From Eubacteriaceae bacterium ES3 (GTDB taxonomy: Bacteria; Bacillota; Clostridia; Eubacteriales; Eubacteriaceae), in contig CP130741.1 of assembly GCA_030586155.1 (NCBI GenBank), positions 2,040,680 through 2,104,679 of the forward strand: a DNA stretch of 64,000 bases. The letters are read 5' to 3'. Below are positions 1 to 64,000 of the stretch, piece by piece. The notes under the pieces are model-generated. The model had not been told where the DNA came from. It did not search any database and saw nothing but the letters and a program-made list of their open reading frames with translations. Positions within the stretch are counted from its first letter, which is position 1; each line of letters starts with the position of its first letter. The position numbers were made by a program, and so were the translations under genes.

Positions 1-724
1 ACCCACCAGAAAGCGCTACCACCCGTAATACATTAGGACTTGCAATAATTTCTCCGTAGAAATTATCAATTTCCGGAATCGTCAATTTAAACATCAGTTT
101 AATGTCTTTGTCCAATTTATCTAACTGTTCAAGTATTTCTTTTTTAAGACTTGCTTCAATCTCAACTTTATCAGAAGCATTGATATCTACTTCAGGCTCT
201 AAAATTGGAATAAATCCAGCTGCGTAAATTTTAAGACCTAACTCAAATTGCTGAGCTACAATCGCTTTTATTCCTGCTTCGTTATTTTCTTTTATAACTG
301 AACGCATTTTAGTCCCAAAAATATGACGGTCTTTGGCCCGAACCAGTAATTCATCGAGCCCTGGAATAGGCTTCATCAATTGAACACCATTTTCCAGATC
401 CATCAATCCTTTATCAACTTTCAGGATGGGCAGGATGCCTTTTTTATCCCAAAGATAATCGGCACTTAAAATACCATCAATTTCCATATCCATCGTTTTT
501 TCAAAAAGAATGGCGGCAAGAATCCGTTCTTTTGTAAATGCCGGACTTTCAATTATTCTTGTACGCATTTCGTGAACTAGTTGAAACATTTCTTCATCAT
601 TATCGTAAGAATCTTTTGGAATTCCGTAACTGGCAAGTGCTTTTGGGGTTGACCCACCACTTTGATCCAATGCTGCTATAAAACCATTGTCATTCTCCAT
701 CCGTGCCAATTTTATTAAATCCAT
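1..724 (-). CDS. fda: Class I fructose-bisphosphate aldolase, C-terminus cut by window edge
   Basis: Reads from an ATG at 724 (RBS GGAGG just upstream) off the left edge, giving 241 residues of a family that is usually about 295 long. The N-terminus [17 protein letters not shown], then [26 protein letters not shown] and PILEPEVDI, are those of the short bacterial class I aldolase of the Staphylococcus/Lactobacillus type. The lysine in FKLTIP (about residue 213) fits the Schiff-base residue. It cleaves fructose-1,6-bisphosphate to dihydroxyacetone phosphate and glyceraldehyde-3-phosphate in the cytosol. A TATAAT box at 758-763 (minus strand) is the likely -10. Identity is clear; only the C-terminus is unseen. 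Confidence 0.93.
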
Positions 725-810
725 TAAAATACCTCCAAATAATTTGTTCTTATCAGTATTATACACTTTTTACATCATTTTGAAAGCCTTTAAAATAATA
801 TATTTATAAC

Positions 811-826
811 GGGACATATTTGTCCC
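811..826. promoter_or_regulatory. Perfect 16-bp palindrome, possible operator upstream of fda
   Basis: GGGACATATTTGTCCC is a perfect inverted repeat (6-bp arms, 4-bp centre). It sits about 50 bp upstream of the likely fda -10 box and about 160 bp upstream of the promoter of the divergent operon. Position and symmetry suit a dimeric activator or repressor. I do not recognise the motif. Confidence 0.4.
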
Positions 827-987
827 ATTGCTTTTTATTGTTATTTTTTTATTCGAGCTTCTTTTCGTCTCAATAAATGGTTTCTATCAAACAAATCCAT
901 TTAGCATATTATATATTCATATCATTAATTTATTTATCAGATGTATTAATATATTTAATATTATTATTAATTATATTAATTATATTG

Positions 988-1016
988 TTGACTTTTTGAA
1001 TTGCGAGGTGTATATT
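988..1016 (+). promoter_or_regulatory. Vegetative promoter of the DUF2089 operon
   Basis: TTGACT (988-993), a 17-bp spacer and TATATT (1011-1016). The expected start of transcription lies just before the AAGGAGG ribosome binding site at 1032-1038 and the ATG at 1045, so the 5' leader is very short. Confidence 0.7.
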
Positions 1017-1044
1017 GTTATCAAATAAATCAAGGAGGTCCACA

Positions 1045-1434
1045 ATGAAATACAAAGCCCCAGGAAAATGTCCCGTCTGTGGTGAAAAACTCTCGATCAC
1101 GAGACTTAACTGCCCAAAATGCTCGACAACAATTGAAGGACACTTCCACCCCTGTGAATTCTGTCGTCTTCCTGATGAAGATCTAAACTTTATAAAAATA
1201 TTTATAAAATGTCGGGGAAACATAAAAGATGTGGAAAAAGAATTGGGAATTTCTTATCCCACGGTACGCGGAAAACTCGACAATGTAATAAAAGCGTTGG
1301 GCTTTGATAGTCCTTCTAAAGAAAACATCAAAGAAGACGAAGACAAAAAAACTGCCCGTAACGAAATTCTTAATCAACTTGCAGAAGGTGAAATTTCTGC
1401 AGCCGAAGCCACCAAACGTATTAATAGTTTATAA
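1045..1434 (+). CDS. DUF2089 family zinc-ribbon/HTH protein
   Basis: 129 residues from the ATG at 1045, chosen because AAGGAGG lies 6 bases upstream; an upstream TTG at 1015 falls inside the promoter. The N-terminus has a zinc ribbon with two CPxC knuckles (CPVC, CPKC) and a further CEFC. The middle (GNIKDVEKELGISYPTVRGKL) reads as a helix-turn-helix with sigma-like spacing. The tail (ILNQLAEGEISAAEATKRI) is a SHOCT-like helical hairpin, repeated in the next gene. DUF2089 proteins are thought to be regulators. It is first in a tight four-gene operon ending in a YvlD-type membrane protein, so regulation of an envelope function is plausible but inferred. Confidence 0.8.
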   Translation: MKYKAPGKCPVCGEKLSITRLNCPKCSTTIEGHFHPCEFCRLPDEDLNFIKIFIKCRGNIKDVEKELGISYPTVRGKLDNVIKALGFDSPSKENIKEDEDKKTARNEILNQLAEGEISAAEATKRINSL

Positions 1435-1451
1435 TTATGGAGGAAAAACAA

Positions 1452-1892
1452 ATGAACGAAGAACAGTTAAAAATTCTTGAAATGATCGAAAAAGGGCAAA
1501 TTACTGCTGCCGAAGGAATGGAGTTGCTTGAAGCGCTTAAAACACCAGAGCTTCCGATTCAAGTCACAGATGTCGTATCTTCTCCCAATCATACCTACCG
1601 CTTTTTTCGCGTAAGAGTCACCTCTGATAATAACACCGTCAATGTCAATGTCAATATCCCCATTAGTCTCCTGACTACCATCGGTGAAATCGCTGATAAT
1701 ATGACGGGTGTTATTCCACCCGATGCCAGAAGAGAAATGGCCGAGAAAGGCGTTGATCTGTCAAATATTGATTTTAAGAAAGTCATCGACGATTTAGTCA
1801 GTGGCATGCTTGATGACCCCAATATTATCGATGTGGAGGCCTGGGATGAAGCCAGTCAATCGATGATTAAGGTGAAAGTGTATGTGGATTAG
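1452..1892 (+). CDS. SHOCT-like domain protein (YvlB/LiaX N-terminal type)
   Basis: 146 residues. The ATG at 1452 is preferred over the one at 1437 because the GGAGG at 1439-1443 overlaps the earlier codon and sits 8 bases before the later one. The first 35 residues (EEQLKILEMIEKGQITAAEGMELLEAL) form the short helical hairpin found at the start of DUF4097/YvlB and LiaX proteins. The rest is a beta-rich region (YRFFRVRVTS..NTVNVNVNIP) and an acidic helical tail. No signal peptide or membrane segment is visible. The stop overlaps the start of the next gene, so translation is probably coupled. Role not known; LiaX-like proteins act in envelope stress, which is only an analogy. Confidence 0.7.
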   Translation: MNEEQLKILEMIEKGQITAAEGMELLEALKTPELPIQVTDVVSSPNHTYRFFRVRVTSDNNTVNVNVNIPISLLTTIGEIADNMTGVIPPDARREMAEKGVDLSNIDFKKVIDDLVSGMLDDPNIIDVEAWDEASQSMIKVKVYVD

Positions 1893-2184
1893 GGGATTTC
1901 GCTCTCTGTGGATTCGCCTGAAAATTGAAGATCGACGCTTTATCGGGTTTCCCTTCCCGGTCTCAATAAACGTTTTAGAGGAATTGCTGTTCAGCTTTAT
2001 AGATATTCTCAATATCCTCAGCTTATTCACTAAAAAACATCAATCTGAGCCCTATTCTATCCATTCGATTAAAAAGCTGGTCAATGATAGTCTAAAGCTT
2101 CTAAACACACTTAATTTCGGTGAATCCTTTGACCTTTTGGATGTTTCCACTGATAAAGTCAAAATGTCTATCAAAATTAGATAA
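1882..2184 (+). CDS. Unrecognised 100-residue protein, translationally coupled
   Basis: Starts at an ATG 11 bases inside the end of the preceding gene, a typical coupling arrangement, and ends 10 bases before the holin-like gene. I do not recognise a family. A basic N-terminus (WIRGFRSLWIRLKIEDRRF) is followed by an amphipathic stretch FPFPVSINVLEELLFSFIDI and a polar C-terminus. There is no clear transmembrane helix; membrane-surface association is possible. Its place in an otherwise intact operon is the main argument that it is expressed. Confidence 0.6.
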   Translation: MWIRGFRSLWIRLKIEDRRFIGFPFPVSINVLEELLFSFIDILNILSLFTKKHQSEPYSIHSIKKLVNDSLKLLNTLNFGESFDLLDVSTDKVKMSIKIR

Positions 2185-2194
2185 AGGAGGGAAA

Positions 2195-2536
2195 ATGAAA
2201 AGACTATTTACACAATTTTTTATTATTTTATTGGCCCTCTTTATTATGTCTTTATTGATTGATTCAATTAAGATTGAAACAGGACTGGGTCTTCTGGTCA
2301 TGAGTCTGACAATTTTACTGGTTAGTCTGATTTTAAAACCCATTTTACTGATTATTTCCCTGCCGCTTAATCTATTGACCGTAGGCTTATTCAGCCTGGT
2401 CGTCAATGCCCTACTGATTTCCATTGCCGATTCTTTAGTGCCTGGGGTCGATATGGGTAGCTTTATAAACGCGCTGCCGACAGGCTTTATGATAGCGATT
2501 CTAAACCATCTAGTGCTTAAAAGAAGTTATTCATAG
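2195..2536 (+). CDS. Phage holin superfamily IV / YvlD-like membrane protein
   Basis: 113 residues from an ATG with AAAGGAGGG 5 bases upstream. Four hydrophobic segments (about residues 5-22, 32-50, 52-75 and 88-108) with the family signature LILKPILLIISLPLNLLTVGLFSLVVNALLI identify the 4-TM holin superfamily IV, which includes B. subtilis YvlD. Despite the name, chromosomal members are not known lysis proteins. The gene order resembles the Bacillus yvlABCD operon, which belongs to a cell-envelope stress regulon; that parallel is inference. Confidence 0.85.
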   Translation: MKRLFTQFFIILLALFIMSLLIDSIKIETGLGLLVMSLTILLVSLILKPILLIISLPLNLLTVGLFSLVVNALLISIADSLVPGVDMGSFINALPTGFMIAILNHLVLKRSYS

Positions 2537-2577
2537 TTTGTTTATTTAAAAAAGTATTACCAGGCGAGAATTAAAAT

Positions 2578-2615
2578 CCCCTCAAAAGTTAGACATTTAA
2601 TCTAACATTTGGGGG
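2578..2615. terminator. Hairpin between convergent genes, probable terminator
   Basis: CCCC, a short gap, GTTAGA, loop, TCTAAC and GGGG pair as a two-part stem. It lies 40 bases after the holin-like gene and faces the convergent hydrolase gene. The T-run is poor on both strands, so efficiency is uncertain. Confidence 0.4.
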
Positions 2616-2774
2616 AAGCAGGGCAAAATTATAACTTTTAAATCATCCTGTAAAGTATCCATATAGGATTTTTATTCACTACTCTTAAGGATAAAACCAT
2701 CCGGTAATTCATATTACCACCCGAAAGATCAATCTAGTATGCCAAAAAAATATCACTAAAGACTTCAACCATAC

Positions 2775-3956
2775 TTATATTCCATCAATCAGTTCCTTAA
2801 TAATTGTCGGCCACCAGCCAGATATCCCCCATTGTTTCCCCAATCTCACAACAATAGTCTTTTTTCGGGGGCTGATATAGATAAACTGACCTAAAATCCC
2901 CATTGCAAAATAGTCATCAGTTTCTTCATCAGCTCTGTAGCCCCACCACAAATATTTATAATAACCTTTTCCAGTATCAAACCAGCGTCCCCACGGCTTA
3001 TCTTGATAATATTTGTAATAGGATTTGGCCTTAATACTATCACTCACAACTGATTCTTTTATCCAACGATCGGAAAGGATCGATTTATCATTCCAGAGAC
3101 CATCATTTAAATACAATCGTCCGAACTTTGCCAGGTCAATAGCTGTCGCACAGAGCCCACTTTCCATTTTTTCAAAATTACATTTTTGAGAATCTACAAC
3201 CATAAGTGCGGGATACTCCATTCCCAACTCGGTCCATATTTTCTCCTGCAATAAAACACCAGCCTTTTTATTACTGACCCGCTCCAGGATCATGGTTAGA
3301 AACTGCAGATAATAATCATTATAGTGAAAATATTCACCCACCGGATCGCTTGTCTTTAAATTGAGTACCCGCTTTTTGATATCAGTCGAAAAATACTGTT
3401 TAACATCATCAGTCCAAGGCTCAACCCCTTCCTTAAAGGTGATTCCAGACTGCATTAACAAAAGGTTTCTGATTGTCAGGCTCCCAGTTTTTTCATCTTT
3501 AATTTCCGGTAAATATTTTTTTATCGGATCATCAACACTTTTAATCAGCCCTTGATCAATGGCTATTCCAATCAATGCTGAGGTGAATGACTTTGTGATT
3601 GAAAAAACTCTGCTCAAGGATTCCCTGCTATGACCATTAAAATATTCTTCAAAGATTAATTTATCGTCTTTGATCACAATAAAAGCTGTAGTATCAGAAG
3701 ACTCCATGAATGGAATAAATTCTGACTCAATGAGGCTTCCCTTATTATGATAGCGAATGCTTTTAAATAACTCCGGTTTTTTATCTTCAACAAAGCGATA
3801 AGCATCAGCAGCCGGTAAAATCTCTTTTGTCGGGAAATGAGTAAAATCATAAACATTTTGACGAAAATTGTTTTTAAAGGCATACTGAAAATATCTTTTT
3901 AAGTAATAGTTCTCAGAAAAAAGTTCCTTTTCATCTATTTGTATTGGTAAATCCAA
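2775..3956 (-). CDS. Beta-lactamase-fold serine hydrolase (class C / esterase type)
   Basis: 393 residues with the start read as TTG at 3956, supported by AGGTGG 7-9 bases upstream; no ATG is better placed. The SxxK motif is FSITKSFTSALIG (about residue 118) and the second motif is FHYNDYY, giving Tyr-Asn-Asp where most relatives have Tyr-x-Asn. The C-terminal region YLWWGYR and GILGQFIYISP suits the third motif area of the PF00144 family. There is no signal peptide, so it is probably cytosolic and an esterase or amidase rather than an antibiotic-degrading enzyme. Substrate unknown. Confidence 0.8.
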   Translation of the reverse strand: MDLPIQIDEKELFSENYYLKRYFQYAFKNNFRQNVYDFTHFPTKEILPAADAYRFVEDKKPELFKSIRYHNKGSLIESEFIPFMESSDTTAFIVIKDDKLIFEEYFNGHSRESLSRVFSITKSFTSALIGIAIDQGLIKSVDDPIKKYLPEIKDEKTGSLTIRNLLLMQSGITFKEGVEPWTDDVKQYFSTDIKKRVLNLKTSDPVGEYFHYNDYYLQFLTMILERVSNKKAGVLLQEKIWTELGMEYPALMVVDSQKCNFEKMESGLCATAIDLAKFGRLYLNDGLWNDKSILSDRWIKESVVSDSIKAKSYYKYYQDKPWGRWFDTGKGYYKYLWWGYRADEETDDYFAMGILGQFIYISPRKKTIVVRLGKQWGISGWWPTIIKELIDGI

Positions 3957-4077
3957 TTAATCACCACCTAATTTTTTATACTATTAAAACAAAATATTTT
4001 GCTAAAATACTTTGCTAACATAATTTTTACATTATCTGCTTAAGCAGCAGGACCTAAACCTTACCTGATTGAGCATT

Positions 4078-6312
4078 TTACTCACTTTTGCTTTTGAGGC
4101 TATCAGCCATTGAGGCGTGTTCAATTTTTCTCCTGTTAAGAAATCGTGCAACGGCATAAATAACCATAACCAATACAAACCCATAGACGACATAAGCCCA
4201 GTCAATGATGACGGGGATATCCATGGTCATATCGGCTGTCATAGTCATAAATAGCTGATCTAAAGCAGCAAATATTATCGGCACAGCTATCAGATAGCTA
4301 ATCACAACAAAAAATGTCAATCCGCTTAAGGTTATTTTATAAATTTCTTTTTTGCGATATCCTAAGATTTTAAGAAGAGAAATACTCTCGGCATTTTCCA
4401 TAATAATCATAGAAATAACAACATATAATACGACCAGACCAACCATGAAAGACAAGGCGCCAATCGATAATGAAATAGTCTGTAAGGGTGCCATCATCAG
4501 CTGATAGCCTTCCAGCATCTCTGCCCGTGATGATTGGGAAAGTAGTTTGTTTTCATCAATATCAAGTACTCTGTCCGAGTATAGGCCCAAATAGCTACCT
4601 GATTCATAATCACAAATCTCATTTAACTTTTCAAGAGGCAAAAAGACATAAGTACCCAGGCTGTAATCAGCGATTTCATCAATAGTAAGGTTAGTTTCCT
4701 TTTCAGTGGCAGAGTTTTTTATCACCAGGTCATCTCCCACTGCCAGACCAGTTCGATTAGCCAGCACAGAAGAAACAATAACTTGATTGAAATCAAGTAT
4801 ATTTCCTGACTTATCACTCAGATGAACCATAGTAGAATCCGGAGTGATCCCGTAAGCAAGTATGCTCATTTCATCTCCGTTCGATTTTTTTGCAGTAAAT
4901 GAGCCTAACGTAAAGCTTTCAGTCCCCTCAATAGATTCGGTCTGAAAATCCTTGAAGGTATACATATACTCATAGGAAAAGCCATTTTCGATACCATTGA
5001 CGACCAAATAATCCATCGAGCTTTTCATCATAAAACCCATCAGAACCAGAGAAGCTGCTACAATAACACCAAGCATCAAAAACAGAATACGACTGTAATT
5101 TTTGAGTATTTCCCGAATTTTAAAAACTGTTTTAAACTTGAAGTGCTTCAACTTGATTCTTTTTTCGACCCAGTTAACCCGCACTTTTTTATTGCCGTTT
5201 TTCAGCAGCTCAAGTGGTGATAAACTCAGCGCTTTCAAGGTTACTAAAAGTGTTGCCGGGATCAGAAAGAAAAAGGGCATGATCAGACTTAAAATTAGAT
5301 AAAACGGATAATACCTTATCGTAATAACCGGAATATTATACATACTGGCGGTCAGATTTAGAAATGGGTTAACCATGAATATACCAGCGATGGTTCCAAT
5401 AATACTGCCGAATAGTCCAATCAGCAGGGCATACCGCAAATAATGAAAAATGATTTCACTTTTCTTGTAGCCCAGGGCGAATAAAGCCCCAATCTGGACA
5501 TATTCCTGTTTTAAAAGCCGACCCAGAATCACAGCTATCATTACTCCGGAAACAATCATAATTGCCAGCGGAATGACTCGCCCGATCGGCTCAACTGCTT
5601 TAAGATCATTTTCCGGAAAAGTTATTCGCAGATTATCATCACGATCCACCCACTTCAAAACAACCATTTCACTACTAATGCTTTTTTTAAGGTCTGTAGC
5701 GTCAGTTTGGTCTGAGTATTCCACGCTGTAAAACAAAGTTGAATCTGTTGTATCACTAAGGACATGCTTGTTAACAAGGCCAACCCCAAAAGTATTGGCA
5801 TTCTTAATCATTTCGCCTTCATTTTTAAGGGCATAAATATAATCTGGTTCTGTAAAAAAGCCGACCACATGATAATCTATGTCAGCAAAAGTAACATGAT
5901 CATCAACCTGAATATCGTGGGCAGCGGCAAAGCCTGGGTCGATCAGGATTTCATCATCTGCTGACAGTTTTTTTCCTTCCATTACATAGTATTGGTCAAT
6001 TTCTTCCGCCGCAGATAAAAGACGGATCTTGGCCGTATCGCTATACTCCAAATCCTGATAGTAGCGCTCTTCCAGTTTAACATGGTATTCATCTTCAAAT
6101 TTCGTAGGTTCGGATAATTTTCCTAAAGGAATAAAAAAGGCATCTTGTTGATGATATTCTTCTTTAAATTGTTCCAGATTATCCAGAATATTTACCCCAA
6201 AGATGCCAAACATCGTGAAAATCATACAACTGAGAGCCACTAACAACGATGCACCAAAATATTGGGATTTGTGTTTAAAGATCGTTCTAAATATTTTTCG
6301 ATTGATCTTCAT
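4078..6312 (-). CDS. ABC transporter permease, FtsX/MacB type, two FtsX domains
   Basis: 744 residues from the ATG at 6312, which overlaps the stop of the ATPase gene as TAATG. Architecture: one N-terminal membrane helix, a large extracytoplasmic domain (about 45-250), three helices with the FtsX motif (IMIVSGVMIAVILGRLLKQEY onward), a further helix, a second external domain and a final three-helix FtsX block near the C-terminus. Duplicated FtsX modules on a long chain are usual for Gram-positive exporters handling lipids, peptides or antibiotics. With the ATPase it forms a complete exporter; the substrate cannot be named. Confidence 0.88.
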   Translation of the reverse strand: MKINRKIFRTIFKHKSQYFGASLLVALSCMIFTMFGIFGVNILDNLEQFKEEYHQQDAFFIPLGKLSEPTKFEDEYHVKLEERYYQDLEYSDTAKIRLLSAAEEIDQYYVMEGKKLSADDEILIDPGFAAAHDIQVDDHVTFADIDYHVVGFFTEPDYIYALKNEGEMIKNANTFGVGLVNKHVLSDTTDSTLFYSVEYSDQTDATDLKKSISSEMVVLKWVDRDDNLRITFPENDLKAVEPIGRVIPLAIMIVSGVMIAVILGRLLKQEYVQIGALFALGYKKSEIIFHYLRYALLIGLFGSIIGTIAGIFMVNPFLNLTASMYNIPVITIRYYPFYLILSLIMPFFFLIPATLLVTLKALSLSPLELLKNGNKKVRVNWVEKRIKLKHFKFKTVFKIREILKNYSRILFLMLGVIVAASLVLMGFMMKSSMDYLVVNGIENGFSYEYMYTFKDFQTESIEGTESFTLGSFTAKKSNGDEMSILAYGITPDSTMVHLSDKSGNILDFNQVIVSSVLANRTGLAVGDDLVIKNSATEKETNLTIDEIADYSLGTYVFLPLEKLNEICDYESGSYLGLYSDRVLDIDENKLLSQSSRAEMLEGYQLMMAPLQTISLSIGALSFMVGLVVLYVVISMIIMENAESISLLKILGYRKKEIYKITLSGLTFFVVISYLIAVPIIFAALDQLFMTMTADMTMDIPVIIDWAYVVYGFVLVMVIYAVARFLNRRKIEHASMADSLKSKSE

Positions 6313-7010
6313 TACCACTCCACCTCATTAGCATGGATCGGATTCTTCTGAATAATATCTTCAACAATTTCACCGCTTCTAAGTTTAATAACCTTATCCG
6401 CCATCCCTGCAATCGCTGCGTTATGGGTAATAATCAATGTTGTCATCTGATATTTTCTGGTAATTTTTTCAATTAAATCAAGTATCTCTTTTGACGATTC
6501 ATAATCCAGCGCTCCAGTAGGTTCATCACAAAACAAAAGCTTAGGATTTTTCACCAGTGCTCTGGCTACAGAAACCCGTTGCTGCTGGCCTCCGCTTAAC
6601 TCCTGGGGATAACGGTCCCTTAATTCAAACAGGCCGATATCCTTAATCAACGCGTCAATATCAAGTGGATTCTGACTGATATCTTCTGCCACACAAATAT
6701 TTTCATAAACTGTCAGATTAGGAATCAGATTGTAAAATTGAAAGACAAAACCGATCTTTTCCCGACGGTATTCCTGCAGCTTTTTACTATTAAATTCAGT
6801 AATCTTTTGTCCATCAATATCTGCCGTTCCGCTGTTTGCAAAATCAATACCACCCAAAATATTTAAAAGCGTCGACTTGCCCGACCCGGATGGCCCAAGA
6901 ATGACTGCAATCTGGCCTTTTTCCATCGAAAAAGTCACGTCTTTTAAAGCATGGAATTCCAATGCAGCACTTTTGTATATTTTATTTAGGTTCTTTACTT
7001 CAATTAGCAT
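6312..7010 (-). CDS. ABC transporter ATP-binding protein (LolD/MacB type)
   Basis: 232 residues from the ATG at 7010, chosen because AAGGAGG lies 7 bases upstream; a longer TTG reading would start inside that site. Walker A is GPSGSGKST at residues 39-47, the signature is LSGGQQQRVSVARAL, and Walker B is LLFCDEPTGALD followed by a switch histidine in IITHN. These are the marks of the LolD/FtsE/MacB group. Its stop codon overlaps the permease start, so the two are coupled and one transporter is implied. Confidence 0.93.
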   Translation of the reverse strand: MLIEVKNLNKIYKSAALEFHALKDVTFSMEKGQIAVILGPSGSGKSTLLNILGGIDFANSGTADIDGQKITEFNSKKLQEYRREKIGFVFQFYNLIPNLTVYENICVAEDISQNPLDIDALIKDIGLFELRDRYPQELSGGQQQRVSVARALVKNPKLLFCDEPTGALDYESSKEILDLIEKITRKYQMTTLIITHNAAIAGMADKVIKLRSGEIVEDIIQKNPIHANEVEW

Positions 7011-7196
7011 TGAGTCCTCCTTAGTCAATATTAACGTTCTTACAGTTATTATTTAAATTGATAAATCACAAAGACTTCCATTTATCCTATAGAAGCCTGG
7101 TGGAGATACAACAAAATATATCTTACGATTATCCCTACTTACATTATTTCTGACCTCGAATCATTTCGCTTTTGATCACCCAAGGAAATCTCCAAC

Positions 7197-7769
7197 TTAA
7201 TTTAATTCTATTTTCAGACAACCGCGAAATCCTCTTGCCGAATAATAAGAATCAGCCCCATTATGATACATAAATACCGTATCATAACGACGATCACAAA
7301 AGATCGCGCCGTCAAGTTTTCGGATTTTATCTGGTGTTTTAACCCAGGAAGATGTTTTAGTATCAAACTCACCAAATTTTTGAAGGTCTCGATACTGAGC
7401 TTCAGTCAGCAGCTCAATGCCAATTTCTTCTGCCACATCCAGAACGCTGCTTAAAGGTTTATTTTTCTTCCGTTTGTCGAGAGCTTCCCGATCGTAACAG
7501 AGGTTTCTGCGTCCTTCCGGACTTTGAGTACAACAATCAACAAAGTAATATTGCTCTTCAACTTCTGTAAATTTTACCAGATCAGGTTCTCCTCCGCTTT
7601 CTTCCATTTTAAAAAGAATCTGCAGTTTTGCCGCATCCATGCTAATTATTGCTAAAATCTCTGACCATTTAGCTTTAGGATGGCGGTTCATGTTATTGTT
7701 AAAACGCTTTTCTAAAACTTCCAACAATTCATTTTGTTGATCCATTGTCAGCTTATTGATTTTTACCAT
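7197..7769 (-). CDS. DUF4256 family protein
   Basis: 190 residues, close to the usual family length. Recognisable blocks are RFxxNMxRHPKAKWSEI, the MEESGGEPDLV segment, SPEGRRNLCYDREALDKRKKNKP, GIELLTEAQYRDLQKFGEFDTKTSSWVKTP and the C-terminal FCDRRYDTVFMYHNGADSYY. The family has no established function. It is cytosolic by appearance, with no membrane segment. It stands alone, with about 190 bases to the ABC transporter genes. Confidence 0.85.
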   Translation of the reverse strand: MVKINKLTMDQQNELLEVLEKRFNNNMNRHPKAKWSEILAIISMDAAKLQILFKMEESGGEPDLVKFTEVEEQYYFVDCCTQSPEGRRNLCYDREALDKRKKNKPLSSVLDVAEEIGIELLTEAQYRDLQKFGEFDTKTSSWVKTPDKIRKLDGAIFCDRRYDTVFMYHNGADSYYSARGFRGCLKIELN

Positions 7770-7871
7770 CTCATCCTCCGTTTTTAAAAATAGAATATAT
7801 CTTCAAACATCCTATATCATCGTATTACTACCCTAATCATCTTGTGAAGATTTCAATTATTTCGGGAATGC

Positions 7872-8600
7872 TTAATCTCCATTCTTTTCTACTTGATAAT
7901 CAATCCCTGCTTTTCTCGCTTGGGCACAAAGCTGCCTCACATTTAGTTTAAACTGTTTACCATCTTTAATAAAATGTGTCCCGCATTGACGGAATTCAAA
8001 ATTTGTATTAGTTTGAATACATTGTTGCCTGAGCGACAAAACCCAATTGAAATTGAGTGGTCGGGCGTTGAAATCCGATTCACCGCCGACCACAACTAAT
8101 TCCACATCATCCAAATATTTTGCAATATCAATTTCTTCGATTAAGGGTTGACAGATTACGTTTTTATGAATAATTGGCAAATGTTTAAAAATGGATAAAC
8201 GTTCATCAGCTCGACTCTGGTTTTCGATTGTGCATCCAACTGTCACATTTTCATATCCACTGCCCCAGTCATCAGGTATGCACGCTTCAAACCGCTCAAT
8301 CCGCTTGGTCAGAAAAATAAACTGCAGATCTGATCTTTCTTTAATCATCTGCCAGCATTCGTTTCGCCACATATCTGCATCCGCCAAAAGAAAATCCGAA
8401 GAAAAACACAGATAGACCACTTGACCTGATTTTAATTTATATTCCCCTTTTTTATTCTTTTCAATCGGAGTCATAAATTTATCAGTTTTAAGAATTTTAT
8501 TAGTATCAATTCCCCGTCTTTGATCGCCTTTATGAATATAACAAAATTGACAGCCTTCACTATACTTATGACACCCCCGCCAGGGATTCCACATTGCCAT
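7872..8600 (-). CDS. DUF5131 (phage Gp37/Gp68-like) radical-SAM-like protein
   Basis: 242 residues from the ATG at 8600, which has AGGGAG 6 bases upstream; this site overlaps the end of the decayed GNAT gene. The N-terminus MAMWNPWRGCHKYSEGCQFCYIH carries the family's cysteine cluster (CxxxxxGCxFCY), which resembles a radical-SAM or Fe-S site. Later come LKSGQVVYLCFSSDFLL, FIFLTKRIERF and VGCTIENQSRADERL, all typical of DUF5131. Found in phages and chromosomes with no proven reaction. Earlier upstream starts are part of the neighbour's reading frame and were rejected. Confidence 0.85.
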   Translation of the reverse strand: MAMWNPWRGCHKYSEGCQFCYIHKGDQRRGIDTNKILKTDKFMTPIEKNKKGEYKLKSGQVVYLCFSSDFLLADADMWRNECWQMIKERSDLQFIFLTKRIERFEACIPDDWGSGYENVTVGCTIENQSRADERLSIFKHLPIIHKNVICQPLIEEIDIAKYLDDVELVVVGGESDFNARPLNFNWVLSLRQQCIQTNTNFEFRQCGTHFIKDGKQFKLNVRQLCAQARKAGIDYQVEKNGD

Positions 8601-8602
8601 GT

Positions 8603-9091
8603 CTAGCTCCCTATTTTTTCTTCTGCAAAATCTATTAACTTTTCTTCTGACAGCCGATAAACCGTCCAATCATCCATTGGTCTGGCTCACAAAGACAGAT
8701 AGACATCAATACTTGGTTGATTCCAGTCAAGACACACCCATTCCATTCGTCCGCAACCCCGTTCCACAGCAATCTGTGCCGCTTTTTTAAGCAATGCTTT
8801 ACCATAGCCCTTGCCTCTAAACTCCGGTTTAACAAACAAATCTTCGAGATAGATTCCGCCTTTTCCCTGAAATGTTGAAAAATTATGGAAGAACATCACA
8901 AAACCAACTTCCTGCTCCTCAACAACAGCAAAAATTACTTCGGCAATATTCTTTTTAAATACCCACTCTTTAATAAGTTCTTCAGTTGCTACGACCTGAT
9001 TCAGCAGATTTTCATAATCTGCCAGGGCTCTAACAAATTCTAAAATTAATGGTGTGTCTTTTTCTTCTGCATATCTAAACGTTAATGCCAT
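8603..9091 (-). pseudogene. GNAT N-acetyltransferase broken by one in-frame TGA
   Basis: The first 134 codons give a normal GNAT protein: TFRYAEEKDTPLILEFVRALADYE, the acetyl-CoA loop VKPEFRGKGYGKALLKKAAQIA, and CGRMEWVCLDWNQPSIDVYLSL. At 8687-8689 the frame meets TGA. It then continues without shift as ARPMDDWTVYRLSEEKL and stops at TAG (8603-8605), 162 codons in all, the usual length for this subfamily. Relatives have glycine at the TGA position (YxSLGAxPMDDWTVYRL), and GGA to TGA is one base. The shortened protein lacks the last strand, so loss of function is likely but not certain. Confidence 0.8.
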
Positions 9092-9400
9092 TTTTTCCTC
9101 ACATTTTTGTATTTTTCTAATCTACATCAGCAGGACAATACTTATGTGCAATTGTCTGCTAACATTTAATAACGAAACTATTAATTGATAATATCATTCT
9201 CAGATGTTTTCGTCAATTTACTGCCTTTTCTAGGAATGTGATATCATTAAAAATTTAATGTGGTTTCTGCCAGCTAGACATTTTGAAATACCATTCAGTT
9301 GCAAATATTTTAACTTATCTAACAAAATTACTTTATTTGAATCCATTACATGCTAATCTTTATTCAAATTTAATTATCCTTCATATTTTTGCATAAAAAT
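9092..9400. other. Intergenic stretch without recognised genes
   Basis: About 310 bases of AT-rich sequence upstream of the GNAT gene. I see no convincing reading frame or structured RNA here; the region simply separates two minus-strand units. Confidence 0.4.
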
Positions 9401-9446
9401 AAGTGTAAATGTTTCTGCACTAATGGTGTGCTTAACACTTACACTT
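9401..9446. repeat. Long imperfect hairpin
   Basis: AAGTGTAA (9401-9408) pairs with TTACACTT (9439-9446), and inside it AACA/TGTT-type and GCAC/GTGC pairs continue the stem. It lies just behind the terminator of the secreted-protein gene. On the minus strand it ends in CACTTATTTTTA, so it could be a second terminator or a small transcript. Confidence 0.4.
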
Positions 9447-9456
9447 TTATGATACT

Positions 9457-9496
9457 AAAAAAGAGCAAATCCAGTTATCAACCTGGCTTCACTCTT
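9457..9496 (-). terminator. Intrinsic terminator of the secreted Asp/Cys-rich protein gene
   Basis: On the minus strand GAGTGAAGCCAG pairs with CTGGATTTGCTC around an 8-base loop, followed directly by a run of T. It lies 15 bases after the stop codon at 9511. Confidence 0.8.
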
Positions 9497-9510
9497 TAAT
9501 TCAAAATTTC

Positions 9511-9831
9511 TTATCTATGACGTCCTCGATGCATAGATCCACTGCCATCCTGAGCCTGAGTTCCATCACAATTATCGCAAAGTCCATCACCATCAGCATC
9601 AATAAAGCTACCCGAACCATCACAAATGCCATCCGCATTGTAATCACAAGTTCCGTTCTGGTAACCACCGCCTGTACCATCACAAATGCCATCGCCAGTT
9701 TGGTCGCAATATTCACTTTGGTATCTCGTTCCATCACCACTGCCATAACCATGATTCGATGAAGCCATAGCTGTTCCGCCTGTTACCAATAACAGTGCCA
9801 GAGTTCCGGCTAAAATCAGATTTCTTTTCAT
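9511..9831 (-). CDS. Small secreted Asp/Cys-rich protein with calcium-loop-like repeats
   Basis: 106 residues; ATG at 9831 with AAGGAG upstream. A signal peptide is clear (MKRNLILAGTLALLLVTGGTAMAS). The mature part repeats CDxxxDGICDG three times (CDQTGDGICDG, CDYNADGICDG, DADGDGLCDNCDG), like thrombospondin type 3 or dockerin-type calcium loops with regularly placed Asp, Gly and Cys. Calcium or other metal binding outside the cell is plausible; no family name can be assigned. It has its own terminator and appears to be a single-gene unit. Confidence 0.75.
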   Translation of the reverse strand: MKRNLILAGTLALLLVTGGTAMASSNHGYGSGDGTRYQSEYCDQTGDGICDGTGGGYQNGTCDYNADGICDGSGSFIDADGDGLCDNCDGTQAQDGSGSMHRGRHR

Positions 9832-9908
9832 AAAAAGTAACTCCTTCTCTCTTTGATGGCTTCATTTTAAACCTGATTTGTGTCATTTATGTGACAAATT
9901 TAACAGCA

Positions 9909-10664
9909 TCACGTTAACGGAATCACCACTTTCTTGTCCTGATAGGATTCCACGGCTACCGGCACCTGATACACAGCATTAATTGTTTCCGGTGTCATAA
10001 CGTCTAATCCCCCGTAACAGAAAACCTCACTGTCTTTTAAAAATAAAAACCTGTCACAATAACGCAATGCTAAATTGAGATCATGGATGACAATCACCAC
10101 CGCAATATTTTTTTCTCGAGTTATATTGGAAATCAGCTTTAGCACTTCAAGCTGATTTTTAAGATCCAGACACGAAGTCGGCTCATCCAAAAGTAAAACT
10201 TTTGGCTCCTGGGCTAATGCCCGGGCGATCATAACTTTCTGCATTTCACCACCACTTAGCTCGTCTATATAACGCAAGGAAAAATCCTGGAGTCCCATCG
10301 TTTCAATAATTTCTTCAACCAAATCATAATCTTCCTTTTTTGGTGCCATTTTGATATGTGGTTTTCTTCCTAAAAGTACTGTATCATAAACGGTTATTCT
10401 ACTGCCTTCACTTTTCTGTGCAACATAAGCAGTATTTTGAGCAATTTCAAGCCTGTTCATTTTTAATATATCTCTTTCATTGATCAAAACACTTCCATTT
10501 TGCGGGGCAATAATTTTATTGATGCATTTAAGCATGGTGCTTTTACCAGCACCATTATTGCCTAGTATCGCTACAAATTCACCATTTGACACATCAAACT
10601 CAACCTGATTCAGAATTCTTCGGTTTGAGCGATAGCCAAATTCCAGGTTATCAATTTTTAACAT
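9909..10664 (-). CDS. ABC importer ATPase, FecE/BtuD type
   Basis: 251 residues from the ATG at 10664 (AAAGGAG 7 bases upstream), overlapping the last 14 bases of the permease gene. Walker A is GNNGAGKST, the signature is LSGGEMQKVMIARAL, Walker B is VLLLDEPTSCLD, and the switch is VIHDLN. These are typical of the iron-siderophore/cobalamin/haem class of importers. It powers the adjacent permease. In this operon, headed by FmdE, the cargo could equally be molybdate or tungstate, as in the MolBC group; the sequence does not decide. Confidence 0.92.
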   Translation of the reverse strand: MLKIDNLEFGYRSNRRILNQVEFDVSNGEFVAILGNNGAGKSTMLKCINKIIAPQNGSVLINERDILKMNRLEIAQNTAYVAQKSEGSRITVYDTVLLGRKPHIKMAPKKEDYDLVEEIIETMGLQDFSLRYIDELSGGEMQKVMIARALAQEPKVLLLDEPTSCLDLKNQLEVLKLISNITREKNIAVVIVIHDLNLALRYCDRFLFLKDSEVFCYGGLDVMTPETINAVYQVPVAVESYQDKKVVIPLT

Positions 10665-11730
10665 GATTGACTCCTTTAAAAATAAGATATAAAAATAGTG
10701 GGGCACCTAAAAACGAAGTAATGGCTCCAATAGGCAGAATAACCGGCGAAATTATAAGTCTGGCAAATGTATCGCTGATTAATAGCATGAGTGCCCCCAT
10801 TAAAGCAGATGCGGGAAGCAGATAACGATAGTCATTTCCCACAAATCTCCGCATAATATGAGGTGCAATCAGGCCAATAAAATTGATTATTCCAACAAAT
10901 GAAACAATAGTAGCTGCTGTCAGAGATGAAATCGTCATTCCAAGCAGGCGAACCCGTGAGACATTAACACCCAGACCGATGGCTGTATGCTCACCACACT
11001 CAAGGGCATTATAGTTCCAACGATTGAACATGAAGTAGATCAATGCTGCAAATGAGACAATCGCCGCTGCCTGAATATTATCCATGCTTGCTCTACCCAG
11101 ATCTCCGAAAGTCCAGAATACGATAGCCGCCATCTGAACATCAGAGGAAAAATACTGGATCAGGGCTGTTCCCCCAGCAAACAAAGAACTTAATGCCACT
11201 CCAGCCAAAATCATTGTTTCTGGCGAAGCATTACGCATTTTAGACAAACCCAGAATCACCAGTGTTACTAACATCGATGTTATAAAGGCGCAAATGCTGG
11301 TTAAATACGGATTCGAGACCGTAACAGCATCAGCAGTGTTGCCCATCACGGTACCCCCCCCTAAAAACGTGATGGCAATAGCCGCTCCAAATGATGCGCC
11401 CTGTGATATCCCTAAAGTCGATGCCGAAGCCAGGGGGTTTTTCAGAATACTCTGCATCACGCAACCAGCTGAGGCCAGGCCAATTCCAGATACCAGCGCC
11501 ATCAAAATTCGGGGAAGCCTGATGTTGACAGTTACCAGAACACTTTTTTCAACGCCAATCCCAACTAACGCTTTCAATACATCGGTCACAGGAATATCTG
11601 CTGAACCAGCTGTAATTGCAAATAATGCCGTTGCCAGAGTTAATAGTGTCAGAACTATTAATGTAATAATCTTTTTATGAACATATTTATCATAGTCCGT
11701 CCCACAGGCGGTCTTTTTTATCATTTCCAT
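10651..11730 (-). CDS. ABC importer permease, FecCD/BtuC family
   Basis: 359 residues, about ten membrane helices. Family blocks include the N-terminal RLPRILMALVSGIGLASAGCVMQSILKNPLASASTLGISQGASFGA, the GxxxxxLxGxxLSSL-like MILAGVALSSLFAGG, and the C-terminal cytoplasmic coupling helix FVGIINFIGLIAPHIMRRFVGNDYR. The start overlaps the stop of the binding-protein gene as TAATG. It forms a homodimeric channel with the downstream ATPase. Confidence 0.92.
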   Translation of the reverse strand: MEMIKKTACGTDYDKYVHKKIITLIVLTLLTLATALFAITAGSADIPVTDVLKALVGIGVEKSVLVTVNIRLPRILMALVSGIGLASAGCVMQSILKNPLASASTLGISQGASFGAAIAITFLGGGTVMGNTADAVTVSNPYLTSICAFITSMLVTLVILGLSKMRNASPETMILAGVALSSLFAGGTALIQYFSSDVQMAAIVFWTFGDLGRASMDNIQAAAIVSFAALIYFMFNRWNYNALECGEHTAIGLGVNVSRVRLLGMTISSLTAATIVSFVGIINFIGLIAPHIMRRFVGNDYRYLLPASALMGALMLLISDTFARLIISPVILPIGAITSFLGAPLFLYLIFKGVNHVKN

Positions 11731-12824
11731 TATTCACCAATGGTCAACGGTCCAAAACCCTGATTAGCTTCAACATATTGGGAATAGATTTTTTCACCCA
11801 GCAGAAATTCAAATATTTCATCAGCCTTTTCATCAATAGTAATATCAGAGAAAGCTTCTGGATAGATAACCGTCCCTGCATAATAAGCATCAGCTAAAGC
11901 AATCTCAATATTGGTATAATTATTGTTATATGCCAGCTGAGAATAAACCTGATTATTCTGAACCGCCTGCAAAGAATTAAAGAAGTCTGGATTTTCTGCA
12001 TACTGCATATTTACAAGATCCATATTTTCTGGATTTAAAAAGATGATATCCGGATTCCATACCAGCACCTGTTCAAGATCTACTGTAAATGCACCACTTT
12101 GACCCGTTACATCCGTAACATTATTTGCGTTAATGGCAACAAATGGACCATAATTAGCACTGGTTCCATCAAAACCATGTTTACCTTTAAAGTTTAATCC
12201 ACCATTATAAACCGACGGTTTGCTTTCATCGGGAATATCCTGTGTCCGTTCGTTCAAATCTTCCTGTGCTGCATCCATGTAGTCATTAATTTCTTGAGCT
12301 CGCTCTTCTTCGCCTAAAACTTGACCAATCAAATTGATCGAATCATTCATAATCCCGTCAAAAAGACCTGGGTTGGCCACTGCAACTACTGGAATACCAG
12401 TTTTTTCCTGCAGTTCATCGGCCTGATTATAATCAGAGACCACAAAAATCACATCCGGCATTAGATTAATAATTTCTTCATCAAAGGGAACAATTCCACC
12501 AGCTCCACCCTGACCAATTTGTGCCAGCGATTCATAGTTTGGATTTACCAGGGTATAAGGTCTGGTCAAGACCTGAACGTTATCCATATCAGTTACACCT
12601 GTAACCAGATCTGCAGCACCCATATAAGTAAGTAAACGCATAACCCCTAAAGACCCAATGCTGTTGATTTCTGTCGGTACTTCCACCTGACGGCCCAGGC
12701 TGTCAGTTATAACTTGGGTTGATGCTGCTTGATCCCCCTCAGAATCTGTAACCTGTGAGCTTGTACAGGCTGCCATTGAAATCATTATTACTAAACAAAG
12801 AAAAAAAACACTAACCTTTTTCAT
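11730..12824 (-). CDS. Substrate-binding lipoprotein of the FecCD-type ABC importer
   Basis: 364 residues taking the second of two adjacent ATG codons, which has GAGGAG at the better spacing. A lipoprotein signal is visible (VFFLCLVIMISMAAC), so the mature protein is anchored to the membrane by the lipobox Cys. The fold is that of the class III binding proteins: ITDSLGRQVEVPTEINSIGSLG at the start, MPDVIFVVSD, and WNPDIIFLNP in the second lobe. Similar proteins bind siderophores, cobalamin, haem, molybdate or tungstate. No residue I can see settles the ligand. Confidence 0.88.
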   Translation of the reverse strand: MKKVSVFFLCLVIMISMAACTSSQVTDSEGDQAASTQVITDSLGRQVEVPTEINSIGSLGVMRLLTYMGAADLVTGVTDMDNVQVLTRPYTLVNPNYESLAQIGQGGAGGIVPFDEEIINLMPDVIFVVSDYNQADELQEKTGIPVVAVANPGLFDGIMNDSINLIGQVLGEEERAQEINDYMDAAQEDLNERTQDIPDESKPSVYNGGLNFKGKHGFDGTSANYGPFVAINANNVTDVTGQSGAFTVDLEQVLVWNPDIIFLNPENMDLVNMQYAENPDFFNSLQAVQNNQVYSQLAYNNNYTNIEIALADAYYAGTVIYPEAFSDITIDEKADEIFEFLLGEKIYSQYVEANQGFGPLTIGE

Positions 12825-12872
12825 CATAACTCCTCTTAATTAAATAAATCACATTCCTTTTGTCACCAGCGA

Positions 12873-13397
12873 TTAAATTCCGCGACTATAAGGGTTTGAA
12901 CAATCAACACAGACTTTTCTGCCATTTTCCAGGCGAATCATATGCTCTGCTGTTTTTTCACCACACTCTTCACAGATAATACTGTTAAAAATTCGAGCCG
13001 GTTCCGGTAAATCATAAGATGGTTCTTTAAAATCGAAAACTTTTGTGGCATCCGGTTCGCTTAAAATATAGTTTTCCATTTCATCGCGTTCCATATCAGG
13101 CAGGTCTTTTAAAACTAGCCGGATCTTCTCACCCGTTTTGCGGTTAAAAAAGGTAAAAGCCTGCTTACCGCGATTTCTAAAAATCAAATTACCTTTGCCT
13201 GCACTACAGCCCATAATCACCTGAACTCCGTCAACACCGCAAGCATCGTTTTCAGTTATACAAACTACTTCTTCATCCTCAGAAAACTGAATGTTTAGCG
13301 CCTTAATGGCTTCTTCCGAGGCTCTAACCCCAATTGCCAGTCCTGGGCAATGATGTCCATGAAATGCTACCGATTTCTCCCATAATTCTTTGTTCAT
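12873..13397 (-). CDS. FmdE family protein with C-terminal zinc ribbon
   Basis: 174 residues from the ATG at 13397 (GAGGAG upstream), not from the weaker start at 13430. The motif FHGHHCPGLAIGVRA near residue 10, ENDACGVDGVQVIMGCSAGKGN and NRKTGEKIRLVL define the FmdE domain. The C-terminus CEECGEKTAEHM..KVCVDC is a zinc-ribbon-like pair of CxxC motifs. FmdE was named from the molybdenum formylmethanofuran dehydrogenase operon; its biochemical role is unsettled. It is the first gene of the operon with the FecCD-type importer, preceded by a long leader with a terminator, which suggests control by a ligand or metal. Confidence 0.88.
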   Translation of the reverse strand: MNKELWEKSVAFHGHHCPGLAIGVRASEEAIKALNIQFSEDEEVVCITENDACGVDGVQVIMGCSAGKGNLIFRNRGKQAFTFFNRKTGEKIRLVLKDLPDMERDEMENYILSEPDATKVFDFKEPSYDLPEPARIFNSIICEECGEKTAEHMIRLENGRKVCVDCSNPYSRGI

Positions 13398-13664
13398 CTT
13401 TTCTCTCCTCAAAATTTTAAAATAGATCATATTCGCTCAGACCAACAAGTGATCTTCATCGCGAGTTTTAAATACAATTTAACCAAAAGAAAAAGACCCA
13501 ATTAATGAGTCTTCAGACATTTTATATCAATACTTACCATCTTCATGACGATATTATGGATTAAATTGTTAACAAAAAAGAAACCGCAAAAACCAATCCC
13601 TGCTTCAGCAGAACATCGATTATTACGGTAAATTCATTTACTTAAATGTTATATGTTTGTAACA
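13398..13664 (-). promoter_or_regulatory. Structured 5' leader of the FmdE-ABC operon
   Basis: Between the promoter and the FmdE start lie about 265 bases without a gene. On the minus strand they contain successive hairpins (AATGTTA/TAACATT, GTAAA/TTTAC with a TGAA loop, CTGC/GCAG with a TGAA loop) and then an intrinsic terminator about 90 bases before the start codon. This layout is that of a riboswitch or attenuator. I could not match it to a known class; the cores of the molybdenum-cofactor and cobalamin riboswitches were looked for and not recognised. Confidence 0.5.
13487..13513 (-). terminator. Attenuator-type terminator upstream of FmdE
   Basis: On the minus strand AAGACTC pairs with GGGTCTT around ATTAATT, followed by TTTTCTTTT. 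It lies inside the leader, before the start codon at 13397 and well after the promoter at 13671-13699. Confidence 0.75.
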
Positions 13665-13670
13665 TTAGTA

Positions 13671-13699
13671 ATCATAAACTATTTTTAAAGACTTGTCAA
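13671..13699 (-). promoter_or_regulatory. Vegetative promoter of the FmdE-ABC operon
   Basis: Minus-strand TTGACA (13694-13699), 17-bp spacer, TATGAT (13671-13676). It lies between the end of the split flavodoxin gene and FmdE, making FmdE the first gene of its transcript. Confidence 0.75.
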
Positions 13700-13766
13700 T
13701 GCTTGTATATACCATCAGTAAAACTTTTTTTAATTCTCCGCATGCTCAACTCTCATACAAATATAA

Positions 13767-14354
13767 TTACCTGATAAAGTTGGTCATTGTAGGTTTTTCA
13801 TATTCCGGCAAGCTTATTCCCGCTTTTTTACCAGCTTCTATGGACTTTAAAAGCCAGGACATATTTTCTCCAAGAGTTCTCATAATCTGCAAGCCTTCTG
13901 CATCTTTTAAAACCTCTTCCGGCGAATTTCCATGTACCTGATTCCAGTATTGAGAGGAAACGACTGGCATTTTAGCAATCGTAAAATATTTATTAAGCCG
14001 ATCAAATGTTGCGCTTGCTCCCCCTCTGCGACAAGAAACTACACAAGCTCCAGGTTTTCCTGCAAGTTTTTTAGTAGACGAATAAAACAGGCGATCGAGA
14101 AAAGAAGTTACCCGACCAGTCGGGCCAGCATAATAAACGGGTGAACCGACGATAATGCCGTCAATTTCTGAAAGCCTTTGAGCCATTTCATTGACCAAAT
14201 CATCGAAAACACAGCTACCGGTTTCATGGCATTTCCCGCAGGCAATGCAATCGTTAAGTGGTGTTTTACCCAAATAAAGAATCTCTACGTCAATTTCATA
14301 TTTCTTTAGTACTGTTGCCACTTCACTAAGGGCTGTAAAGGTACAGCCTTTTTC
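13767..14354 (-). pseudogene. Flavodoxin-family gene, 3' part, separated by an IS256-type insertion
   Basis: From the junction at 14354 the frame reads EKGCTFTALSEVATVLKKYEIDVEILYLGKTPLNDC and on through CIACGKCHETGSC (a CxxCxxC Fe-S or zinc site), IDGIIVGSPVYYAGPTGRVTSFLDRLF and CRRGGASATFDRL, ending at 13767. This is an NADPH-dependent FMN reductase/iron-sulfur flavoprotein of about 200 residues. The missing first 13 residues are at 15710-15749 on the far side of the insertion. A GTG at 14321 could start a shortened protein, but the phosphate-binding loop would be lost. Confidence 0.85.
14348..14354. repeat. Target-site duplication, left copy
   Basis: CTTTTTC here is repeated at 15710-15716, flanking the IS256-family element. 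Removing one copy and the element restores the flavodoxin reading frame exactly (CAT GAA AAA GGC). Confidence 0.75.
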
Positions 14355-15709
14355 GGATAAAGTCCGTATAATGGTGTAAAAAGAAAATGAGCCAAGAGCT
14401 CAAACCTCGGTTAAAATAAAAGTACCACCCAATACCTAATCGAGGAGATGAACAAATGGCTCAATTAAATATTACACTGGACACAGAACTTTTGCACGGA
14501 CTTTTTACAAAAGATTCCCGGGATGAGGCTTTTTCAAAGCTTCTGGAAACAATTCTTAACCAGGTGCTTGTAGCGCAATCGGCTGAGCAACTTGGTGCTG
14601 AACGCTATGAGCGATGCGAGGATCGGACAGCTTACCGTAACGGTTTTAGGGATCGTGAATTAACAACGCGAATCGGTGGTATCACCCTGCGGATCCCTCG
14701 TCATCGTAACGGCGAATTCAGCACGACGATGTTTCAGCGCTACCAGCGGAGCGAGCAGGCTCTGATGCTGGCAATGATCGAAATGGTCATTAATGGGGTT
14801 TCAACCCGCAAAATCGAAAACATTACAGAAGAACTTTGTGGCCAGAGCTTTTCAAAATCAACAGTTTCAAAGCTGTGTGAAAATCTGGATCCGGTAGTAA
14901 ACGGTTTTCGTAACCGAACGCTTGAAAAGCATTATCCATTTATAATTGTGGATGCTTTATATCTCAAAGTTCGCGAAGACAGCAGAGTCCGGTCAAAAGG
15001 TCTATTGGTAGCAACCGCAGTCAACGAAAATGGCAATCGTGAAGTAATTGGTTTTCAGCTGAATGATACCGAAACAGAATCAAGCTGGGGAGATTTTTTT
15101 CAAAATCTCAAAGAGCGTGGTCTGACAGCCGTTGATCTGATAGTATCCGATAATCACAAAGGACTTGTAAATGCGATTAAAAAACATTTTCAGGGATCCA
15201 CCTGGCAGAGATGCCAGACACATTTCTCAAGAAATGTACTGGATAAAACGCCCAAAAATCAGCAGTCCGAATTGAAATCCTATCTGAAACGCATCTACAA
15301 TGCAGTAAATATTGAAGATGCCCGCAACCTGCTGAAAGACACACTGAGACATTTTGAATCCAAAGCACCAAAAGCGATTGAAATACTCGAAGAAGGTTTT
15401 GATGATGTGATGGCTGTAATGAGTCTTCCTGAGAAATACCGGAAAAGACTGCGCACAACCAACAGTATCGAACGACTCAACGAGGAAATCAGGCGTCGTG
15501 ATCGCGTGATCCGCATTTATCCCAACGAAAAATCGGTTATCCGTTTACTGGGTGCGCTGCTTATGGAACAGGATGAAAAATGGTCTTCCGGCAGAAAATA
15601 TCTGGATATGCAGGATTACTATGAATTTTTAAAAGAACAGACGGCTGCTGTTTCATCAGCAGCCTAGTTAAACCCACCGAGGTTTTTACACACTATTTTG
15701 GACTTGACT
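14355..15709 (+). mobile_element. IS256-family insertion sequence, about 1.36 kb
   Basis: One transposase gene lies between imperfect terminal inverted repeats that share AAGTCC near the tip and GTGTAAAAA further in. The left end begins near GGATAAAGTCC and the right end, read inward, is AGTCAAGTCC. It is flanked by a 7-bp direct repeat (CTTTTTC; 8 bp with one mismatch). The element sits in the 13th-14th codon of a flavodoxin gene and is transcribed against it. Confidence 0.88.
14456..15667 (+). CDS. IS256-family (Mutator-type) transposase
   Basis: 403 residues, the usual length. Family blocks: AERYERCEDRTAYRNGFRDRELTTRIGGITLRIPRHR at the N-terminus, then the DDE core IIVDALYLKVRED (first Asp), LIVSDNHKGLVNAI (second Asp), CQTHFSRNVLDKTP and TTNSIERLNEEIRRRDRVIRIYPN (the Glu). 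GAGGAG lies 9 bases upstream of the ATG. It looks intact and therefore possibly active. Confidence 0.93.
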   Translation: MAQLNITLDTELLHGLFTKDSRDEAFSKLLETILNQVLVAQSAEQLGAERYERCEDRTAYRNGFRDRELTTRIGGITLRIPRHRNGEFSTTMFQRYQRSEQALMLAMIEMVINGVSTRKIENITEELCGQSFSKSTVSKLCENLDPVVNGFRNRTLEKHYPFIIVDALYLKVREDSRVRSKGLLVATAVNENGNREVIGFQLNDTETESSWGDFFQNLKERGLTAVDLIVSDNHKGLVNAIKKHFQGSTWQRCQTHFSRNVLDKTPKNQQSELKSYLKRIYNAVNIEDARNLLKDTLRHFESKAPKAIEILEEGFDDVMAVMSLPEKYRKRLRTTNSIERLNEEIRRRDRVIRIYPNEKSVIRLLGALLMEQDEKWSSGRKYLDMQDYYEFLKEQTAAVSSAA

Positions 15710-15749
15710 CTTTTTCATGGGGACTGCCGTTAATTAATAGTACTTTCAT
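15710..15749 (-). pseudogene. Flavodoxin-family gene, 5' part cut off by IS256-type insertion
   Basis: From the ATG at 15749 (AAGGAAG upstream) the frame reads MKVLLINGSPHEK and then enters the insertion sequence. VNGSP-type loops bind the FMN phosphate in this family. Joined to 13767-14354 after removing one copy of CTTTTTC it gives an uninterrupted protein of about 205 residues. Confidence 0.85.
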
Positions 15750-15803
15750 CATTGCTTCCTTTTATATATTTTTTATAATCATATCATATTTATTCAGATT
15801 ATG

Positions 15804-16769
15804 TTAACAGATTTTATAGAATGATTCTATCCTTTTTATATTCTGACGAATGACATCTGCTGACTGCTTAAACTTTTCCTGTTCGTCCTCAGTCATATGT
15901 ATTTCCAGAATATCAGATACACCGGTACGATTAAGAATCCCGGGTACACCAGCATAAACATCAGCTTGACCATACTCTCCTTCAAGTAAAGTTGAGATCG
16001 GGATAATTTTGTTCTCATCATGTAGAATAGCCTTAATAATTCCCACACAAGCTGCAGCTATGCCATAATAAGTCGTACCCTTACGATTATAAATTTCCCA
16101 GCCTTCTTTTGCGGTTTTTAATACGATCTCATCTAAATCTACCTCACCCACTATCTCTGGATTATCAGTAATAATATCCTGAAATGATTTTCCCGCGACG
16201 GTCACAATTGACCAGGGTACCATCTGAGAATCACCATGTTCACCCATAGAATAAGCATAGACACTTCTTGGATCTACTCTGACCATATCTGCAAGAAAAT
16301 TCTGCAGCCGCGCAGTATCTAATGATGTTCCAGTTCCAATTACCTGATTCTTAGGTAAACCGGAAAGTCTATAAATCAAATAGGCAATAATGTCAACAGG
16401 ATTCGAAACAACTACAAAAATCCCCTGAAAGCCACTTTTCATGATTGGTTCAACTATCGAAACAGCGATTCGGGCACTTAAATCCAGGCTATCCAGTCTT
16501 GACTGTCCCGGTTTTGGCGGTGCTCCTGCAGTCACGACAATTATATCAACATCTGAACAGTCCTCATAGTCACCGCAAACAATTTTCACATTTCTTTCCA
16601 GATACTTTATAGTATTCCTTAAATCCAGAACCTCCCCCAATGCTTTTTCCTTGTTAATATCAATCATCATAACTTCATCACAGACTCCCTGAGTTACCAA
16701 ACTGAAAGCGGTCGTTGAGCCGACCAGTCCACAGCCAACAATCGCAATTTTCGATTTTTTTATGATCAT
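15804..16769 (-). CDS. ldh: L-lactate dehydrogenase
   Basis: 321 residues. The Rossmann loop is IAIVGCGLVGSTTA, the substrate loop is AGAPPKPGQSRLDSLDL with the Gln that favours pyruvate over oxaloacetate, followed by VVSNPVDIIAYL, GTGTSLDTARLQ and the catalytic GEHGDS. It interconverts pyruvate and L-lactate with NADH in the cytosol. AGGAGTGAAAT precedes the ATG. Malate dehydrogenase is less likely because of the Gln. It stands as a single gene between the split flavodoxin gene and the GyrI operon. Confidence 0.93.
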   Translation of the reverse strand: MIIKKSKIAIVGCGLVGSTTAFSLVTQGVCDEVMMIDINKEKALGEVLDLRNTIKYLERNVKIVCGDYEDCSDVDIIVVTAGAPPKPGQSRLDSLDLSARIAVSIVEPIMKSGFQGIFVVVSNPVDIIAYLIYRLSGLPKNQVIGTGTSLDTARLQNFLADMVRVDPRSVYAYSMGEHGDSQMVPWSIVTVAGKSFQDIITDNPEIVGEVDLDEIVLKTAKEGWEIYNRKGTTYYGIAAACVGIIKAILHDENKIIPISTLLEGEYGQADVYAGVPGILNRTGVSDILEIHMTEDEQEKFKQSADVIRQNIKRIESFYKIC

Positions 16770-16931
16770 ATTTCACTCCTCGTTCTCTTTAGTATCAAAT
16801 AATACCAATCGTTATTTATTTTATTACCTGAAAAAGAAAGAAAAAACACTTAAATTCAATTTTGTTCCATTCTTTCTGAACAATTAATATAATATTCGTT
16901 TATACCCCCTATCCAACTGCTTCTGAAACCG

Positions 16932-16966
16932 AAAAAAACTGCCAGCTAAATAAGCAACAGTTTTTG
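16932..16966 (-). terminator. Intrinsic terminator of the YafY/TfoX/GyrI operon
   Basis: On the minus strand AAAAACTG pairs with CAGTTTTT (with TTGC/GCTGG inside), loop TTATTTA, then a T-run. It is 43 bases after the stop of the GyrI-like gene. Confidence 0.8.
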
Positions 16967-17008
16967 TCTTAAAAATTTTTAATTCTACCCGAAAGTTCTA
17001 TTATCTGG

Positions 17009-17641
17009 CTATAATTTTTTTATTGGATGCCTGACCACCGTCTTAAGTTTTTCCGACGCTACTTTACGAGCATCGCTGAGATAAATCTCATGGTGGTAAC
17101 GGGTATCCGAAATATCCAGCTCATAGCCCTGGTCGGCAATAAAAGCATGCATGGCTTCAACCGTCACTGGTTCATTATCATAAGGGCCGAGGTGCATACT
17201 CTGGACGCATAAACCTTCCGAATAGTTGAAAAATTCAACCTTTGAAAAATCTCTTTTTTTCTTACGTGTCGCTTCTGAAATCGCCCAATCAAAATCTTCT
17301 TTGCTGACAAAATCCGGCAAGCGAATTAATGAGATGAAAATGAAATCTTCTTTGTGCGCATAATCAACACCCTGGACACCATCCTGCCACCAGAAACCTT
17401 CCAGAGGTGGAACAACAAAATCAAAATAACCATTGATCTGGTGTTCACTATTTTTGCTCATCTTGATTGTATAAGCGATTCCATATAAAAGCTCTATTGA
17501 CTGCTTGTATTCACCACCGTCAGCGTTTGGATCACCCTGGCCGCGTACCGCCAGATAATTCATAGTTGGGATGTCTACTATGGCTGGCTTATTTTTAGGC
17601 ATATAAAATTCTTTATACTCTTTTTTGTAATCAAAAGCCAT
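17009..17641 (-). CDS. GyrI-like small-molecule-binding protein
   Basis: 210 residues, the length of stand-alone GyrI-like proteins. Hallmarks are FDYKKEYKEFYMPKNKPAIVDIPTMNYLAVRGQGDPN, YFDFVVPPLEGFWWQ, GLCVQSMHLGPYDNEPVTVEAMHAFIADQGYEL and HHEIYLSDARKVA. This fold binds hydrophobic drug-like molecules in regulators and sometimes acts as a hydrolase. It follows TfoX-like with one base between and is read with a YafY-type regulator. Confidence 0.85.
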   Translation of the reverse strand: MAFDYKKEYKEFYMPKNKPAIVDIPTMNYLAVRGQGDPNADGGEYKQSIELLYGIAYTIKMSKNSEHQINGYFDFVVPPLEGFWWQDGVQGVDYAHKEDFIFISLIRLPDFVSKEDFDWAISEATRKKKRDFSKVEFFNYSEGLCVQSMHLGPYDNEPVTVEAMHAFIADQGYELDISDTRYHHEIYLSDARKVASEKLKTVVRHPIKKL

Positions 17642-17642
17642 C

Positions 17643-17966
17643 TTATTTCTTTCCTTTCTTTTTTACTTTTGGCATGGGCAGTTCATCAAACATTTCAGTG
17701 ACTGCCTGGCATAACAAATCCTGATTATCGACATCATCAACCAGAATCATTTCTTTTGCGCCCTGATAGGGTGGCATAATCCTTGCGTCAGCAAAATATT
17801 TTTTACTGGCTTCTGTAATTTTTAGCATAAAACCAGGTTCATAAATCCCGCCAATTATCTTTTCACGATAATAAAAGATATAACCGCCCATCATTGCTCG
17901 AGACCGTACATGACCAAGGGGTTCGAGCTGCTCCATCATGTAATCTGCAAATTCATTATTACTCAT
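17643..17966 (-). CDS. TfoX/Sxy N-terminal domain protein
   Basis: 107 residues. MEQLEPLGHVRSRAMMGGYIFYYREKIIGGIYEPGFMLKIT and KKYFADARIMPPYQGAKEMILVDDV are the TfoX_N fold. The C-terminal competence domain of proteobacterial TfoX is absent, as is usual for this type. Role in Firmicutes unknown. The start ATG overlaps the end of the GNAT remnant. Confidence 0.85.
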   Translation of the reverse strand: MSNNEFADYMMEQLEPLGHVRSRAMMGGYIFYYREKIIGGIYEPGFMLKITEASKKYFADARIMPPYQGAKEMILVDDVDNQDLLCQAVTEMFDELPMPKVKKKGKK

Positions 17967-18173
17967 TTTTTCCCCTTTTCTTTGGCATCATCTATACACC
18001 CTTTTAAAAGATCGTTTGCGTAACCATTCCCCTTTCAGGAAAACCAGCCATTCCTCCATACGGTCTCGCAGCCACCTCTTTTTAGAATCAACCTGGGGGG
18101 CACTCTTCCTGGAAATAGCACAGCAGATGTGTTCATTTTCAAGATTTTCCTCAGTCAGCTTAATATAATCCAT
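17963..18173 (-). pseudogene. YoaP-like GNAT acetyltransferase remnant with an internal deletion
   Basis: The first 47 codons read MDYIKLTEENLENEHICCAI...DRMEEWLVFLKG, the start of YoaP-type acetyltransferases. The frame then runs into WLRKRSFKRVYR and stops at 17988. In the next frame the DNA continues as GNGYANDLLKGCIDDAKEKGKK, which is the acetyl-CoA-binding part of the same family, and ends at 17963 where TfoX begins. About 40 residues between two Lys-Gly codon pairs are gone and the frame has changed. No working enzyme is expected. Confidence 0.7.
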
Positions 18174-18185
18174 CTGTTACTCTCC

Positions 18186-19088
18186 TCAATAATTTGTTTG
18201 CATCCTTGCTAAAATTTCTTTCATTTCATCTCTTATAGACAGGGGCTCTAACAATACCACTTTGTCCTGAAAAGTCATCAACCAGGAAATCAAATTGTCT
18301 TTGTCTGAATAATTAAAATGAAACAAGAGGTTGCCATCATTCTGTTCGATAAAACTTTGGGTACCAAATTCTTCAATCAGCCGCCACTTGCAATTGGCAT
18401 CAAATAATGCTTTCACTCTGATGTTCGGTTTAAAAACATTTTCACTGCTTAAATCTGGAATTTCAACTTTCCTTTTTTTGAACATTTCCTGCGATATTAT
18501 TAATTCTTCCATTCGGTTAAGCTTGAACAAGCGAAAATCTTCCCTAGTTAAGCACCATCCCCATAAATACCAGTTAGCCCACTGGAAAATTAAAAAATAT
18601 GGTTCAATTTCGCGGTCACTTTCACCGCTCATAGAGAAATACCTGAATCTCAAAATTTTTTGGTCATCTATCGCTGTTCGAATCAGCTCAATTTTAGGTG
18701 CCAGACTTTCTTTGTACCATGAAGATAGATCAATCAAAATACTCTGATCTCCAGTTAAAAAATCGGATGAACCCAGAGATAATTTTTCCATCAGTTGTCC
18801 ATATTGATTACTGCCATTGGCGCTGTCAAGACTTCTAATACCAGCCAGGATGTCCTGCATTTCTGACTTTGTTAACAGGGTACGTTCCAACTTGAACTCT
18901 TTCATAATTGAAATCCCACCACCAATACCTTGTTTTGTCACAATAGGAATTCCAGCTTTACATAAATCTTCAATGTCACGATTTATCGTTCTCCTGGAGA
19001 CTTCAAATTTTTCAGCCAACTCAGGCGCTGTTACAGTATCTTTTTGCAATAAGTGGGTTAAAATACCTATCAGTCTATCAATTTTCAT
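18186..19088 (-). CDS. YafY-family (HTH + WYL domain) transcriptional regulator
   Basis: 300 residues. The N-terminal HTH is DRLIGILTHLLQKDTVTAPELAEKFEVSRRTINRDIEDL, followed by AGIPIVTKQGIGGGISIM. The WYL part includes LRFRYFSMSGESDREIEPYFLIFQWANWYLWGWCLTREDFRLFKLNRM. WYL domains are thought to bind nucleic acid or small ligands. It is first in an operon with the GNAT remnant, TfoX-like and GyrI-like genes, a combination that suggests it controls them. Confidence 0.88.
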   Translation of the reverse strand: MKIDRLIGILTHLLQKDTVTAPELAEKFEVSRRTINRDIEDLCKAGIPIVTKQGIGGGISIMKEFKLERTLLTKSEMQDILAGIRSLDSANGSNQYGQLMEKLSLGSSDFLTGDQSILIDLSSWYKESLAPKIELIRTAIDDQKILRFRYFSMSGESDREIEPYFLIFQWANWYLWGWCLTREDFRLFKLNRMEELIISQEMFKKRKVEIPDLSSENVFKPNIRVKALFDANCKWRLIEEFGTQSFIEQNDGNLLFHFNYSDKDNLISWLMTFQDKVVLLEPLSIRDEMKEILARMQTNY

Positions 19089-19123
19089 AACATTCCTTTC
19101 AAGATATTATCATCATAACAAAT

Positions 19124-19151
19124 AAAACACGACATCTGTACGTCGTGTTTT
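19124..19151. terminator. Perfect 10-bp hairpin, bidirectional terminator shape
   Basis: AAAACACGAC and GTCGTGTTTT pair perfectly around an 8-base loop. It lies downstream of the BASS transporter gene on the minus strand, just before the YafY gene. Confidence 0.75.
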
Positions 19152-19230
19152 ATCATATCAGAATTATTTTATTTTGACCAAGAAAAAATATTAGCCCGTT
19201 TAAAGCAGCGTTATATCCATCCATTTTTTC

Positions 19231-20196
19231 TTAAAATTTATCTGCCGCTATGCTTTGTTCCCGAGATTTAATGATTGCTGCAAATATAGCTCCTGAAACA
19301 TTATGCCACGCACTAAAAAGTGCAGCTGGGACTGCCGCAATCGGAACAGCTGCAAACTGACTCGTCGCCAGCGAGGCCGCAAGACCTGAATTCTGCATTC
19401 CCACTTCAACAGCCATGGTAATACATTTCTTTCTGCTCATCCCAGATAGTCTGCCAACAAAATAACCAAGTGCATACCCTAATAAGTTGTGCAGTATTAT
19501 GACAATGACAATTATACCTAAAGAACTGAGAATATTTTCAGAATTAGCCCCAATTACACCCCCAACAATACAGGCAATTGCCAGAGCTGAAACTGCCGGC
19601 ATAAATTCGTTAACAAAATCTGCTCTTTCTTTTAGCAGCGATTTTATTAAAAGACCTAATGCAATTGGAACTATCACAACTTCAATAATGCTGACAAACA
19701 TACTGACAGGATCAAATGAAACCGTTTGTCGGATTAAGAAATAAGTGATGGCCGGCGTTAGAATCGGTGCCAAAAGTGTAGATACTGTTGTCATCGCAAC
19801 TGAAAAGGCCACATCTCCGCCAGCCATATAAGCAATAACATTTGAAGATGTACCACCAGGACAGGTTCCCACTAACACAACCCCCACCATCAGTCCTTCT
19901 TGCAGTCCAAATAATTTTGACAGAATAACCGCTAATAATGGCATAATCAAAAATTGTGCTGCTGTCCCTTTCAGAATATCCAGTGGTTTTTTAATCACTA
20001 CTTTAAAATCTTCCAGTTTTAAGGTCATACCCATACCAAACATAATCAGACCTAAAAGTAGGGTAATAACCGACTGGCCCATCAACTTTATGGTCACCCA
20101 AGAAAAAACTTCCGGTTTCATGAAGCCTAACAGCATACAAATTATAATAATCAGTCCAAAGTATTTTGAGATTCCCTTTGCTATTTTAAATATCAC
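19231..20196 (-). CDS. Bile acid:sodium symporter (BASS) family transporter
   Basis: 321 residues with a GTG start (AAGAGGATAAT upstream; the ATG in another frame was rejected). About ten membrane helices. Family blocks are LLLGLIMFGMGMTL, VLVGTCPGGTSSNVIAYMAGGDVAFSVAMTTVSTLLAPILTP and TMAVEVGMQNSGLAASLA. Bacterial members move organic anions such as pantoate, pyruvate-like acids or bile acids with sodium; the cargo here is unknown. It follows the 143-residue gene by 9 bases, implying one operon. Confidence 0.9.
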   Translation of the reverse strand: MIFKIAKGISKYFGLIIIICMLLGFMKPEVFSWVTIKLMGQSVITLLLGLIMFGMGMTLKLEDFKVVIKKPLDILKGTAAQFLIMPLLAVILSKLFGLQEGLMVGVVLVGTCPGGTSSNVIAYMAGGDVAFSVAMTTVSTLLAPILTPAITYFLIRQTVSFDPVSMFVSIIEVVIVPIALGLLIKSLLKERADFVNEFMPAVSALAIACIVGGVIGANSENILSSLGIIVIVIILHNLLGYALGYFVGRLSGMSRKKCITMAVEVGMQNSGLAASLATSQFAAVPIAAVPAALFSAWHNVSGAIFAAIIKSREQSIAADKF

Positions 20197-20205
20197 ATTA
20201 TCCTC

Positions 20206-20637
20206 TTAATTAAGTAATTCGGAGGTTTTTGTAAAATCAAACCGACTGGTTGTATACACATCATCTTCATCTGATACGTAATAGAGATTAATCTTAGATC
20301 CCAACTCATACCAGCGGTTATATTTTTCGCCAAGTTTAATCAACTCTAAAACTATTCTGTTACAGCGTTTGACTTCCTCTAAGCTTTCTGCAAAACCATT
20401 TACAATCATATATAGAGAGTTCTCGCCCTGATACTGAATCGTAATCATATCAGGATTGCCGTGATCAGCATATTCAGATACTTCAATATTTTCTTTTGTA
20501 ATAAATTCCTGTTTTTCATTGTCATATGTCATCATTTTTTGATTATAAAAAATTTGTGTTTCGTTAAATATATCGAATTTTCTTAACATTTCCGCTATTT
20601 CCTGCGCCATCACTTCGTTTGTTTCATAATTTGTCAT
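20206..20637 (-). CDS. Unrecognised 143-residue protein
   Basis: ATG at 20637 with AGGAGTGGAAGG upstream. No known family recognised. Acidic and soluble, with likely alpha/beta make-up: MAQEIAEMLRKFDIFNETQIFYNQKMM, then DMITIQYQGENSLYMIVNG and a helix EEVKRCNRIVLELIKLGEKY. Co-transcribed with the BASS transporter (9-base gap). Confidence 0.7.
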   Translation of the reverse strand: MTNYETNEVMAQEIAEMLRKFDIFNETQIFYNQKMMTYDNEKQEFITKENIEVSEYADHGNPDMITIQYQGENSLYMIVNGFAESLEEVKRCNRIVLELIKLGEKYNRWYELGSKINLYYVSDEDDVYTTSRFDFTKTSELLN

Positions 20638-20723
20638 CGCCTTCCACTCCTAACATTTAAAATTTATATGAGTAGTATACCATAAAATTATAAGAAAAAA
20701 ATAAGCGCAAATGATTGCAATTC

Positions 20724-20752
20724 TTTACAATTTTCACATTTACACTTATACT
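20724..20752 (+). promoter_or_regulatory. Vegetative promoter of the 93-residue protein gene
   Basis: TTTACA (20724-20729), 17-bp spacer, TATACT (20747-20752), 57 bases before the ATG at 20809. Confidence 0.65.
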
Positions 20753-20808
20753 CTACATATGTCTTTTTTAGGGCAAAAAACTAGCTATATAAAAACTGGA
20801 GGAAACAA

Positions 20809-21090
20809 ATGTTTAGAATTTGGGGGAAACTTATTAAACGCAACAAATTTATTAAAGAAAGCGTGGTTGAAATTGATGACCATACGACTAGTATAGATGA
20901 AAAAGTTGAAACAGCACTGGAAAACTTCTGCCAACAATTTGATCTGGAAAAACCAATCTGGTTTGACAAAAACACAAAGGAGCTTTCTAACTTTTCAAAA
21001 ACCAGCTTTAGAGAAGACCAATTTATGGAATCAATCTGGTTTGATTATTTTGAAATTGAAATAATCGATGACGGAAAAAAGAAGTCCTGA
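20809..21090 (+). CDS. Unrecognised 93-residue protein
   Basis: Strong RBS (ACTGGAGG) before the ATG and a good promoter, so probably expressed. The family is not recognised, though the layout is that of a small conserved clostridial protein: basic start MFRIWGKLIKRNKFIKES, helical middle DEKVETALENFCQQFDLEKPIWF, C-terminal FREDQFMESIWFDYFEIEII. Confidence 0.65.
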   Translation: MFRIWGKLIKRNKFIKESVVEIDDHTTSIDEKVETALENFCQQFDLEKPIWFDKNTKELSNFSKTSFREDQFMESIWFDYFEIEIIDDGKKKS

Positions 21091-21100
21091 TATTATCTGT

Positions 21101-21457
21101 CTACTTTTCCGCACGGAGAATCTTTTCCATTGCCTTGCCTTTTGCCAGCTCATCGATCAGTTTATCAAGATATCTGATCTCTTGCATCAGCGGCTCTTTT
21201 ATCTCTTCAACCCTTATTCCACAAATAACACCTTTTATCAACCTTCTGTTTGGATTCATAAGAGGTGCTTCTCTGAAAAAACCTTCAAAACTGATTTCTT
21301 CATCCACTTGACGATCGAGCATCGCTTGATCATACCCGGTCATCCAGCATATAGTTTCGTCAACTTCTGCCTTACTGCGACCCTTTTTCTCAGCTTTTTT
21401 AATGTAAAGTGGGTAGACTTTTGCAAAACTCATTGAATAAATTTTATCATTGGCCAT
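21101..21457 (-). CDS. DUF2200 family protein
   Basis: 118 residues. The whole chain fits DUF2200: [58 protein letters not shown] and [40 protein letters not shown]. Soluble; function unknown. Convergent with the 93-residue gene. Confidence 0.9.
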
Positions 21458-21492
21458 TTTTTTATCCTTTCAAATTTCAATATTAAATTAAA

Positions 21493-21948
21493 CTACTTTT
21501 TTCTTGATTGTTCGTAGATATTGATATACTCTTGAACAGTCATCTTTTTACAAAGCTCGGCAATTAAATCATAAGGTATCAACGACGTATTTTTAAAGCG
21601 TATACAGCTTTTGCCCATGTCCAGTTTTGTTGGTACCTGAAGCTGATATTCTTTAATAAACCATGTTTCAATGTCTTTATTCGCATATAGTCCGAAATGA
21701 TATAGGGCGATATAATTCTTTTGCGAAGCAAGTGATAAAAAAGGCAGTGGTTCTCCTTTTTTGGTATGATATCCTTTAGGATAGATGGCGAGTGGAACGA
21801 CATATCCGAGCATTCCATATGATATCTGCTCAGAAAATCCATCTGGTAAATTGGCCTTGACAACTGTTCTTAAATGTTCCATCGGCTCTTTTCTATTAGC
21901 AGGCAGTGCTGCTAAATATTCTTCCACACTTTTGACATCATAAATCAT
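21493..21948 (-). CDS. DUF1801 family (YdhG-like) protein
   Basis: 151 residues from the ATG at 21948, which has AAGGGG 6 bases upstream; an upstream hydrophobic extension has no RBS. MEHLRTVVKANLPDGFSEQISYGMLGYVVPLAIYPKGYHTKKGEPLPFLSLASQKNYIALYHFG and the C-terminal MGKSCIRFKN are typical of DUF1801. Members have been likened to frataxin-type iron chaperones, but function is not established. Confidence 0.88.
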   Translation of the reverse strand: MIYDVKSVEEYLAALPANRKEPMEHLRTVVKANLPDGFSEQISYGMLGYVVPLAIYPKGYHTKKGEPLPFLSLASQKNYIALYHFGLYANKDIETWFIKEYQLQVPTKLDMGKSCIRFKNTSLIPYDLIAELCKKMTVQEYINIYEQSRKK

Positions 21949-22026
21949 AATTTCCCCTTCTAAAAGTATTATTAACAAAATAATCACGACTTGTCAAAAT
22001 ATTTCTGAATTATTAAATCCTAACTT

Positions 22027-22518
22027 CTAACTTTTTAATATTGAACTAATTGAAGCAAAGAATTTTTCAATACCTAATTCAATATGCGCAATCATCAGGG
22101 TCGGATCTTCAAAATCAAGCTCAGACAGCAAAATGGATTCAATGATCGCGTCTCTATTTGTTTCTTCATGAAAGATTTCTATCTCATATTCATGGTCCTT
22201 AGTAACCAACAATTTAAATTTATTTGCAATCTCTCGATTGCGAGCAGATAGCCATACTTCAAAGACAGCTTTTTCATGCAGATAGACTATCGCTATTTTA
22301 AGCCCACTTTCTTTTAATTCTTCTGTACTTACCGAGAAATAACTCATATCAAGATAACCATGATATATGCCGCTGATGTTTGCAGCCGGATATTTTCTTA
22401 TTAAATCTACTCTTAATTTACCGATAAATTCTAAAATCCCTTTGTAAGCAGCCTTTATCTCTCCATTTTGTAGGCTTAGTGTGTAGCTTTTTATCAATTG
22501 ATTGATACTTTTCATCAT
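22027..22518 (-). CDS. DUF7000-like conserved protein
   Basis: 163 residues (or 162 from the second ATG). MKSINQLIKSYTLSLQNGEIKAAYKGILEFIGKLR, GYLDMSYFSVSTEELKESGLKIAIVYLHEKAVFEVWLSARNREI are conserved in many clostridial genomes under a DUF that I believe is DUF7000. Soluble; function unknown. Single gene. Confidence 0.7.
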   Translation of the reverse strand: MMKSINQLIKSYTLSLQNGEIKAAYKGILEFIGKLRVDLIRKYPAANISGIYHGYLDMSYFSVSTEELKESGLKIAIVYLHEKAVFEVWLSARNREIANKFKLLVTKDHEYEIEIFHEETNRDAIIESILLSELDFEDPTLMIAHIELGIEKFFASISSILKS

Positions 22519-22759
22519 TTCTATCCTTCCATACTTATATCTCTGTTTGAGGAATTTTCAGAAAATACCTGTTAATTCATTATACCCAGTTTCATTGTCT
22601 ACCGACATTTTATTAGAAATATATCATAACATTTTTTTAAATTGGAAGGACGAAAATAATCTATCGCAGCACATTCTAATAAATTTTTATCTTTAGAAAG
22701 AGCATTTATTCATTCATATGAACAATCTTACCCATCATTTCTCATATTAAAAGATCATG

Positions 22760-22792
22760 AAGCTTCTTTTCGTGTGAAAGCTTAATTTTTTA
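22760..22792 (+). terminator. Terminator-like hairpin without a matching upstream gene
   Basis: AAGCTTC pairs with GAAAGCTT around CTTTTCGTGT-type loop bases and is followed by AATTTTTT on the plus strand. No plus-strand gene ends here, so it could end a small RNA or belong to the leader of the Crp/Fnr gene. Confidence 0.35.
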
Positions 22793-22839
22793 TTGCCGGC
22801 CCACTCAAAAACAGATATGATTATACAGAGAAAAAAGAA

Positions 22840-23514
22840 ATGAGAAAAACGATGAACATTAATACTAAAAAATATAATTGCATGAAAGAATTGGAGATTT
22901 TTGATATTCTAACAGCAAACGAAAAGCTGGCAATTCACGACCTGGCTAGAGGTAATTTGCTCAAAAAAGGTGAGTTTCTTTTTAATCAGGGTGATGAAGG
23001 TCATAAGGTTTTTTTAATTCAGACTGGCAAAATCATGTTGCAAAAATATACTGAAGAGGGGACAAAAATTGTCATCGACATATTAAAACCGGGGGATTTA
23101 ATATGTGAAAATATCATTTTCGAAGAAATCAATTATCCCTTTAGCGGTGTTGCATTAGAAAACAGCTACATCTGCGCATGTTCAAAAAATGAAATGAATA
23201 CGTTAATAAAGGATCCACTGATACTTGAAAAAATTTTCATGAGCATCAACAATAAAATGTTAGCTTATACCGAAAGAATGACTACCCATGCGATTAAAGA
23301 TGTTCAGAGCAAAATCTATACGACACTTAAATTAATCGCTGACCGTCACGGGCGAAAAACCAAAGACGGTTTAGAAATCGATTGTTATTTAAGCCACGAA
23401 GATATTGGCTTTCTAGTAAACGCTTCAAGAGTAACTGTAACCCGTTCAATTAACGAATTGATTGAAATGGGAAAACTTGGTAAAAAAAACCGACATTACA
23501 TTATTTCTCTATAA
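22840..23514 (+). CDS. Crp/Fnr family transcriptional regulator
   Basis: 224 residues; the ATG at 22840 and one four codons later are both possible. The cyclic-nucleotide-fold part is LLKKGEFLFNQGDEGHKVFLIQTGKIMLQKYTEEGTKIVIDILKPGDLICEN. The C-terminal HTH is LSHEDIGFLVNASRVTVTRSINELIEMGKL. The N-terminal Cys pattern for an Fnr-type Fe-S cluster is not clear, although several cysteines are present (YICACSKNEM). The next gene is an FMN reductase with a CxxCxxC site, a likely target. Confidence 0.9.
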   Translation: MRKTMNINTKKYNCMKELEIFDILTANEKLAIHDLARGNLLKKGEFLFNQGDEGHKVFLIQTGKIMLQKYTEEGTKIVIDILKPGDLICENIIFEEINYPFSGVALENSYICACSKNEMNTLIKDPLILEKIFMSINNKMLAYTERMTTHAIKDVQSKIYTTLKLIADRHGRKTKDGLEIDCYLSHEDIGFLVNASRVTVTRSINELIEMGKLGKKNRHYIISL

Positions 23515-23588
23515 ATTGTAGCCTGCTATACAGAAGTTATTCATCGGTCTCGATATAATCGGAATAGAATAATTTTCAGGAGGCAAAA

Positions 23589-24344
23589 ATGGAAAAGATA
23601 GTATGTATCAGCGGTTCGCCTGTTAAAAACAGTAATACAGATAGAATGCTAAAAGGCATCGCAAATGAAACTGGTTTAGAATATGAATTCATCAAATTAA
23701 GCAGCTATACTGTTAAGCCATGCCTAGCCTGCAAGGCATGTGTAAGTACAAACAAATGTATTCAAGAAGACGATTTTCAGGAAATCAGCGAAATGATTGC
23801 AGCTGCAGATGCGGTAATCATCGGTTCATACACACCATATGGAATGATCGATGCTTTTTCAAAAGCGTTTTTTGAGCGGTTATGGTCAATGCGACACATG
23901 AACAGTTTAAACGCCGGTAAATATGCAATCACCGTTGTCACCTCATTAAATCGCGATGTTGCAGCACAAGTCAATCAGGAAATTGCCATGGAGATGGTAA
24001 TGGAGGGCTTCATCTTACTCAACCAACTGGTGGTTAATGGTAGCGTTCCCTGCTTAAGCTGCGGTTATGGCGAAGACTGCAAAAATTCTTTCGCGCAAAT
24101 GCAGGTCGGAGAAAACGGTGCTGTTTCCACCTCAAGCTGTTTTGATGTTGAAAATCAGAAAGTGTATGAAGAAGGCACAAAATTAGGCAAATTATTGGGG
24201 GCTTATCTGCGCGGTGAGCAAAAATTTGATCTTGCAAGTCATCAGAAAAACATTGCTGAAATGATGGACATGATGATGCCGGTAATGGATAAGGGCATTC
24301 GACAATGGCGCGAAGAGGTACTTACATCTGCTATAGAAAGTTAA
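23589..24344 (+). CDS. Flavodoxin-fold NAD(P)H-dependent FMN reductase / iron-sulfur flavoprotein
   Basis: 251 residues; AGGAGG 6 bases before the ATG. IVCISGSPVKNSNTDRML is the FMN phosphate loop, CLACKACVSTNKC is a compact cysteine motif as in iron-sulfur flavoproteins, and ADAVIIGSYTPYGMIDAFSKAFFERLW is the second flavin loop. A second cysteine group (CLSCGYGEDC) is unusual and may bind metal. It transfers electrons to an unknown acceptor in the cytosol. Confidence 0.88.
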   Translation: MEKIVCISGSPVKNSNTDRMLKGIANETGLEYEFIKLSSYTVKPCLACKACVSTNKCIQEDDFQEISEMIAAADAVIIGSYTPYGMIDAFSKAFFERLWSMRHMNSLNAGKYAITVVTSLNRDVAAQVNQEIAMEMVMEGFILLNQLVVNGSVPCLSCGYGEDCKNSFAQMQVGENGAVSTSSCFDVENQKVYEEGTKLGKLLGAYLRGEQKFDLASHQKNIAEMMDMMMPVMDKGIRQWREEVLTSAIES

Positions 24345-24375
24345 TACATAAAAAAATGATTCATTAAAAATTTTA

Positions 24376-24423
24376 AAAAAGTCTTACGAGATTAAAATTA
24401 AATTTATTCTGGTAAGACTTTTG
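24376..24423. terminator. Bidirectional terminator between FMN reductase and CdaR genes
   Basis: AAAAAGTCTTAC pairs with GTAAGACTTTTG with a 24-base loop between convergent genes; T-runs are present on both strands. Confidence 0.8.
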
Positions 24424-25623
24424 TTACTCAAACCTCATTAAAATATCATGTTCCAGGTTTTTTTCCAGTTTTAATCTTTCATAATGAATCAACAACAGTT
24501 GAAATAAAATCCGTTCATTTCCGCTCCCATTAATTGTAAAACCAAGGCACTCTTCCATTTTCTTTTTTCTAAATATTACTGTATTACGATGAATAAAGAG
24601 TTCCATTGCCACTTTTTTATATTGGAAATCATAATCATAAAGCTTTTGCATCGTCATTATTGCATCTTCAGTTCCTTTGCCAAAATATGATTGGATTTTT
24701 TTTAAATATGGTTCTAAAACTCCCGTCCTGATTTCTCGGTCCAGCTGCCAGTAAAGTTTTAAATCATAATAATGATGGGCAAAATAGACAGATTGGGAAG
24801 CAGTCAGTGTCACACTTCTAAACATGTTATAAGCTTCTCGATAAGATTTCTGATATCCGCTAAGACCTGAATAAAAACCGCCAACATATGCAGTCCATTC
24901 ATGTAAAGATTTCAAACCAACTGCACCGGCAAGATAATCATTAATAGATTTCTCTAACTCCCACGGTTCAGTTTTCTCTATTGTTTTAAAAATCACTAAA
25001 TAATCTTCGGACAACAAGGCTGACATATCATTCTTTAAATGTCGGTCTGAGGTTTTTATCTGATTCAGCTCACTTTCCAGAACAGATTTTTTGGCCTCTA
25101 ATTTTCCAGTATAATAAGTAAGCAGTAAAGCCACTCTTGGCTGATCCATCTGATATCCAATTCTTCGCCCCCAATCTCTAAGCTCGTTTTCACCTATTGA
25201 CATAGGATCATAGATCAGGGTATTTAAGAAATTACTTTTATCATTACGATGACTGTAAAATCGTATCATTGATTCCTGTTGCTCAATGATTAATTCAGCT
25301 GTCATTTTTACCAGTTTTCCAATATTACGAACTTCGTTGGAATCGCCAGTAATACCAACCACTCCGATTACTTTATTATTCTTATCAACAATAGGAAGAT
25401 TAATACCTGGTCGCACCCCCATCAGATTCTTCGCTTGTGACTCTGTTACCTCACAAATAATTGCTTGCCTGATTGCCTTCATTGCGGTTTCGTGAAAAGT
25501 ACCAATTCGTTCCGGTGAACCACTGCCAATGATAAATGCTTCTTTATTCATCACATTAATATTATAACCAAGGTTATTCATCACTTCATCCGCAATTTTT
25601 TGAGCAATTTTTTTATCAAGCAT
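24424..25623 (-). CDS. cdaR: CdaR family sugar-diacid regulator
   Basis: 399 residues. The N-terminal ligand domain is MLDKKIAQKIADEVMNNLGYNINVMNKEAFIIGSGSPERIGTFHETA and INLPIVDKNNKVIGVVGITGD. The C-terminal PucR-type HTH is LYDYDFQYKKVAMELFIHRNTVIFRKKKMEECLG. CdaR activates glycerate/glucarate genes when it senses sugar diacids. Here it lies 72 bases downstream of glycerate kinase in the same direction, a common pairing. Confidence 0.9.
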   Translation of the reverse strand: MLDKKIAQKIADEVMNNLGYNINVMNKEAFIIGSGSPERIGTFHETAMKAIRQAIICEVTESQAKNLMGVRPGINLPIVDKNNKVIGVVGITGDSNEVRNIGKLVKMTAELIIEQQESMIRFYSHRNDKSNFLNTLIYDPMSIGENELRDWGRRIGYQMDQPRVALLLTYYTGKLEAKKSVLESELNQIKTSDRHLKNDMSALLSEDYLVIFKTIEKTEPWELEKSINDYLAGAVGLKSLHEWTAYVGGFYSGLSGYQKSYREAYNMFRSVTLTASQSVYFAHHYYDLKLYWQLDREIRTGVLEPYLKKIQSYFGKGTEDAIMTMQKLYDYDFQYKKVAMELFIHRNTVIFRKKKMEECLGFTINGSGNERILFQLLLIHYERLKLEKNLEHDILMRFE

Positions 25624-25695
25624 CCATAGTACCTTTTTTTATATTCCGAATCACTAAACTAACACCAATAAATTTACGTTTCAATATTAAAATCA

Positions 25696-26826
25696 TCAGA
25701 TTGCCGAAACCAGCTTCATCAGGTTTTCTACTTGGGCCTGTAACAGTTCTCTGGCATGGGCCATCTGCCAATCAAGTCCACGGGTATTATTGCATAGCGC
25801 AAAAGCGGCAATAATCCCTTGTTCAAAGACTTTTTCATAACCTGGTTCAAGCGCTCCAGAAATAATAATTGCCGGAACCTTCTGCTTATGTGCCCGCTTT
25901 CCAACGCCACTGACAACTTTGCCCATAGTACTTTGAATGTCAGTTTTACCTTCGCCTGTAATAACTAAATCTGCTCCTTGAATTTGCCTGTCAAACTGGA
26001 TTTCGTTAAGAACAATCTCAAGTCCAGATTGTAACTGAGCGCCAAAATATGTAACCAGCGGTAAAGCCGTACCACCAGCTGCACCCATTCCTACCAAAGA
26101 AAGCAAAGTTTTCCCTGAGTTTTTTTCAAACAAATCCCCCAGGTGCTCCAGCCCCTTATCAAGAATAGCTACTATTTCAGATGTAGCGCCTTTCTGGGGA
26201 CCATAAATAGCTGCGGCTCCATTTTTACCGCAAAGCGGATTAGAAACGTCACAGGCAATTAAGAAGTCAGCCTCAAAGATTTGAGGATCAACAGCATCTA
26301 AATCGATTTTTTTTATCTCCGCCAGATTTTTACCAAAAGGTAATATCGGTTGATCGTCTTCATTTAGAAATCTTACTCCAAGAGCTGTAGCAAGACCAGT
26401 TCCGCCGTCATTGGTTGCACTGCCACCCAAGCCTAATATAACTTTTTTCAAGCCACGCCGAACAATAGCATCATAAATCATTTCACCCGTACCAAAAGTT
26501 GTTGTATTTAGAGGATTTTGCTCTTCCTTTTTAATCAGTGTCAAGCCAGATGCTGCTGCCATCTCAATAACAGCAGTCTGATTATCAATAATTCCATATT
26601 CAGCCTGGATATTTCTATATAAGGGATCATGCACCTGCAAACTGATACGCTCACCGATGCCTCCCTGCATTAGAGCTGAAACCATTCCTTCACCACCATC
26701 GGAAATCGGAATTTTTTTAATTTTTGCATCCGGAATGACATTGATAATCGCTGTTTCGATTATATCACAGACCTCAATAGCCGTTAATGACCCTTTATAT
26801 GAATCCGGTGAGATAACAATTTTCAT
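25696..26826 (-). CDS. glxK: Glycerate kinase, GarK/GlxK family
   Basis: 376 residues, the typical length. KIVISPDSYKGSLTAIEVCDIIETA, ISDGGEGMVSALMQG, GLGGSATNDGGTGLATALGVRF, CDVSNPLCGKNGAAAIYGPQKGA and VITGEGKTDIQSTMGKVVSGV are diagnostic. It phosphorylates D-glycerate (usually at O2) to feed glycolysis. GGAGGATAAATAAT precedes the ATG. Paired with CdaR, so induction by glycerate or sugar acids is likely. Confidence 0.95.
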   Translation of the reverse strand: MKIVISPDSYKGSLTAIEVCDIIETAIINVIPDAKIKKIPISDGGEGMVSALMQGGIGERISLQVHDPLYRNIQAEYGIIDNQTAVIEMAAASGLTLIKKEEQNPLNTTTFGTGEMIYDAIVRRGLKKVILGLGGSATNDGGTGLATALGVRFLNEDDQPILPFGKNLAEIKKIDLDAVDPQIFEADFLIACDVSNPLCGKNGAAAIYGPQKGATSEIVAILDKGLEHLGDLFEKNSGKTLLSLVGMGAAGGTALPLVTYFGAQLQSGLEIVLNEIQFDRQIQGADLVITGEGKTDIQSTMGKVVSGVGKRAHKQKVPAIIISGALEPGYEKVFEQGIIAAFALCNNTRGLDWQMAHARELLQAQVENLMKLVSAI

Positions 26827-26892
26827 ATTATTTATCCTCCATTAGCTGAGCGCCTTAAAATGTCTTTCTTATTTATGTGAAATGCAAGATTC

Positions 26893-27705
26893 TTACTTCT
26901 GATTGATAAAATCTTTAACTGTCCGATTGAATTTTTCAGGTTCTTCCCAGAAAAGCATATGCCCGGAATCTTCAAAAAACTCTACTTTTGCACCAGGAAT
27001 GGTTTCTGCCACGTAGGCACTTCCCTGCCAATCAAAAACTGCACTGTTACGAGCAACACAAACTAGAGTTGGAACACTGATACAAGGCAGAAAATCCCGC
27101 CAATCTAAATTTGTATGATCGCGCATAATTTCTATCCGAATATAAGGCGGACATTTAGAGATTTCATCAGCAATAAACTTTACTTCATCAGAACTCGGTT
27201 CATGATACAAGCAACCATAAGCCAATCCTTCAGCCGCTTCGCGCGGGGCATATTTAATATCATAACAGGTTCGAATAAACATCTCCACATCATAGCAACC
27301 ATTCTGACCCCATGACCAATCAGGACCTGTATATTGAAGCGGAGCCTGATCAACAACGATTAATTTGCCAACCCTATGATTTCCAAATAATTCCAGATAG
27401 CTCCATAAAACAGCTGCCCCCATCGACCACCCTAACACGGTTACATCACTCACGTCCAGATGATCAAGCAGTTCTTTGATGTCCATTGCATAACGAGAAA
27501 TACGATGACTATGCATTACTTTTTCTGACTCTCCATGTCCACGAAAATCTAACAAAATCACCTGAAAGTCTTCAGCCAAAACACTGCTATTTTTTTCAAA
27601 AAAACGTGTCGTACACGTCCACCCAGGTAACATAAGCAATGGTTTGCCACGTCCTATTACCTCATAATATAATTCAACTTGATCATTAGTATAAAAAGAT
27701 GCCAT
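26893..27705 (-). CDS. Alpha/beta-hydrolase-fold esterase/lipase
   Basis: 270 residues. Oxyanion region LLMLPGWTCTTRFFE, nucleophile elbow GWSMGAAV (Ser), DFRGHGESEK before it, acid in VPTLVCVARNSAVFDWQGSA and a final His in FFEDSGHMLFWEEPEKFN. The set suits a small ester or peroxidase-type substrate. Cytosolic, no signal peptide. Single gene, divergent from zupT. Confidence 0.88.
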   Translation of the reverse strand: MASFYTNDQVELYYEVIGRGKPLLMLPGWTCTTRFFEKNSSVLAEDFQVILLDFRGHGESEKVMHSHRISRYAMDIKELLDHLDVSDVTVLGWSMGAAVLWSYLELFGNHRVGKLIVVDQAPLQYTGPDWSWGQNGCYDVEMFIRTCYDIKYAPREAAEGLAYGCLYHEPSSDEVKFIADEISKCPPYIRIEIMRDHTNLDWRDFLPCISVPTLVCVARNSAVFDWQGSAYVAETIPGAKVEFFEDSGHMLFWEEPEKFNRTVKDFINQK

Positions 27706-27970
27706 TTTTTCCTCCTGTATTTATTATTTTCAGCCACCGTCTTCATCGATAACAATTGAATTCTCAATTATCATTATATACAATATGTAATAGTTTTCAA
27801 TGGATTTTATACTAAACATTTTTCAATTGATTATGCGATAGTACAATTTAATTATTCATTTGCTAGTTAACACTTCAATCCCCTGTCTTTTCTATTTCAA
27901 TTTTTGCAGTAACATGATATAGTAATAGCATTAAGCACTAAATCGACACTAACTCAAAGAGGTTAAAATT

Positions 27971-28780
27971 ATGCATTTTTCCAATATTGGTATTGCTATC
28001 TTACTGACTCTACTAGCCGGCTTATCCACCGGTATTGGCGGCCTGATAGTTCTTACTTTTGAAAAAACTAATACCAAACTTTTATCGATCGCCTTGGGCT
28101 TCTCCGCTGGCGTAATGATTTACGTTTCCTTCGTAGAATTGTTTTATGAATCCCGACAATTACTCACCGCCAATCTGGGGCATACAAGTGGAACTTGGGT
28201 CAATATTATTTCTTTTTTTGGCGGAATGCTCTTGATTGCCATTATCGATAAACTGGTCCCCTCATATGAAAATCCCCACGAAGCACATTTGGTTGAAGAA
28301 GCAACTAGCTGCCCAGCTGATGGTAGCCAGAAACTCTTGCGGGTTGGTATGATGACCGCCCTGATCATTGCTATCCACAATTTCCCAGAGGGGATGGCGA
28401 CATTTGTATCTACCATTCAAAATCCACAATTGGGAATTGCTATTGCTATCGCAGTTGCCATTCATAACATCCCAGAAGGGATGTCTGTGGCAATTCCTGT
28501 ATTCTGTGCTACTGGAGACCGTCGTAAAGCTCTGAGATGGTCGTTTTTTTCTGGGATGGCTGAGCCGGTCGGTGCCATAGTTGCTTACTTACTGCTTGTT
28601 CCAATTCTAAATGATACAGTGTTCGGTATCCTCTTTGGAATAATCGCCGGTATTATGGTATTTATATCCTTCGACGAACTATTGCCAACCGCCAGGGAAT
28701 ATGGTGAACATCATTTATCCATCTATGGACTGATTGGCGGGATGATTCTGATGGCCATAAGCTTGATCTTGATCGGTTAA
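27971..28780 (+). CDS. zupT: Zinc transporter ZupT (ZIP family)
   Basis: 269 residues, eight membrane helices. Metal-path motifs IAIHNFPEGMATFVST in helix 4 and VAIHNIPEGMSVAIPV in helix 5 are those of ZupT/ZIP5 proteins; FSAGVMIYVSFVELF is helix 2. It takes up zinc and probably other divalent metals. AAAGAGG lies before the ATG. Confidence 0.95.
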   Translation: MHFSNIGIAILLTLLAGLSTGIGGLIVLTFEKTNTKLLSIALGFSAGVMIYVSFVELFYESRQLLTANLGHTSGTWVNIISFFGGMLLIAIIDKLVPSYENPHEAHLVEEATSCPADGSQKLLRVGMMTALIIAIHNFPEGMATFVSTIQNPQLGIAIAIAVAIHNIPEGMSVAIPVFCATGDRRKALRWSFFSGMAEPVGAIVAYLLLVPILNDTVFGILFGIIAGIMVFISFDELLPTAREYGEHHLSIYGLIGGMILMAISLILIG

Positions 28781-28809
28781 ATGCTTTTTAACCAGCAAAC
28801 AAAAAATTT

Positions 28810-28848
28810 AAAAGTCTTTAGCAGTTTGTTTCCCAATAAAGACTTTTG
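28810..28848. terminator. Terminator between zupT and leuA
   Basis: AAAAGTCTTTA pairs perfectly with TAAAGACTTTT around a 16-base loop, located between convergent genes. Confidence 0.8.
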
Positions 28849-28902
28849 TTTACTTGAAAACTTTCTCTAGAAGCAGAATGCTTAACACCATGCTACTCCT
28901 AG

Positions 28903-30429
28903 TTATTCACCAGAAAGATAAGTCTTATTGATAGCATTTACCAAAGCTAATGCACTTGCCTGCATTACATCCTTCTCAATCGCTTTTCCTGAGAATACCT
29001 CATCATTATGGCGAATCTGAACAGACACTTTTCCCATACTTCCCCGACCTCGGCCAAGGCTGTTAATCCGGTAATCAATCAGTTCAACGGGAATATCACA
29101 GGCCTTAATAATACTACCATAAAGCGCTGCCACAACCCCATTATCACTTGCGCTGGAAACAAACTCCTGCTCACCTTTTGACAATGTGATAGTTGCCAAC
29201 ACGACGCCTCCTTTAGCGTTTAACTCGTAATCATTTAACTGCCAGAGTTCAGGACAAGACTTACCGGAAAATGTTGCTCTGTTTTTCAATAAAGTTAGAA
29301 CATCATTATCATAAATTTCCTTTTTACTATCTGCCATCGCTAAAAACTGCTGATAAATACTCTCAAAAGATTCTTCCGATAATTCAAAACCCAAGCGCTG
29401 ACTAACATATCTGAAGGCATGACGACCAGAACGGGCGGTTAGAACAATTTCCATCTCAGGTGCACCAATTGTAACAGGGTCCATGATCTCATATACATCT
29501 TTGGATTTAAGCAATCCGTCCTGATGAATCCCCGAAGAATGGGCAAAAGCATTTTCTCCAGTGATTGCCTTGTTGACCTGAATATCAAGTCCCATCGTTG
29601 CACTGACCACCCGCGAGCTTTCATAAATCTGACTTGTGTCAATCGTTGTATAGCCATTATAATAATCTGGATGTAATAAAATCCCCATCGTAACTTCTTC
29701 TAGTGAAGTATTGCCAGCTCTCTCGCCAATACCATTTATTGTACATTCTACTTTATTGGCACCATTTTTCACAGCTGCTAAAGTATTCGCCGTTGCCAAA
29801 CCTGTATCATTGTGGCAATGTACACTTAGCAATACTTCAGGCGCCAGGTTTTTCAGACGCTCATCAATTCGTCCGATTAAACGACCATATTCTTCTGGAA
29901 TGGCAAATCCAACGGTATCAGGCACATTAATGATCGTAGCTCCCGCTTCAACAACCGCTTCAATAGTCCGCCATAAATATTCAAAATCTCCACGGCTGGC
30001 GTCTTCTAAGGAATATTGCACATTTGGAATCAGACTGCTGGCATACTTAACAGCTCTAACCCCCATCTCAATAACGTCTTGGGGTGACTTTCTGAGTTTT
30101 TTACCCACATGAACATCAGAGGCCCCGAGAACAATATGAATGAGTGGATTTTCAGCCTCTTTAATGCTGCTATAAATACTATCAATATCACCTTGCACTG
30201 CTCGGCCGAGAGCTGCTATACCAACATCTTTACCAATTTTTCTGCTGATCGCCCGAACAGCCTCAAAATCGCCCTGGGATGAAGACGGAAATCCTACTTC
30301 CATCATATCAACTTTCATTTTAGCCAGCTGTTGAGCTACAATAAGCTTTTCTTTTAAGTTAAGTTTTGCTCCGGGTACCTGTTCGCCATCTCTTAAAGTC
30401 GTATCCAACACATAAATTTTTCTTGACAT
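28903..30429 (-). CDS. leuA: 2-Isopropylmalate synthase
   Basis: 508 residues. LDTTLRDGEQVPGAKLNLKEKLIVAQQLAKMKVDMMEVGFP opens the TIM barrel; VHCHNDTGLATANTLAAVKNGANKVECTINGIGERAGNTSLEE holds the metal ligands; GIHQDGLLK follows; the last 120 residues are the leucine-sensing LeuA dimer domain. It condenses acetyl-CoA with 2-oxoisovalerate, the first step of leucine synthesis. Citramalate synthase is a close relative but lacks this exact pattern. Its T-box leader is interrupted by an IS66 element, so the gene now lies 2.65 kb further from its promoter. Confidence 0.93.
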   Translation of the reverse strand: MSRKIYVLDTTLRDGEQVPGAKLNLKEKLIVAQQLAKMKVDMMEVGFPSSSQGDFEAVRAISRKIGKDVGIAALGRAVQGDIDSIYSSIKEAENPLIHIVLGASDVHVGKKLRKSPQDVIEMGVRAVKYASSLIPNVQYSLEDASRGDFEYLWRTIEAVVEAGATIINVPDTVGFAIPEEYGRLIGRIDERLKNLAPEVLLSVHCHNDTGLATANTLAAVKNGANKVECTINGIGERAGNTSLEEVTMGILLHPDYYNGYTTIDTSQIYESSRVVSATMGLDIQVNKAITGENAFAHSSGIHQDGLLKSKDVYEIMDPVTIGAPEMEIVLTARSGRHAFRYVSQRLGFELSEESFESIYQQFLAMADSKKEIYDNDVLTLLKNRATFSGKSCPELWQLNDYELNAKGGVVLATITLSKGEQEFVSSASDNGVVAALYGSIIKACDIPVELIDYRINSLGRGRGSMGKVSVQIRHNDEVFSGKAIEKDVMQASALALVNAINKTYLSGE

Positions 30430-30446
30430 CTTTCTTCTCCTTTAAT

Positions 30447-30513
30447 TAAAAATACTCCCTTTTCATCTCTGTTAGAGACGAAAAGGGAGCTTTCCGCGGT
30501 ACCACTCTTATTC
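30447..30513 (-). promoter_or_regulatory. Leucine T-box leader, 3' module: T-box sequence plus terminator
   Basis: On the minus strand AAGAGTGGTACCGCGG (30494-30509) is a near-canonical T-box sequence, in which UGGU pairs with the uncharged tRNA 3' end. It is followed by a terminator in which CTCCCTTTTC pairs with GAAAAGGGAG (30455-30489) and a T-run, then the leuA RBS. No stem I lies directly upstream, because the IS66 element begins at 30522. Confidence 0.9.
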
Positions 30514-30521
30514 ATACAAAA
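30514..30521. repeat. IS66 target-site duplication, left copy
   Basis: ATACAAAA at 30514-30521 is exactly repeated at 33174-33181. Eight base pairs is the length expected for IS66-family insertions. Confidence 0.92.
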
Positions 30522-30611
30522 GTAAGCGTCAAATACAAACCACATAGAAAAGAAGCTCGACATATGAGATAATGATAAAAATCATCTCGCAAGTCGAACT
30601 TCTTTATTGGT

Positions 30612-32267
30612 TTATTGATGCTGATTAGTTTGGGCCAAGGACTGGCGGCAGATCTCGGGCAGCTGATCGGACCAGGGAAGAAAAGGTTCCAGTGCGACCT
30701 CGTCATCGCAGTTTATATCCGGCAGACGTTCAAAGAGAAATTTGAGATATTCATAAGGGTTGAGCTCATTAAGTTTGGCACTCTGGATCAGGCTGAAGGC
30801 AGTGGCGGAAGCTTTGGCACCATTGGCTGTTTTACAGAAAAGAAAGTTTTTTCTGGCCACAACAAAAGGCTTGATCTGTTGTTCGGCAATGTTGGTGGAA
30901 AGTTCACATTGGCCGTCAAGCAAAATGTTTTCCAGTACAGTCTGGTGTTTGAGACTGTAGTTGAGCGCTTTTCCAAAGGCGCTTTTGGGAAGGGTATTCT
31001 GCGACATTAATTTTACCCATGCGAAATAAGCTGTCATCAGCGGTTTAAGCTCTTTTTCCCGTCGCTCCTTACGCTCTTTCGGGGTCAGGTCTTCTTTTAA
31101 CAGCGCTTTCTCAAAGACAAACATTTCACCTATCATCTGAACGGCCTGCCAGGCTTCGGTTTCGGTTTTTATAGTCCCTTTTGGCAATGCTTTTAGCGCA
31201 TCAGTGTATTGACGTCTGGCATGGGCAAAGCAGCAGACCCGGGTAATATCGGTTACGCTGTTATAGCCGTCATAACCGTCCGTTTGAAGGATTCCTTTGA
31301 AATTTTCAAGGAAATTTTTGGGGTGTTTGCCACTCCGGGACGGCTGATATTCAAACAACGCCATGGGTTTTCCGTATTTCCCGGGACGATACAGCCACAT
31401 ATAGGCCTTGCTGGTACAGGCTTCCCCATCTTTAGTCAGAACTTTCAGTGATGTCTCATCAGCCATCAGAAAGCTTTCTTTTTCCAGATGTTTTTTCATC
31501 AGCCGGTAGAGGGGTTCAAGGTAACGCTCACTGCCTTTGATGATCCAGTTGGACATCGTCGCGCGGGACAGTTCAATGCCAAAGTGTTTAAAGGTCTGCT
31601 CCTGCCGGTAAAGAGGCAGGGCTGCCGCAAATTTCTGGTATAGAATATAAGCAAGCAGACTTGGCGAAACAAAGCTGCCCGAAATAACCGGATTGGGCGC
31701 TTTAGCTGTAATAATCGGCGTTTTGATCTCATGATCCTGACAGTGTCGGCAGGCATACACTTTTCTGACATGTTCCACCCGCACCACTTTGGCGGGAATC
31801 ACTTTGAGCTCCTGGCGCACTTCCTCCTTCATCTGATGCAGTGAATGGTCACACACAGGGCATACTTTCTCATCTTCATTAAGATCATAAACAATGCGTT
31901 CAACCGGCAGATCATCAAAAGAATCCCGGTTCAGTCCCCGCTTTTTACGGCGGTGGGTAGCCACTTCGATGGATGGTTCTTCCTGCTCAGGGCGTTTCGT
32001 CACCTCCGGCTCATTAAAAAAAGAGATCTGGTTTTCAATTATGACAGTGTCAGCGGATTTGCCGAAGCGCTTCTGGGCATTCAGACGCAACTGTTCTTCG
32101 TACCATTTAATTTTTGCCTGCGCTTCTTCAAGTTCTGAATTCAGCCGAGTGTTTTCACTCTGAAGTTCAGTGATGACAGATAAAAAATCCAGTGCCGGAT
32201 CTTGTGTTTCTGTTTCTGTTAAACTGTTTTCTTTACCCATCTGATGCTTATACCGCTTTCCTGTCAT
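30612..32267 (-). CDS. tnpC: IS66 transposase TnpC
   Basis: 551 residues from the ATG at 32267, with TTGGAG 6 bases upstream. N-terminal helical part (LQSENTRLNSELEEAQAKIKWYEEQLRLNAQKRFGKSAD), zinc-binding segment VCPVCDHSLHQM..YACRHC, DDE core SFLMADETSLKVL and LQTDGYDGYNSV, and the C-terminal SNIAEQQIKPFVVARKNFLFCKTANGAKASATAFSLIQSAK. It catalyses strand transfer of the IS66 element. Confidence 0.95.
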   Translation of the reverse strand: MTGKRYKHQMGKENSLTETETQDPALDFLSVITELQSENTRLNSELEEAQAKIKWYEEQLRLNAQKRFGKSADTVIIENQISFFNEPEVTKRPEQEEPSIEVATHRRKKRGLNRDSFDDLPVERIVYDLNEDEKVCPVCDHSLHQMKEEVRQELKVIPAKVVRVEHVRKVYACRHCQDHEIKTPIITAKAPNPVISGSFVSPSLLAYILYQKFAAALPLYRQEQTFKHFGIELSRATMSNWIIKGSERYLEPLYRLMKKHLEKESFLMADETSLKVLTKDGEACTSKAYMWLYRPGKYGKPMALFEYQPSRSGKHPKNFLENFKGILQTDGYDGYNSVTDITRVCCFAHARRQYTDALKALPKGTIKTETEAWQAVQMIGEMFVFEKALLKEDLTPKERKERREKELKPLMTAYFAWVKLMSQNTLPKSAFGKALNYSLKHQTVLENILLDGQCELSTNIAEQQIKPFVVARKNFLFCKTANGAKASATAFSLIQSAKLNELNPYEYLKFLFERLPDINCDDEVALEPFLPWSDQLPEICRQSLAQTNQHQ

Positions 32268-32366
32268 TATCCACTCCAATTACTTATGATTGGCATAATA
32301 TCGCCGTTTTATGATGCTATTATACCATAGATCAGCTGACAAAAAAAGCTTTTTCAACCTTATTTT

Positions 32367-32723
32367 TCAGATTAAAATCCGCTGTTTCACTGGCGGATGC
32401 GCCTGTTTTTCATCAAGGGTCAGTCCATCCAGCAACCACCGGAAACTTCTTTCAGTCACAACAATGGAAGGGGCGCCACTTTTTTCCGGCCACTGGAAAC
32501 AGCCGTTTTCCAGACGTTTATAATGAATCCAGAAGCCGGTCTGATCCCATACCAGGATTTTAATCAGATTCCTGCGTTTATTGCAGAATGCAAACAGGTG
32601 CATGGAAAAGGGATCTTCTTTCAGAACTTCCCTGACAATCAGGGACAGTCCATCGATACTTTTTCTGAGATCGGTGGCTCCCAGAGCTATATGCACATTT
32701 CCGGAGTTGAGGCCTGTCAACAT
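32367..32723 (-). CDS. tnpB: IS66 accessory protein TnpB (Orf2)
   Basis: 118 residues. IALGATDLRKSIDGLSLIVREVLKEDPFSMHLFAFCNKRRNLIKILVWDQTGFWIHYKRLENG is the standard IS66 Orf2 block. Required for transposition in studied IS66 elements, mechanism unclear. It follows tnpA with 3 bases between. Confidence 0.95.
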   Translation of the reverse strand: MLTGLNSGNVHIALGATDLRKSIDGLSLIVREVLKEDPFSMHLFAFCNKRRNLIKILVWDQTGFWIHYKRLENGCFQWPEKSGAPSIVVTERSFRWLLDGLTLDEKQAHPPVKQRILI

Positions 32724-32726
32724 GGA

Positions 32727-33086
32727 TCAGGCCTTTCTGATTGCGCTAATTATATTTGTAAGATGATTCTCTGAAAATTCAGGCGGTATCATAACAACCA
32801 CATCTGAAATCCGGATTTCTATTACTTTTGGGGTTCCAGATAAAGGTTTTTTAAATGATATTTCCGGCGCAATAACAATTCCGGCAAAGTTGACTGTTTC
32901 TTCGGCAAACTCCTGGGGTTCCAGATCATTTAGATCCCGGTTTGCTTTGCTGATTCTCAGTTTCCAGTATCGGAATGCACTCAAAGCAAGATTATTCTTT
33001 TCGCACCACTGCCGCTGCGTCAGTCCACTTGCCAATTGTGCTTTGATCCGCTCTTCCCAGAGTATCCGATTTTCACTTTTCTCCAT
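32727..33086 (-). CDS. tnpA: IS66 accessory protein TnpA (Orf1), HTH type
   Basis: 119 residues from the ATG at 33086 (AGGAAGGA upstream). WEERIKAQLASGLTQRQWCEKNNLALSAFRYWKLRI is a helix-turn-helix of the IS66 Orf1 type; the C-terminus VIEIRISDVVVMIPPEFSENHLTNII is the usual short tail. Confidence 0.88.
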   Translation of the reverse strand: MEKSENRILWEERIKAQLASGLTQRQWCEKNNLALSAFRYWKLRISKANRDLNDLEPQEFAEETVNFAGIVIAPEISFKKPLSGTPKVIEIRISDVVVMIPPEFSENHLTNIISAIRKA

Positions 33087-33173
33087 AAAAAATACAATCC
33101 TTCCTTTAATAGTTTGAAAGAATTGTATCAGTTTTTTTATTTGGTTGGTATGTGGTCTGTAATTGACGCTTAC

Positions 33174-33181
33174 ATACAAAA
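33174..33181. repeat. IS66 target-site duplication, right copy
   Basis: ATACAAAA, identical to 30514-30521. Confidence 0.92.
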
Positions 33182-33483
33182 TGTATGCACTCATTCAATA
33201 CCCTTTATTGTCCCGATGAATTCGCTGTATAAAAAAACGCCTGTCTCAAACGAGACAGACGATAAATCTGCTATACCACTCTATTTTACAGCAACTTCAA
33301 TACGGGTTTAACAAAACCGATATCTATCCCCTATAACGGTGGGCTTCCGACTTAACCTACTCTGACTATTTCAGCAAGCAACTCCGAGATCAGTTCATCA
33401 TCTTCTAACTTCTGCTTCACACCACCCAGCAGATCTCTGAAAATCATCTGATAACTACTACTTCTCATCAACGTTTTAATATT
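33182..33483 (-). promoter_or_regulatory. Leucine T-box leader, 5' module: stem I, first antiterminator and first terminator
   Basis: Read on the minus strand from about 33483: AGTAGTA-type start of stem I, the GGTGGTGTGAAGCAGAAG region, and a specifier loop GATGAACTGATCTCGGAG with the leucine codon CUC at 33386-33388. Next comes a T-box-like AGAGTGGTATAGCAG (33268-33287 region), then a terminator in which CGTCTGTCTC pairs with GAGACAGGCG (33238-33261) followed by seven T. The stem I/specifier reading is by eye; the terminator and T-box core are plain. Confidence 0.8.
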
Positions 33484-33489
33484 TAGCTT

Positions 33490-33518
33490 ATAATAAATGA
33501 ATTCTTTTTATTTGTCAA
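33490..33518 (-). promoter_or_regulatory. Promoter of the leucine T-box leader
   Basis: Minus-strand TTGACA (33513-33518), 17-bp spacer, TATTAT (33490-33495). The transcript would begin just before stem I and run into the IS66 genes before reaching leuA. Confidence 0.8.
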
Positions 33519-33568
33519 CCTGTTTACTAAATTAAAAATAAAATCTTCTTTTCTCAACATCAATAATT

Positions 33569-34456
33569 TTATATGTTACCTGCAATTTTTGCTTTTTTCT
33601 TTCCAGAACTCTGTAATATGCTTACCAGTAAGCCGCCCATCACAAAAGCACTTAAATGAAAAGTACTTAATGACATGGCGGCTGACGGAATTTCCAGAGT
33701 TGTTGGTCCCATTACAACTGCATACAATGAACCAATCATTAAACCAATGACAGAGTACATTGTTTTTGAGCGATACCTTTCCAGACACAACTTTATGCCT
33801 TTTACCACTGTAAAGGCACCTGTGACAATACCTGCTCCAAACAAAAGAAACCCCGGAAGATATGAGCTATTAAAATGCAGACTTTCATTAAGCGCGTTCA
33901 TTATCGGTACATACAAACCTAAAATCAACAATAAGGAAGAACCTGAAATACCTGGTAAAAACATGGCTGATATTGCAATCATGCCGCAGATAAAAATATA
34001 GACGATTAGAAAAATGTTTAGGCTATTTAAGTTGATCTCCGTCATAAAACTTGTATTATTAAAGACAGTAATCCCAATAACCAGCAATGCTCCGACCAAA
34101 GTGAAAATCAGATTGCTTTTTCGTTCTATCAATGCGTCTTTTTCTTCTCTGATAACAATCGGAATCGATGCTACGATCAACCCTAAAAACAATGAAGATG
34201 TCAGATAAATATGCTCTTCAAAGGCATTTGAAATCACCAATACTGCACCAATCATTCCTGTTACCCAGCCGATTCCAAGCTTTAAAAGAAAAATAATTGC
34301 TTCTTTTCTTTTATTACCTTTTTCATAGAAGAGATCATTGATACTGCCAATAAACTTGTCATAAAATCCCAGAACAAATGCAATTGTCCCGCCCGATACA
34401 CCAGGCACACTGTCTGCCAAAGCCATGCAGACGCCATTAATAATTTGTCTGACCAC
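33569..34456 (-). CDS. popT: DUF368 undecaprenyl-phosphate translocase, PopT type
   Basis: 295 residues, eight or nine membrane helices. NGVCMALADSVPGVSGGTIAFVLGFYDKFIGSI is the DUF368 signature and the second half repeats it as ISAMFLPGISGSSLLLILGLYVPIMNAL. DUF368 proteins have been shown in other bacteria to return the carrier lipid undecaprenyl phosphate across the membrane. Single gene on the minus strand. Confidence 0.88.
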   Translation of the reverse strand: MVRQIINGVCMALADSVPGVSGGTIAFVLGFYDKFIGSINDLFYEKGNKRKEAIIFLLKLGIGWVTGMIGAVLVISNAFEEHIYLTSSLFLGLIVASIPIVIREEKDALIERKSNLIFTLVGALLVIGITVFNNTSFMTEINLNSLNIFLIVYIFICGMIAISAMFLPGISGSSLLLILGLYVPIMNALNESLHFNSSYLPGFLLFGAGIVTGAFTVVKGIKLCLERYRSKTMYSVIGLMIGSLYAVVMGPTTLEIPSAAMSLSTFHLSAFVMGGLLVSILQSSGKKKAKIAGNI

Positions 34457-34560
34457 TATTTATTCCTCCGTTCTATCTATTTACAAAGTACTCTTTTAAC
34501 TCAGCCGCAATAATATAAACAATTGAAATTAAACCGATTGAGTGATTTTGAAAATCTTAA

Positions 34561-34624
34561 AAAGAAAAGATATCAAAATGAGCCAATTTCATTTAAGTAA
34601 CTGTGTCATTCGATATCTTTTTAT
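34561..34624 (-). terminator. Terminator of the GT2-GtrA operon
   Basis: On the minus strand AAAAGATATC pairs with GATATCTTTT with a 37-base loop and T-rich tail, starting right at the stop of the 4-helix membrane protein gene. Confidence 0.65.
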
Positions 34625-35086
34625 TTATGATTTATCTCGTACTATATCTCTTGATCTTACTTTTTCAACCTGTTTCTGAGAATTACGCTGCATAATAATT
34701 GCCACTGACATCACGATAACAGAAAGTCCAACCATACTAAAGCCAACTATGAAAAAATACTTCTGATAGTCAGAACCTGTACCGGCAATCTCTAGAATAC
34801 CGGATAAAAAACTGCCAACTGTTAAGGTTGCAATCCCGGAATTATAGAGATTATTGAGCAAACGGTATGCCTTTGACTTAATTAAACTGGGTAGTGATTT
34901 ATATAACCCTATATAAAACAGTGATCCCCCCAACAATGTATAGAGAAACATGTATGTCATATATGGAGAATGCACACCATGACCAAACAAACCATATATG
35001 CAGTTTATTCCGATCAGCAGCGCTGAAATAATGGCATATACCAGAGATGTTTTAACCATCTGATTCTTAATATCCAATGTAAACAA
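34625..35086 (-). CDS. Four-helix membrane protein, family not recognised
   Basis: About 153 residues if translation starts at the TTG at 35086, which has GGGAGG 9 bases upstream; a TTG at 35110 and an ATG at 35059 are alternatives. Four membrane helices (SLVYAIISALLIGINCIYGLF; YMTYMFLYTLLGGSLFYIGLY; a central one; YFFIVGFSMVGLSVIVMSVAIIM) and a basic tail. It overlaps the end of the NAGPA-type gene by about 20 bases, so it is likely co-translated. No function can be given. Confidence 0.6.
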   Translation of the reverse strand: MFTLDIKNQMVKTSLVYAIISALLIGINCIYGLFGHGVHSPYMTYMFLYTLLGGSLFYIGLYKSLPSLIKSKAYRLLNNLYNSGIATLTVGSFLSGILEIAGTGSDYQKYFFIVGFSMVGLSVIVMSVAIIMQRNSQKQVEKVRSRDIVRDKS

Positions 35087-35993
35087 TGTCGCTGACCTCC
35101 CTTTCTTCAATCGTTTTCCCGCTCGTTGGCTGATTAATCACTTCTCCGTTAAAGACCATTGTTGAAGAGCCACCACCATCAAGATTGTAAGCCACTGTGC
35201 ATCCCTGTTCCTGCATAACAGTTGCCAGTTCTTCTAGTGACAAACCCGCACTTTCATCAGTTCGGCCATCTGATACAATGATGATATAATGCCCCTCGGA
35301 AATCTGACCGATTGCCGTTCTCGGATTACTGGTCATCGCTTTGTCAACTTCACTGTTTTGATCAACGACAATTACACCGTTCTCAATCAGTGCTGGACCA
35401 AATGAAAGGATCTGGCTGATACTGTCTGTATCAAATGAATCTATAGAGATTTCACTTTCATTGATGATCGAAAGATTTCCATCATCATCTACTACAAGTG
35501 CCTGATCATCGCCTGATTCTCTGGCCACGTCGCGATAGACAACTCCGTTTCTTAGGACATATCCGTCATCTCTAAATCCATAGTAATCACCGTTGATGGC
35601 AAAGATCGCATCCACACTGTCAGCTATTTCAGAAGTTGTCGCTTTAATATTACGTCCATAGGTATTTCCTGCTAAGGCAGTTTTCAAAAGACTTGGATCT
35701 TCAAGTTCAATGTCGGCAATATAAATAGTTGAATCATACTCTTCAATTACACTAATAGTAATGCTGATTTCTTCATCCTGATAAGAATTTTCTGTAATCA
35801 CTGCACCACTTGTCTCATTTAAAGTCGCTGAATCCAGAGTTTCTGTAGAAACTCCCGTGTCAATGTTTGTATCTACGACAGCATAAGCCTTTTCTATTAC
35901 AAAGCTATCTAACATTACAAATATAAAACACCCCGTTAAAAGAACGCTGTAAATAATCGCCCACCAGTAGGGTTTTGAAAGATTTTTTTTCAA
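35067..35993 (-). CDS. Phosphodiester glycosidase (NAGPA/DUF2233) family protein, membrane-anchored
   Basis: 308 residues, TTG start at 35993 overlapping the stop of the glycosyltransferase gene (TTGA). One N-terminal helix (WWAIIYSVLLTGCFIFVML) puts the rest outside. The NAGPA domain is shown by FAINGDYYGFRDDGYVLRNGVVYRD, LSFGPALIENG, NPRTAIGQ, HYIIIVSDGR and VAYNLDGGGSSTMVFNGEVIN. The family removes or transfers sugars on phosphodiesters in polysaccharide or teichoic-acid metabolism. It sits between a GT2-GtrA protein and a small membrane protein, so wall or exopolysaccharide modification is plausible. Confidence 0.85.
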   Translation of the reverse strand: MKKNLSKPYWWAIIYSVLLTGCFIFVMLDSFVIEKAYAVVDTNIDTGVSTETLDSATLNETSGAVITENSYQDEEISITISVIEEYDSTIYIADIELEDPSLLKTALAGNTYGRNIKATTSEIADSVDAIFAINGDYYGFRDDGYVLRNGVVYRDVARESGDDQALVVDDDGNLSIINESEISIDSFDTDSISQILSFGPALIENGVIVVDQNSEVDKAMTSNPRTAIGQISEGHYIIIVSDGRTDESAGLSLEELATVMQEQGCTVAYNLDGGGSSTMVFNGEVINQPTSGKTIEEREVSDIVYIGY

Positions 35994-37048
35994 TGGAAGC
36001 GGATCTCCTTTCTTTTTTCAGTAAAAATCAGATTTCTCTGAACAAAATAACTAATAATAAATAAACTGCTATCCACGAATATTTTTAGAATACTCAAATG
36101 TATCGTGAAAATACTCAAACTGCTGACAAAAAACCAGCTCAAAAACATTTGTGAAGTAAAGAGAATCATATACTTCAGCAATTCTTTTCCTTTGTGTTCT
36201 GCTGACCTAAAAACCCAGTGCTTATTTATCAAAAAATTAATACCTCCAGAAATAATTCGTGCCATAATTGTTGCAGCCAAAATGCCAGTTGACGACGTCG
36301 TAAATGCGAAAACCATAAACAATGCAAATAGCGAATTATCAATGATTGCTGAAATCAGCGAAGATAAACTGAATTTTAAAATATTAAAATAAATTCTTGC
36401 AGAGTCCTTGATTGCATGAAAATGTGAAGATTTGTTTTCATCGATATAGACTGTTTCAATGGGAACTTCTCTTATTTCATATTGGGCTCTGCCAGCTTCC
36501 ATCAGAAAATTCATTTCATATTCATAACGATCTCCTGGTACAGCTAATGCAATTTTTGCCATTTTGGCTGGAATTCCTCTTAGTCCCGTCTGGGTATCCC
36601 TACATTTTCGACCAGTGCTCAAAAGATATGCCAGTGAAGTAATTCGATTGCCCCATCGACTTTTAAACGGCACCTGTTTTCCGCTAAAATTTCGTGACCC
36701 CAAAATAATCTGGTCACCGCTCTTCACAAGTTCATCAGCGATTTTTTCGATATCATCCGGTTTATGCTGTCCGTCAGAATCAGCCGTTACAACACCGCAA
36801 GTTTCTGGATACTTTTGCATAGCAAAAGCAATCCCTGTTTTTAGAGCTGCCCCTTTTCCCCTATTTTCCAGATGCTGACAAAAATTAACATGGACTTTTT
36901 TCTTGATTATATCAAAGATGACTTCACTTTCGACTCCACTACCATCATCCACAACGACCATATTAAAATTTTTTTCTATTAATTCATCAACTAATATAAC
37001 TAGGCGTTTATCGGGTTTATAGGCAGGAATAATCACTATCGGTCTCAT
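35990..37048 (-). CDS. Family 2 glycosyltransferase fused to a GtrA-like membrane domain
   Basis: 352 residues. GT2 part (1-220): VIIPAYKPDKRLVILVDELIE, VVVDDGSG, TADSDGQHKPDDI (DxD-like), RWGNRITSLAYLLSTGRKCRDTQTGLRG. C-terminal 120 residues form four helices of the GtrA type (SALIDNSLFALFM-like, ARIISGGINFLINKHWVFRS, FFVSSLSIF, SYFVQRNLIF). Such fusions charge undecaprenyl phosphate with a sugar and flip it. Heads the operon with the NAGPA-type protein. Confidence 0.9.
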   Translation of the reverse strand: MRPIVIIPAYKPDKRLVILVDELIEKNFNMVVVDDGSGVESEVIFDIIKKKVHVNFCQHLENRGKGAALKTGIAFAMQKYPETCGVVTADSDGQHKPDDIEKIADELVKSGDQIILGSRNFSGKQVPFKSRWGNRITSLAYLLSTGRKCRDTQTGLRGIPAKMAKIALAVPGDRYEYEMNFLMEAGRAQYEIREVPIETVYIDENKSSHFHAIKDSARIYFNILKFSLSSLISAIIDNSLFALFMVFAFTTSSTGILAATIMARIISGGINFLINKHWVFRSAEHKGKELLKYMILFTSQMFLSWFFVSSLSIFTIHLSILKIFVDSSLFIISYFVQRNLIFTEKRKEIRFH

Positions 37049-37183
37049 TATTACGACCTCCTGGTATTTTTTATTATTAACATCATAGCTCCATAATGTG
37101 ACTGATAAGTGATTGTATCTTGAATTTGTTCCGGTTGAAGAAAGTATTAAGTTTCCTAGTTCGTATTACCTTTAAAATGAACC

Positions 37184-37234
37184 TAAAAAAACAATGAGCT
37201 ACGTTTTGTTAAGTAAACACAACGTCTCTCATTG
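37184..37234 (-). terminator. Intrinsic terminator of the RelA/SpoT-domain gene
   Basis: On the minus strand CAATGAG and ACGTT pair with AACGT and CTCATTG, followed by seven T. It lies 75 bases after the stop at 37309. Confidence 0.85.
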
Positions 37235-37308
37235 CCTCCTCGAAATATTAACCTGTCTAAAATTTAGCATTCAATATGCAATATGTATCCTTGAAAATCA
37301 GCCTTAAC

Positions 37309-38298
37309 TTAATCAACAATGTCATTTTGGAATCTTGACAAATGCTCAAAAGGCAGAATTTGCCGACCTCGAAAAAGTCCGCAACCATCATTAATCAGAG
37401 AGTTATTCATAGCCGAAAACATATTGACATCTAATTTAGACAATTCCAGCTGCTGTAAGGCGATTCCTCTTTCATAGGCATCATCAAAATAAATATTTTC
37501 CCCTACAGGAATGGCATCCCGTCTAGCTCTTTCACTTTCCTGACGTTTTTCATAACCCAAATGATTTGCTGGTCCAATTTCGGCAAAATCATCCATTTCT
37601 TTAGTCCGCAGTTGAACTTCCACATAGCAACGAGCAATAATATCATAAAAAGTTATATGCAAAGACTGATAACCGTTCGACTCGGAATTGACAATATAGT
37701 CTCGATAATATGGCCTAACCGACTCATCCAATAAATGTGAATTTTCCTGTCCCGATAGTGCTGCTAACTCAGCTGAAAAACCTCTTTCTTCCAAAAATCC
37801 AGGCAATTGGTTAGCGACTTTATATAAATACTTTAATTCTTCTTCACTAATATTCTGCCCTTCTTTAAGATGACATTTTGGTAAAGATATCACAATTCTG
37901 TAGGCGATCAGATCGCGAAAACAACCCAAGGCACTTTTTAATTCCGGTAATGACGGATAATTGCCATGTTTAATATAATACTCATAAATATATTCGACTA
38001 TATAACCATTAAATTTCGACTCGGCACGGATTAACGACTTTATTCGTCCTTTAAAAGTAAAAGCCAGAAAATCGTAATCGGTAGCCATTAGTTTATAAAA
38101 CTCCCTTATTCGCTGCGATTGAGAAGTCAAGAAATCGTTATGTTGGAGAAGCTCAGCAATTTGAAGTAAAAAATTACAGTGCACCAGATCGATCTGATTA
38201 TGAGTCTCCTTTGCAGAATGTTTCAAATCTTCGGAATACCTTTGTAAAATCCTTAGGACTGTATCACCTGAATATAAATAATCATTTAATTTTTTCAT
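37309..38298 (-). CDS. RelA/SpoT-domain protein (putative nucleotide pyrophosphokinase)
   Basis: 329 residues, no HD hydrolase, TGS or ACT domain. The synthetase core shows FTFKGRIKSLIRAESKFNGY, CFRDLIAYRIVIS, SNGYQSLHITFYD and VEVQLRTKEMDDFAEIGPANHLGYE. A helical N-terminus of about 90 residues precedes it, longer than the usual small alarmone synthetases. It may make (p)ppGpp or pyrophosphorylate another target such as tRNA; the specificity cannot be read. Single gene with its own terminator. Confidence 0.82.
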   Translation of the reverse strand: MKKLNDYLYSGDTVLRILQRYSEDLKHSAKETHNQIDLVHCNFLLQIAELLQHNDFLTSQSQRIREFYKLMATDYDFLAFTFKGRIKSLIRAESKFNGYIVEYIYEYYIKHGNYPSLPELKSALGCFRDLIAYRIVISLPKCHLKEGQNISEEELKYLYKVANQLPGFLEERGFSAELAALSGQENSHLLDESVRPYYRDYIVNSESNGYQSLHITFYDIIARCYVEVQLRTKEMDDFAEIGPANHLGYEKRQESERARRDAIPVGENIYFDDAYERGIALQQLELSKLDVNMFSAMNNSLINDGCGLFRGRQILPFEHLSRFQNDIVD

Positions 38299-38424
38299 TT
38301 AACTTATTGCATCAAATTATTGATGCTATCCTTTCATGTCTTATGTCTACGTTACATATTGTCATTTTTCATGCTATAATTATAGTCTAAACAAGATATT
38401 TTTCAATTTAGAAAGAAGATATTT

Positions 38425-38925
38425 ATGGAAAAAATAATCATTAACGACCTGATGCAAAGAGGCCACTACTACCTGACCGAACCTTGCGGTAAAAATTTCC
38501 ATCCAGAGTTTAAACCTGAGCTAACCCCAAAGGAACTCTTAGAACTTGGAATCTTCGGGGGAAAATACATGACAGACTGCCAGCGTGAATTTCCTGATGA
38601 CTGGTTTTCTAAAGCTAAACTTTCACCCGCTTTTAAAAATATCTCATTGAATTACTTTGGTGTCGATGCTTCACTCCCATTAAGTGTCTGGCAAAAAAAG
38701 GGCTGGATTCACCCAGCTGATCCCCGCGGCTGGTTTCAATGGTACTGTCGCTATTATCTGGGAAGACGCTTTCCCGAAGAGGACCTAAGACAAATTAAGC
38801 GCTGGAAGGCCATCCGTCGTCACGCCGGTGCAATTCGCAAAAACTGTGTTCCTTTTGATATGAATTGTCGTAAAAAACAACGACAAGTCCTCCTTCACTG
38901 GGCTTATGATTCCCGGAAATTCTAG
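38425..38925 (+). CDS. Conserved protein of unknown function, 166 residues
   Basis: Starts at an ATG with GAAAGAAGAT upstream. The chain is basic and aromatic-rich: YLTEPCGKNFHPEFKPELTPKELLELGIFGGKYMTDC, then FPDDWF, WQKKGWIHPADPRGWFQWYCRYYLGRR and a basic tail RHAGAIRKNCVPFDMNCRKKQRQVLLHWAYDSRKF. I have the impression of a conserved bacterial-plus-fungal family but cannot name it. No membrane segment. Confidence 0.7.
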   Translation: MEKIIINDLMQRGHYYLTEPCGKNFHPEFKPELTPKELLELGIFGGKYMTDCQREFPDDWFSKAKLSPAFKNISLNYFGVDASLPLSVWQKKGWIHPADPRGWFQWYCRYYLGRRFPEEDLRQIKRWKAIRRHAGAIRKNCVPFDMNCRKKQRQVLLHWAYDSRKF

Positions 38926-39136
38926 CTTTCACTTTAAGAAAATTTAGTATAATTGAGCATTCCCTAGCAGTATATCACATTATTTTACATGACGATACCA
39001 TATATTCAGTTCCGATTCTTTTCTGGGAAGCAATGTAAGCAGGTATCCATTAGGATAAAGGACTCGCAATTTCAATATTAATCGGTTAAAATGATTATTA
39101 TACAACTAACTCTTATTTTTATTTAAGGAGATATTT

Positions 39137-39682
39137 ATGTTAAAATATAAAACCATCACACTCGGTATCACCGCCTGCAGTCCGGCTATAAAAGCACTTG
39201 ACCTAATTACAGAATTACGGAAACTTGGGGCTTGTGTTCATGTAATTATGACTCCAAATGCCGTTAATTTTGTCTCGCCGCTGCTTATTCAGCGAGAAGC
39301 CGGGACACCCGTATTAATCGAACAGTTTGAACTCCCAAAAGTTTATGATTCTAATCATCAATCAATAGCCGCTCAATCCAACTTATTTTTGATTGCACCT
39401 GCTTCAGCAAATATTCTCGGTAAAGCGGCTAATGGTATAGCCGATAATTTGCTTTCAAGTAAGGTTCTTTCTGCTAAATCACCGATTATGATTGCAACCC
39501 ACATCAACCCTGCCATGTACAGCAAAAAAAGTGTCCAACGAAACGTAACTCAGTTAAAAGAGGACGGCTTTATCTTTGTCGAACATCCTGATGAAAATAT
39601 CAAATACGAGAGTTTATTTCCCGGGGTTGAAGCAATCATCAAAGCAGTCGTCAATGAATTGTCTCCCCAAACTCAATTATAA
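39137..39682 (+). CDS. Flavoprotein of the HFCD family (CoaC/UbiX-like decarboxylase fold)
   Basis: 181 residues; AAGGAG before the ATG. ITLGITACSPAIKALDLITELRKLGACVHVIMTPNAVNFV is the FMN fold, SNHQSIAAQSNLFLIAPASANILGKAANGIADNLLSS has the active-site His and the PASANxxGKxAxGIADNLL block. The PAMN motif of phosphopantothenoylcysteine decarboxylase appears as PAMY (NPAMYSKK), and no CoaB synthetase domain follows. It may be a dedicated decarboxylase on another cysteine-containing substrate. Confidence 0.85.
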   Translation: MLKYKTITLGITACSPAIKALDLITELRKLGACVHVIMTPNAVNFVSPLLIQREAGTPVLIEQFELPKVYDSNHQSIAAQSNLFLIAPASANILGKAANGIADNLLSSKVLSAKSPIMIATHINPAMYSKKSVQRNVTQLKEDGFIFVEHPDENIKYESLFPGVEAIIKAVVNELSPQTQL

Positions 39683-39838
39683 AAGTAAGCTATAAATTAA
39701 TTGCTTAATTATTTTTGCTTGATTAACAATCTTTATTTTGAAAGGAGAATGGAATACAGTTATATTTAGTAGTGGACCAACTGGTCGTCAATCAACTATA
39801 TCTGCGGTCTTTGTTTATGATTAAAAAGGAGGAATTAA

Positions 39839-41308
39839 GTGAATTTTATGAGAACGTTATCTATTTCTGTTTTAGCACTTTTAATGATCTTTTCCGGTTC
39901 AACCGTTTGGGCTATCGATACTAACGAAGAAAGTTCGTCCCCCAATGTTACTTACGCAACTCATATCGAGAATTCTGGCTGGCAAAATGCTGTCACCGAT
40001 GGTGCAATTTCTGGCACCGTTGGCGAGAGTCTTCGCCTCGAAGCTATTACGATTGAAAGTAGCATTGAGGGTGTTGACATAAACTATGAAACTCATATTC
40101 AAAATTTAGGCTGGGAATCAGAATACGGAACATCAATCATTTCTAATGGTGACGTATCCGGTACCGAGGGTGAAGGTCTTCGTCTTGAAGCCATTATGAT
40201 TAATCTGTCTGGTGAAAATGCCGATCAATATGATGTTTATTATGAGGTCCATGCTCAAAACTTCGGCTGGCTCGGCTGGGCTAAAAACGGCCAACCAGCT
40301 GGAACCTCAGCATTTGGATACCGTTTAGAAGGTATAAGAATTCTAATCTTACCTTCTGGCTCTGATGCACCTGGTGACACCGAAAATGCCTATGTGCGAC
40401 GCGAATTTACAGACATGGAAGAAGCTCAGACCTATTTAAAACAAATGACCAACTCAAGCTATGAAGAGTATACTTACCAGGGATACGATTCATCAAAAGG
40501 CTATGAATTTGTCTGTCAATCAACCGGCTCACAACCACATTCATTCGTCGTATCACCCAAAGGTAGCGTTTATGATCCCCTAGGCAAATATTATCGTGTG
40601 AAAATAGTTGGCGATGAAACACTGCCTTATGTTTGCAGCAGCGACGAAGCAAGTATTTATCTGGCAGAATTTTTGTCATCTTACAGTGACGGCACTTACG
40701 AAGAATTTACTTATCAGGGATATGATGAAAGCAAAGGTTACAGCTTTTTGGGAATCATAACTGGGGCTCAAGAAAGACCTTATTATGTATCTCCTGCTGG
40801 CAGCATTTATGATGGATTCAAAAATGAATACATCGTTGCAATTGTTGGCGACGAAACTTTACCTGCAATAGTTGACTCAACTGAAGCAGTACAGTACCTC
40901 AGCGATTTTTTTAATGACTCCACTTATGAGTCATTTTCTTATCAGAGTTATGACGAATCCAATGGATATGTTATTCTGGCGAAAAATGCTGACGAAGAAC
41001 ATCTTTACTATGTTTCTCCCATTGGAAGTATCTTTGATATAACACACAACCGCTTTGTTTATTATATCGCTACGGGACAAACCGTCTCACTTGAAACCGA
41101 TCAGGACCGCATTGAATATTTAAACGCCTATTTAAAATCCTGTTATGAATATGTACCAGGAATTACGACTAAATGTATCGGTTGGGAGTCTGAATCCGGA
41201 CGTGTTATTTACGGAAGCCAAGAGCGAAATGGTGTTCTTCATGATGCCTACGAATATGTTGTTTATAACAATGGCAACATCAAACTTAACTATGCTCCGG
41301 TCGGCTGA
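39839..41308 (+). CDS. Secreted ChW-repeat surface protein with three further tandem repeats
   Basis: 489 residues from a GTG with AAGGAGG 7 bases upstream. A signal peptide is clear (LSISVLALLMIFSGSTVWA). Residues about 38-180 hold three ChW repeats, each with the pattern (T/V)HxQNxGW...GTxGExLRLEAI. Then come three repeats of about 90 residues, each with YEEYTYQGYDSSKGYEF followed by a VSPxGSxYD motif, separated by VGDETLP. ChW modules are a clostridial surface feature, perhaps for binding sugars or proteins. The second repeat type was not recognised. Confidence 0.85.
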   Translation: MNFMRTLSISVLALLMIFSGSTVWAIDTNEESSSPNVTYATHIENSGWQNAVTDGAISGTVGESLRLEAITIESSIEGVDINYETHIQNLGWESEYGTSIISNGDVSGTEGEGLRLEAIMINLSGENADQYDVYYEVHAQNFGWLGWAKNGQPAGTSAFGYRLEGIRILILPSGSDAPGDTENAYVRREFTDMEEAQTYLKQMTNSSYEEYTYQGYDSSKGYEFVCQSTGSQPHSFVVSPKGSVYDPLGKYYRVKIVGDETLPYVCSSDEASIYLAEFLSSYSDGTYEEFTYQGYDESKGYSFLGIITGAQERPYYVSPAGSIYDGFKNEYIVAIVGDETLPAIVDSTEAVQYLSDFFNDSTYESFSYQSYDESNGYVILAKNADEEHLYYVSPIGSIFDITHNRFVYYIATGQTVSLETDQDRIEYLNAYLKSCYEYVPGITTKCIGWESESGRVIYGSQERNGVLHDAYEYVVYNNGNIKLNYAPVG

Positions 41309-41350
41309 TACATCCAGATTGGACAACTAAGGCTACAAAATAAATTGTTT

Positions 41351-41399
41351 AACCCGTATGCTAATTATCAGCGAATGAGCTGATAAAACATACGGGTTA
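41351..41399. terminator. Terminator after the ChW-repeat gene
   Basis: AACCCGTATG pairs with CATACGGGTT, enclosing TTATCAGC/GCTGATAA as an inner stem. The T-rich tail is on the plus strand and it also faces the convergent reductase gene. Confidence 0.75.
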
Positions 41400-41419
41400 T
41401 ATTCTTTTTATTATTTTAT

Positions 41420-42295
41420 TCAGGCACTTTTTTGCACCGATAAACTGCGAATATATTCAATTGCCTCTGTTCCAGCCTTTGCACCTTCGTATACCGCTTT
41501 TGAAATTTGAAGCAAACCGCCAGTACAATCACCGGCTGCAAATACTCCTGGAATATTAGTTGCCATATTTTCATCAGTCAAAACTAGTCTGTCCGCGGTT
41601 GCAACCCCAAGTTTAACAGCCAGATCAGCACTTCCTGCTACACCAAGAGCAACGAAAAAGCCTGATAGTGAAAGCGACGTTCCATCATCAAAAACAACCG
41701 ATTCAAGCGACACATCGCCCTCCAGAAAACTTATCTTTCTTTTGTTGATTTTAATATTGTCAGGAATTATTGTAGTCGGTTCTTTTCCGTTTGTTAGAAT
41801 AGTAACCGAGCGGGCAACAGAAACAAGTTCCAATGCTTCGTGCACCGCATAATCGCCTGTTCCTAAAACAGCAACGTCATTTCCCCGATGAAAAAAACCA
41901 TCACAGGCAGCACAATAACTTACTCCCCGGCCTTCAAATTCCAATAAATTCTCTACTCTTGGCTTTGCTCTCGATGAACCAGTTGCCAGAATAATACTGT
42001 CTGCAGCATATTCATTATTTTTGGTTTGAACGATTTTTTTACTTCCATATGTAAAACTAAGCACCTCATCAGTTATCACCTGAGCTCCAAGCCTTTTAAT
42101 ATTTTTTATCCCATTATTGACCAGAGTTTTTCCAGCAACTGGCTCTCCAAAACCATAGTAGTTTTCTATTTCTGTTGCCTTTTCCAATGCCCCGAAGTCT
42201 TTTCCGATAATCGTTGTATCAATTCCCGCTCTTGTAGTATAGAGACCTGCTGAAATACCGGCTGGTCCATTTCCTATTATGATAACATTTGACAT
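41420..42295 (-). CDS. Thioredoxin reductase-like NAD(P)/FAD oxidoreductase
   Basis: 291 residues from the ATG at 42295 (AAGGTGG upstream). FAD loop IIIGNGPAGISAGLYTTRAGIDTTIIG, redox-active CAACDGFFHRGN, NAD(P) loop VAVLGTGDYAVHEALEL and the C-terminal FAD block VFAAGDCTGG. The single CxxC in the NAD domain is that of low-molecular-weight thioredoxin reductases. Its partner is not in the window, so a ferredoxin-dependent or other flavin disulfide reductase is possible. Confidence 0.88.
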   Translation of the reverse strand: MSNVIIIGNGPAGISAGLYTTRAGIDTTIIGKDFGALEKATEIENYYGFGEPVAGKTLVNNGIKNIKRLGAQVITDEVLSFTYGSKKIVQTKNNEYAADSIILATGSSRAKPRVENLLEFEGRGVSYCAACDGFFHRGNDVAVLGTGDYAVHEALELVSVARSVTILTNGKEPTTIIPDNIKINKRKISFLEGDVSLESVVFDDGTSLSLSGFFVALGVAGSADLAVKLGVATADRLVLTDENMATNIPGVFAAGDCTGGLLQISKAVYEGAKAGTEAIEYIRSLSVQKSA

Positions 42296-42471
42296 ATTGA
42301 TTACCACCTTTTTAAATGTATTTAATATTGATAGTATAACAATTCATTAATTTGTATTCTGTGATGATGTCACAGAGCTAAAAGGCAGCTAGAGTTAAAA
42401 CTTCTTAGAATTCCGTATAAAATCACTTAAATATTATCACTAACTTGGAACCAAGAGGAGAAAACATTGAA

Positions 42472-42498
42472 GAAAGAAAAAGGAGAATTTCGCTCCTT
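42472..42498 (-). terminator. Terminator of the 4Fe-4S protein gene cluster
   Basis: On the minus strand AAGGAG pairs with CTCCTT around CGAAATT, then TTTCTTTC. It is about 80 bases after the stop at 42580. Confidence 0.6.
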
Positions 42499-42579
42499 AG
42501 AAAAATAGGAATTGAGAACGGAGCAATAGTTTTATTCGTTGCTTCCGAAAAGATCAGATACTGCTTCATTTTTTTTTAT

Positions 42580-43851
42580 TTACTTTTTTGACCATAATAA
42601 CTTATCCAAATAAATTGATTTGAACTGTTTACTGGCCAAAATCTGTTTGATGGGAGGCAATTTTAGAATCACACCAAATACTGCTGCCATTGCACGATGG
42701 CTGGCAAACGCCTGATTATCAAAAATAAGATTTTGAAGTGTTCCTTTTTCAATGGCCTGTAGCACAAACCGATGCGTGCTGTTGACAGGGGTGATAACTT
42801 GTATCTCTCTTCGTTCTAAATGAATAGCCTTTTTCGGACAACTTCTGACACAAATGCCGCAACCTAAACAAATACCTTGATCTACCTCAGCTATATCCTT
42901 CCCCTCTTGCTTATTCTTCATGGCAATTGCCAACACTGGACAGACTTTTTCGCATTTACCACACCCGATACACTCCTCTGAAATAACAGGTATATAATTG
43001 GTAGTGGCCACAGGCTGCATGGGACTAAACTTTCTTGCGGCCTGTAAGGCTTCACAGCAACAACCACAACAATTGCAGATAAATGCTGGATGTTCCCGCA
43101 CATTTTCTCCCATTTGTACCAGATTGGCAGCATAAGAACGTTCCAGCACATCCATTGCCTCAACTTTGTCAATTAACCTGGCATGCTGACCATTATCTGC
43201 CAGAGAGCGGGCAACATTCCCAAAAGTAAGACAAACATCTAAGGGAGCATCAATCTCACATGAATGTCCTGTGTGTAACATTTTATGTCGACAGTAACAA
43301 GTTCCGAGTCCAATATGAGTGGCTTCTTCAACTATATGACTGGCCTTTTCATAATCTAAAATATGAATGGTGTGTTCCGTTGTCAGAACAGGTTCCTGAA
43401 CATAAACCCGACCAAGAAATGTTTCAGTTGCGTAAAAAAGATCTTTAACAAAGTCTTCTTCAACATTCATATACTGATAATATAACTCACTTAAATACTT
43501 CTGATTTATATCTCCTCTTGTACGCATCAAAGCAAACTCAATAAAACCAGCCATCGGAGGTGGCATTACAAATTGCCGTTGGCCTTCATAAAAGGAATCT
43601 ACCAGCAGTGCTTTCTCGCACAGACGCTCCAAAAACACTTCGGCTTCCAGCTCACTGATATTCCAGATTTTGCCAGCTTTCTTTGCCGTAAATGGACGAA
43701 CAGGCAACAATGCAACTTTTTTTGCTTCCTCTTGTGTATACAAAACCTGCAATATTTTATACAAGCTTTCTGTGGGTGGGGCGCCCTGGGTAAACCAGTT
43801 AATTCTTTCTTCAAGATTCTTATATGCATCTTTACTCGTTATATGTCCCAT
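42580..43851 (-). CDS. 4Fe-4S dicluster protein with winged-helix-like N-terminus
   Basis: 423 residues. The C-terminal half has two classic cluster motifs, CIGCGKCEKVCPVLAI and CLGCGICVRSCPKKAI, and before them CYCRHKMLHTGHSC and CNCCGCCCEALQAARKF, two more cysteine-rich sites. The N-terminus (TESLYKILQVLYTQEEAKKVALLPVRPFTAKKAGKIW) is helical and HTH-like. This family of anaerobic electron carriers or sensors often sits by reductases. Read upstream-to-downstream with the pyridoxamine-oxidase-like gene; the partner enzyme is unknown. Confidence 0.8.
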   Translation of the reverse strand: MGHITSKDAYKNLEERINWFTQGAPPTESLYKILQVLYTQEEAKKVALLPVRPFTAKKAGKIWNISELEAEVFLERLCEKALLVDSFYEGQRQFVMPPPMAGFIEFALMRTRGDINQKYLSELYYQYMNVEEDFVKDLFYATETFLGRVYVQEPVLTTEHTIHILDYEKASHIVEEATHIGLGTCYCRHKMLHTGHSCEIDAPLDVCLTFGNVARSLADNGQHARLIDKVEAMDVLERSYAANLVQMGENVREHPAFICNCCGCCCEALQAARKFSPMQPVATTNYIPVISEECIGCGKCEKVCPVLAIAMKNKQEGKDIAEVDQGICLGCGICVRSCPKKAIHLERREIQVITPVNSTHRFVLQAIEKGTLQNLIFDNQAFASHRAMAAVFGVILKLPPIKQILASKQFKSIYLDKLLWSKK

Positions 43852-43888
43852 TAAATTTCCTTTCCAATACCCGAACTCTCTTTCTTAT

Positions 43889-44365
43889 TTACTTTTCATT
43901 TACCAGCTTGCCAGTCATATGCTCAATTTCAATGGCAAAAAGCTGTGTGCGATCAAGAGCATGAGCGATTCCTTCTTCAACCTCTTCACGAGTCGGATAG
44001 TACTTCAAAGCAAGCTTGCGAACTTTATCTTCCTTGATTTCACTATCTTCAATAAGCTTTGCTCGACCAAAAACGATGACGCTGGTAACATTCCATTCCC
44101 AGGCCCCCTCTTTTTTAAAGCCGCTATCCCAAGTGGTAAAACAGACCTTATCACATTTTTTTATCGCCTCAAACTTATGTCCTTCTTTAGCGCCATGAAA
44201 ATAAATACGATTATCTTTTTCATCATAGTAAAAATTAATGGGCAGTGCGTATGGATAACCATTAGTCCCTATGACTGAAAAAGTTCCTCTTTTTTCCTCT
44301 AATAAGATCTTCCTGCATTCAGACTCTGATACAGCCTGTTTAAATCTTCTCATTTTATGAAACAT
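43889..44365 (-). CDS. Pyridoxamine-5'-phosphate-oxidase-like flavin protein (Nim type)
   Basis: 158 residues. FHKMRRFKQAVSESECRKILLEEKRGTFSVIGTNGYPYALPINFYYDEKDNRIYFHGAKEGHKFEAIKKCDKVCFTTW is the split-barrel flavin fold shared with nitroimidazole-resistance (Nim) proteins. It binds FMN or F420-like cofactors in relatives; here FMN is more likely. It belongs to the same minus-strand run as the 4Fe-4S protein. Confidence 0.85.
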   Translation of the reverse strand: MFHKMRRFKQAVSESECRKILLEEKRGTFSVIGTNGYPYALPINFYYDEKDNRIYFHGAKEGHKFEAIKKCDKVCFTTWDSGFKKEGAWEWNVTSVIVFGRAKLIEDSEIKEDKVRKLALKYYPTREEVEEGIAHALDRTQLFAIEIEHMTGKLVNEK

Positions 44366-44414
44366 TTTCTCGCCTCCTAAAAAATAATACGCTTAACCAT
44401 TCTTTTATATAGAT

Positions 44415-45314
44415 TTATTTTTCTTTATCCTCAGCTACAATCTCTTTGATTTTATTATTCAGGTCATTTTCATCTTTCATCATATGACCTTCTGGAAAAA
44501 TTGTTGTGAGATAATGCTGTGCAAATGGAAAACAGCACGATTCATAAGGCTTCATACCAGGTTTAATAAAACCAAATTCAAGATGATTGATTTGAATCTG
44601 ATCTGGATGAATATGTTGTGCACACTTCATTTCCATCGGATCAAAAATAAGTCCAAAGGGATCTTTTCCACTATTATTAAGTTCTCCGGAATAATCAATA
44701 GATAAATTCCCTTCAATCCAAAGCTTTTGATTCAAAAAGATACAATTGCTTCTATTCACATCAACGACTAAATCGATTTTAGTACTGCTTTTTTTACTTT
44801 CTATGTCACAGATAATATTTCCGTCATAAGAAGTCGTAAATACTGATTTGTTAAGTGTTTCCGGTAAAAACCCTTTTCCCGGATCATAATGAAAAGTATT
44901 GGATTCGTAATCACCAATCAACCAGGATATTAAGCCGTTATCCTTATTCCTGGCAATGATATACAACTCAAATCGAGAGCCCCAAAAAACACTGGTATGT
45001 ACATTGAAACACCCTATAATGGCACAATTTTTTCTTTCCGAATGATCAAATATCGAGATAGGTACCAGCTCGTAATTATCCGGCAGGTAATCTTTAACCA
45101 TTTCCTCAGTTATTTCGTATGCCAGAAAAAAGCTGTACGGTTCTACGACAAATCCCATATAATCATTATTTTTGATATTCAGATTAATAATAAAATTTTG
45201 CAGAAATTTCGGCAACTTCAATAATTTTTTTGCATTATTGGAAGTCTCCGCTATGCCATTAGGTGTAATCTTTTTCTCAGTATATTTAATAAATTGAAGG
45301 GTCTCTTTATTCAT
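44415..45314 (-). CDS. Unrecognised 299-residue protein, possibly acetoacetate-decarboxylase-like fold
   Basis: The ATG overlaps the last bases of the membrane protein gene, so the two are coupled. No family recognised with certainty. VEPYSFFLAYEITEEMVKDYLPDNYELVPISIFDHSERKNCAIIGCFNVH and FELYIIARNKDNGLISWLIGDY resemble the beta-rich acetoacetate decarboxylase/DUF2071 fold; a lysine nucleophile is not evident. Soluble. Confidence 0.6.
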   Translation of the reverse strand: MNKETLQFIKYTEKKITPNGIAETSNNAKKLLKLPKFLQNFIINLNIKNNDYMGFVVEPYSFFLAYEITEEMVKDYLPDNYELVPISIFDHSERKNCAIIGCFNVHTSVFWGSRFELYIIARNKDNGLISWLIGDYESNTFHYDPGKGFLPETLNKSVFTTSYDGNIICDIESKKSSTKIDLVVDVNRSNCIFLNQKLWIEGNLSIDYSGELNNSGKDPFGLIFDPMEMKCAQHIHPDQIQINHLEFGFIKPGMKPYESCCFPFAQHYLTTIFPEGHMMKDENDLNNKIKEIVAEDKEK

Positions 45315-46326
45315 GTGAATACGCTCCTTGTTTGGTGGCCTTTTGCTTTTTCAAAAACACTTTCATCGCTATATGGTATGAGCCAACTATTACAAAAACG
45401 AGGCCATAGAGAATAACCGGAATCCAAAAAATTTGGTGGATTTGGGATATTTGCTGTCCTGTTCCTAATATACCACTATAAACAATAATTGCAACGGCTA
45501 AATAAGCCAGGGTAAATCCAATCCGCAATGACTTCCATCTTACAACCCCATACATTTGGGTAACAATGAACATCATGGCAAAGCCAAACAGAAACATACT
45601 CCACAGCGTTTGACCGGCTTGGAGTGCTATAACAGTCCCATGCAATGTGACAAAAACCTCGAGTATTGTGACCCATTTTATATTAATATGAATTTTTGTA
45701 TATGCAAAAGACATTTGCAACATCAGCAGAAACATATAGAAAAAGCCAAGCAAATGGCCCCATGTATTTTCCATCGGATGAAACCAGAAGGTATAAATTG
45801 CTGCCCAGGCAATAAAATAACCATGGGTTTTTGCTATACCAGAAACAGCAATTGCAGACAAAGGTACCTTTTTACCAAAGAATAAGCCGCGTCGCCCATT
45901 TAGTAAAATCAGCATAAAAACAAGCATGACAATAACGGAATATTGAGAAGATGCTACTGGGACAAATTGCGCCAGACCATCATAAAAGAATTGCGTTTGA
46001 AATACGTGCAGAATAATAAAAACACCATTGGCAATCAGTAGAGCTACATTATATTTTCCAATTGTGTCTTTTTGAAGATTATGTTTTTCATGCTGAAGTT
46101 TGTAGATAAAAAACCATACTAAAATCTGATGAATTCCATAACAGAGCCACATCGTCACGGTAGCCCAAAGGCTAATCTCAGGTAATTTCCAGTAATACCA
46201 AGCCGCCCCCTGATCTGGTAATAAAGTCTCGCGAAAAGCTCCTAAGCCAGTTCCGAACCATGCAATGATTAGTGTGAAAAGAACCGAACAAATAATTCCA
46301 AGGGTAAAAACATTTTTTGTCTTCAT
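45307..46326 (-). CDS. Unrecognised polytopic membrane protein, about nine helices
   Basis: 339 residues; hydrophobic segments spread through the chain with short loops (LGIICSVLFTLIIAWFGTGLG; WATVTMWLCYGIHQILVWFFIY; ALLIANGVFIILHVFQTQF; YSVIVMLVFMLILLNG, and so on to WIPVILYGLVFVIVGSYHIAM). Several His residues lie in or near helices, as in haem-binding or redox membrane proteins, but no motif fixes this. First gene of a coupled pair with the 299-residue protein. Confidence 0.65.
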   Translation of the reverse strand: MKTKNVFTLGIICSVLFTLIIAWFGTGLGAFRETLLPDQGAAWYYWKLPEISLWATVTMWLCYGIHQILVWFFIYKLQHEKHNLQKDTIGKYNVALLIANGVFIILHVFQTQFFYDGLAQFVPVASSQYSVIVMLVFMLILLNGRRGLFFGKKVPLSAIAVSGIAKTHGYFIAWAAIYTFWFHPMENTWGHLLGFFYMFLLMLQMSFAYTKIHINIKWVTILEVFVTLHGTVIALQAGQTLWSMFLFGFAMMFIVTQMYGVVRWKSLRIGFTLAYLAVAIIVYSGILGTGQQISQIHQIFWIPVILYGLVFVIVGSYHIAMKVFLKKQKATKQGAYSHE

Positions 46327-46379
46327 ATGATTAATCCTTTCATATTTTATTGTCTAACTTTGAATTATTTCAGCTATGC

Positions 46380-48269
46380 TTATTCTACACTTTTGAAAAC
46401 GACACGATTTCGCCCCATTTTTTTTGCTTCATAAAGAGCCTTATCTGCCCGATCAATCAATTCATCAGGGGATTCTCCTATTTTATAGGTAGCTACACCA
46501 AAGCTGGCTGTTTGTTTAATATCATGTGTAAACAAAGTCTGTTCTAATGCTGCTCTTAATCTTTCCCCAGCTCTGATGGCGTCGTCACTTTCAAGGTTCG
46601 GCATTATGATCAAAAATTCTTCACCACCCCAGCGACTTAAAATATCAACATTTCGGATATTATTACTCAAAACCCTTGTTAACTGAATCAATATTTCGTC
46701 ACCAACATTATGACCAAAAGTATCGTTAACTTTCTTAAAGCTATCTGCATCAATCATTAAAATAGATAATCTCAGATTTTGCTGATTACATTTACTCACT
46801 TCACGGACTAGGAGCTTATGTCCTTTCATACGATTATAGACCTGAGTTAAATAATCTCTTTCAGCCAATCGTATTGTTGTCTGGTTAGCCACCTCAAGTT
46901 CGTCAGTAACTGCTTTGATAAAATTAACCAGACGGGAAATAATCAGATTGTTCTGATAAATAAATGGATCACTAGAAATTTGTTCTTCCTTTACCTTTTC
47001 AATGACTTGTTCCCCGCCGTTAGCTGCATTAGTTTTTGTCTTTGAAAATGAAAGCTGATGCGATTCAACATTATTATTTTTGAAAGCCTCCCTAGCCTCC
47101 TGAGCATGTCCACCCTTCAACGTACTCATCGACGATTCGGAAATGTTTTCTTTCATACTCACCGCCACCATTGTCGCATTAAGAATCATCACATTTCTAT
47201 CAGGAGAATAAATCTCACCGTGCGTATAAAATCCCGACGTTGGTGCAATTTTCTCGAATGCTTTAGTTTCGAGTTCTACTTCACTCTGCAGTAAAAAACG
47301 ACGACAGGTACAGGAAAAAATAAAAATCGCTTGTGGGTTGAAAGACTGAACCCGTTCTTGGATATCCCTGGCATTTTCAATTATCACTGCCGGATTTCCA
47401 TAACCGATCCGTGCTGATTCTCCCTGTCTGATGTCTGCCAAAAATTTTATTGCTTTGTCCTCATTAACAGAAATAGGGGTTTTAGCATAAGTAATTCCGT
47501 TTCTTTCAACAAGAAGCGGAAATTCCAGAACATTTAAAAAAAAGTTTTCATCATCATGAATATTCAAATAACGGTGATAGACATCAAATGCTGGCTGATC
47601 ATCAATTGTTTTTAACCACAAACCATCTGTTTCTGTCAAAGTCAATTCTTTACTAAGCGACTCCCAACCCAAATAAGTATGGACTTTGATAAAAATCTCA
47701 TCTCCTGAAAAGACTAAGGCAACAACTGCATTGGAAGAGAATTGCTGATTTAGAGTAACCAGTGGTTTTTGACCAGTATCATAAACCCCTGCACCTCCTC
47801 CGAAAACTGGATAGCTGCCGTTTCTTCCAACCGTAAAACCATATAAAAAATCAGCAACATTTGTTGTAGCAGGAGTAGACATGACTAATATTCCGGCAAT
47901 CTTATCACAGTCCGTTTCAATTTCTTCCGCGAGTTTTTTTCCTAATGTTTTTTCATTCTGAGCTTCTGTTTCAATGAAATAACTCTGCACTTGAGTTCTT
48001 TCCAAAAATAAAAAGGAAAGAATTGTGGTATTTGTCAATAAACGACCTTCTAAGATTTCTCCCATAGAACTTGCGCCAACAATGGTTGCTTGGGGGACAA
48101 CAGTTCTGATGATTGAATCAATTTCCAAAAACCACTCAGGCTCGTTCTTTGCAGAAAATATTTGAACTATTACAGAACGAGAATCATTGATAAGTGTTGT
48201 AATTTCCTTTTCTTTGATCCAATGATTTAATGTTTCTATCTCATGTAAGATCAGGTTCTTATTAATCAT
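46380..48269 (-). CDS. FIST sensor domain protein with GGDEF diguanylate cyclase
   Basis: 629 residues. FIST N-terminal domain about 25-220 (VIGASSMGEILEGRL-like segment, VFGGGAGVYDTG), FIST C-terminal domain about 230-375 (AIFIFSCTCRRFLL, GFYTHGEIYSP), a linker with a helix, then a GGDEF domain from about 465. The active loop is RWGGEEFLIIMP and the Mg site is MIDADSFKKVNDTFGHNVGDEIL, so c-di-GMP synthesis is expected. An upstream RxxD inhibitory site is not apparent. No membrane helix; a cytosolic sensor, perhaps of amino acids as proposed for FIST. Confidence 0.9.
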   Translation of the reverse strand: MINKNLILHEIETLNHWIKEKEITTLINDSRSVIVQIFSAKNEPEWFLEIDSIIRTVVPQATIVGASSMGEILEGRLLTNTTILSFLFLERTQVQSYFIETEAQNEKTLGKKLAEEIETDCDKIAGILVMSTPATTNVADFLYGFTVGRNGSYPVFGGGAGVYDTGQKPLVTLNQQFSSNAVVALVFSGDEIFIKVHTYLGWESLSKELTLTETDGLWLKTIDDQPAFDVYHRYLNIHDDENFFLNVLEFPLLVERNGITYAKTPISVNEDKAIKFLADIRQGESARIGYGNPAVIIENARDIQERVQSFNPQAIFIFSCTCRRFLLQSEVELETKAFEKIAPTSGFYTHGEIYSPDRNVMILNATMVAVSMKENISESSMSTLKGGHAQEAREAFKNNNVESHQLSFSKTKTNAANGGEQVIEKVKEEQISSDPFIYQNNLIISRLVNFIKAVTDELEVANQTTIRLAERDYLTQVYNRMKGHKLLVREVSKCNQQNLRLSILMIDADSFKKVNDTFGHNVGDEILIQLTRVLSNNIRNVDILSRWGGEEFLIIMPNLESDDAIRAGERLRAALEQTLFTHDIKQTASFGVATYKIGESPDELIDRADKALYEAKKMGRNRVVFKSVE

Positions 48270-48816
48270 TGTCTTTCCTCTTTTCGTCGTGAAGAATTTG
48301 AAATTGCTGCCAGAGAACTACCATAATTTTAAGATAATCCATCTACAATTTCAATCATCAGAATATTGAATCTTTAAAAATTATCGTATATCATAGCAAA
48401 ATTCATTATTATTTACAATATAATTAAATGATAACCTATTATAAATTATTAGTATTTAATAACAAAAAATCTATATTCAGACAAACCAGGTCAATACTTC
48501 TTCTACAAAATTTAACGCAATCAATAGATTTCAATATCTACGTTTTAACTAATTGATCAGCCGACTTAAAAATAATTTAGAAGTTGTAATTCATTGTATC
48601 TAATATTTTATGCTTCTAAAAAGCTACTTTTATATATATCCTGCTTTCATCTTTAATAACATTTCCAGCTTTTTTAGTTATTGCCACAACATTATTAAAA
48701 ATTTCATCAGAACAGTTGAAATAGCGGCCATTTCATTAAGTTGCGGACTAAAATGATTAAGGATATAATAAATTATATTTCTTATGGATTATAGCACTGA
48801 TTTATAGGGGGATTAA
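48270..48816. other. 547-bp intergenic region, no gene recognised
   Basis: Very AT-rich space between the divergent FIST-GGDEF and APC permease genes. It should hold both promoters; I found no consensus -35/-10 pair worth reporting, no riboswitch core and no convincing small frame. Confidence 0.5.
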
Positions 48817-50106
48817 TTGAAGAAAAAAACTAGAGTTTCACTTATTGGAGCAATTGGCATTGGTATCGGTGGTATGGTTGGAGGAGGAATCTTTGCTGTT
48901 TTAGGCCTATCAATCTCATTATCAAAAGGCGGTGCCCCTTTATCCTTTGCTATAGCCGGTTTTATAGCATTTTTAACTGCTTACAGCTACGGTAAACTAT
49001 CTCTGGAGTATCCCAGTAGTGGCGGTACCGTCAAATTTATTAATAAGGGGTTTGGTAACGGAATCTTTAGCGGAGGGATCAATAACCTACTTTGGATCAG
49101 TTATATCATTATGCTGTCTTTATATGCCAGCGCATTTGGAACCTATGCCTCAACCCTTTTTTCTGTAAGTGGAAGTTCCGCTATTGATTATCATATATAT
49201 GCTACGATGATCATCGTTATTGCCACAGCCATTAACTACTACAGTGTAAAGGTCGTCAGTGAAATTGAGACTTTTGCAGTAGGCATAAAAATGATTATTT
49301 TACTGATTTTTGTTGGCGCCGGATTCTATGGACTGACATCATCAAATTATCTTTCTCAACTGTCTGTTCAAAACTGGCCCAATCTATGGAATTTAAGTAT
49401 CGGTGGAATGGTAATATTTGTTGCTTATGAAGGTTTTGAACTGATCGCCAATGTTTCTCCAGAGATTCAAAATCCAAATAAAAATATTATGCGCGCCTAC
49501 CTGATTTCAACCATAGCGGTTATTCTGTTATATGTTCTAATTGCGGTCATAACTGTTGGCGGATTGGCATTTTCAGATATTACAAACGCTCAGGACTATG
49601 TTCTGGCTGAAGCTGCCAAACCAGTATTTGGAAACATCGGCTTTACGGTTATTGCAGTTGCCGCTTTAATCTCAACTTTTTCAGCAATAAACGCCACTGT
49701 TTACGGTGGCTCCAGAGTGAATTATGAAGAAGCAAAGGATGATGAAATGCCAAGAGAATTCACTAAAATGTTCTGGAATGAGCCAATTGGCCTATTTATC
49801 ACTTCTATTCTGACATTGATACTCGTAAACCTTTTGGATCTGTCAAGTATTTCCACCTCAGGAAGCGCCGGTTTTCTGCTAATCTTTATGTTTGTTAATC
49901 TTGTCGTCTTTCGCAAACACAAGGAATTAAAAGCGAACCCATTTATTTCTGCTTTGGCAACTTTTTTATGCGGAAGTGCTTTCCTGGGACTTTTATACCA
50001 ACAATGGGCTTCTAATAAAAGCGGTGTTATTTTTGCTATAGGTATGATACTACTAAGTTTTTTAATCGAATTTTTATATAAATTTTGGGAAAAGCAAAAG
50101 ACTTAA
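48817..50106 (+). CDS. APC-superfamily amino acid permease
   Basis: 429 residues, TTG start with AGGGGG upstream. About twelve helices. RVSLIGAIGIGIGGMVGGGIFAVLGLSISLSKGGAPLSFAIAGFIAFLTAYSYGKLSLEYPSSGGTVKFI is the APC helix 1-2 block, and FVAYEGFELIANVSPEIQNPNKNIMRAYLIS is helix 6. It imports amino acids or related compounds; the substrate is not apparent. Confidence 0.9.
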   Translation: MKKKTRVSLIGAIGIGIGGMVGGGIFAVLGLSISLSKGGAPLSFAIAGFIAFLTAYSYGKLSLEYPSSGGTVKFINKGFGNGIFSGGINNLLWISYIIMLSLYASAFGTYASTLFSVSGSSAIDYHIYATMIIVIATAINYYSVKVVSEIETFAVGIKMIILLIFVGAGFYGLTSSNYLSQLSVQNWPNLWNLSIGGMVIFVAYEGFELIANVSPEIQNPNKNIMRAYLISTIAVILLYVLIAVITVGGLAFSDITNAQDYVLAEAAKPVFGNIGFTVIAVAALISTFSAINATVYGGSRVNYEEAKDDEMPREFTKMFWNEPIGLFITSILTLILVNLLDLSSISTSGSAGFLLIFMFVNLVVFRKHKELKANPFISALATFLCGSAFLGLLYQQWASNKSGVIFAIGMILLSFLIEFLYKFWEKQKT

Positions 50107-50188
50107 TCACAATGAAACGATTCTGGAAAAATGACCGCTTCGTCAGTATTTATTATTATGCAATTGAACATAACCCAAAATCATTCGT

Positions 50189-50572
50189 TTAATCTTCTTT
50201 GTTCATTATAAGATGTTTATCCAAATAGCCAGCACCCCAGATTCCCATCCCCTCAATAACATCAACGAATTGTTTTCCTTCTTCTGAAAGATAATATTCT
50301 ACTTTTGGCGGTACAACATTATATGAATATCGCTCCAGTATGCTATCCTCAACAAGCTCTTTTAACTGACTACTTAAATAGGCTTGCGTCACTTTGGGAA
50401 TAGCTCTTTTAATTTCAGAAAATCTCATCCTCTTATCTTTTAATAAATAAATGATTAACCATTTCCATTTTCCATTCATTAATCTTTGTGTAATACAGAC
50501 CGTGCAAATATCCGGTTTTAAACTATCCTCTATTTTACACTCCTCTTCACACATTTGCATATATTGTCCCAA
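50189..50572 (-). CDS. HxlR family transcriptional regulator
   Basis: About 127 residues, taking the TTG at 50572 with AGGAGGG 6 bases upstream; an ATG at 50590 overlaps that RBS. CTVCITQRLMNGKWKWLIIYLLKDKRMRFSEIKRAIPKVTQAYLSSQLKELVEDSILERYSYNVVPPKVEYYLSEEGKQF is the HxlR winged helix. Cysteines near the N-terminus (CEEECKI, CTVC) could sense redox or aldehydes, as in YodB/HypR. It is divergent from the PNPOx-like gene. Confidence 0.9.
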   Translation of the reverse strand: MGQYMQMCEEECKIEDSLKPDICTVCITQRLMNGKWKWLIIYLLKDKRMRFSEIKRAIPKVTQAYLSSQLKELVEDSILERYSYNVVPPKVEYYLSEEGKQFVDVIEGMGIWGAGYLDKHLIMNKED

Positions 50573-50674
50573 ATCATGCCCTCCTAACATTGCAAATAAT
50601 TACTATAAAATCTCACAGTATGATTTTTTATGCTATACACGTTTTAAATTTGTACTAGTCAATTTCGTACTTCG

Positions 50675-50703
50675 ATTATATAATGTTATTAATTCAAAGT
50701 CAA
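50675..50703 (-). promoter_or_regulatory. Promoter of the HxlR gene, in the shared divergent region
   Basis: Minus-strand TTGACT (50698-50703), 17-bp spacer, TATAAT (50675-50680). Just beside it GTACTAG and GTACTTCG recur, a possible HxlR site that could also control the plus-strand neighbour. Confidence 0.65.
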
Positions 50704-50738
50704 TTGACAAAAAACTAATTATGTAAAGGAGAAAAATT

Positions 50739-51134
50739 ATGAGTATTCCACAAAATGTATTAAATTTATTAAATGATCAAGCTGCTACTAAAGTATTATC
50801 ATCAGTAGGTAAAAATGGTATGCCGCATTCTATTGTTGTAGGTAGTAGTATGTCACCTAACGGTGAAGTTGTCTGCTGTGGTGAAGTCATGATGAAAAAA
50901 TCATCTGCTAATTTAGCTGAAAACAAAAATGTAGCCGTGTTAGTTACAAAAGATATGGAAGCCTATTTAATCGAGGCAGAAGTTATTGAAAAGCAAACAG
51001 AAGGTGAAATGTTTGAAGGCGTAAAAGCTGAACTTGCAAAAATTGGTTTACCAATGAGTGGATTATGGGTATTTAAACCGACTGCTATTTTCAATCAAAG
51101 TGCTAATCCTGAAGCTGGAAGCCAAATTTGCTAA
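50739..51134 (+). CDS. Pyridoxamine-5'-phosphate-oxidase-like flavoprotein
   Basis: 131 residues; AAAGGAG upstream. IPQNVLNLLNDQAATKVLSSVGKNGMPHSIVVGSSMSPNGEVVCCGEVMMKKSSANLAENKNVAVLV is the split-barrel flavin-binding fold. It is a short member of the family and divergent from an HxlR regulator, a frequent arrangement for stress-inducible flavin reductases. Confidence 0.85.
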   Translation: MSIPQNVLNLLNDQAATKVLSSVGKNGMPHSIVVGSSMSPNGEVVCCGEVMMKKSSANLAENKNVAVLVTKDMEAYLIEAEVIEKQTEGEMFEGVKAELAKIGLPMSGLWVFKPTAIFNQSANPEAGSQIC

Positions 51135-51184
51135 AAACTATAAAAAAATAGCAACTATCATGATAATTGCTATTGAACGTTCAT

Positions 51185-51225
51185 ACAAACCCGGTTGCAG
51201 ACCATTAAATCTGTGCCGGGTTTGT
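51185..51225 (+). terminator. Terminator of the PNPOx-like gene
   Basis: ACAAACCCGG pairs with CCGGGTTTGT with a 21-base loop, then ATTTTG. A smaller hairpin (ATAGCAA/TTGCTAT) lies just before it. Confidence 0.75.
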
Positions 51226-51263
51226 ATTTTGGTGAGAAAAATTCGCTTATTCTTCTGCACACA

Positions 51264-51287
51264 AAAAGCGACGGCTTCAGTCGCTTT
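51264..51287 (-). terminator. Terminator of the cation transporter gene
   Basis: On the minus strand AAAGCGAC pairs with GTCGCTTT around TGAAGCC, followed by TTG; short but strong, 10 bases after the stop at 51297. Confidence 0.7.
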
Positions 51288-51296
51288 AAAAATTTA

Positions 51297-52097
51297 TTAT
51301 GCTTTTGCTAATGTTATAATTCTGATTGCACCTCTTAAAACTAGAGAAAAAACAATAATCCCCACTATTAAATCAGGGATTCCTGATTTAAATACAAAAA
51401 CAAGGATACCCGCAATAATTACACCAATATTTACAATAACATCATTTGAAGTGAAAATCTGACTGGATTTAATATGAACCTCTTTACTTTTGGAACGATT
51501 TAAAATCACTAATGAAATAGAATTAGCAATCAGGGCAAAAACAGATACCACGATCATGATCAGTGGGTCAGGTACCGTTTCCATACCGATAAATCGTCGA
51601 ACAACCTCTACAAATCCTAAAAAGGCTAAGATCATTTGAAAAATACCACTGATTCCAGCAATTCTCTTTTTAACAATCAAAGTCCCAGAAATCGCATATA
51701 AACTTAAGCCATAAACAAAAGCATCGGCCAGCATATCCAGTGAATCAGCTACCAGGCCCATCGAATTCGATAATAAACCAAACAGTATTTCAACGACAAA
51801 AAAACTGAAGTTAATTCCCAGGACAAGCCAAAGCAGTTTTGCGTCGATTGAATCATTATCCTCATAAAGTTCCCCATCAGAAATCTCAATCGTTTCAACC
51901 AGACTTGAGCCCAAATCAAGAGAATTGATGGCCTCATTTATTTCCTCAATATCTGTTGTATGAACAACTATCAACTTGCGATTTTCAATCTCAAATAACA
52001 ACTTTTTTATCGATGAAAAATCCGCAAGCTTCATTCTAATCAACTGCTCTTCAGCTTGACAATCCATCTCTTTGATATGAAATTCTGTTCTAAACAT
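51297..52097 (-). CDS. CDF-type cation transporter with N-terminal HMA-like domain
   Basis: 266 residues. The first 75 residues (FRTEFHIKEMDCQAEEQLIRMKL...KKLLFEIENRKLIVVHT) look like a heavy-metal-associated ferredoxin fold in which the usual GMxCxxC is replaced by EMDCQAE. The rest has six helices with DSLDMLADAFVYGLSL, the HD/DD metal site of cation diffusion facilitators. Probably exports a divalent or monovalent heavy metal; specificity unknown. Confidence 0.85.
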   Translation of the reverse strand: MFRTEFHIKEMDCQAEEQLIRMKLADFSSIKKLLFEIENRKLIVVHTTDIEEINEAINSLDLGSSLVETIEISDGELYEDNDSIDAKLLWLVLGINFSFFVVEILFGLLSNSMGLVADSLDMLADAFVYGLSLYAISGTLIVKKRIAGISGIFQMILAFLGFVEVVRRFIGMETVPDPLIMIVVSVFALIANSISLVILNRSKSKEVHIKSSQIFTSNDVIVNIGVIIAGILVFVFKSGIPDLIVGIIVFSLVLRGAIRIITLAKA

Positions 52098-52340
52098 CCA
52101 TATTCTCCATTATTTATATTTTCCAATTTCTGTTTAAAAAGCACGAATACGTTTCAGGCATAGTGTCCGGGCCTTAAGATCAGATTCATTTAGCTCGTCT
52201 TCTTATTTCTTCAGTAATATTAGCTTAAATTATTAGTACTGACAGGGAACAAACGTTTCGTCAATCATTTACTTTAGCGCCTGCATAGATATGTTTGATC
52301 GCTCTTCATTATTTAATTTAACTACTCTTAATAAAAATCC

Positions 52341-52796
52341 CTAACAATCATTTTCATCTTCCCAGTGGTATTTCTTATTCATGATCAGCTTATCAATATT
52401 ACAATTCAAACATAATCCGTTATGACAGCAAATAGTCATTCCACAATCTTTACACGCCCATTTGACTTGTTCCTGCTTTAAAAATTCCTCTATTCCAAAT
52501 TCTTTAATGAAATTGAGATTCTCTATCATACTCATATGATATTTTGTGCGATAGCGCTTATCTAAAGCTTTCAACCTCTTACATGGAAATCTGTCACATT
52601 CAAAGCAAAACCTAACGCTTCCTTGTGCCAGCAATTGGCATGCATCTGCCATGTGCCTGCAATTTTCTCCACGGGGAATACAACCAGGGCAATATTTTTT
52701 ATGAAATCCCCGTTTATTAAAATCATTTTGGCCAAATTGATAAGCGATACATAAAGCACAGTTCATCCCGCAAGGGGCGATCAAATTTTCATCCAT
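52341..52796 (-). CDS. DUF3795 cysteine-rich protein
   Basis: 151 residues from the ATG at 52796 (GAGGAGG 8 bases upstream). NLIAPCGMNCALCIAYQF, KKYCPGCIPRGENCRHMADACQLL, RFCFECDRFPCKRLK and the C-terminal WACKDCGMTICCHNGLCLNC show the DUF3795 Cys pattern, which suggests several zinc or Fe-S sites. Function unknown. Confidence 0.88.
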   Translation of the reverse strand: MDENLIAPCGMNCALCIAYQFGQNDFNKRGFHKKYCPGCIPRGENCRHMADACQLLAQGSVRFCFECDRFPCKRLKALDKRYRTKYHMSMIENLNFIKEFGIEEFLKQEQVKWACKDCGMTICCHNGLCLNCNIDKLIMNKKYHWEDENDC

Positions 52797-52968
52797 TAAA
52801 TACACCTCCTCAAAATTTAGCGACGCTTTCGTCACGATTTTCTTTTAAGGTCTGTTCCTCTCGATGTAAGGACATTGGTGAGACCGCAAAATTGTAAACC
52901 AATCCCATATCCAGCCTTTAATGAAACTCTTTTTAAAAGGCCGAATCATTAGATCCATGCTTGAAAGA

Positions 52969-53721
52969 CTAATCGTCAACTCTGACAGCATAAGCGACTC
53001 TCTCAATAACCGTTGATGCAAGGTTCCGCTTAAGACCATCCACATATTGGGGAGCTAAATCCTCGAAGCTCTTGTCTTCTGCAAGTTTCAACCCATATAC
53101 TGACAATAATTCTGGCAACTCCTCCGGATTGTATCCGAGAAGCCAAATTTTATCTTCTTGTACATATTTTTGGTAACCTTTTTCCCATCCGTGCATGACC
53201 TTACCTTCGATTAGATCTCTCAGAACATACGTAAAAACCAGACCACTGCCTACTGGCATACTGGATATCATCTTTAATATATCCAAAAATCCCTCTTTGG
53301 TCAAATACTGGCTAACGCCTTCCAAAAGAAAAAGAGTCGGTCTGCTTATGTCTAATCCGCATTCAATCAAACAATCAAGTGTATTTTGATGATCAAAGTC
53401 CACAGAGACATATTGGATATTTTCTTTCATGCTGCCAAGACGTTGTTCGAGCAATTTAACCTTATTTCTGACATTGTTGGGCTGGTCCACCTCAAACAGT
53501 TTCAATGCATCAAGGCCTGAAAGTCTCAAAAATCTTGTGTCATACCCAGCTCCCAGATTGACGATACTCTCAACATCATCCTTATACTCAGTCACCTTGT
53601 CATCAAAATACTTTTTTCGACAAATCATCCCTGCCCAAATACCCGGAAGGCCCTTTTCACTGGAATTCACCATCCAATTCCTCATGAAATCGTATTTCAT
53701 AGTTTTCACGAAAAGTTTCAT
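52969..53721 (-). CDS. Class I SAM-dependent methyltransferase (LCMT/PPM type)
   Basis: 250 residues from the ATG at 53721. Motif I is VESIVNLGAGYDTRFLRL, then LFEVDQPNNVRNKV and PTLFLLEGVSQYLTKEGFLDIL, matching the LCMT-like family that methylates carboxylates in natural products. Upstream codons still read QYYPEAQRGVKDEIAEQILPFG but two TAA stops and no start codon precede them, so the N-terminus may be missing. The RBS before the ATG is weak. Possibly a decayed gene. Confidence 0.7.
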   Translation of the reverse strand: MKLFVKTMKYDFMRNWMVNSSEKGLPGIWAGMICRKKYFDDKVTEYKDDVESIVNLGAGYDTRFLRLSGLDALKLFEVDQPNNVRNKVKLLEQRLGSMKENIQYVSVDFDHQNTLDCLIECGLDISRPTLFLLEGVSQYLTKEGFLDILKMISSMPVGSGLVFTYVLRDLIEGKVMHGWEKGYQKYVQEDKIWLLGYNPEELPELLSVYGLKLAEDKSFEDLAPQYVDGLKRNLASTVIERVAYAVRVDD

Positions 53722-53840
53722 TCCGAAAGGAAGAATTTGCTCTGCGATTTCATCCTTTACACCTCTTTGAGCCTCTGGATAATACTGTTTCCATGTTTAT
53801 TATTCGTCTGATATTTCGACACTGATTATTTGACCCTTTA

Positions 53841-55049
53841 CTAATTAGTCATTAAATAAATCTTTTCTTTATCAAAGCATATCCCTGTTGTATGATTATA
53901 GATCTGAACCATGTCATTCATTTTTTCAACAAGCATTCCTGTACCTGGATCACCTATTGCCGCAAAAGCTCCAACGTATTTCTTTTCCATTTCGATAGCA
54001 TTGCTTTTTAAATAATCGCCTTTATCTTGAAGAAACTCATCAACTACCCCTTCTTTCGCAAGAGGAATATTTCCGATGAACTTTCCAACAGCTTTACCCG
54101 CAGAGCCTAATCCTTTTATAACATTTGATTCCAGTGCGGAGTTACCCATCTTCTCAAGACGAACAGAACACTTTTCAAATAAATCTCTATAGGTTTGTGA
54201 CATAAAGCTTATCTCATCTTTAATTCCTAAAATGTATTCTTCTTTAAAATTACCGCATAGCATTATTTCCATCAGAGATGCCAAAGAGAATGTGAAAAGC
54301 GATAATCTAAAATATTTAAACTTCTTCTCTAAGTCAGCCAATGTCGAATTAACCTTATTCTGAACGACGATGAACTGTTTCGCTTTAACAGCTTCATTAA
54401 TCTTCTTCTGATACGCGTTCATATTCTTTCTTGCAGTTCTTTGAATATCTAATACCAGCTTATGGTTACTCGCAACAAAATTCACATTATCCCAGTTAAG
54501 CTTATATTTTGTGACAATATTCATCAGTGTTTCTATATCAGCTTCGATTTCTGATTCCTTTTCAACTTCAAGGAATAGTAAAATCTGCTCTTCTATTTCT
54601 GCAATTTTACCAAGCTCTTTTTCAATCGAGAAAAGTGCTACTGACATTAACATTATGGCTGGGTTAATTGCAGCCGCTGTTGTAGTTGTTGCAGATAATG
54701 GGCCTGCTGCTTGAAGCTGTGCAAATTTTGATGCACCATCAGCAGTCTTGAAGGCTCCCCAAAAATTTCCATTTTTCGCAACCTTGAGAACATCGCCAAC
54801 ACCAGCATTTGCTAATTGATATAACCCCTCAGTGGCAAATGTAGTTGTCTGTGTGACTGTATTCAATGCTGGAATTAGTGATGCCACCCCAGCCCCTAGC
54901 GTCGATAACTCTGCAATTGGTACGCTTAATGTATTCTTACTATTTATCGTAGAACGCGCATCTAATAGCATCTCTTCTGTCAGTTCTATTAAGTCTTTTT
55001 CTTTTTTATCTACTTCATTAGAATGATAAATGTTAACAATTTCACCCAT
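53841..55049 (-). CDS. Unrecognised 402-residue helical protein with a central hydrophobic segment
   Basis: Starts at the ATG at 55049 with TGGAGG 7 bases upstream. The chain is largely helical. Residues about 85-135 are hydrophobic (AAGPLSATTTTAAAINPAIMLMSVALFSI) within an otherwise charged protein with long coiled stretches (ELGKIAEIEEQILLFLEVEKESEIEADIETL, AKQFIVVQNKVNSTLADLEKKFKYF). There is no signal peptide. The layout recalls alpha-helical pore-forming proteins or dynamin-associated membrane factors, but there is no motif to support either. It lies just outside the probable island edge. Confidence 0.7.
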   Translation of the reverse strand: MGEIVNIYHSNEVDKKEKDLIELTEEMLLDARSTINSKNTLSVPIAELSTLGAGVASLIPALNTVTQTTTFATEGLYQLANAGVGDVLKVAKNGNFWGAFKTADGASKFAQLQAAGPLSATTTTAAAINPAIMLMSVALFSIEKELGKIAEIEEQILLFLEVEKESEIEADIETLMNIVTKYKLNWDNVNFVASNHKLVLDIQRTARKNMNAYQKKINEAVKAKQFIVVQNKVNSTLADLEKKFKYFRLSLFTFSLASLMEIMLCGNFKEEYILGIKDEISFMSQTYRDLFEKCSVRLEKMGNSALESNVIKGLGSAGKAVGKFIGNIPLAKEGVVDEFLQDKGDYLKSNAIEMEKKYVGAFAAIGDPGTGMLVEKMNDMVQIYNHTTGICFDKEKIYLMTN

Positions 55050-55109
55050 GTTATTCCTCCAAAAACAGTTCACGTTAAATACATATTTCGTCTATTTTTA
55101 CTTATTAAA

Positions 55110-55118
55110 ATTATAACA
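55110..55118 (-). promoter_or_regulatory. Extended -10 promoter of the 402-residue protein gene
   Basis: Minus-strand TGTTATAAT is a consensus extended -10 (TGnTATAAT) about 60 bases before the start codon; no clear -35 is seen. Confidence 0.5.
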
Positions 55119-55127
55119 CAAAAAATA

Positions 55128-55153
55128 AAAAAGCCCAGTATTACTGGACTTTT
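55128..55153 (-). terminator. Terminator behind the rumA-like tail
   Basis: On the minus strand AAAAGTCCAGT pairs with ACTGGGCTTTTT with a short loop and a T-rich tail. It directly follows the stop codon of the rumA-like tail at 55161. Confidence 0.8.
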
Positions 55154-55160
55154 CACGTTC

Positions 55161-55215
55161 CTACTTTTCTACTTGTGTCATCAATACCACCGTCTCAACA
55201 TGCCTTGAGTAGACA
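55161..55215 (-). pseudogene. Displaced 3' tail of a rumA/rlmD-type rRNA uracil methyltransferase gene (probable attachment site)
   Basis: Read on the minus strand the DNA gives ...VYSRHVETVVLMTQVEK followed by TAG (55161-55163) and a terminator. HVETVVLM with a short polar tail is the typical C-terminus of the TrmA/RumA family. The body of the enzyme is not upstream; another sequence begins instead. Mobile elements commonly integrate in this codon stretch of rumA and leave such a tail. On this reading the island extends to higher coordinates and the gene body lies beyond the window. Confidence 0.5.
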
Positions 55216-55535
55216 AAAATGATGTCGTGAAGACCCATTGGTTCCTTGGCGGAGGAGTATTTTTCTCGAAAACGGCTTAAAACCATCCGTTTTTTCAAGT
55301 CCTAACTTCCACCCTTTTAAGATCAAACGGGACGCCATTTCTGTTCGGCACCTATAGTGCTGCTACAACTTTACCAGTCAGTAAAACTGTGCGCAATAAA
55401 ACTTTCAATTAATTGTGCCTTACTTGAAAGCTTTATTCGGCACAATTATTAAAATCAATTAACTCTGAATGTGAGTGTTAATAAACTTACATATATGTTC
55501 TTCGGTAGAAATAAAATCATCAATTAATCTTAAAA
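55216..55535. other. Non-coding stretch at the probable island end
   Basis: About 320 bases with no convincing gene. It contains a 9-bp stem at 55411-55447 (AATTGTGCC/GGCACAATT) around a 19-base spacer, and short repeats typical of recombinase arm sites could lie here; none is identified. Confidence 0.4.
55411..55447. repeat. Inverted repeat AATTGTGCC/GGCACAATT
   Basis: Perfect 9-bp arms with a 19-base spacer and no T-run on either side. It might be a recombinase or regulator site or a small RNA stem. Confidence 0.4.
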
Positions 55536-55624
55536 AATCGGCATTGTAATATAAAGTGTGTAAGTTCCAAAAAACTCTTTAAAAATCAATGAGTTTTGAC
55601 TATGATTTATGAAAGGATTACATC

Positions 55625-56887
55625 ATGGAAGGAATTACACAAATGGCTAAAAAGAAAGACCCAACTCCTGGCGAGGCAATCGCCAAATCAATCATGGATA
55701 CTTATGACCCTAAAACAACTGACGATATTCAGGATGCTTTAAAATCTATCTTTGGTCCAATCTTTGAAAGCATGCTTGATGGTGAAATGGAACATCATTT
55801 AGGTTATGCTTCTAATGATCGTTCCAAGAAAGATTCATCTAATCGCCGTAACGGTCACGGCAAGAAAACACTCAAAACATCTATGGGTGATATCAACATA
55901 AAGACCCCCAGAGACCGTGATGCTTCCTTTGAACCAGAAGCAATCCCCAAGCGAACCACCGATGTCAGCGACATCGAAAGCAAGGTTCTTTCTATGTATG
56001 CTAAAGGTTTAAGTCAACGTGATATCGCTGATATCATTGAAGATATCTATGGATTTCGTATCTCTCATCAAAAGATCTCCGTCATTACTGACAGTGTCCT
56101 GGATGAACTTGCAACATGGCAATCTCGATCCTTGAAAAAGTTCTATCCCTTTCTTTTCGTAGATTGTCTTTATGTAAATATCCGCACTGAATATGAAACA
56201 AAAAATCATGCAATCTATACTATTCTGGCCTACGATCTGAGTGGTAAAAAGGATATCCTCGGTTTATGGATCGCTGAATCAGAAAACAAGTCACAATGGA
56301 TGCAAATCTTCGATGAATTAAAAGTCCGTGGTGTAGAAGACATTGGCTTTATCTCGATGGATGGCCTTCCTGGCCTTGAAGATGGTGCATCAACCATCTT
56401 CCCTAAAGCGGTTATTCAACGCTGCATCGTTCATATGATCCGTAACTCGATAAAGTATATCCCGCAAAAGAAATACAAGGCTTTTACAACGCATTTGAAG
56501 CTGATTTATAAAGCTCCTAATAAAAAGGTGGCTCTTCTTGAATTCGAAAAATTCAAAGAACAATGGGCCGATTACCCGGGTGCTATCAGAGTATGGGATA
56601 TGAATTGGAAGCATGTCGAACAGCTTTATAACTACACCGCAGCCATTCGTAAAGTCATGTATACCACCAACGCCATTGAAAGCGTCAACTCAAGCTTTAG
56701 AAAAGTAACACACAAAGGCACTTTCCCAAATGAGAATGCAGTCCTCAAAGTCTTATATTTACGAATTCTTGAGCTTTATGAAAAGTGGTCCAGACGATCC
56801 GTATCCCACTGGGCAGATATCTTGAACCAAATGATTCTGATCGAGGATCTATCGGATCGAGTTCTCTACTACCAGCAATTCGAGTAG
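55625..56887 (+). CDS. IS256-family transposase
   Basis: 420 residues, full length. EMEHHLGYASNDRSKKDSSNRRNGHGKKTLKTSMGDINIKTPRDRDASFEP is the N-terminal block; FLFVDCLYVNIRTEYETKNHAIY has the first Asp, DIGFISMDGLPGLEDGA the second, and MYTTNAIESVNSSFRKVTHKGTFPNENA the Glu. It differs much from the copy at 14.5 kb, so they are separate lineages. AAAGGATTACATC precedes the ATG. Confidence 0.93.
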   Translation: MEGITQMAKKKDPTPGEAIAKSIMDTYDPKTTDDIQDALKSIFGPIFESMLDGEMEHHLGYASNDRSKKDSSNRRNGHGKKTLKTSMGDINIKTPRDRDASFEPEAIPKRTTDVSDIESKVLSMYAKGLSQRDIADIIEDIYGFRISHQKISVITDSVLDELATWQSRSLKKFYPFLFVDCLYVNIRTEYETKNHAIYTILAYDLSGKKDILGLWIAESENKSQWMQIFDELKVRGVEDIGFISMDGLPGLEDGASTIFPKAVIQRCIVHMIRNSIKYIPQKKYKAFTTHLKLIYKAPNKKVALLEFEKFKEQWADYPGAIRVWDMNWKHVEQLYNYTAAIRKVMYTTNAIESVNSSFRKVTHKGTFPNENAVLKVLYLRILELYEKWSRRSVSHWADILNQMILIEDLSDRVLYYQQFE

Positions 56888-56982
56888 TCAAAACTTATAA
56901 GTTCTGACTAGATTTTCCAACAAACGGAAAATCAATACTTTAGCTTTGGTCATATCTTATGGTCAAAAAAAGGAGGCTGAAA

Positions 56983-57537
56983 ATGGTATGTGGATACGCT
57001 CGTGTAAGCACAAAAATCCAGGAGAAAAATGGCAACAGTTTGGACTCACAAGAAGAACTGCTAAGGGATTCCGGTTCAAGAATCGTCTATAAAGAATCAT
57101 GCTCCGGAGCCACGCTGGACAGGCCAAAACTCAACGAACTTGTACATGCTTTGGAACCTGGCGATACACTTATGGTCACTAAATTGGACCGTTTGGCCCG
57201 GTCTGCTCATCAGGGTATACTGTTCATCGATCAGCTGCTTGGTCACGGAATCAAGGTCCATGTTCTAAACATGGGACTTATGGATAACACTCCCACCGGC
57301 AAGCTGATTCGGACAATTCTCTTTGCCTTTGCAGAGTTCGAACGTGATATGATCGTTGAACGTACGCAAGAAGGACGAAAACTGTCAGGCAACTATGGCG
57401 GTAGACCCTTGAAATATGGGCGTGAACAGCTGGAACATGCTTTACATTTACTTGCAACCAACTCCTACTCCCAGGTATCAAAAATGACTGGAATATCGGT
57501 CAGTACTATCTATCGAGCTAAGCAAAAACTGGGGTAG
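56983..57537 (+). CDS. Serine recombinase (resolvase/invertase type)
   Basis: 184 residues from the ATG at 56983 with AGGAGG upstream. [19 protein letters not shown] holds the catalytic Ser; [27 protein letters not shown] and [21 protein letters not shown] are the catalytic-domain blocks; the C-terminus [24 protein letters not shown] is a small HTH. It is a short recombinase rather than a large integrase. It lies inside the IS ends, 95 bases after the transposase. Confidence 0.92.
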
Positions 57538-57579
57538 GAAAACCTAACTTACACACTTCAGTTGACAAGGCCGACTTAT

Positions 57580-57633
57580 GTCACAATTAGCGTTTCTCAC
57601 GTTTTCGAAGTTCGTGAATTGCTAAATTGTTAC
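57580..57633 (-). ncRNA. Structured hairpin element, copy A
   Basis: On the minus strand an outer stem (GTAACAATT/AATTGTGAC with a bulge), a 4-base and a 6-base internal loop, an inner stem CACG/CGTG and the 11-base loop AACTTCGAAAA. Copy B at 59841-59890 has the same loop and layout but a different inner stem (TTGCG/CGCAA) and outer stem, so base pairing rather than sequence is kept. It lies between the GTPase stop codon and the IS256-like element. A TATAAA box lies 10 bases before it, matching the promoter position of copy B. Confidence 0.6.
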
Positions 57634-57644
57634 AGTATTAAATT

Positions 57645-59726
57645 TTATACTTCATCATATACATACATCTTCTGAAGAAGCTCATCAAATTCCTTTTCTA
57701 TAAGCGGCAAAAGATTTACTTGCCAGTAATTATCAGAGCTAAATTGCTTATCAATATATGTCAAACCTATTCTGAATGCACTATCCCACGAATAATTGTA
57801 AAATATTTGATTCAAATCCGGCTGCAAACAATCATATGTCAATTTTTTTGCCACACTATCAATTATACTTCCCCATCGGGTTCTTATCAGTTGATCAAAT
57901 TGCATAGGAAATGTGTTCTTAACCGTTTCAATAATTTCTGAGTCACCTTGTAAATGCACGTACGAAATATCAAAATCATTAATCATATCTTCCATAGGAA
58001 CAAGTGCTCGTAGCCATTTCGCCACCATATTCTTTATAAACAGCTTAAAGCTTCCATACACATATGCTCTTGTTTCATGTCCTTCTCCATAACTTAACTT
58101 ATATCGAAAACAATCCACTGATTTCCAATGAAACTTAATTTTACTATCAATATACTGAATATACTGCTTTCTTTGTTGTATGTTATATGCCGCCAAAGCT
58201 ACGCCAATTGTATTATTTAGCATGTGTGCTTTACAGGTCAATGATAGCGGCAAACTATTAATATCGTCACTATAAAGCCATGGACGACTTCCATCGTTTG
58301 AATATTGTTTATCTATTTCATTTGTAATGTTTAATAAAATATCAAACACCTTTGCAGAGCTCAATACATTATTTAAAACTTTATTCATATCCTTAGTATA
58401 ATCTGGCGCCATTGAAATAAACTCTAATGGCAATCCTTTACACAGCTTATCCTCATGATTAGAATTACTTAATAAAAACTCCTCTTTAAACATTTCGAAT
58501 GCATAACGTAAATATTGAGCATAATTATCTTCATCAGAGATTTCATTCACACCGGTATCTTTTCTCCATTTATTAATCATAATGTTTCTTAATACTATAT
58601 CTGCCTTTGTTCTACAAATCACCATAGGTTTAAACTCAAACTTTTGCTTCTTTTCGTCCAATAACATTATACTCGTTTCATATACTAGCGGCTGCTCATC
58701 AGAAGCACATAGAAATAATATTGCGTCTGTTTGCCTTTGGAATATCTTATCCATTGCGTCACTGATATCATCCTTTTCCTGTGATGATTGCGTGAGTCCT
58801 ACCGTGTCAAGAATATTTAGTTTTAACTTGCGACCGGAGACATTAAGCCCGCGATTTACAAATGCTTCCACAAATTTTTCAGAAGGACTTGTTGCATAAC
58901 AAATTTCCTCAAATATTAAGGAACATGCGCTACTCTTGCTATACAACTTCGCCATTAACTCATGAACATTACCTCTTTCAAGTATCGAATCACACAAAAT
59001 AAAATTACCCTCACTAGAAATCGACCATAACCCTTGTAGATCAACATATATTTTTTCTTGTAATCCTATAAACCATTCTTTTAAAATTTCTCTATGAGAA
59101 GAAATTTCATTAAATCTTCTATCGAACAGTTCTTCATAAATATCACTTTTCTTAATGCCATTATGTTCTTTTCTTCGTTCCTTGAATGCCCTATTCGCTT
59201 CTTCATCAAATGGAATTGGGTTGTCTACAAGTTCTTTGGAAATTTTATTTAGCATTTCTCGTAAGTTTTCAAGAAGTCCTTGTTCTTTTACAAACTCAAA
59301 TGCATGATAACTTCGGTCAATAGGATTCAATATATTTCTAACAACACTCTCATCAACATCAAAAACATCAAGTTCATCTCTCTGTTCGTAAAATGCCCCA
59401 GCTAGTATCTTCTTTAATGTAGATATGAAGTTTAGAAGTATAGTCTCATCATTCTCGTGAGGAATACATTGAATAATCACCTCATGCTTGTTGAACCTAC
59501 TATTAAGCATTAAACAAGTTCGTAGTAACGTAGTCTGTGCGGTATCCCCCACATTATATCCCAATAACTTATTACTTAATGCTTCCAACAGTTCTGTAAT
59601 GAGAGTTGATTTTGCACTACTTGTTGGCCCCATCAAGGTAATCGTTGCTGCACTTTTTTGCTTGTTCAAAAATGCAATTACCTTATGTTCATCCATTTTT
59701 AATCCTTCAAAATAGCTTTGTTCCAT
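57645..59726 (-). CDS. Large dynamin-like GTPase
   Basis: 693 residues; GGAGG lies 11 bases before the ATG. G1/P-loop is GPTSSAKST at residues 33-41 (Ala in place of the usual Gly before Lys), G3 is LNILDTVG at 307-310 and G4 is CRTKAD at 373-376, all in order for a TRAFAC GTPase. The gap between G1 and G3 is about 265 residues, far longer than in classical dynamins, suggesting an inserted helical domain. The C-terminal 300 residues are helical with Trp/Tyr-rich patches (KWLRALVPMEDM, FYNYSWDSAFRIGLTYIDKQF). No membrane segment. Probably a membrane- or polymer-acting mechanoenzyme; bacterial dynamin-like proteins include phage-defence factors, but that role here is only a suggestion. Confidence 0.75.
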   Translation of the reverse strand: MEQSYFEGLKMDEHKVIAFLNKQKSAATITLMGPTSSAKSTLITELLEALSNKLLGYNVGDTAQTTLLRTCLMLNSRFNKHEVIIQCIPHENDETILLNFISTLKKILAGAFYEQRDELDVFDVDESVVRNILNPIDRSYHAFEFVKEQGLLENLREMLNKISKELVDNPIPFDEEANRAFKERRKEHNGIKKSDIYEELFDRRFNEISSHREILKEWFIGLQEKIYVDLQGLWSISSEGNFILCDSILERGNVHELMAKLYSKSSACSLIFEEICYATSPSEKFVEAFVNRGLNVSGRKLKLNILDTVGLTQSSQEKDDISDAMDKIFQRQTDAILFLCASDEQPLVYETSIMLLDEKKQKFEFKPMVICRTKADIVLRNIMINKWRKDTGVNEISDEDNYAQYLRYAFEMFKEEFLLSNSNHEDKLCKGLPLEFISMAPDYTKDMNKVLNNVLSSAKVFDILLNITNEIDKQYSNDGSRPWLYSDDINSLPLSLTCKAHMLNNTIGVALAAYNIQQRKQYIQYIDSKIKFHWKSVDCFRYKLSYGEGHETRAYVYGSFKLFIKNMVAKWLRALVPMEDMINDFDISYVHLQGDSEIIETVKNTFPMQFDQLIRTRWGSIIDSVAKKLTYDCLQPDLNQIFYNYSWDSAFRIGLTYIDKQFSSDNYWQVNLLPLIEKEFDELLQKMYVYDEV

Positions 59727-59768
59727 ATGACTTATCCTCCAATTTTCTATATTTCCCCGTACAATAAA

Positions 59769-59798
59769 AAAAGGTATAATCCAATACAGATTATACCT
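59769..59798 (-). terminator. Intrinsic terminator inside the GTPase leader
   Basis: On the minus strand AGGTATAATC pairs with GATTATACCT around TGTATTG and is followed by TTTTTTT. It lies after the hairpin and before the GTPase start, 43 bases upstream of the ATG. This makes the leader an attenuator. Confidence 0.85.
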
Positions 59799-59840
59799 AA
59801 AATCCCAAAAATTCTATGCGGTAGTCTGTACGAAAAGACT

Positions 59841-59890
59841 AATATGGGTGCAAAATTTGCGTTTTCGAAGTTCGCAATACACACCGTATT
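59841..59890 (-). ncRNA. Structured hairpin element, copy B, at the 5' end of the GTPase transcript
   Basis: On the minus strand outer stem AATA..GGTG/CACC..TATT, internal loops of 4 and 6 bases, inner stem TTGCG/CGCAA and loop AACTTCGAAAA. It begins about 11 bases after the TATAAT box, so the RNA would start with this fold. A further small hairpin (TAGTC/GACTA) and the terminator follow before the gene. Confidence 0.65.
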
Positions 59891-59901
59891 CAGTTAAGTA
59901 A

Positions 59902-59930
59902 ATTATATTTGCTTGTCCAAGAAATGTCAA
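59902..59930 (-). promoter_or_regulatory. Perfect consensus promoter of the GTPase transcript
   Basis: Minus-strand TTGACA (59925-59930), 17-bp spacer, TATAAT (59902-59907): no mismatch to the vegetative consensus. Such strength with a terminator downstream suggests a constantly made leader RNA and controlled read-through. Confidence 0.9.
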
Positions 59931-60243
59931 TCACGTTTTATATTTAAATTTATTCTCTTGACAATTTTGATTTTATCTAATTCCTTAATACGAGAACTTA
60001 TCCATGGATAATCATTAAATTGGATTCTGCATTGATTGATTAAGCGTGTTCAAGGGATAGTTCCCAATCCAATTCGTATCAAAGATGAAAACACTCATTA
60101 GCGAGATTTTTCATAACTTGAAGTTCTGTTATTTTTAATCCCGGTATTACAATTTGCCATTTTCATGCAAATTCATGTAAATAAAACTATTTACCTTGTT
60201 ACACATCTCCACCTTTCCTTCAACACAACTGTCTCTATTGCAT
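59931..60243. other. Intergenic region between the small-protein gene and the GTPase promoter
   Basis: About 310 bases, AT-rich. It contains a small stem ATAAC/GTTAT with loop TTGAAGTTCT and T-rich tail on the plus strand (60114-60135), possibly a terminator for an unseen plus-strand RNA. No gene recognised. Confidence 0.4.
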
Positions 60244-60555
60244 TTATTTTATCTCAATAAAATCAATGACTCGATATTTGATATTCAGATCTTCTAAATC
60301 AGCTTTTATAACTGCTAAGCTGTTTTCATCTCCATGCCCAACAGCATGGATAACAATAATACATTTTTCAACACCTTGAAGATGCTCGTGCTCAATTAGT
60401 CTTGTAACACATCCAGGGTTTAAGTATGGATCCTGTGGATTCAGGTTTATTATTTCTGTGCCAGCTGCATCCCAAATTGGACATGGTGCAAAAAGCAAAT
60501 CATAAGAAGCACCTATTCCTTCTTGCTGATTTTCAAATACTAATGTAAATCTCAT
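60244..60555 (-). CDS. Unrecognised 103-residue protein following the SMC-like ATPase
   Basis: From the ATG at 60555 with GGAGG 8 bases upstream. MRFTLVFENQQEGIGASYDLLFAPCPIWDAAGTEIINLNPQDPYLNPGCVTRLIEHEHLQGVEKCIIVIHAVGHGDENSLAVIKADLEDLNIKYRVIDFIEIK has a possible alpha/beta fold with alternating strands (KCIIVIHAVG, YRVIDFIEI). It is 32 bases downstream of the ATPase gene, in the same operon, and so probably a partner or a regulator. No family known to me. Confidence 0.65.
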   Translation of the reverse strand: MRFTLVFENQQEGIGASYDLLFAPCPIWDAAGTEIINLNPQDPYLNPGCVTRLIEHEHLQGVEKCIIVIHAVGHGDENSLAVIKADLEDLNIKYRVIDFIEIK

Positions 60556-60587
60556 CGTTATATCCTCCATAATCTGCTAATTTACAA

Positions 60588-63500
60588 TCATTCAATCTCC
60601 ATATGATCAAACAACTGCATCTGGATAATCTCTTTAGATTCCGTTTTTTCATTTCGTATCGTATTGATAAACTGACCTTTTGCATTCTTGGTTTGTTCTA
60701 TGATCATATGCTTATCAAAGAGTATCTGCGCCGAACTTGGCACATTATGAGCAACACAAAGTAATTGCGCATTGCTCTTATCAAGAAATCGCCTTACTGG
60801 TTCCCAAAGTTCAATCGAAGACGCAGATGCAAAGGGATTATCTAAAAAGATAAAAATCGGCGCTTTCATTTTATCACTGATGATCGTTACGTTATTAAAA
60901 TATTTAATCATGGTTATTGCAAACATGACGTATGTTACATAGCTTTGACCAGATGACGCTGAAAGCTGACCCCATCGGTAGTACTTAGGCTTATCCTGCT
61001 CAATTTTTAGGATTTGAATATTAAGCTTCTCAAAATCGATTCCATAATGCATAATATTGTTTATGCTCAATCGATTTTTAATATCTCTTTTTGTCATCCC
61101 CTCGTTTTGAACAGAATTGGCTAATTCATACACGTAAGCTTTTAGCTGGTTTAAAGCAATATCATTTTCTATCCTGCAACTGTTCTCTTCGCTCAAGTTA
61201 ATTCTAAATGACTCCCTTGTATATTCTCCGTACTTAAACTTTGAATATTCTGGAATTTTTGCAATTTCATCCAGTATAGTTTTTAGCATTCTGAATACCT
61301 GTTCTGCAATCTCTTCATCAAGCCGACCAATATTGTCTATTGATGTCTCAAGATTCTTTATTGTCGATCGGATTATATCTGACGTTTGATCGAGAAGCTT
61401 GATTAACTGTGTTGTTTCATTGAATGACTGTTTAATGTTAAGGTATTCTTTCAACTTAGATTTTAGTTGCTCGCTGACATTCAGTTTCTGTATTGTAAGA
61501 TCAAGCTTTTTAATTTCTGTATTGATTTTGCTTATGGCTTTATCATAATCAGATTTAATCACGGCATAGCTCTCGTACATTTGTTCATATGAAAACTTGA
61601 TATCAGCTTGTTCAGCAGTTTGCCATTTTAATGAGTTCGTATTACAAAATACAGTAAATTGCTTTAGTTCTCCATCATCTTTTCTCTGCTGCTCTTCTAC
61701 TTCTAAGATAGATTGGTAGTTCGCCTTAAGTAGATCCATTATTTTGAAGAGTGAATCGTTACATGTTCTTTCAAGATCTTCTAATTCGGTTAAATCCATT
61801 GCCAGAAATTTTTCAAAATACACCGCAATCTTTTCTTCTAGGTTTTCATAATTTTTCTTACAAGATTTCATTTCCACTTCAGCAGTATTTTTTTCATCTT
61901 CAAGGTGACCTTTTTCATCCAATAATTCCTTCACTTTTGTTTCTATGAGTTCAAATTCTCTTGAACCTATCTTTTCAACATTATTAAGTCCATATATCTC
62001 TACGAATTCTATCTTGGAAAATCGGTAATCATCTCGTATACCATTCATATAACTATCCAATTTCCGCTGTTGTTCAACTAAATCATCATAATCCTGTACT
62101 TTTATATCAAAGGAACGTTTTGCTTCTTTAAACCTGCTATATAATGTTGTAATGTCTTCATCTGCTACAAAATTAAATCTCTCACCTTTATATCCTTCAG
62201 CCTCTTTAATGTAATCATCAAATTTGCGAATATATTCCTTGATCCTTTCAAGAACTTCTTCAAAATGCTCCTTGCCTTTTTGTGCTTTGCTAATATCAGC
62301 CTTATTATTATCAAATTCATACTCAAGGTCATCTTTTTCTTCTAGCAGTCCTTTTATTTGAGCAGCGATAGTTTTGATATTATTATCCAAAACTATTTTT
62401 TTACTCAATAATTCATACTTTTCAAAAACTTCAGTCTTTTCCTGTTCAAGTTGTTCTTGTTGACTTTTAATCGTTTCAAACTTCAGCTCCAATGCTCTTA
62501 TCAGTTGTTCTTGTTGAAGCTTTTTTGCTTTTAAATCTGAGATTTCTTTCTCTTGTTTCTTTATTTCTTCGCAATATTTGGACACCAACCTTACAGGGTA
62601 CTTGTGAAGATGTGCACCCATTAACTCACTTTGAGAATCAATGATTTGTTTATCCTCTTTTAATGTTTTAATCTTTTCTAACAGCTTGCCAACTTCTCTT
62701 TTTCTGGACTCGATGGCTTCATTTGGATTTAAAAGGTTTTTATAATACTCACCATCACGCGTAAGAAGGTACATTGATTCGAAATTAATGCCATCATCAA
62801 TTTTATTAATTACAGACCAAGGCATAAGTACAAAATTCTCTTTAGCAACTGTTACACTTACAGATTTTTTACCCATGGAAACTCGGCTGAATTCATCATC
62901 AGATACAACTAGAACTTCAGCAAATCCAGGGAATCGATCTAATATTCTTCTGACCTTGTCCTCTTCCATTTCTTTCAACAAATCTGAACCGAATCTGGCA
63001 AACTTCCAGTCACCAATTATAGAATTCAAAGCATCATATTTAGACCTAGCCCTGAGAAAGCCATAATCTTCTAGTATTGAGATTTCATTTTCTCGATCTT
63101 CAATAATTTCATTGATTTGGACTTCATCTTTAATTAGCTGTTCCTGTTGTGATCTCAATTGATCAAATGATTCTTGAATATTTGATTCACTTGCCGTTGT
63201 TTTAAGAACAATTTCCTTTACTGAAGCGTTGAAGTCAGCAAGCCAATCAGTTTTTTCTTTTAGATTTTTTTCTTTTTCTGTTATAAATGACCCTGTATTT
63301 TCCTTATCTTTATCAGCTGAAATACGATCCGTATTATTCTGAATCAATTCTTCTTTCAACTTCATCAAATCTTCTTCAATGCTAACTTTCAGGCCATCTA
63401 AAATATTAAGCTCCTCTTCATCGAAAAGAGAATTACTGTAATTTGGGTATACTCTTAGCTCCTTTTCAATATCGGTCCATTCTCGCTCAGTCTCATATTT

Positions 63501-64000
63501 TTTATGCTCAAATTCCAAAAGACTTTTCTTACATTGATCAAGTTGACTTTCCAATCTTCCTTCCGCATTTTTCAAATCACCCAACAAATTGTCGTTTTTA
63601 TCTCGACCTTCTTTATTACTTTTTTCTTCAGCTGTAAGGTTGGTTTTTTCACTTTCAGCAAGTTTGCAAATCGTATTGGCAAGTTCTGCTGTGATTTTTT
63701 TCTCATCGTAATTTGCACTGGTGAGCTTTTCAAGCCTTTCATCTATACCAATTTTATCTGATTCATGTTGCTTATAATCAATGACAAGGTTGATTGCCTC
63801 AAACCTTATTCTTTCAAGGTTCTTTTCTTCGATTTCTTCATTTATTTGATTCAGCAAATCCTTCTTTTGTGAAAAAATCTTTTCTAATCTTTCAAGTTCG
63901 ATTTGAAGCTTTCGAATCTCAATATTCTCAAGGTCATTATCCAGACCATCTTTTTGTTCTTCCAGCTTAATGCGTTCTGCCTCATGAATTCTGTGAAGCT
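60588..64000 (-). CDS. SMC/SbcC-like coiled-coil ATPase, N-terminus beyond the window
   Basis: An open frame of 1,136 codons reaches the right edge without a start, so the Walker A part is missing from the window. Two very long coiled-coil arms (about 62.3-62.7 kb and 63.1-64.0 kb, and again before 61.2 kb) surround a globular region at about 62,720-63,070 (LRARSKYDALNSIIGDWKFARFGSDLLKEMEEDKVRRIL), which may be a hinge. Near the C-terminus LSASSGQS (about 60,945-60,965) is a variant ABC signature and IFIFLDNPFASASS (about 60,840) the Walker B/D-loop, followed by LLCVAHNVP. This is the SMC/Rad50/MukB class; it is not the JetC type of Wadjet by the C-terminal motif. Likely to act on DNA, perhaps in defence or plasmid/phage restriction. 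Confidence 0.8.
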   Translation of the reverse strand, partial: LHRIHEAERIKLEEQKDGLDNDLENIEIRKLQIELERLEKIFSQKKDLLNQINEEIEEKNLERIRFEAINLVIDYKQHESDKIGIDERLEKLTSANYDEKKITAELANTICKLAESEKTNLTAEEKSNKEGRDKNDNLLGDLKNAEGRLESQLDQCKKSLLEFEHKKYETEREWTDIEKELRVYPNYSNSLFDEEELNILDGLKVSIEEDLMKLKEELIQNNTDRISADKDKENTGSFITEKEKNLKEKTDWLADFNASVKEIVLKTTASESNIQESFDQLRSQQEQLIKDEVQINEIIEDRENEISILEDYGFLRARSKYDALNSIIGDWKFARFGSDLLKEMEEDKVRRILDRFPGFAEVLVVSDDEFSRVSMGKKSVSVTVAKENFVLMPWSVINKIDDGINFESMYLLTRDGEYYKNLLNPNEAIESRKREVGKLLEKIKTLKEDKQIIDSQSELMGAHLHKYPVRLVSKYCEEIKKQEKEISDLKAKKLQQEQLIRALELKFETIKSQQEQLEQEKTEVFEKYELLSKKIVLDNNIKTIAAQIKGLLEEKDDLEYEFDNNKADISKAQKGKEHFEEVLERIKEYIRKFDDYIKEAEGYKGERFNFVADEDITTLYSRFKEAKRSFDIKVQDYDDLVEQQRKLDSYMNGIRDDYRFSKIEFVEIYGLNNVEKIGSREFELIETKVKELLDEKGHLEDEKNTAEVEMKSCKKNYENLEEKIAVYFEKFLAMDLTELEDLERTCNDSLFKIMDLLKANYQSILEVEEQQRKDDGELKQFTVFCNTNSLKWQTAEQADIKFSYEQMYESYAVIKSDYDKAISKINTEIKKLDLTIQKLNVSEQLKSKLKEYLNIKQSFNETTQLIKLLDQTSDIIRSTIKNLETSIDNIGRLDEEIAEQVFRMLKTILDEIAKIPEYSKFKYGEYTRESFRINLSEENSCRIENDIALNQLKAYVYELANSVQNEGMTKRDIKNRLSINNIMHYGIDFEKLNIQILKIEQDKPKYYRWGQLSASSGQSYVTYVMFAITMIKYFNNVTIISDKMKAPIFIFLDNPFASASSIELWEPVRRFLDKSNAQLLCVAHNVPSSAQILFDKHMIIEQTKNAKGQFINTIRNEKTESKEIIQMQLFDHMEIE

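Follow-up and report, generated by a model that had tools for sequence, protein, structure and literature searches.

The GTPase gene and its surroundings

The window, that is, the whole 64-kb stretch of DNA from Eubacteriaceae bacterium ES3 analysed here, contains a large GTPase gene coding for 693 aa on the minus strand (57645..59726). Two hairpins, both read on the minus strand and hence in the sense of the GTPase, bracket this gene, as had been described in the first-pass annotation. Hairpin A (57579..57635) is located just 3' of the GTPase stop codon, and hairpin B (59839..59893) is placed where the leader RNA of the GTPase is predicted to begin. The protein matches the Pfam family MMR_HSR1 (E 3.5e-05, 24.3 bits, cut-off 21.9); no PADLOC match of any kind and no toxin family match in Pfam, PADLOC or NCBIfam was found for it. 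The AlphaFold2 model of the GTPase alone was unusable, with a mean pLDDT of 36.4, and comparison with solved structures gave two matches, at E 0.2 and 0.99. The gene was not found in the other 66 genomes of the order, and in the sets of 67, 391 and 398 genomes only the window's own copy was detected. Two short matches to a two-sequence profile (40 and 90 positions; 299 genomes) were taken as generic P-loop and set aside. No relative was confirmed in genome_contigs by six peptide patterns, which detect close relatives only, and none in phages or viral_contigs. The sole relative found is encoded on a Paenibacillus peoriae plasmid, with 22.7% identity over 57% and 22% over the whole alignment.

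Upstream of the GTPase, the genes of a Wadjet type III set run in its direction, in the order JetD-JetA-JetB-JetC (window 60244-64000 and L012 924-9613). The set is headed by a WYL protein, and at its tail is a protein of 108 aa, for which there was no match in Pfam, PADLOC or NCBIfam. Farther along, beyond an IS21-type pair, L012 has on its minus strand (12714-13838) a strong match to PADLOC candidate family PDC-S11 (1.2e-150). An IS256-type insertion sequence with a serine resolvase (55535..57577, plus strand; Transposase_mut and Resolvase matches) ends one base from hairpin A. It has 32-base inverted repeats (55535-55566 and 57546-57577, 81%), no target duplication was seen around it, and it is present as a single copy in the genome. 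In 19 genomes of the genus two short fragments were found besides the element itself, and the ten plasmid matches listed mainly cover the transposase part. That hairpin A might belong to the insertion sequence was considered; no insertion sequence adjoins hairpin B. The tetranucleotide AGTC, which stands 3' of both hairpins, was rejected as a shared feature because in A it is inside the terminal repeat of the insertion sequence. A gene of 410 aa (53841-55073, minus) has no Pfam match; relatives of its product (77-86%) are on three contigs of the viral collection, L187-L189, downstream of serine recombinase-like genes. It was set aside as a partner, since the listed frames of these three contigs hold no such GTPase and R1, the covariance model built from A and B, is unmatched there. 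Elsewhere in the window there is a T-box leader (33248-33480, minus, 111.4 bits).

Structure and distribution of the hairpins

It had been claimed earlier that A and B share their loop exactly and have the same layout of outer stem, internal loop, inner stem and loop. Both copies are present, and the loop AACTTCGAAAA with its two adjoining pairs is the same in A and B. The 15-nt core CGAACTTCGAAAACG around the loop shows no difference, and the stems outside the core are largely different. The two copies align over 57 columns with a single two-base gap and fold into a common structure of 10 outer pairs, 5 inner pairs and an 11-nt loop, with an internal loop between the outer and the inner stem; to the layout already described is added a one-base bulge of the outer stem at the same place in A and B. 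R1, being made from these two sequences, scores A at 71 bits and B, with 15/15 pairs formed, at 67.8 bits. Of the 15 shared pairs, both bases had changed in 9, one base in 2 and neither in 4, and pairing was maintained throughout (30/30 cells), which is more compensation than the first-pass annotation had claimed. Sliding the 3' partners by 1-3 columns lowers the pairing to 27-46%.

It should be noted here that the 15-pair structure was derived from the same two sequences. Because the pairs come from A and B themselves, a shuffle control was run separately, in which the core was kept and the flanks of each copy were shuffled independently (n=2000). The joint fold energy of A and B is -10.9 against a shuffle mean of -1.9 (sd 1.4) and was reached by 0/2000 shuffles; the number of shared pairs was reached in 8/2000 and the number of two-sided changes in 13/2000. 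A scan for hairpin pairs with stems of at least 4 Watson-Crick pairs showed A/B to be the sole pair with an identical 9-13 nt loop in the window (listed twice, with the 11-nt loop and a nested 13-nt loop). In 60 window shuffles there was a mean of 1.4 identical-loop pairs, 0.13 with a loop of at least 11 nt and 0.17 within 2.3 kb. Folded singly, A and B have only a moderate advantage over shuffles (z -1.1 to -2.0), and the strength of the evidence therefore lies in the comparison of the two copies. The two minus-strand hairpins are homologous, and the comparison supports a conserved RNA structure at these positions. The original observation is thus confirmed and is stronger than first described.

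A DNA cruciform had been offered as the alternative to a conserved RNA structure. Of these two proposals the RNA structure is supported and is favoured over the cruciform, as the promoter and terminator matches of B (described below) are on the same strand as the hairpin. Weaker evidence in the same direction comes from the two U-G pairs of B, which are mismatches on the opposite strand (15 vs 13 of 15 pairs); A pairs 15/15 on both strands.

The first-pass annotation named a lack of further homologues with covarying stems as the result that would speak against it, and the covariance-model search has so far brought nothing convincing beyond A and B. Elsewhere in the genome no match was found at E<=1. 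The 67 genomes of the order gave five matches besides A and B (E 0.34-0.86), the 391 genomes of the class gave five (E 4.7e-4 to 0.044) and the 348 genomes of the phylum three (E 0.0015 to 0.019), one of which is also in the class list; searches of more than 40 genomes used stricter filters, by which weak matches are lost. A match as good as the best one has an expectation of about 0.3 by chance over that many genomes. The three best-scoring matches (L199, L204 and L200) were rejected as homologues, being located within open reading frames, and there was no convincing third copy in the samples of 67, 391 and 348 genomes. The core alone, with up to 2 mismatches, occurs at 7 sites in the 3.39-Mb genome, the 2 exact ones being A and B, and the reversed control pattern occurs at 22 sites. 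The exact core was found in at least 119 stretches of genome_contigs and 54 of viral_contigs. Among the matches listed there were 166 distinct contexts after merging identical flanks, two of them the window's own, and 9 of the other 164 had three or more further contiguous pairs (G-U allowed), against a chance estimate of 8.6 (0.375 cubed x 164). These contexts were rejected as homologues, as their pairing, among the matches listed, is at about chance level; the one with the longest pairing there (L125, 10 pairs) is inside a long open frame. It was stated earlier that no named element is known with this loop, and in agreement with this there were 0 matches to Rfam families in window 55000-60300 at E<=1. 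The leader DNA had no match in plasmids and 3 short matches in phages, at E 0.8. The literature searches brought up no paper on this element, and none on a bacterial RNA, by title, under the loop sequence. Two copies, both from one genome, are thus the basis for the hairpin element.

Predicted leader of the GTPase gene

Hairpin B is preceded on the minus strand by a promoter-like site, TTGACA-17-TATAAT (59902..59930), with 12/12 consensus bases and a 17-base spacer. It is the single exact match in the window, where 0.12 would be expected, and 8 bases separate it from the aligned part of B. The predicted leader RNA is 132 nt long (59764..59895, minus), its start being taken from the promoter and its end from a T run. 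In the minimum-energy fold B is followed by hairpin 2 (leader 56-73; 59823..59840, minus), which pairs 56-73 to 60-69, and by an intrinsic terminator (59772..59798, minus), which has 12 pairs and a T run and precedes the GTPase start codon by 45 bases. Promoter, B, hairpin 2, terminator and GTPase follow each other in this order, so that a promoter, a structured element, an intrinsic terminator and a gene are found on one strand. The promoter scan listed no minus-strand site between the terminator and the GTPase start codon. In the window as a whole there were 27 promoter-like sites vs 25.8 in shuffles and 4 terminator-like sites vs 3.9; as these scans show no excess, it is the perfect promoter and the arrangement of the parts that carry weight. 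The leader (59764-59896) folds better than shuffles (z -2.64). From this anatomy of promoter, terminator and gene, the GTPase gene most likely depends on readthrough of the terminator by transcription from the 12/12 promoter or from further upstream. A GUG frame of 45 codons with a hydrophobic end (59750-59884, minus) runs through the leader and the terminator, and no start signal was seen for it; it was rejected as coding because in copy A, examined by eye, the corresponding frame meets a stop immediately 5' of the core.

Two mutually exclusive folds were computed for the leader, one with the terminator (-28.9 kcal/mol) and one with an antiterminator (-26.2 kcal/mol), the latter obtained by penalising pairs inside the terminator. 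In the antiterminator fold the terminator's 5' arm is paired with the strand after B, which is also the 3' arm of hairpin 2. The closing base of B (leader 2-6 with 54-58) in turn needs the 5' arm of hairpin 2. As strands are shared between the base of B, hairpin 2 and the antiterminator, a closed B would favour readthrough and an open base would favour termination. An equally good antiterminator was obtained in 51/1000 and 24/500 shuffles, so that its presence beyond chance is suggestive only.

Just before the gene of the P. peoriae relative there are three strong hairpins (L186 4720-4885, z -4.06). The layout is similar to that of the GTPase leader here and the loop is different. R1 has no match in this leader, which also has no antiterminator excess (54/300 shuffles as good); its last hairpin was not listed by the terminator scan and its two promoter-like sites are 9/12 matches. 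It is treated as a lead and not as a homologue.

The surroundings of copy A are different. The nearest minus-strand promoter-like site upstream of it (57890-57862, 10/12) is inside the GTPase gene. By eye, a -10-like TATAAA is about as far from hairpin A as the -10 is from B; the scan listed no promoter there. Copy A can still be read in three ways: it could have led a gene that has since been lost, be a second site within the GTPase message, or mark the end of a cassette.

Proposed transcription attenuation and its alternatives

From the computed features, that is, the covarying hairpins, the promoter and terminator matches and the two exclusive folds, we infer a transcription start, a switching mechanism, a partner and a history of A. 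Transcription would begin where hairpin B has its base and, unless something intervenes, would end at the terminator before the GTPase. Some partner, which could be a protein, an RNA or a small molecule, would hold B closed to its base (leader 2-6 with 54-58), and this would prevent the formation of hairpin 2, the anti-antiterminator. The 3' arm of hairpin 2, thus set free, would capture the terminator's 5' arm, and RNA polymerase could continue into the GTPase. The loop would be conserved because the partner reads it, and the stems would merely need to pair. Copy A would be a paralogous copy, which either headed another gene, the rest of which has disappeared next to the insertion sequence, or serves as a second site towards the 3' end of the GTPase transcript. 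That B is the 5' sensor of a leader of about 130 nt controlling the GTPase gene by transcription attenuation is a proposition to which we give an even chance. It is supported by the covariation, the exact promoter and the terminator on one strand, the lack of a listed minus-strand promoter-like site from the terminator to the start codon, the exclusive folds of similar energy and the folding of the leader beyond shuffles. Counted against it are the modest advantage of the antiterminator over shuffles, the lack of a good promoter at copy A, the failure to find a third copy or a close GTPase relative, and the single relative found, the leader of which is unmatched by R1, shows no antiterminator excess and ends in a hairpin unlisted as a terminator.

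Among known systems, the GTPase leader would work most like a terminator-antiterminator leader, with which it has in common a structured 5' element, an alternative fold and an intrinsic terminator right before the gene; here no Rfam family fits and the loop is not among the families searched. Integron attC sites have conserved outer boxes, whereas at A and B it is the loop and not the outer stem that is conserved. Among described systems that combine a repeated leader hairpin and a terminator, the LoaP-dependent dfn/mln leaders come closest; in them a repeated small hairpin is followed by an intrinsic terminator (PMC12691694). Their loop is a UNCG tetraloop and the protein involved a NusG paralogue, whereas the loop here is of 11 nt and the genome codes for a single NusG-domain protein (one PF02357 match at E<=0.001), no paralogue besides the housekeeping NusG being found. 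The 11-nt loop does hold UUCG, without a closing pair in the fold, and is not of the UNCG type.

Other explanations deserve to be weighed against attenuation. It could be that a short RNA carrying B, made in excess because of the terminator, binds the GTPase or its partner and keeps it inactive, in the way that the RNA of a type III toxin-antitoxin operon acts, A being a second RNA unit. The order of promoter, structured RNA, Rho-independent terminator and gene is common to this locus and to the type III toxin-antitoxin operons (ToxIN, CptIN, TenpIN; PMC5086642), and defence genes adjoin. However, there is one such hairpin before the terminator, one unit per place, instead of tandem RNA repeats; the protein matches a GTPase family (MMR_HSR1, above cut-off) and not an endoribonuclease, and it has no PADLOC match. 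We regard this as unlikely. The self-complementary UUCGAA of the loop could also allow kissing between two RNAs, or between A and B of one GTPase message, with control of stability or expression. This would explain why the loop is conserved, as it must match itself, and the two hairpins flank the gene in a common orientation; the duplex of the loop with itself is at -5.9 kcal/mol and that of loop 1 with the loop of hairpin 2 at -3.7, these energies having no shuffle control. Yet the bases around UUCGAA are also identical, for which pairing has no need, and the terminator would normally separate B from the message. We regard kissing as distinctly unlikely.

It is doubtful to a still greater degree that the two hairpins mark the ends of a single-strand mobile element, IS200/IS605-like or cassette-like, with the GTPase as its cargo. 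Two hairpins in one orientation around a segment are indeed reminiscent of the ends of IS200/IS605 elements, the enclosed gene is missing in all 66 other genomes of the order, and the genome has three Y1 transposase matches. Against this, R1 has no match at E<=1 near the three Y1 genes (L209-L211) or anywhere else in the genome outside A and B, no transposase is inside, and the promoter and terminator would be left unexplained. Chance, or a decaying duplicate without function, would agree with the finding of two copies only in the searches made and with the chance occurrence of the 15-nt core in large collections. Decay, however, would break pairs, and here 9 pairs have changed on both sides and none is broken, and no shuffle reaches the joint fold energy; this explanation is very improbable.

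Our data support the RNA structure, and attenuation, with about an even chance and on two copies from one genome, is the best reading of it. To the hairpins first noticed, the present analysis adds the promoter, the terminator, a possible antiterminator and the insertion sequence beside A. A more speculative extension, which we consider distinctly unlikely, is that the hairpin RNA and the GTPase together make up a new kind of defence module beside Wadjet, under the control of RNA, in which the GTPase or a partner reads the loop and infection shifts the RNA, the GTPase being armed by readthrough or by RNA release. If attenuation is true, a large GTPase adjoining a Wadjet operon would be under the control of an unlisted leader RNA and its partner. 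The attenuator would be compact, with three short strands in competition, and the paired changes would give clear predictions.
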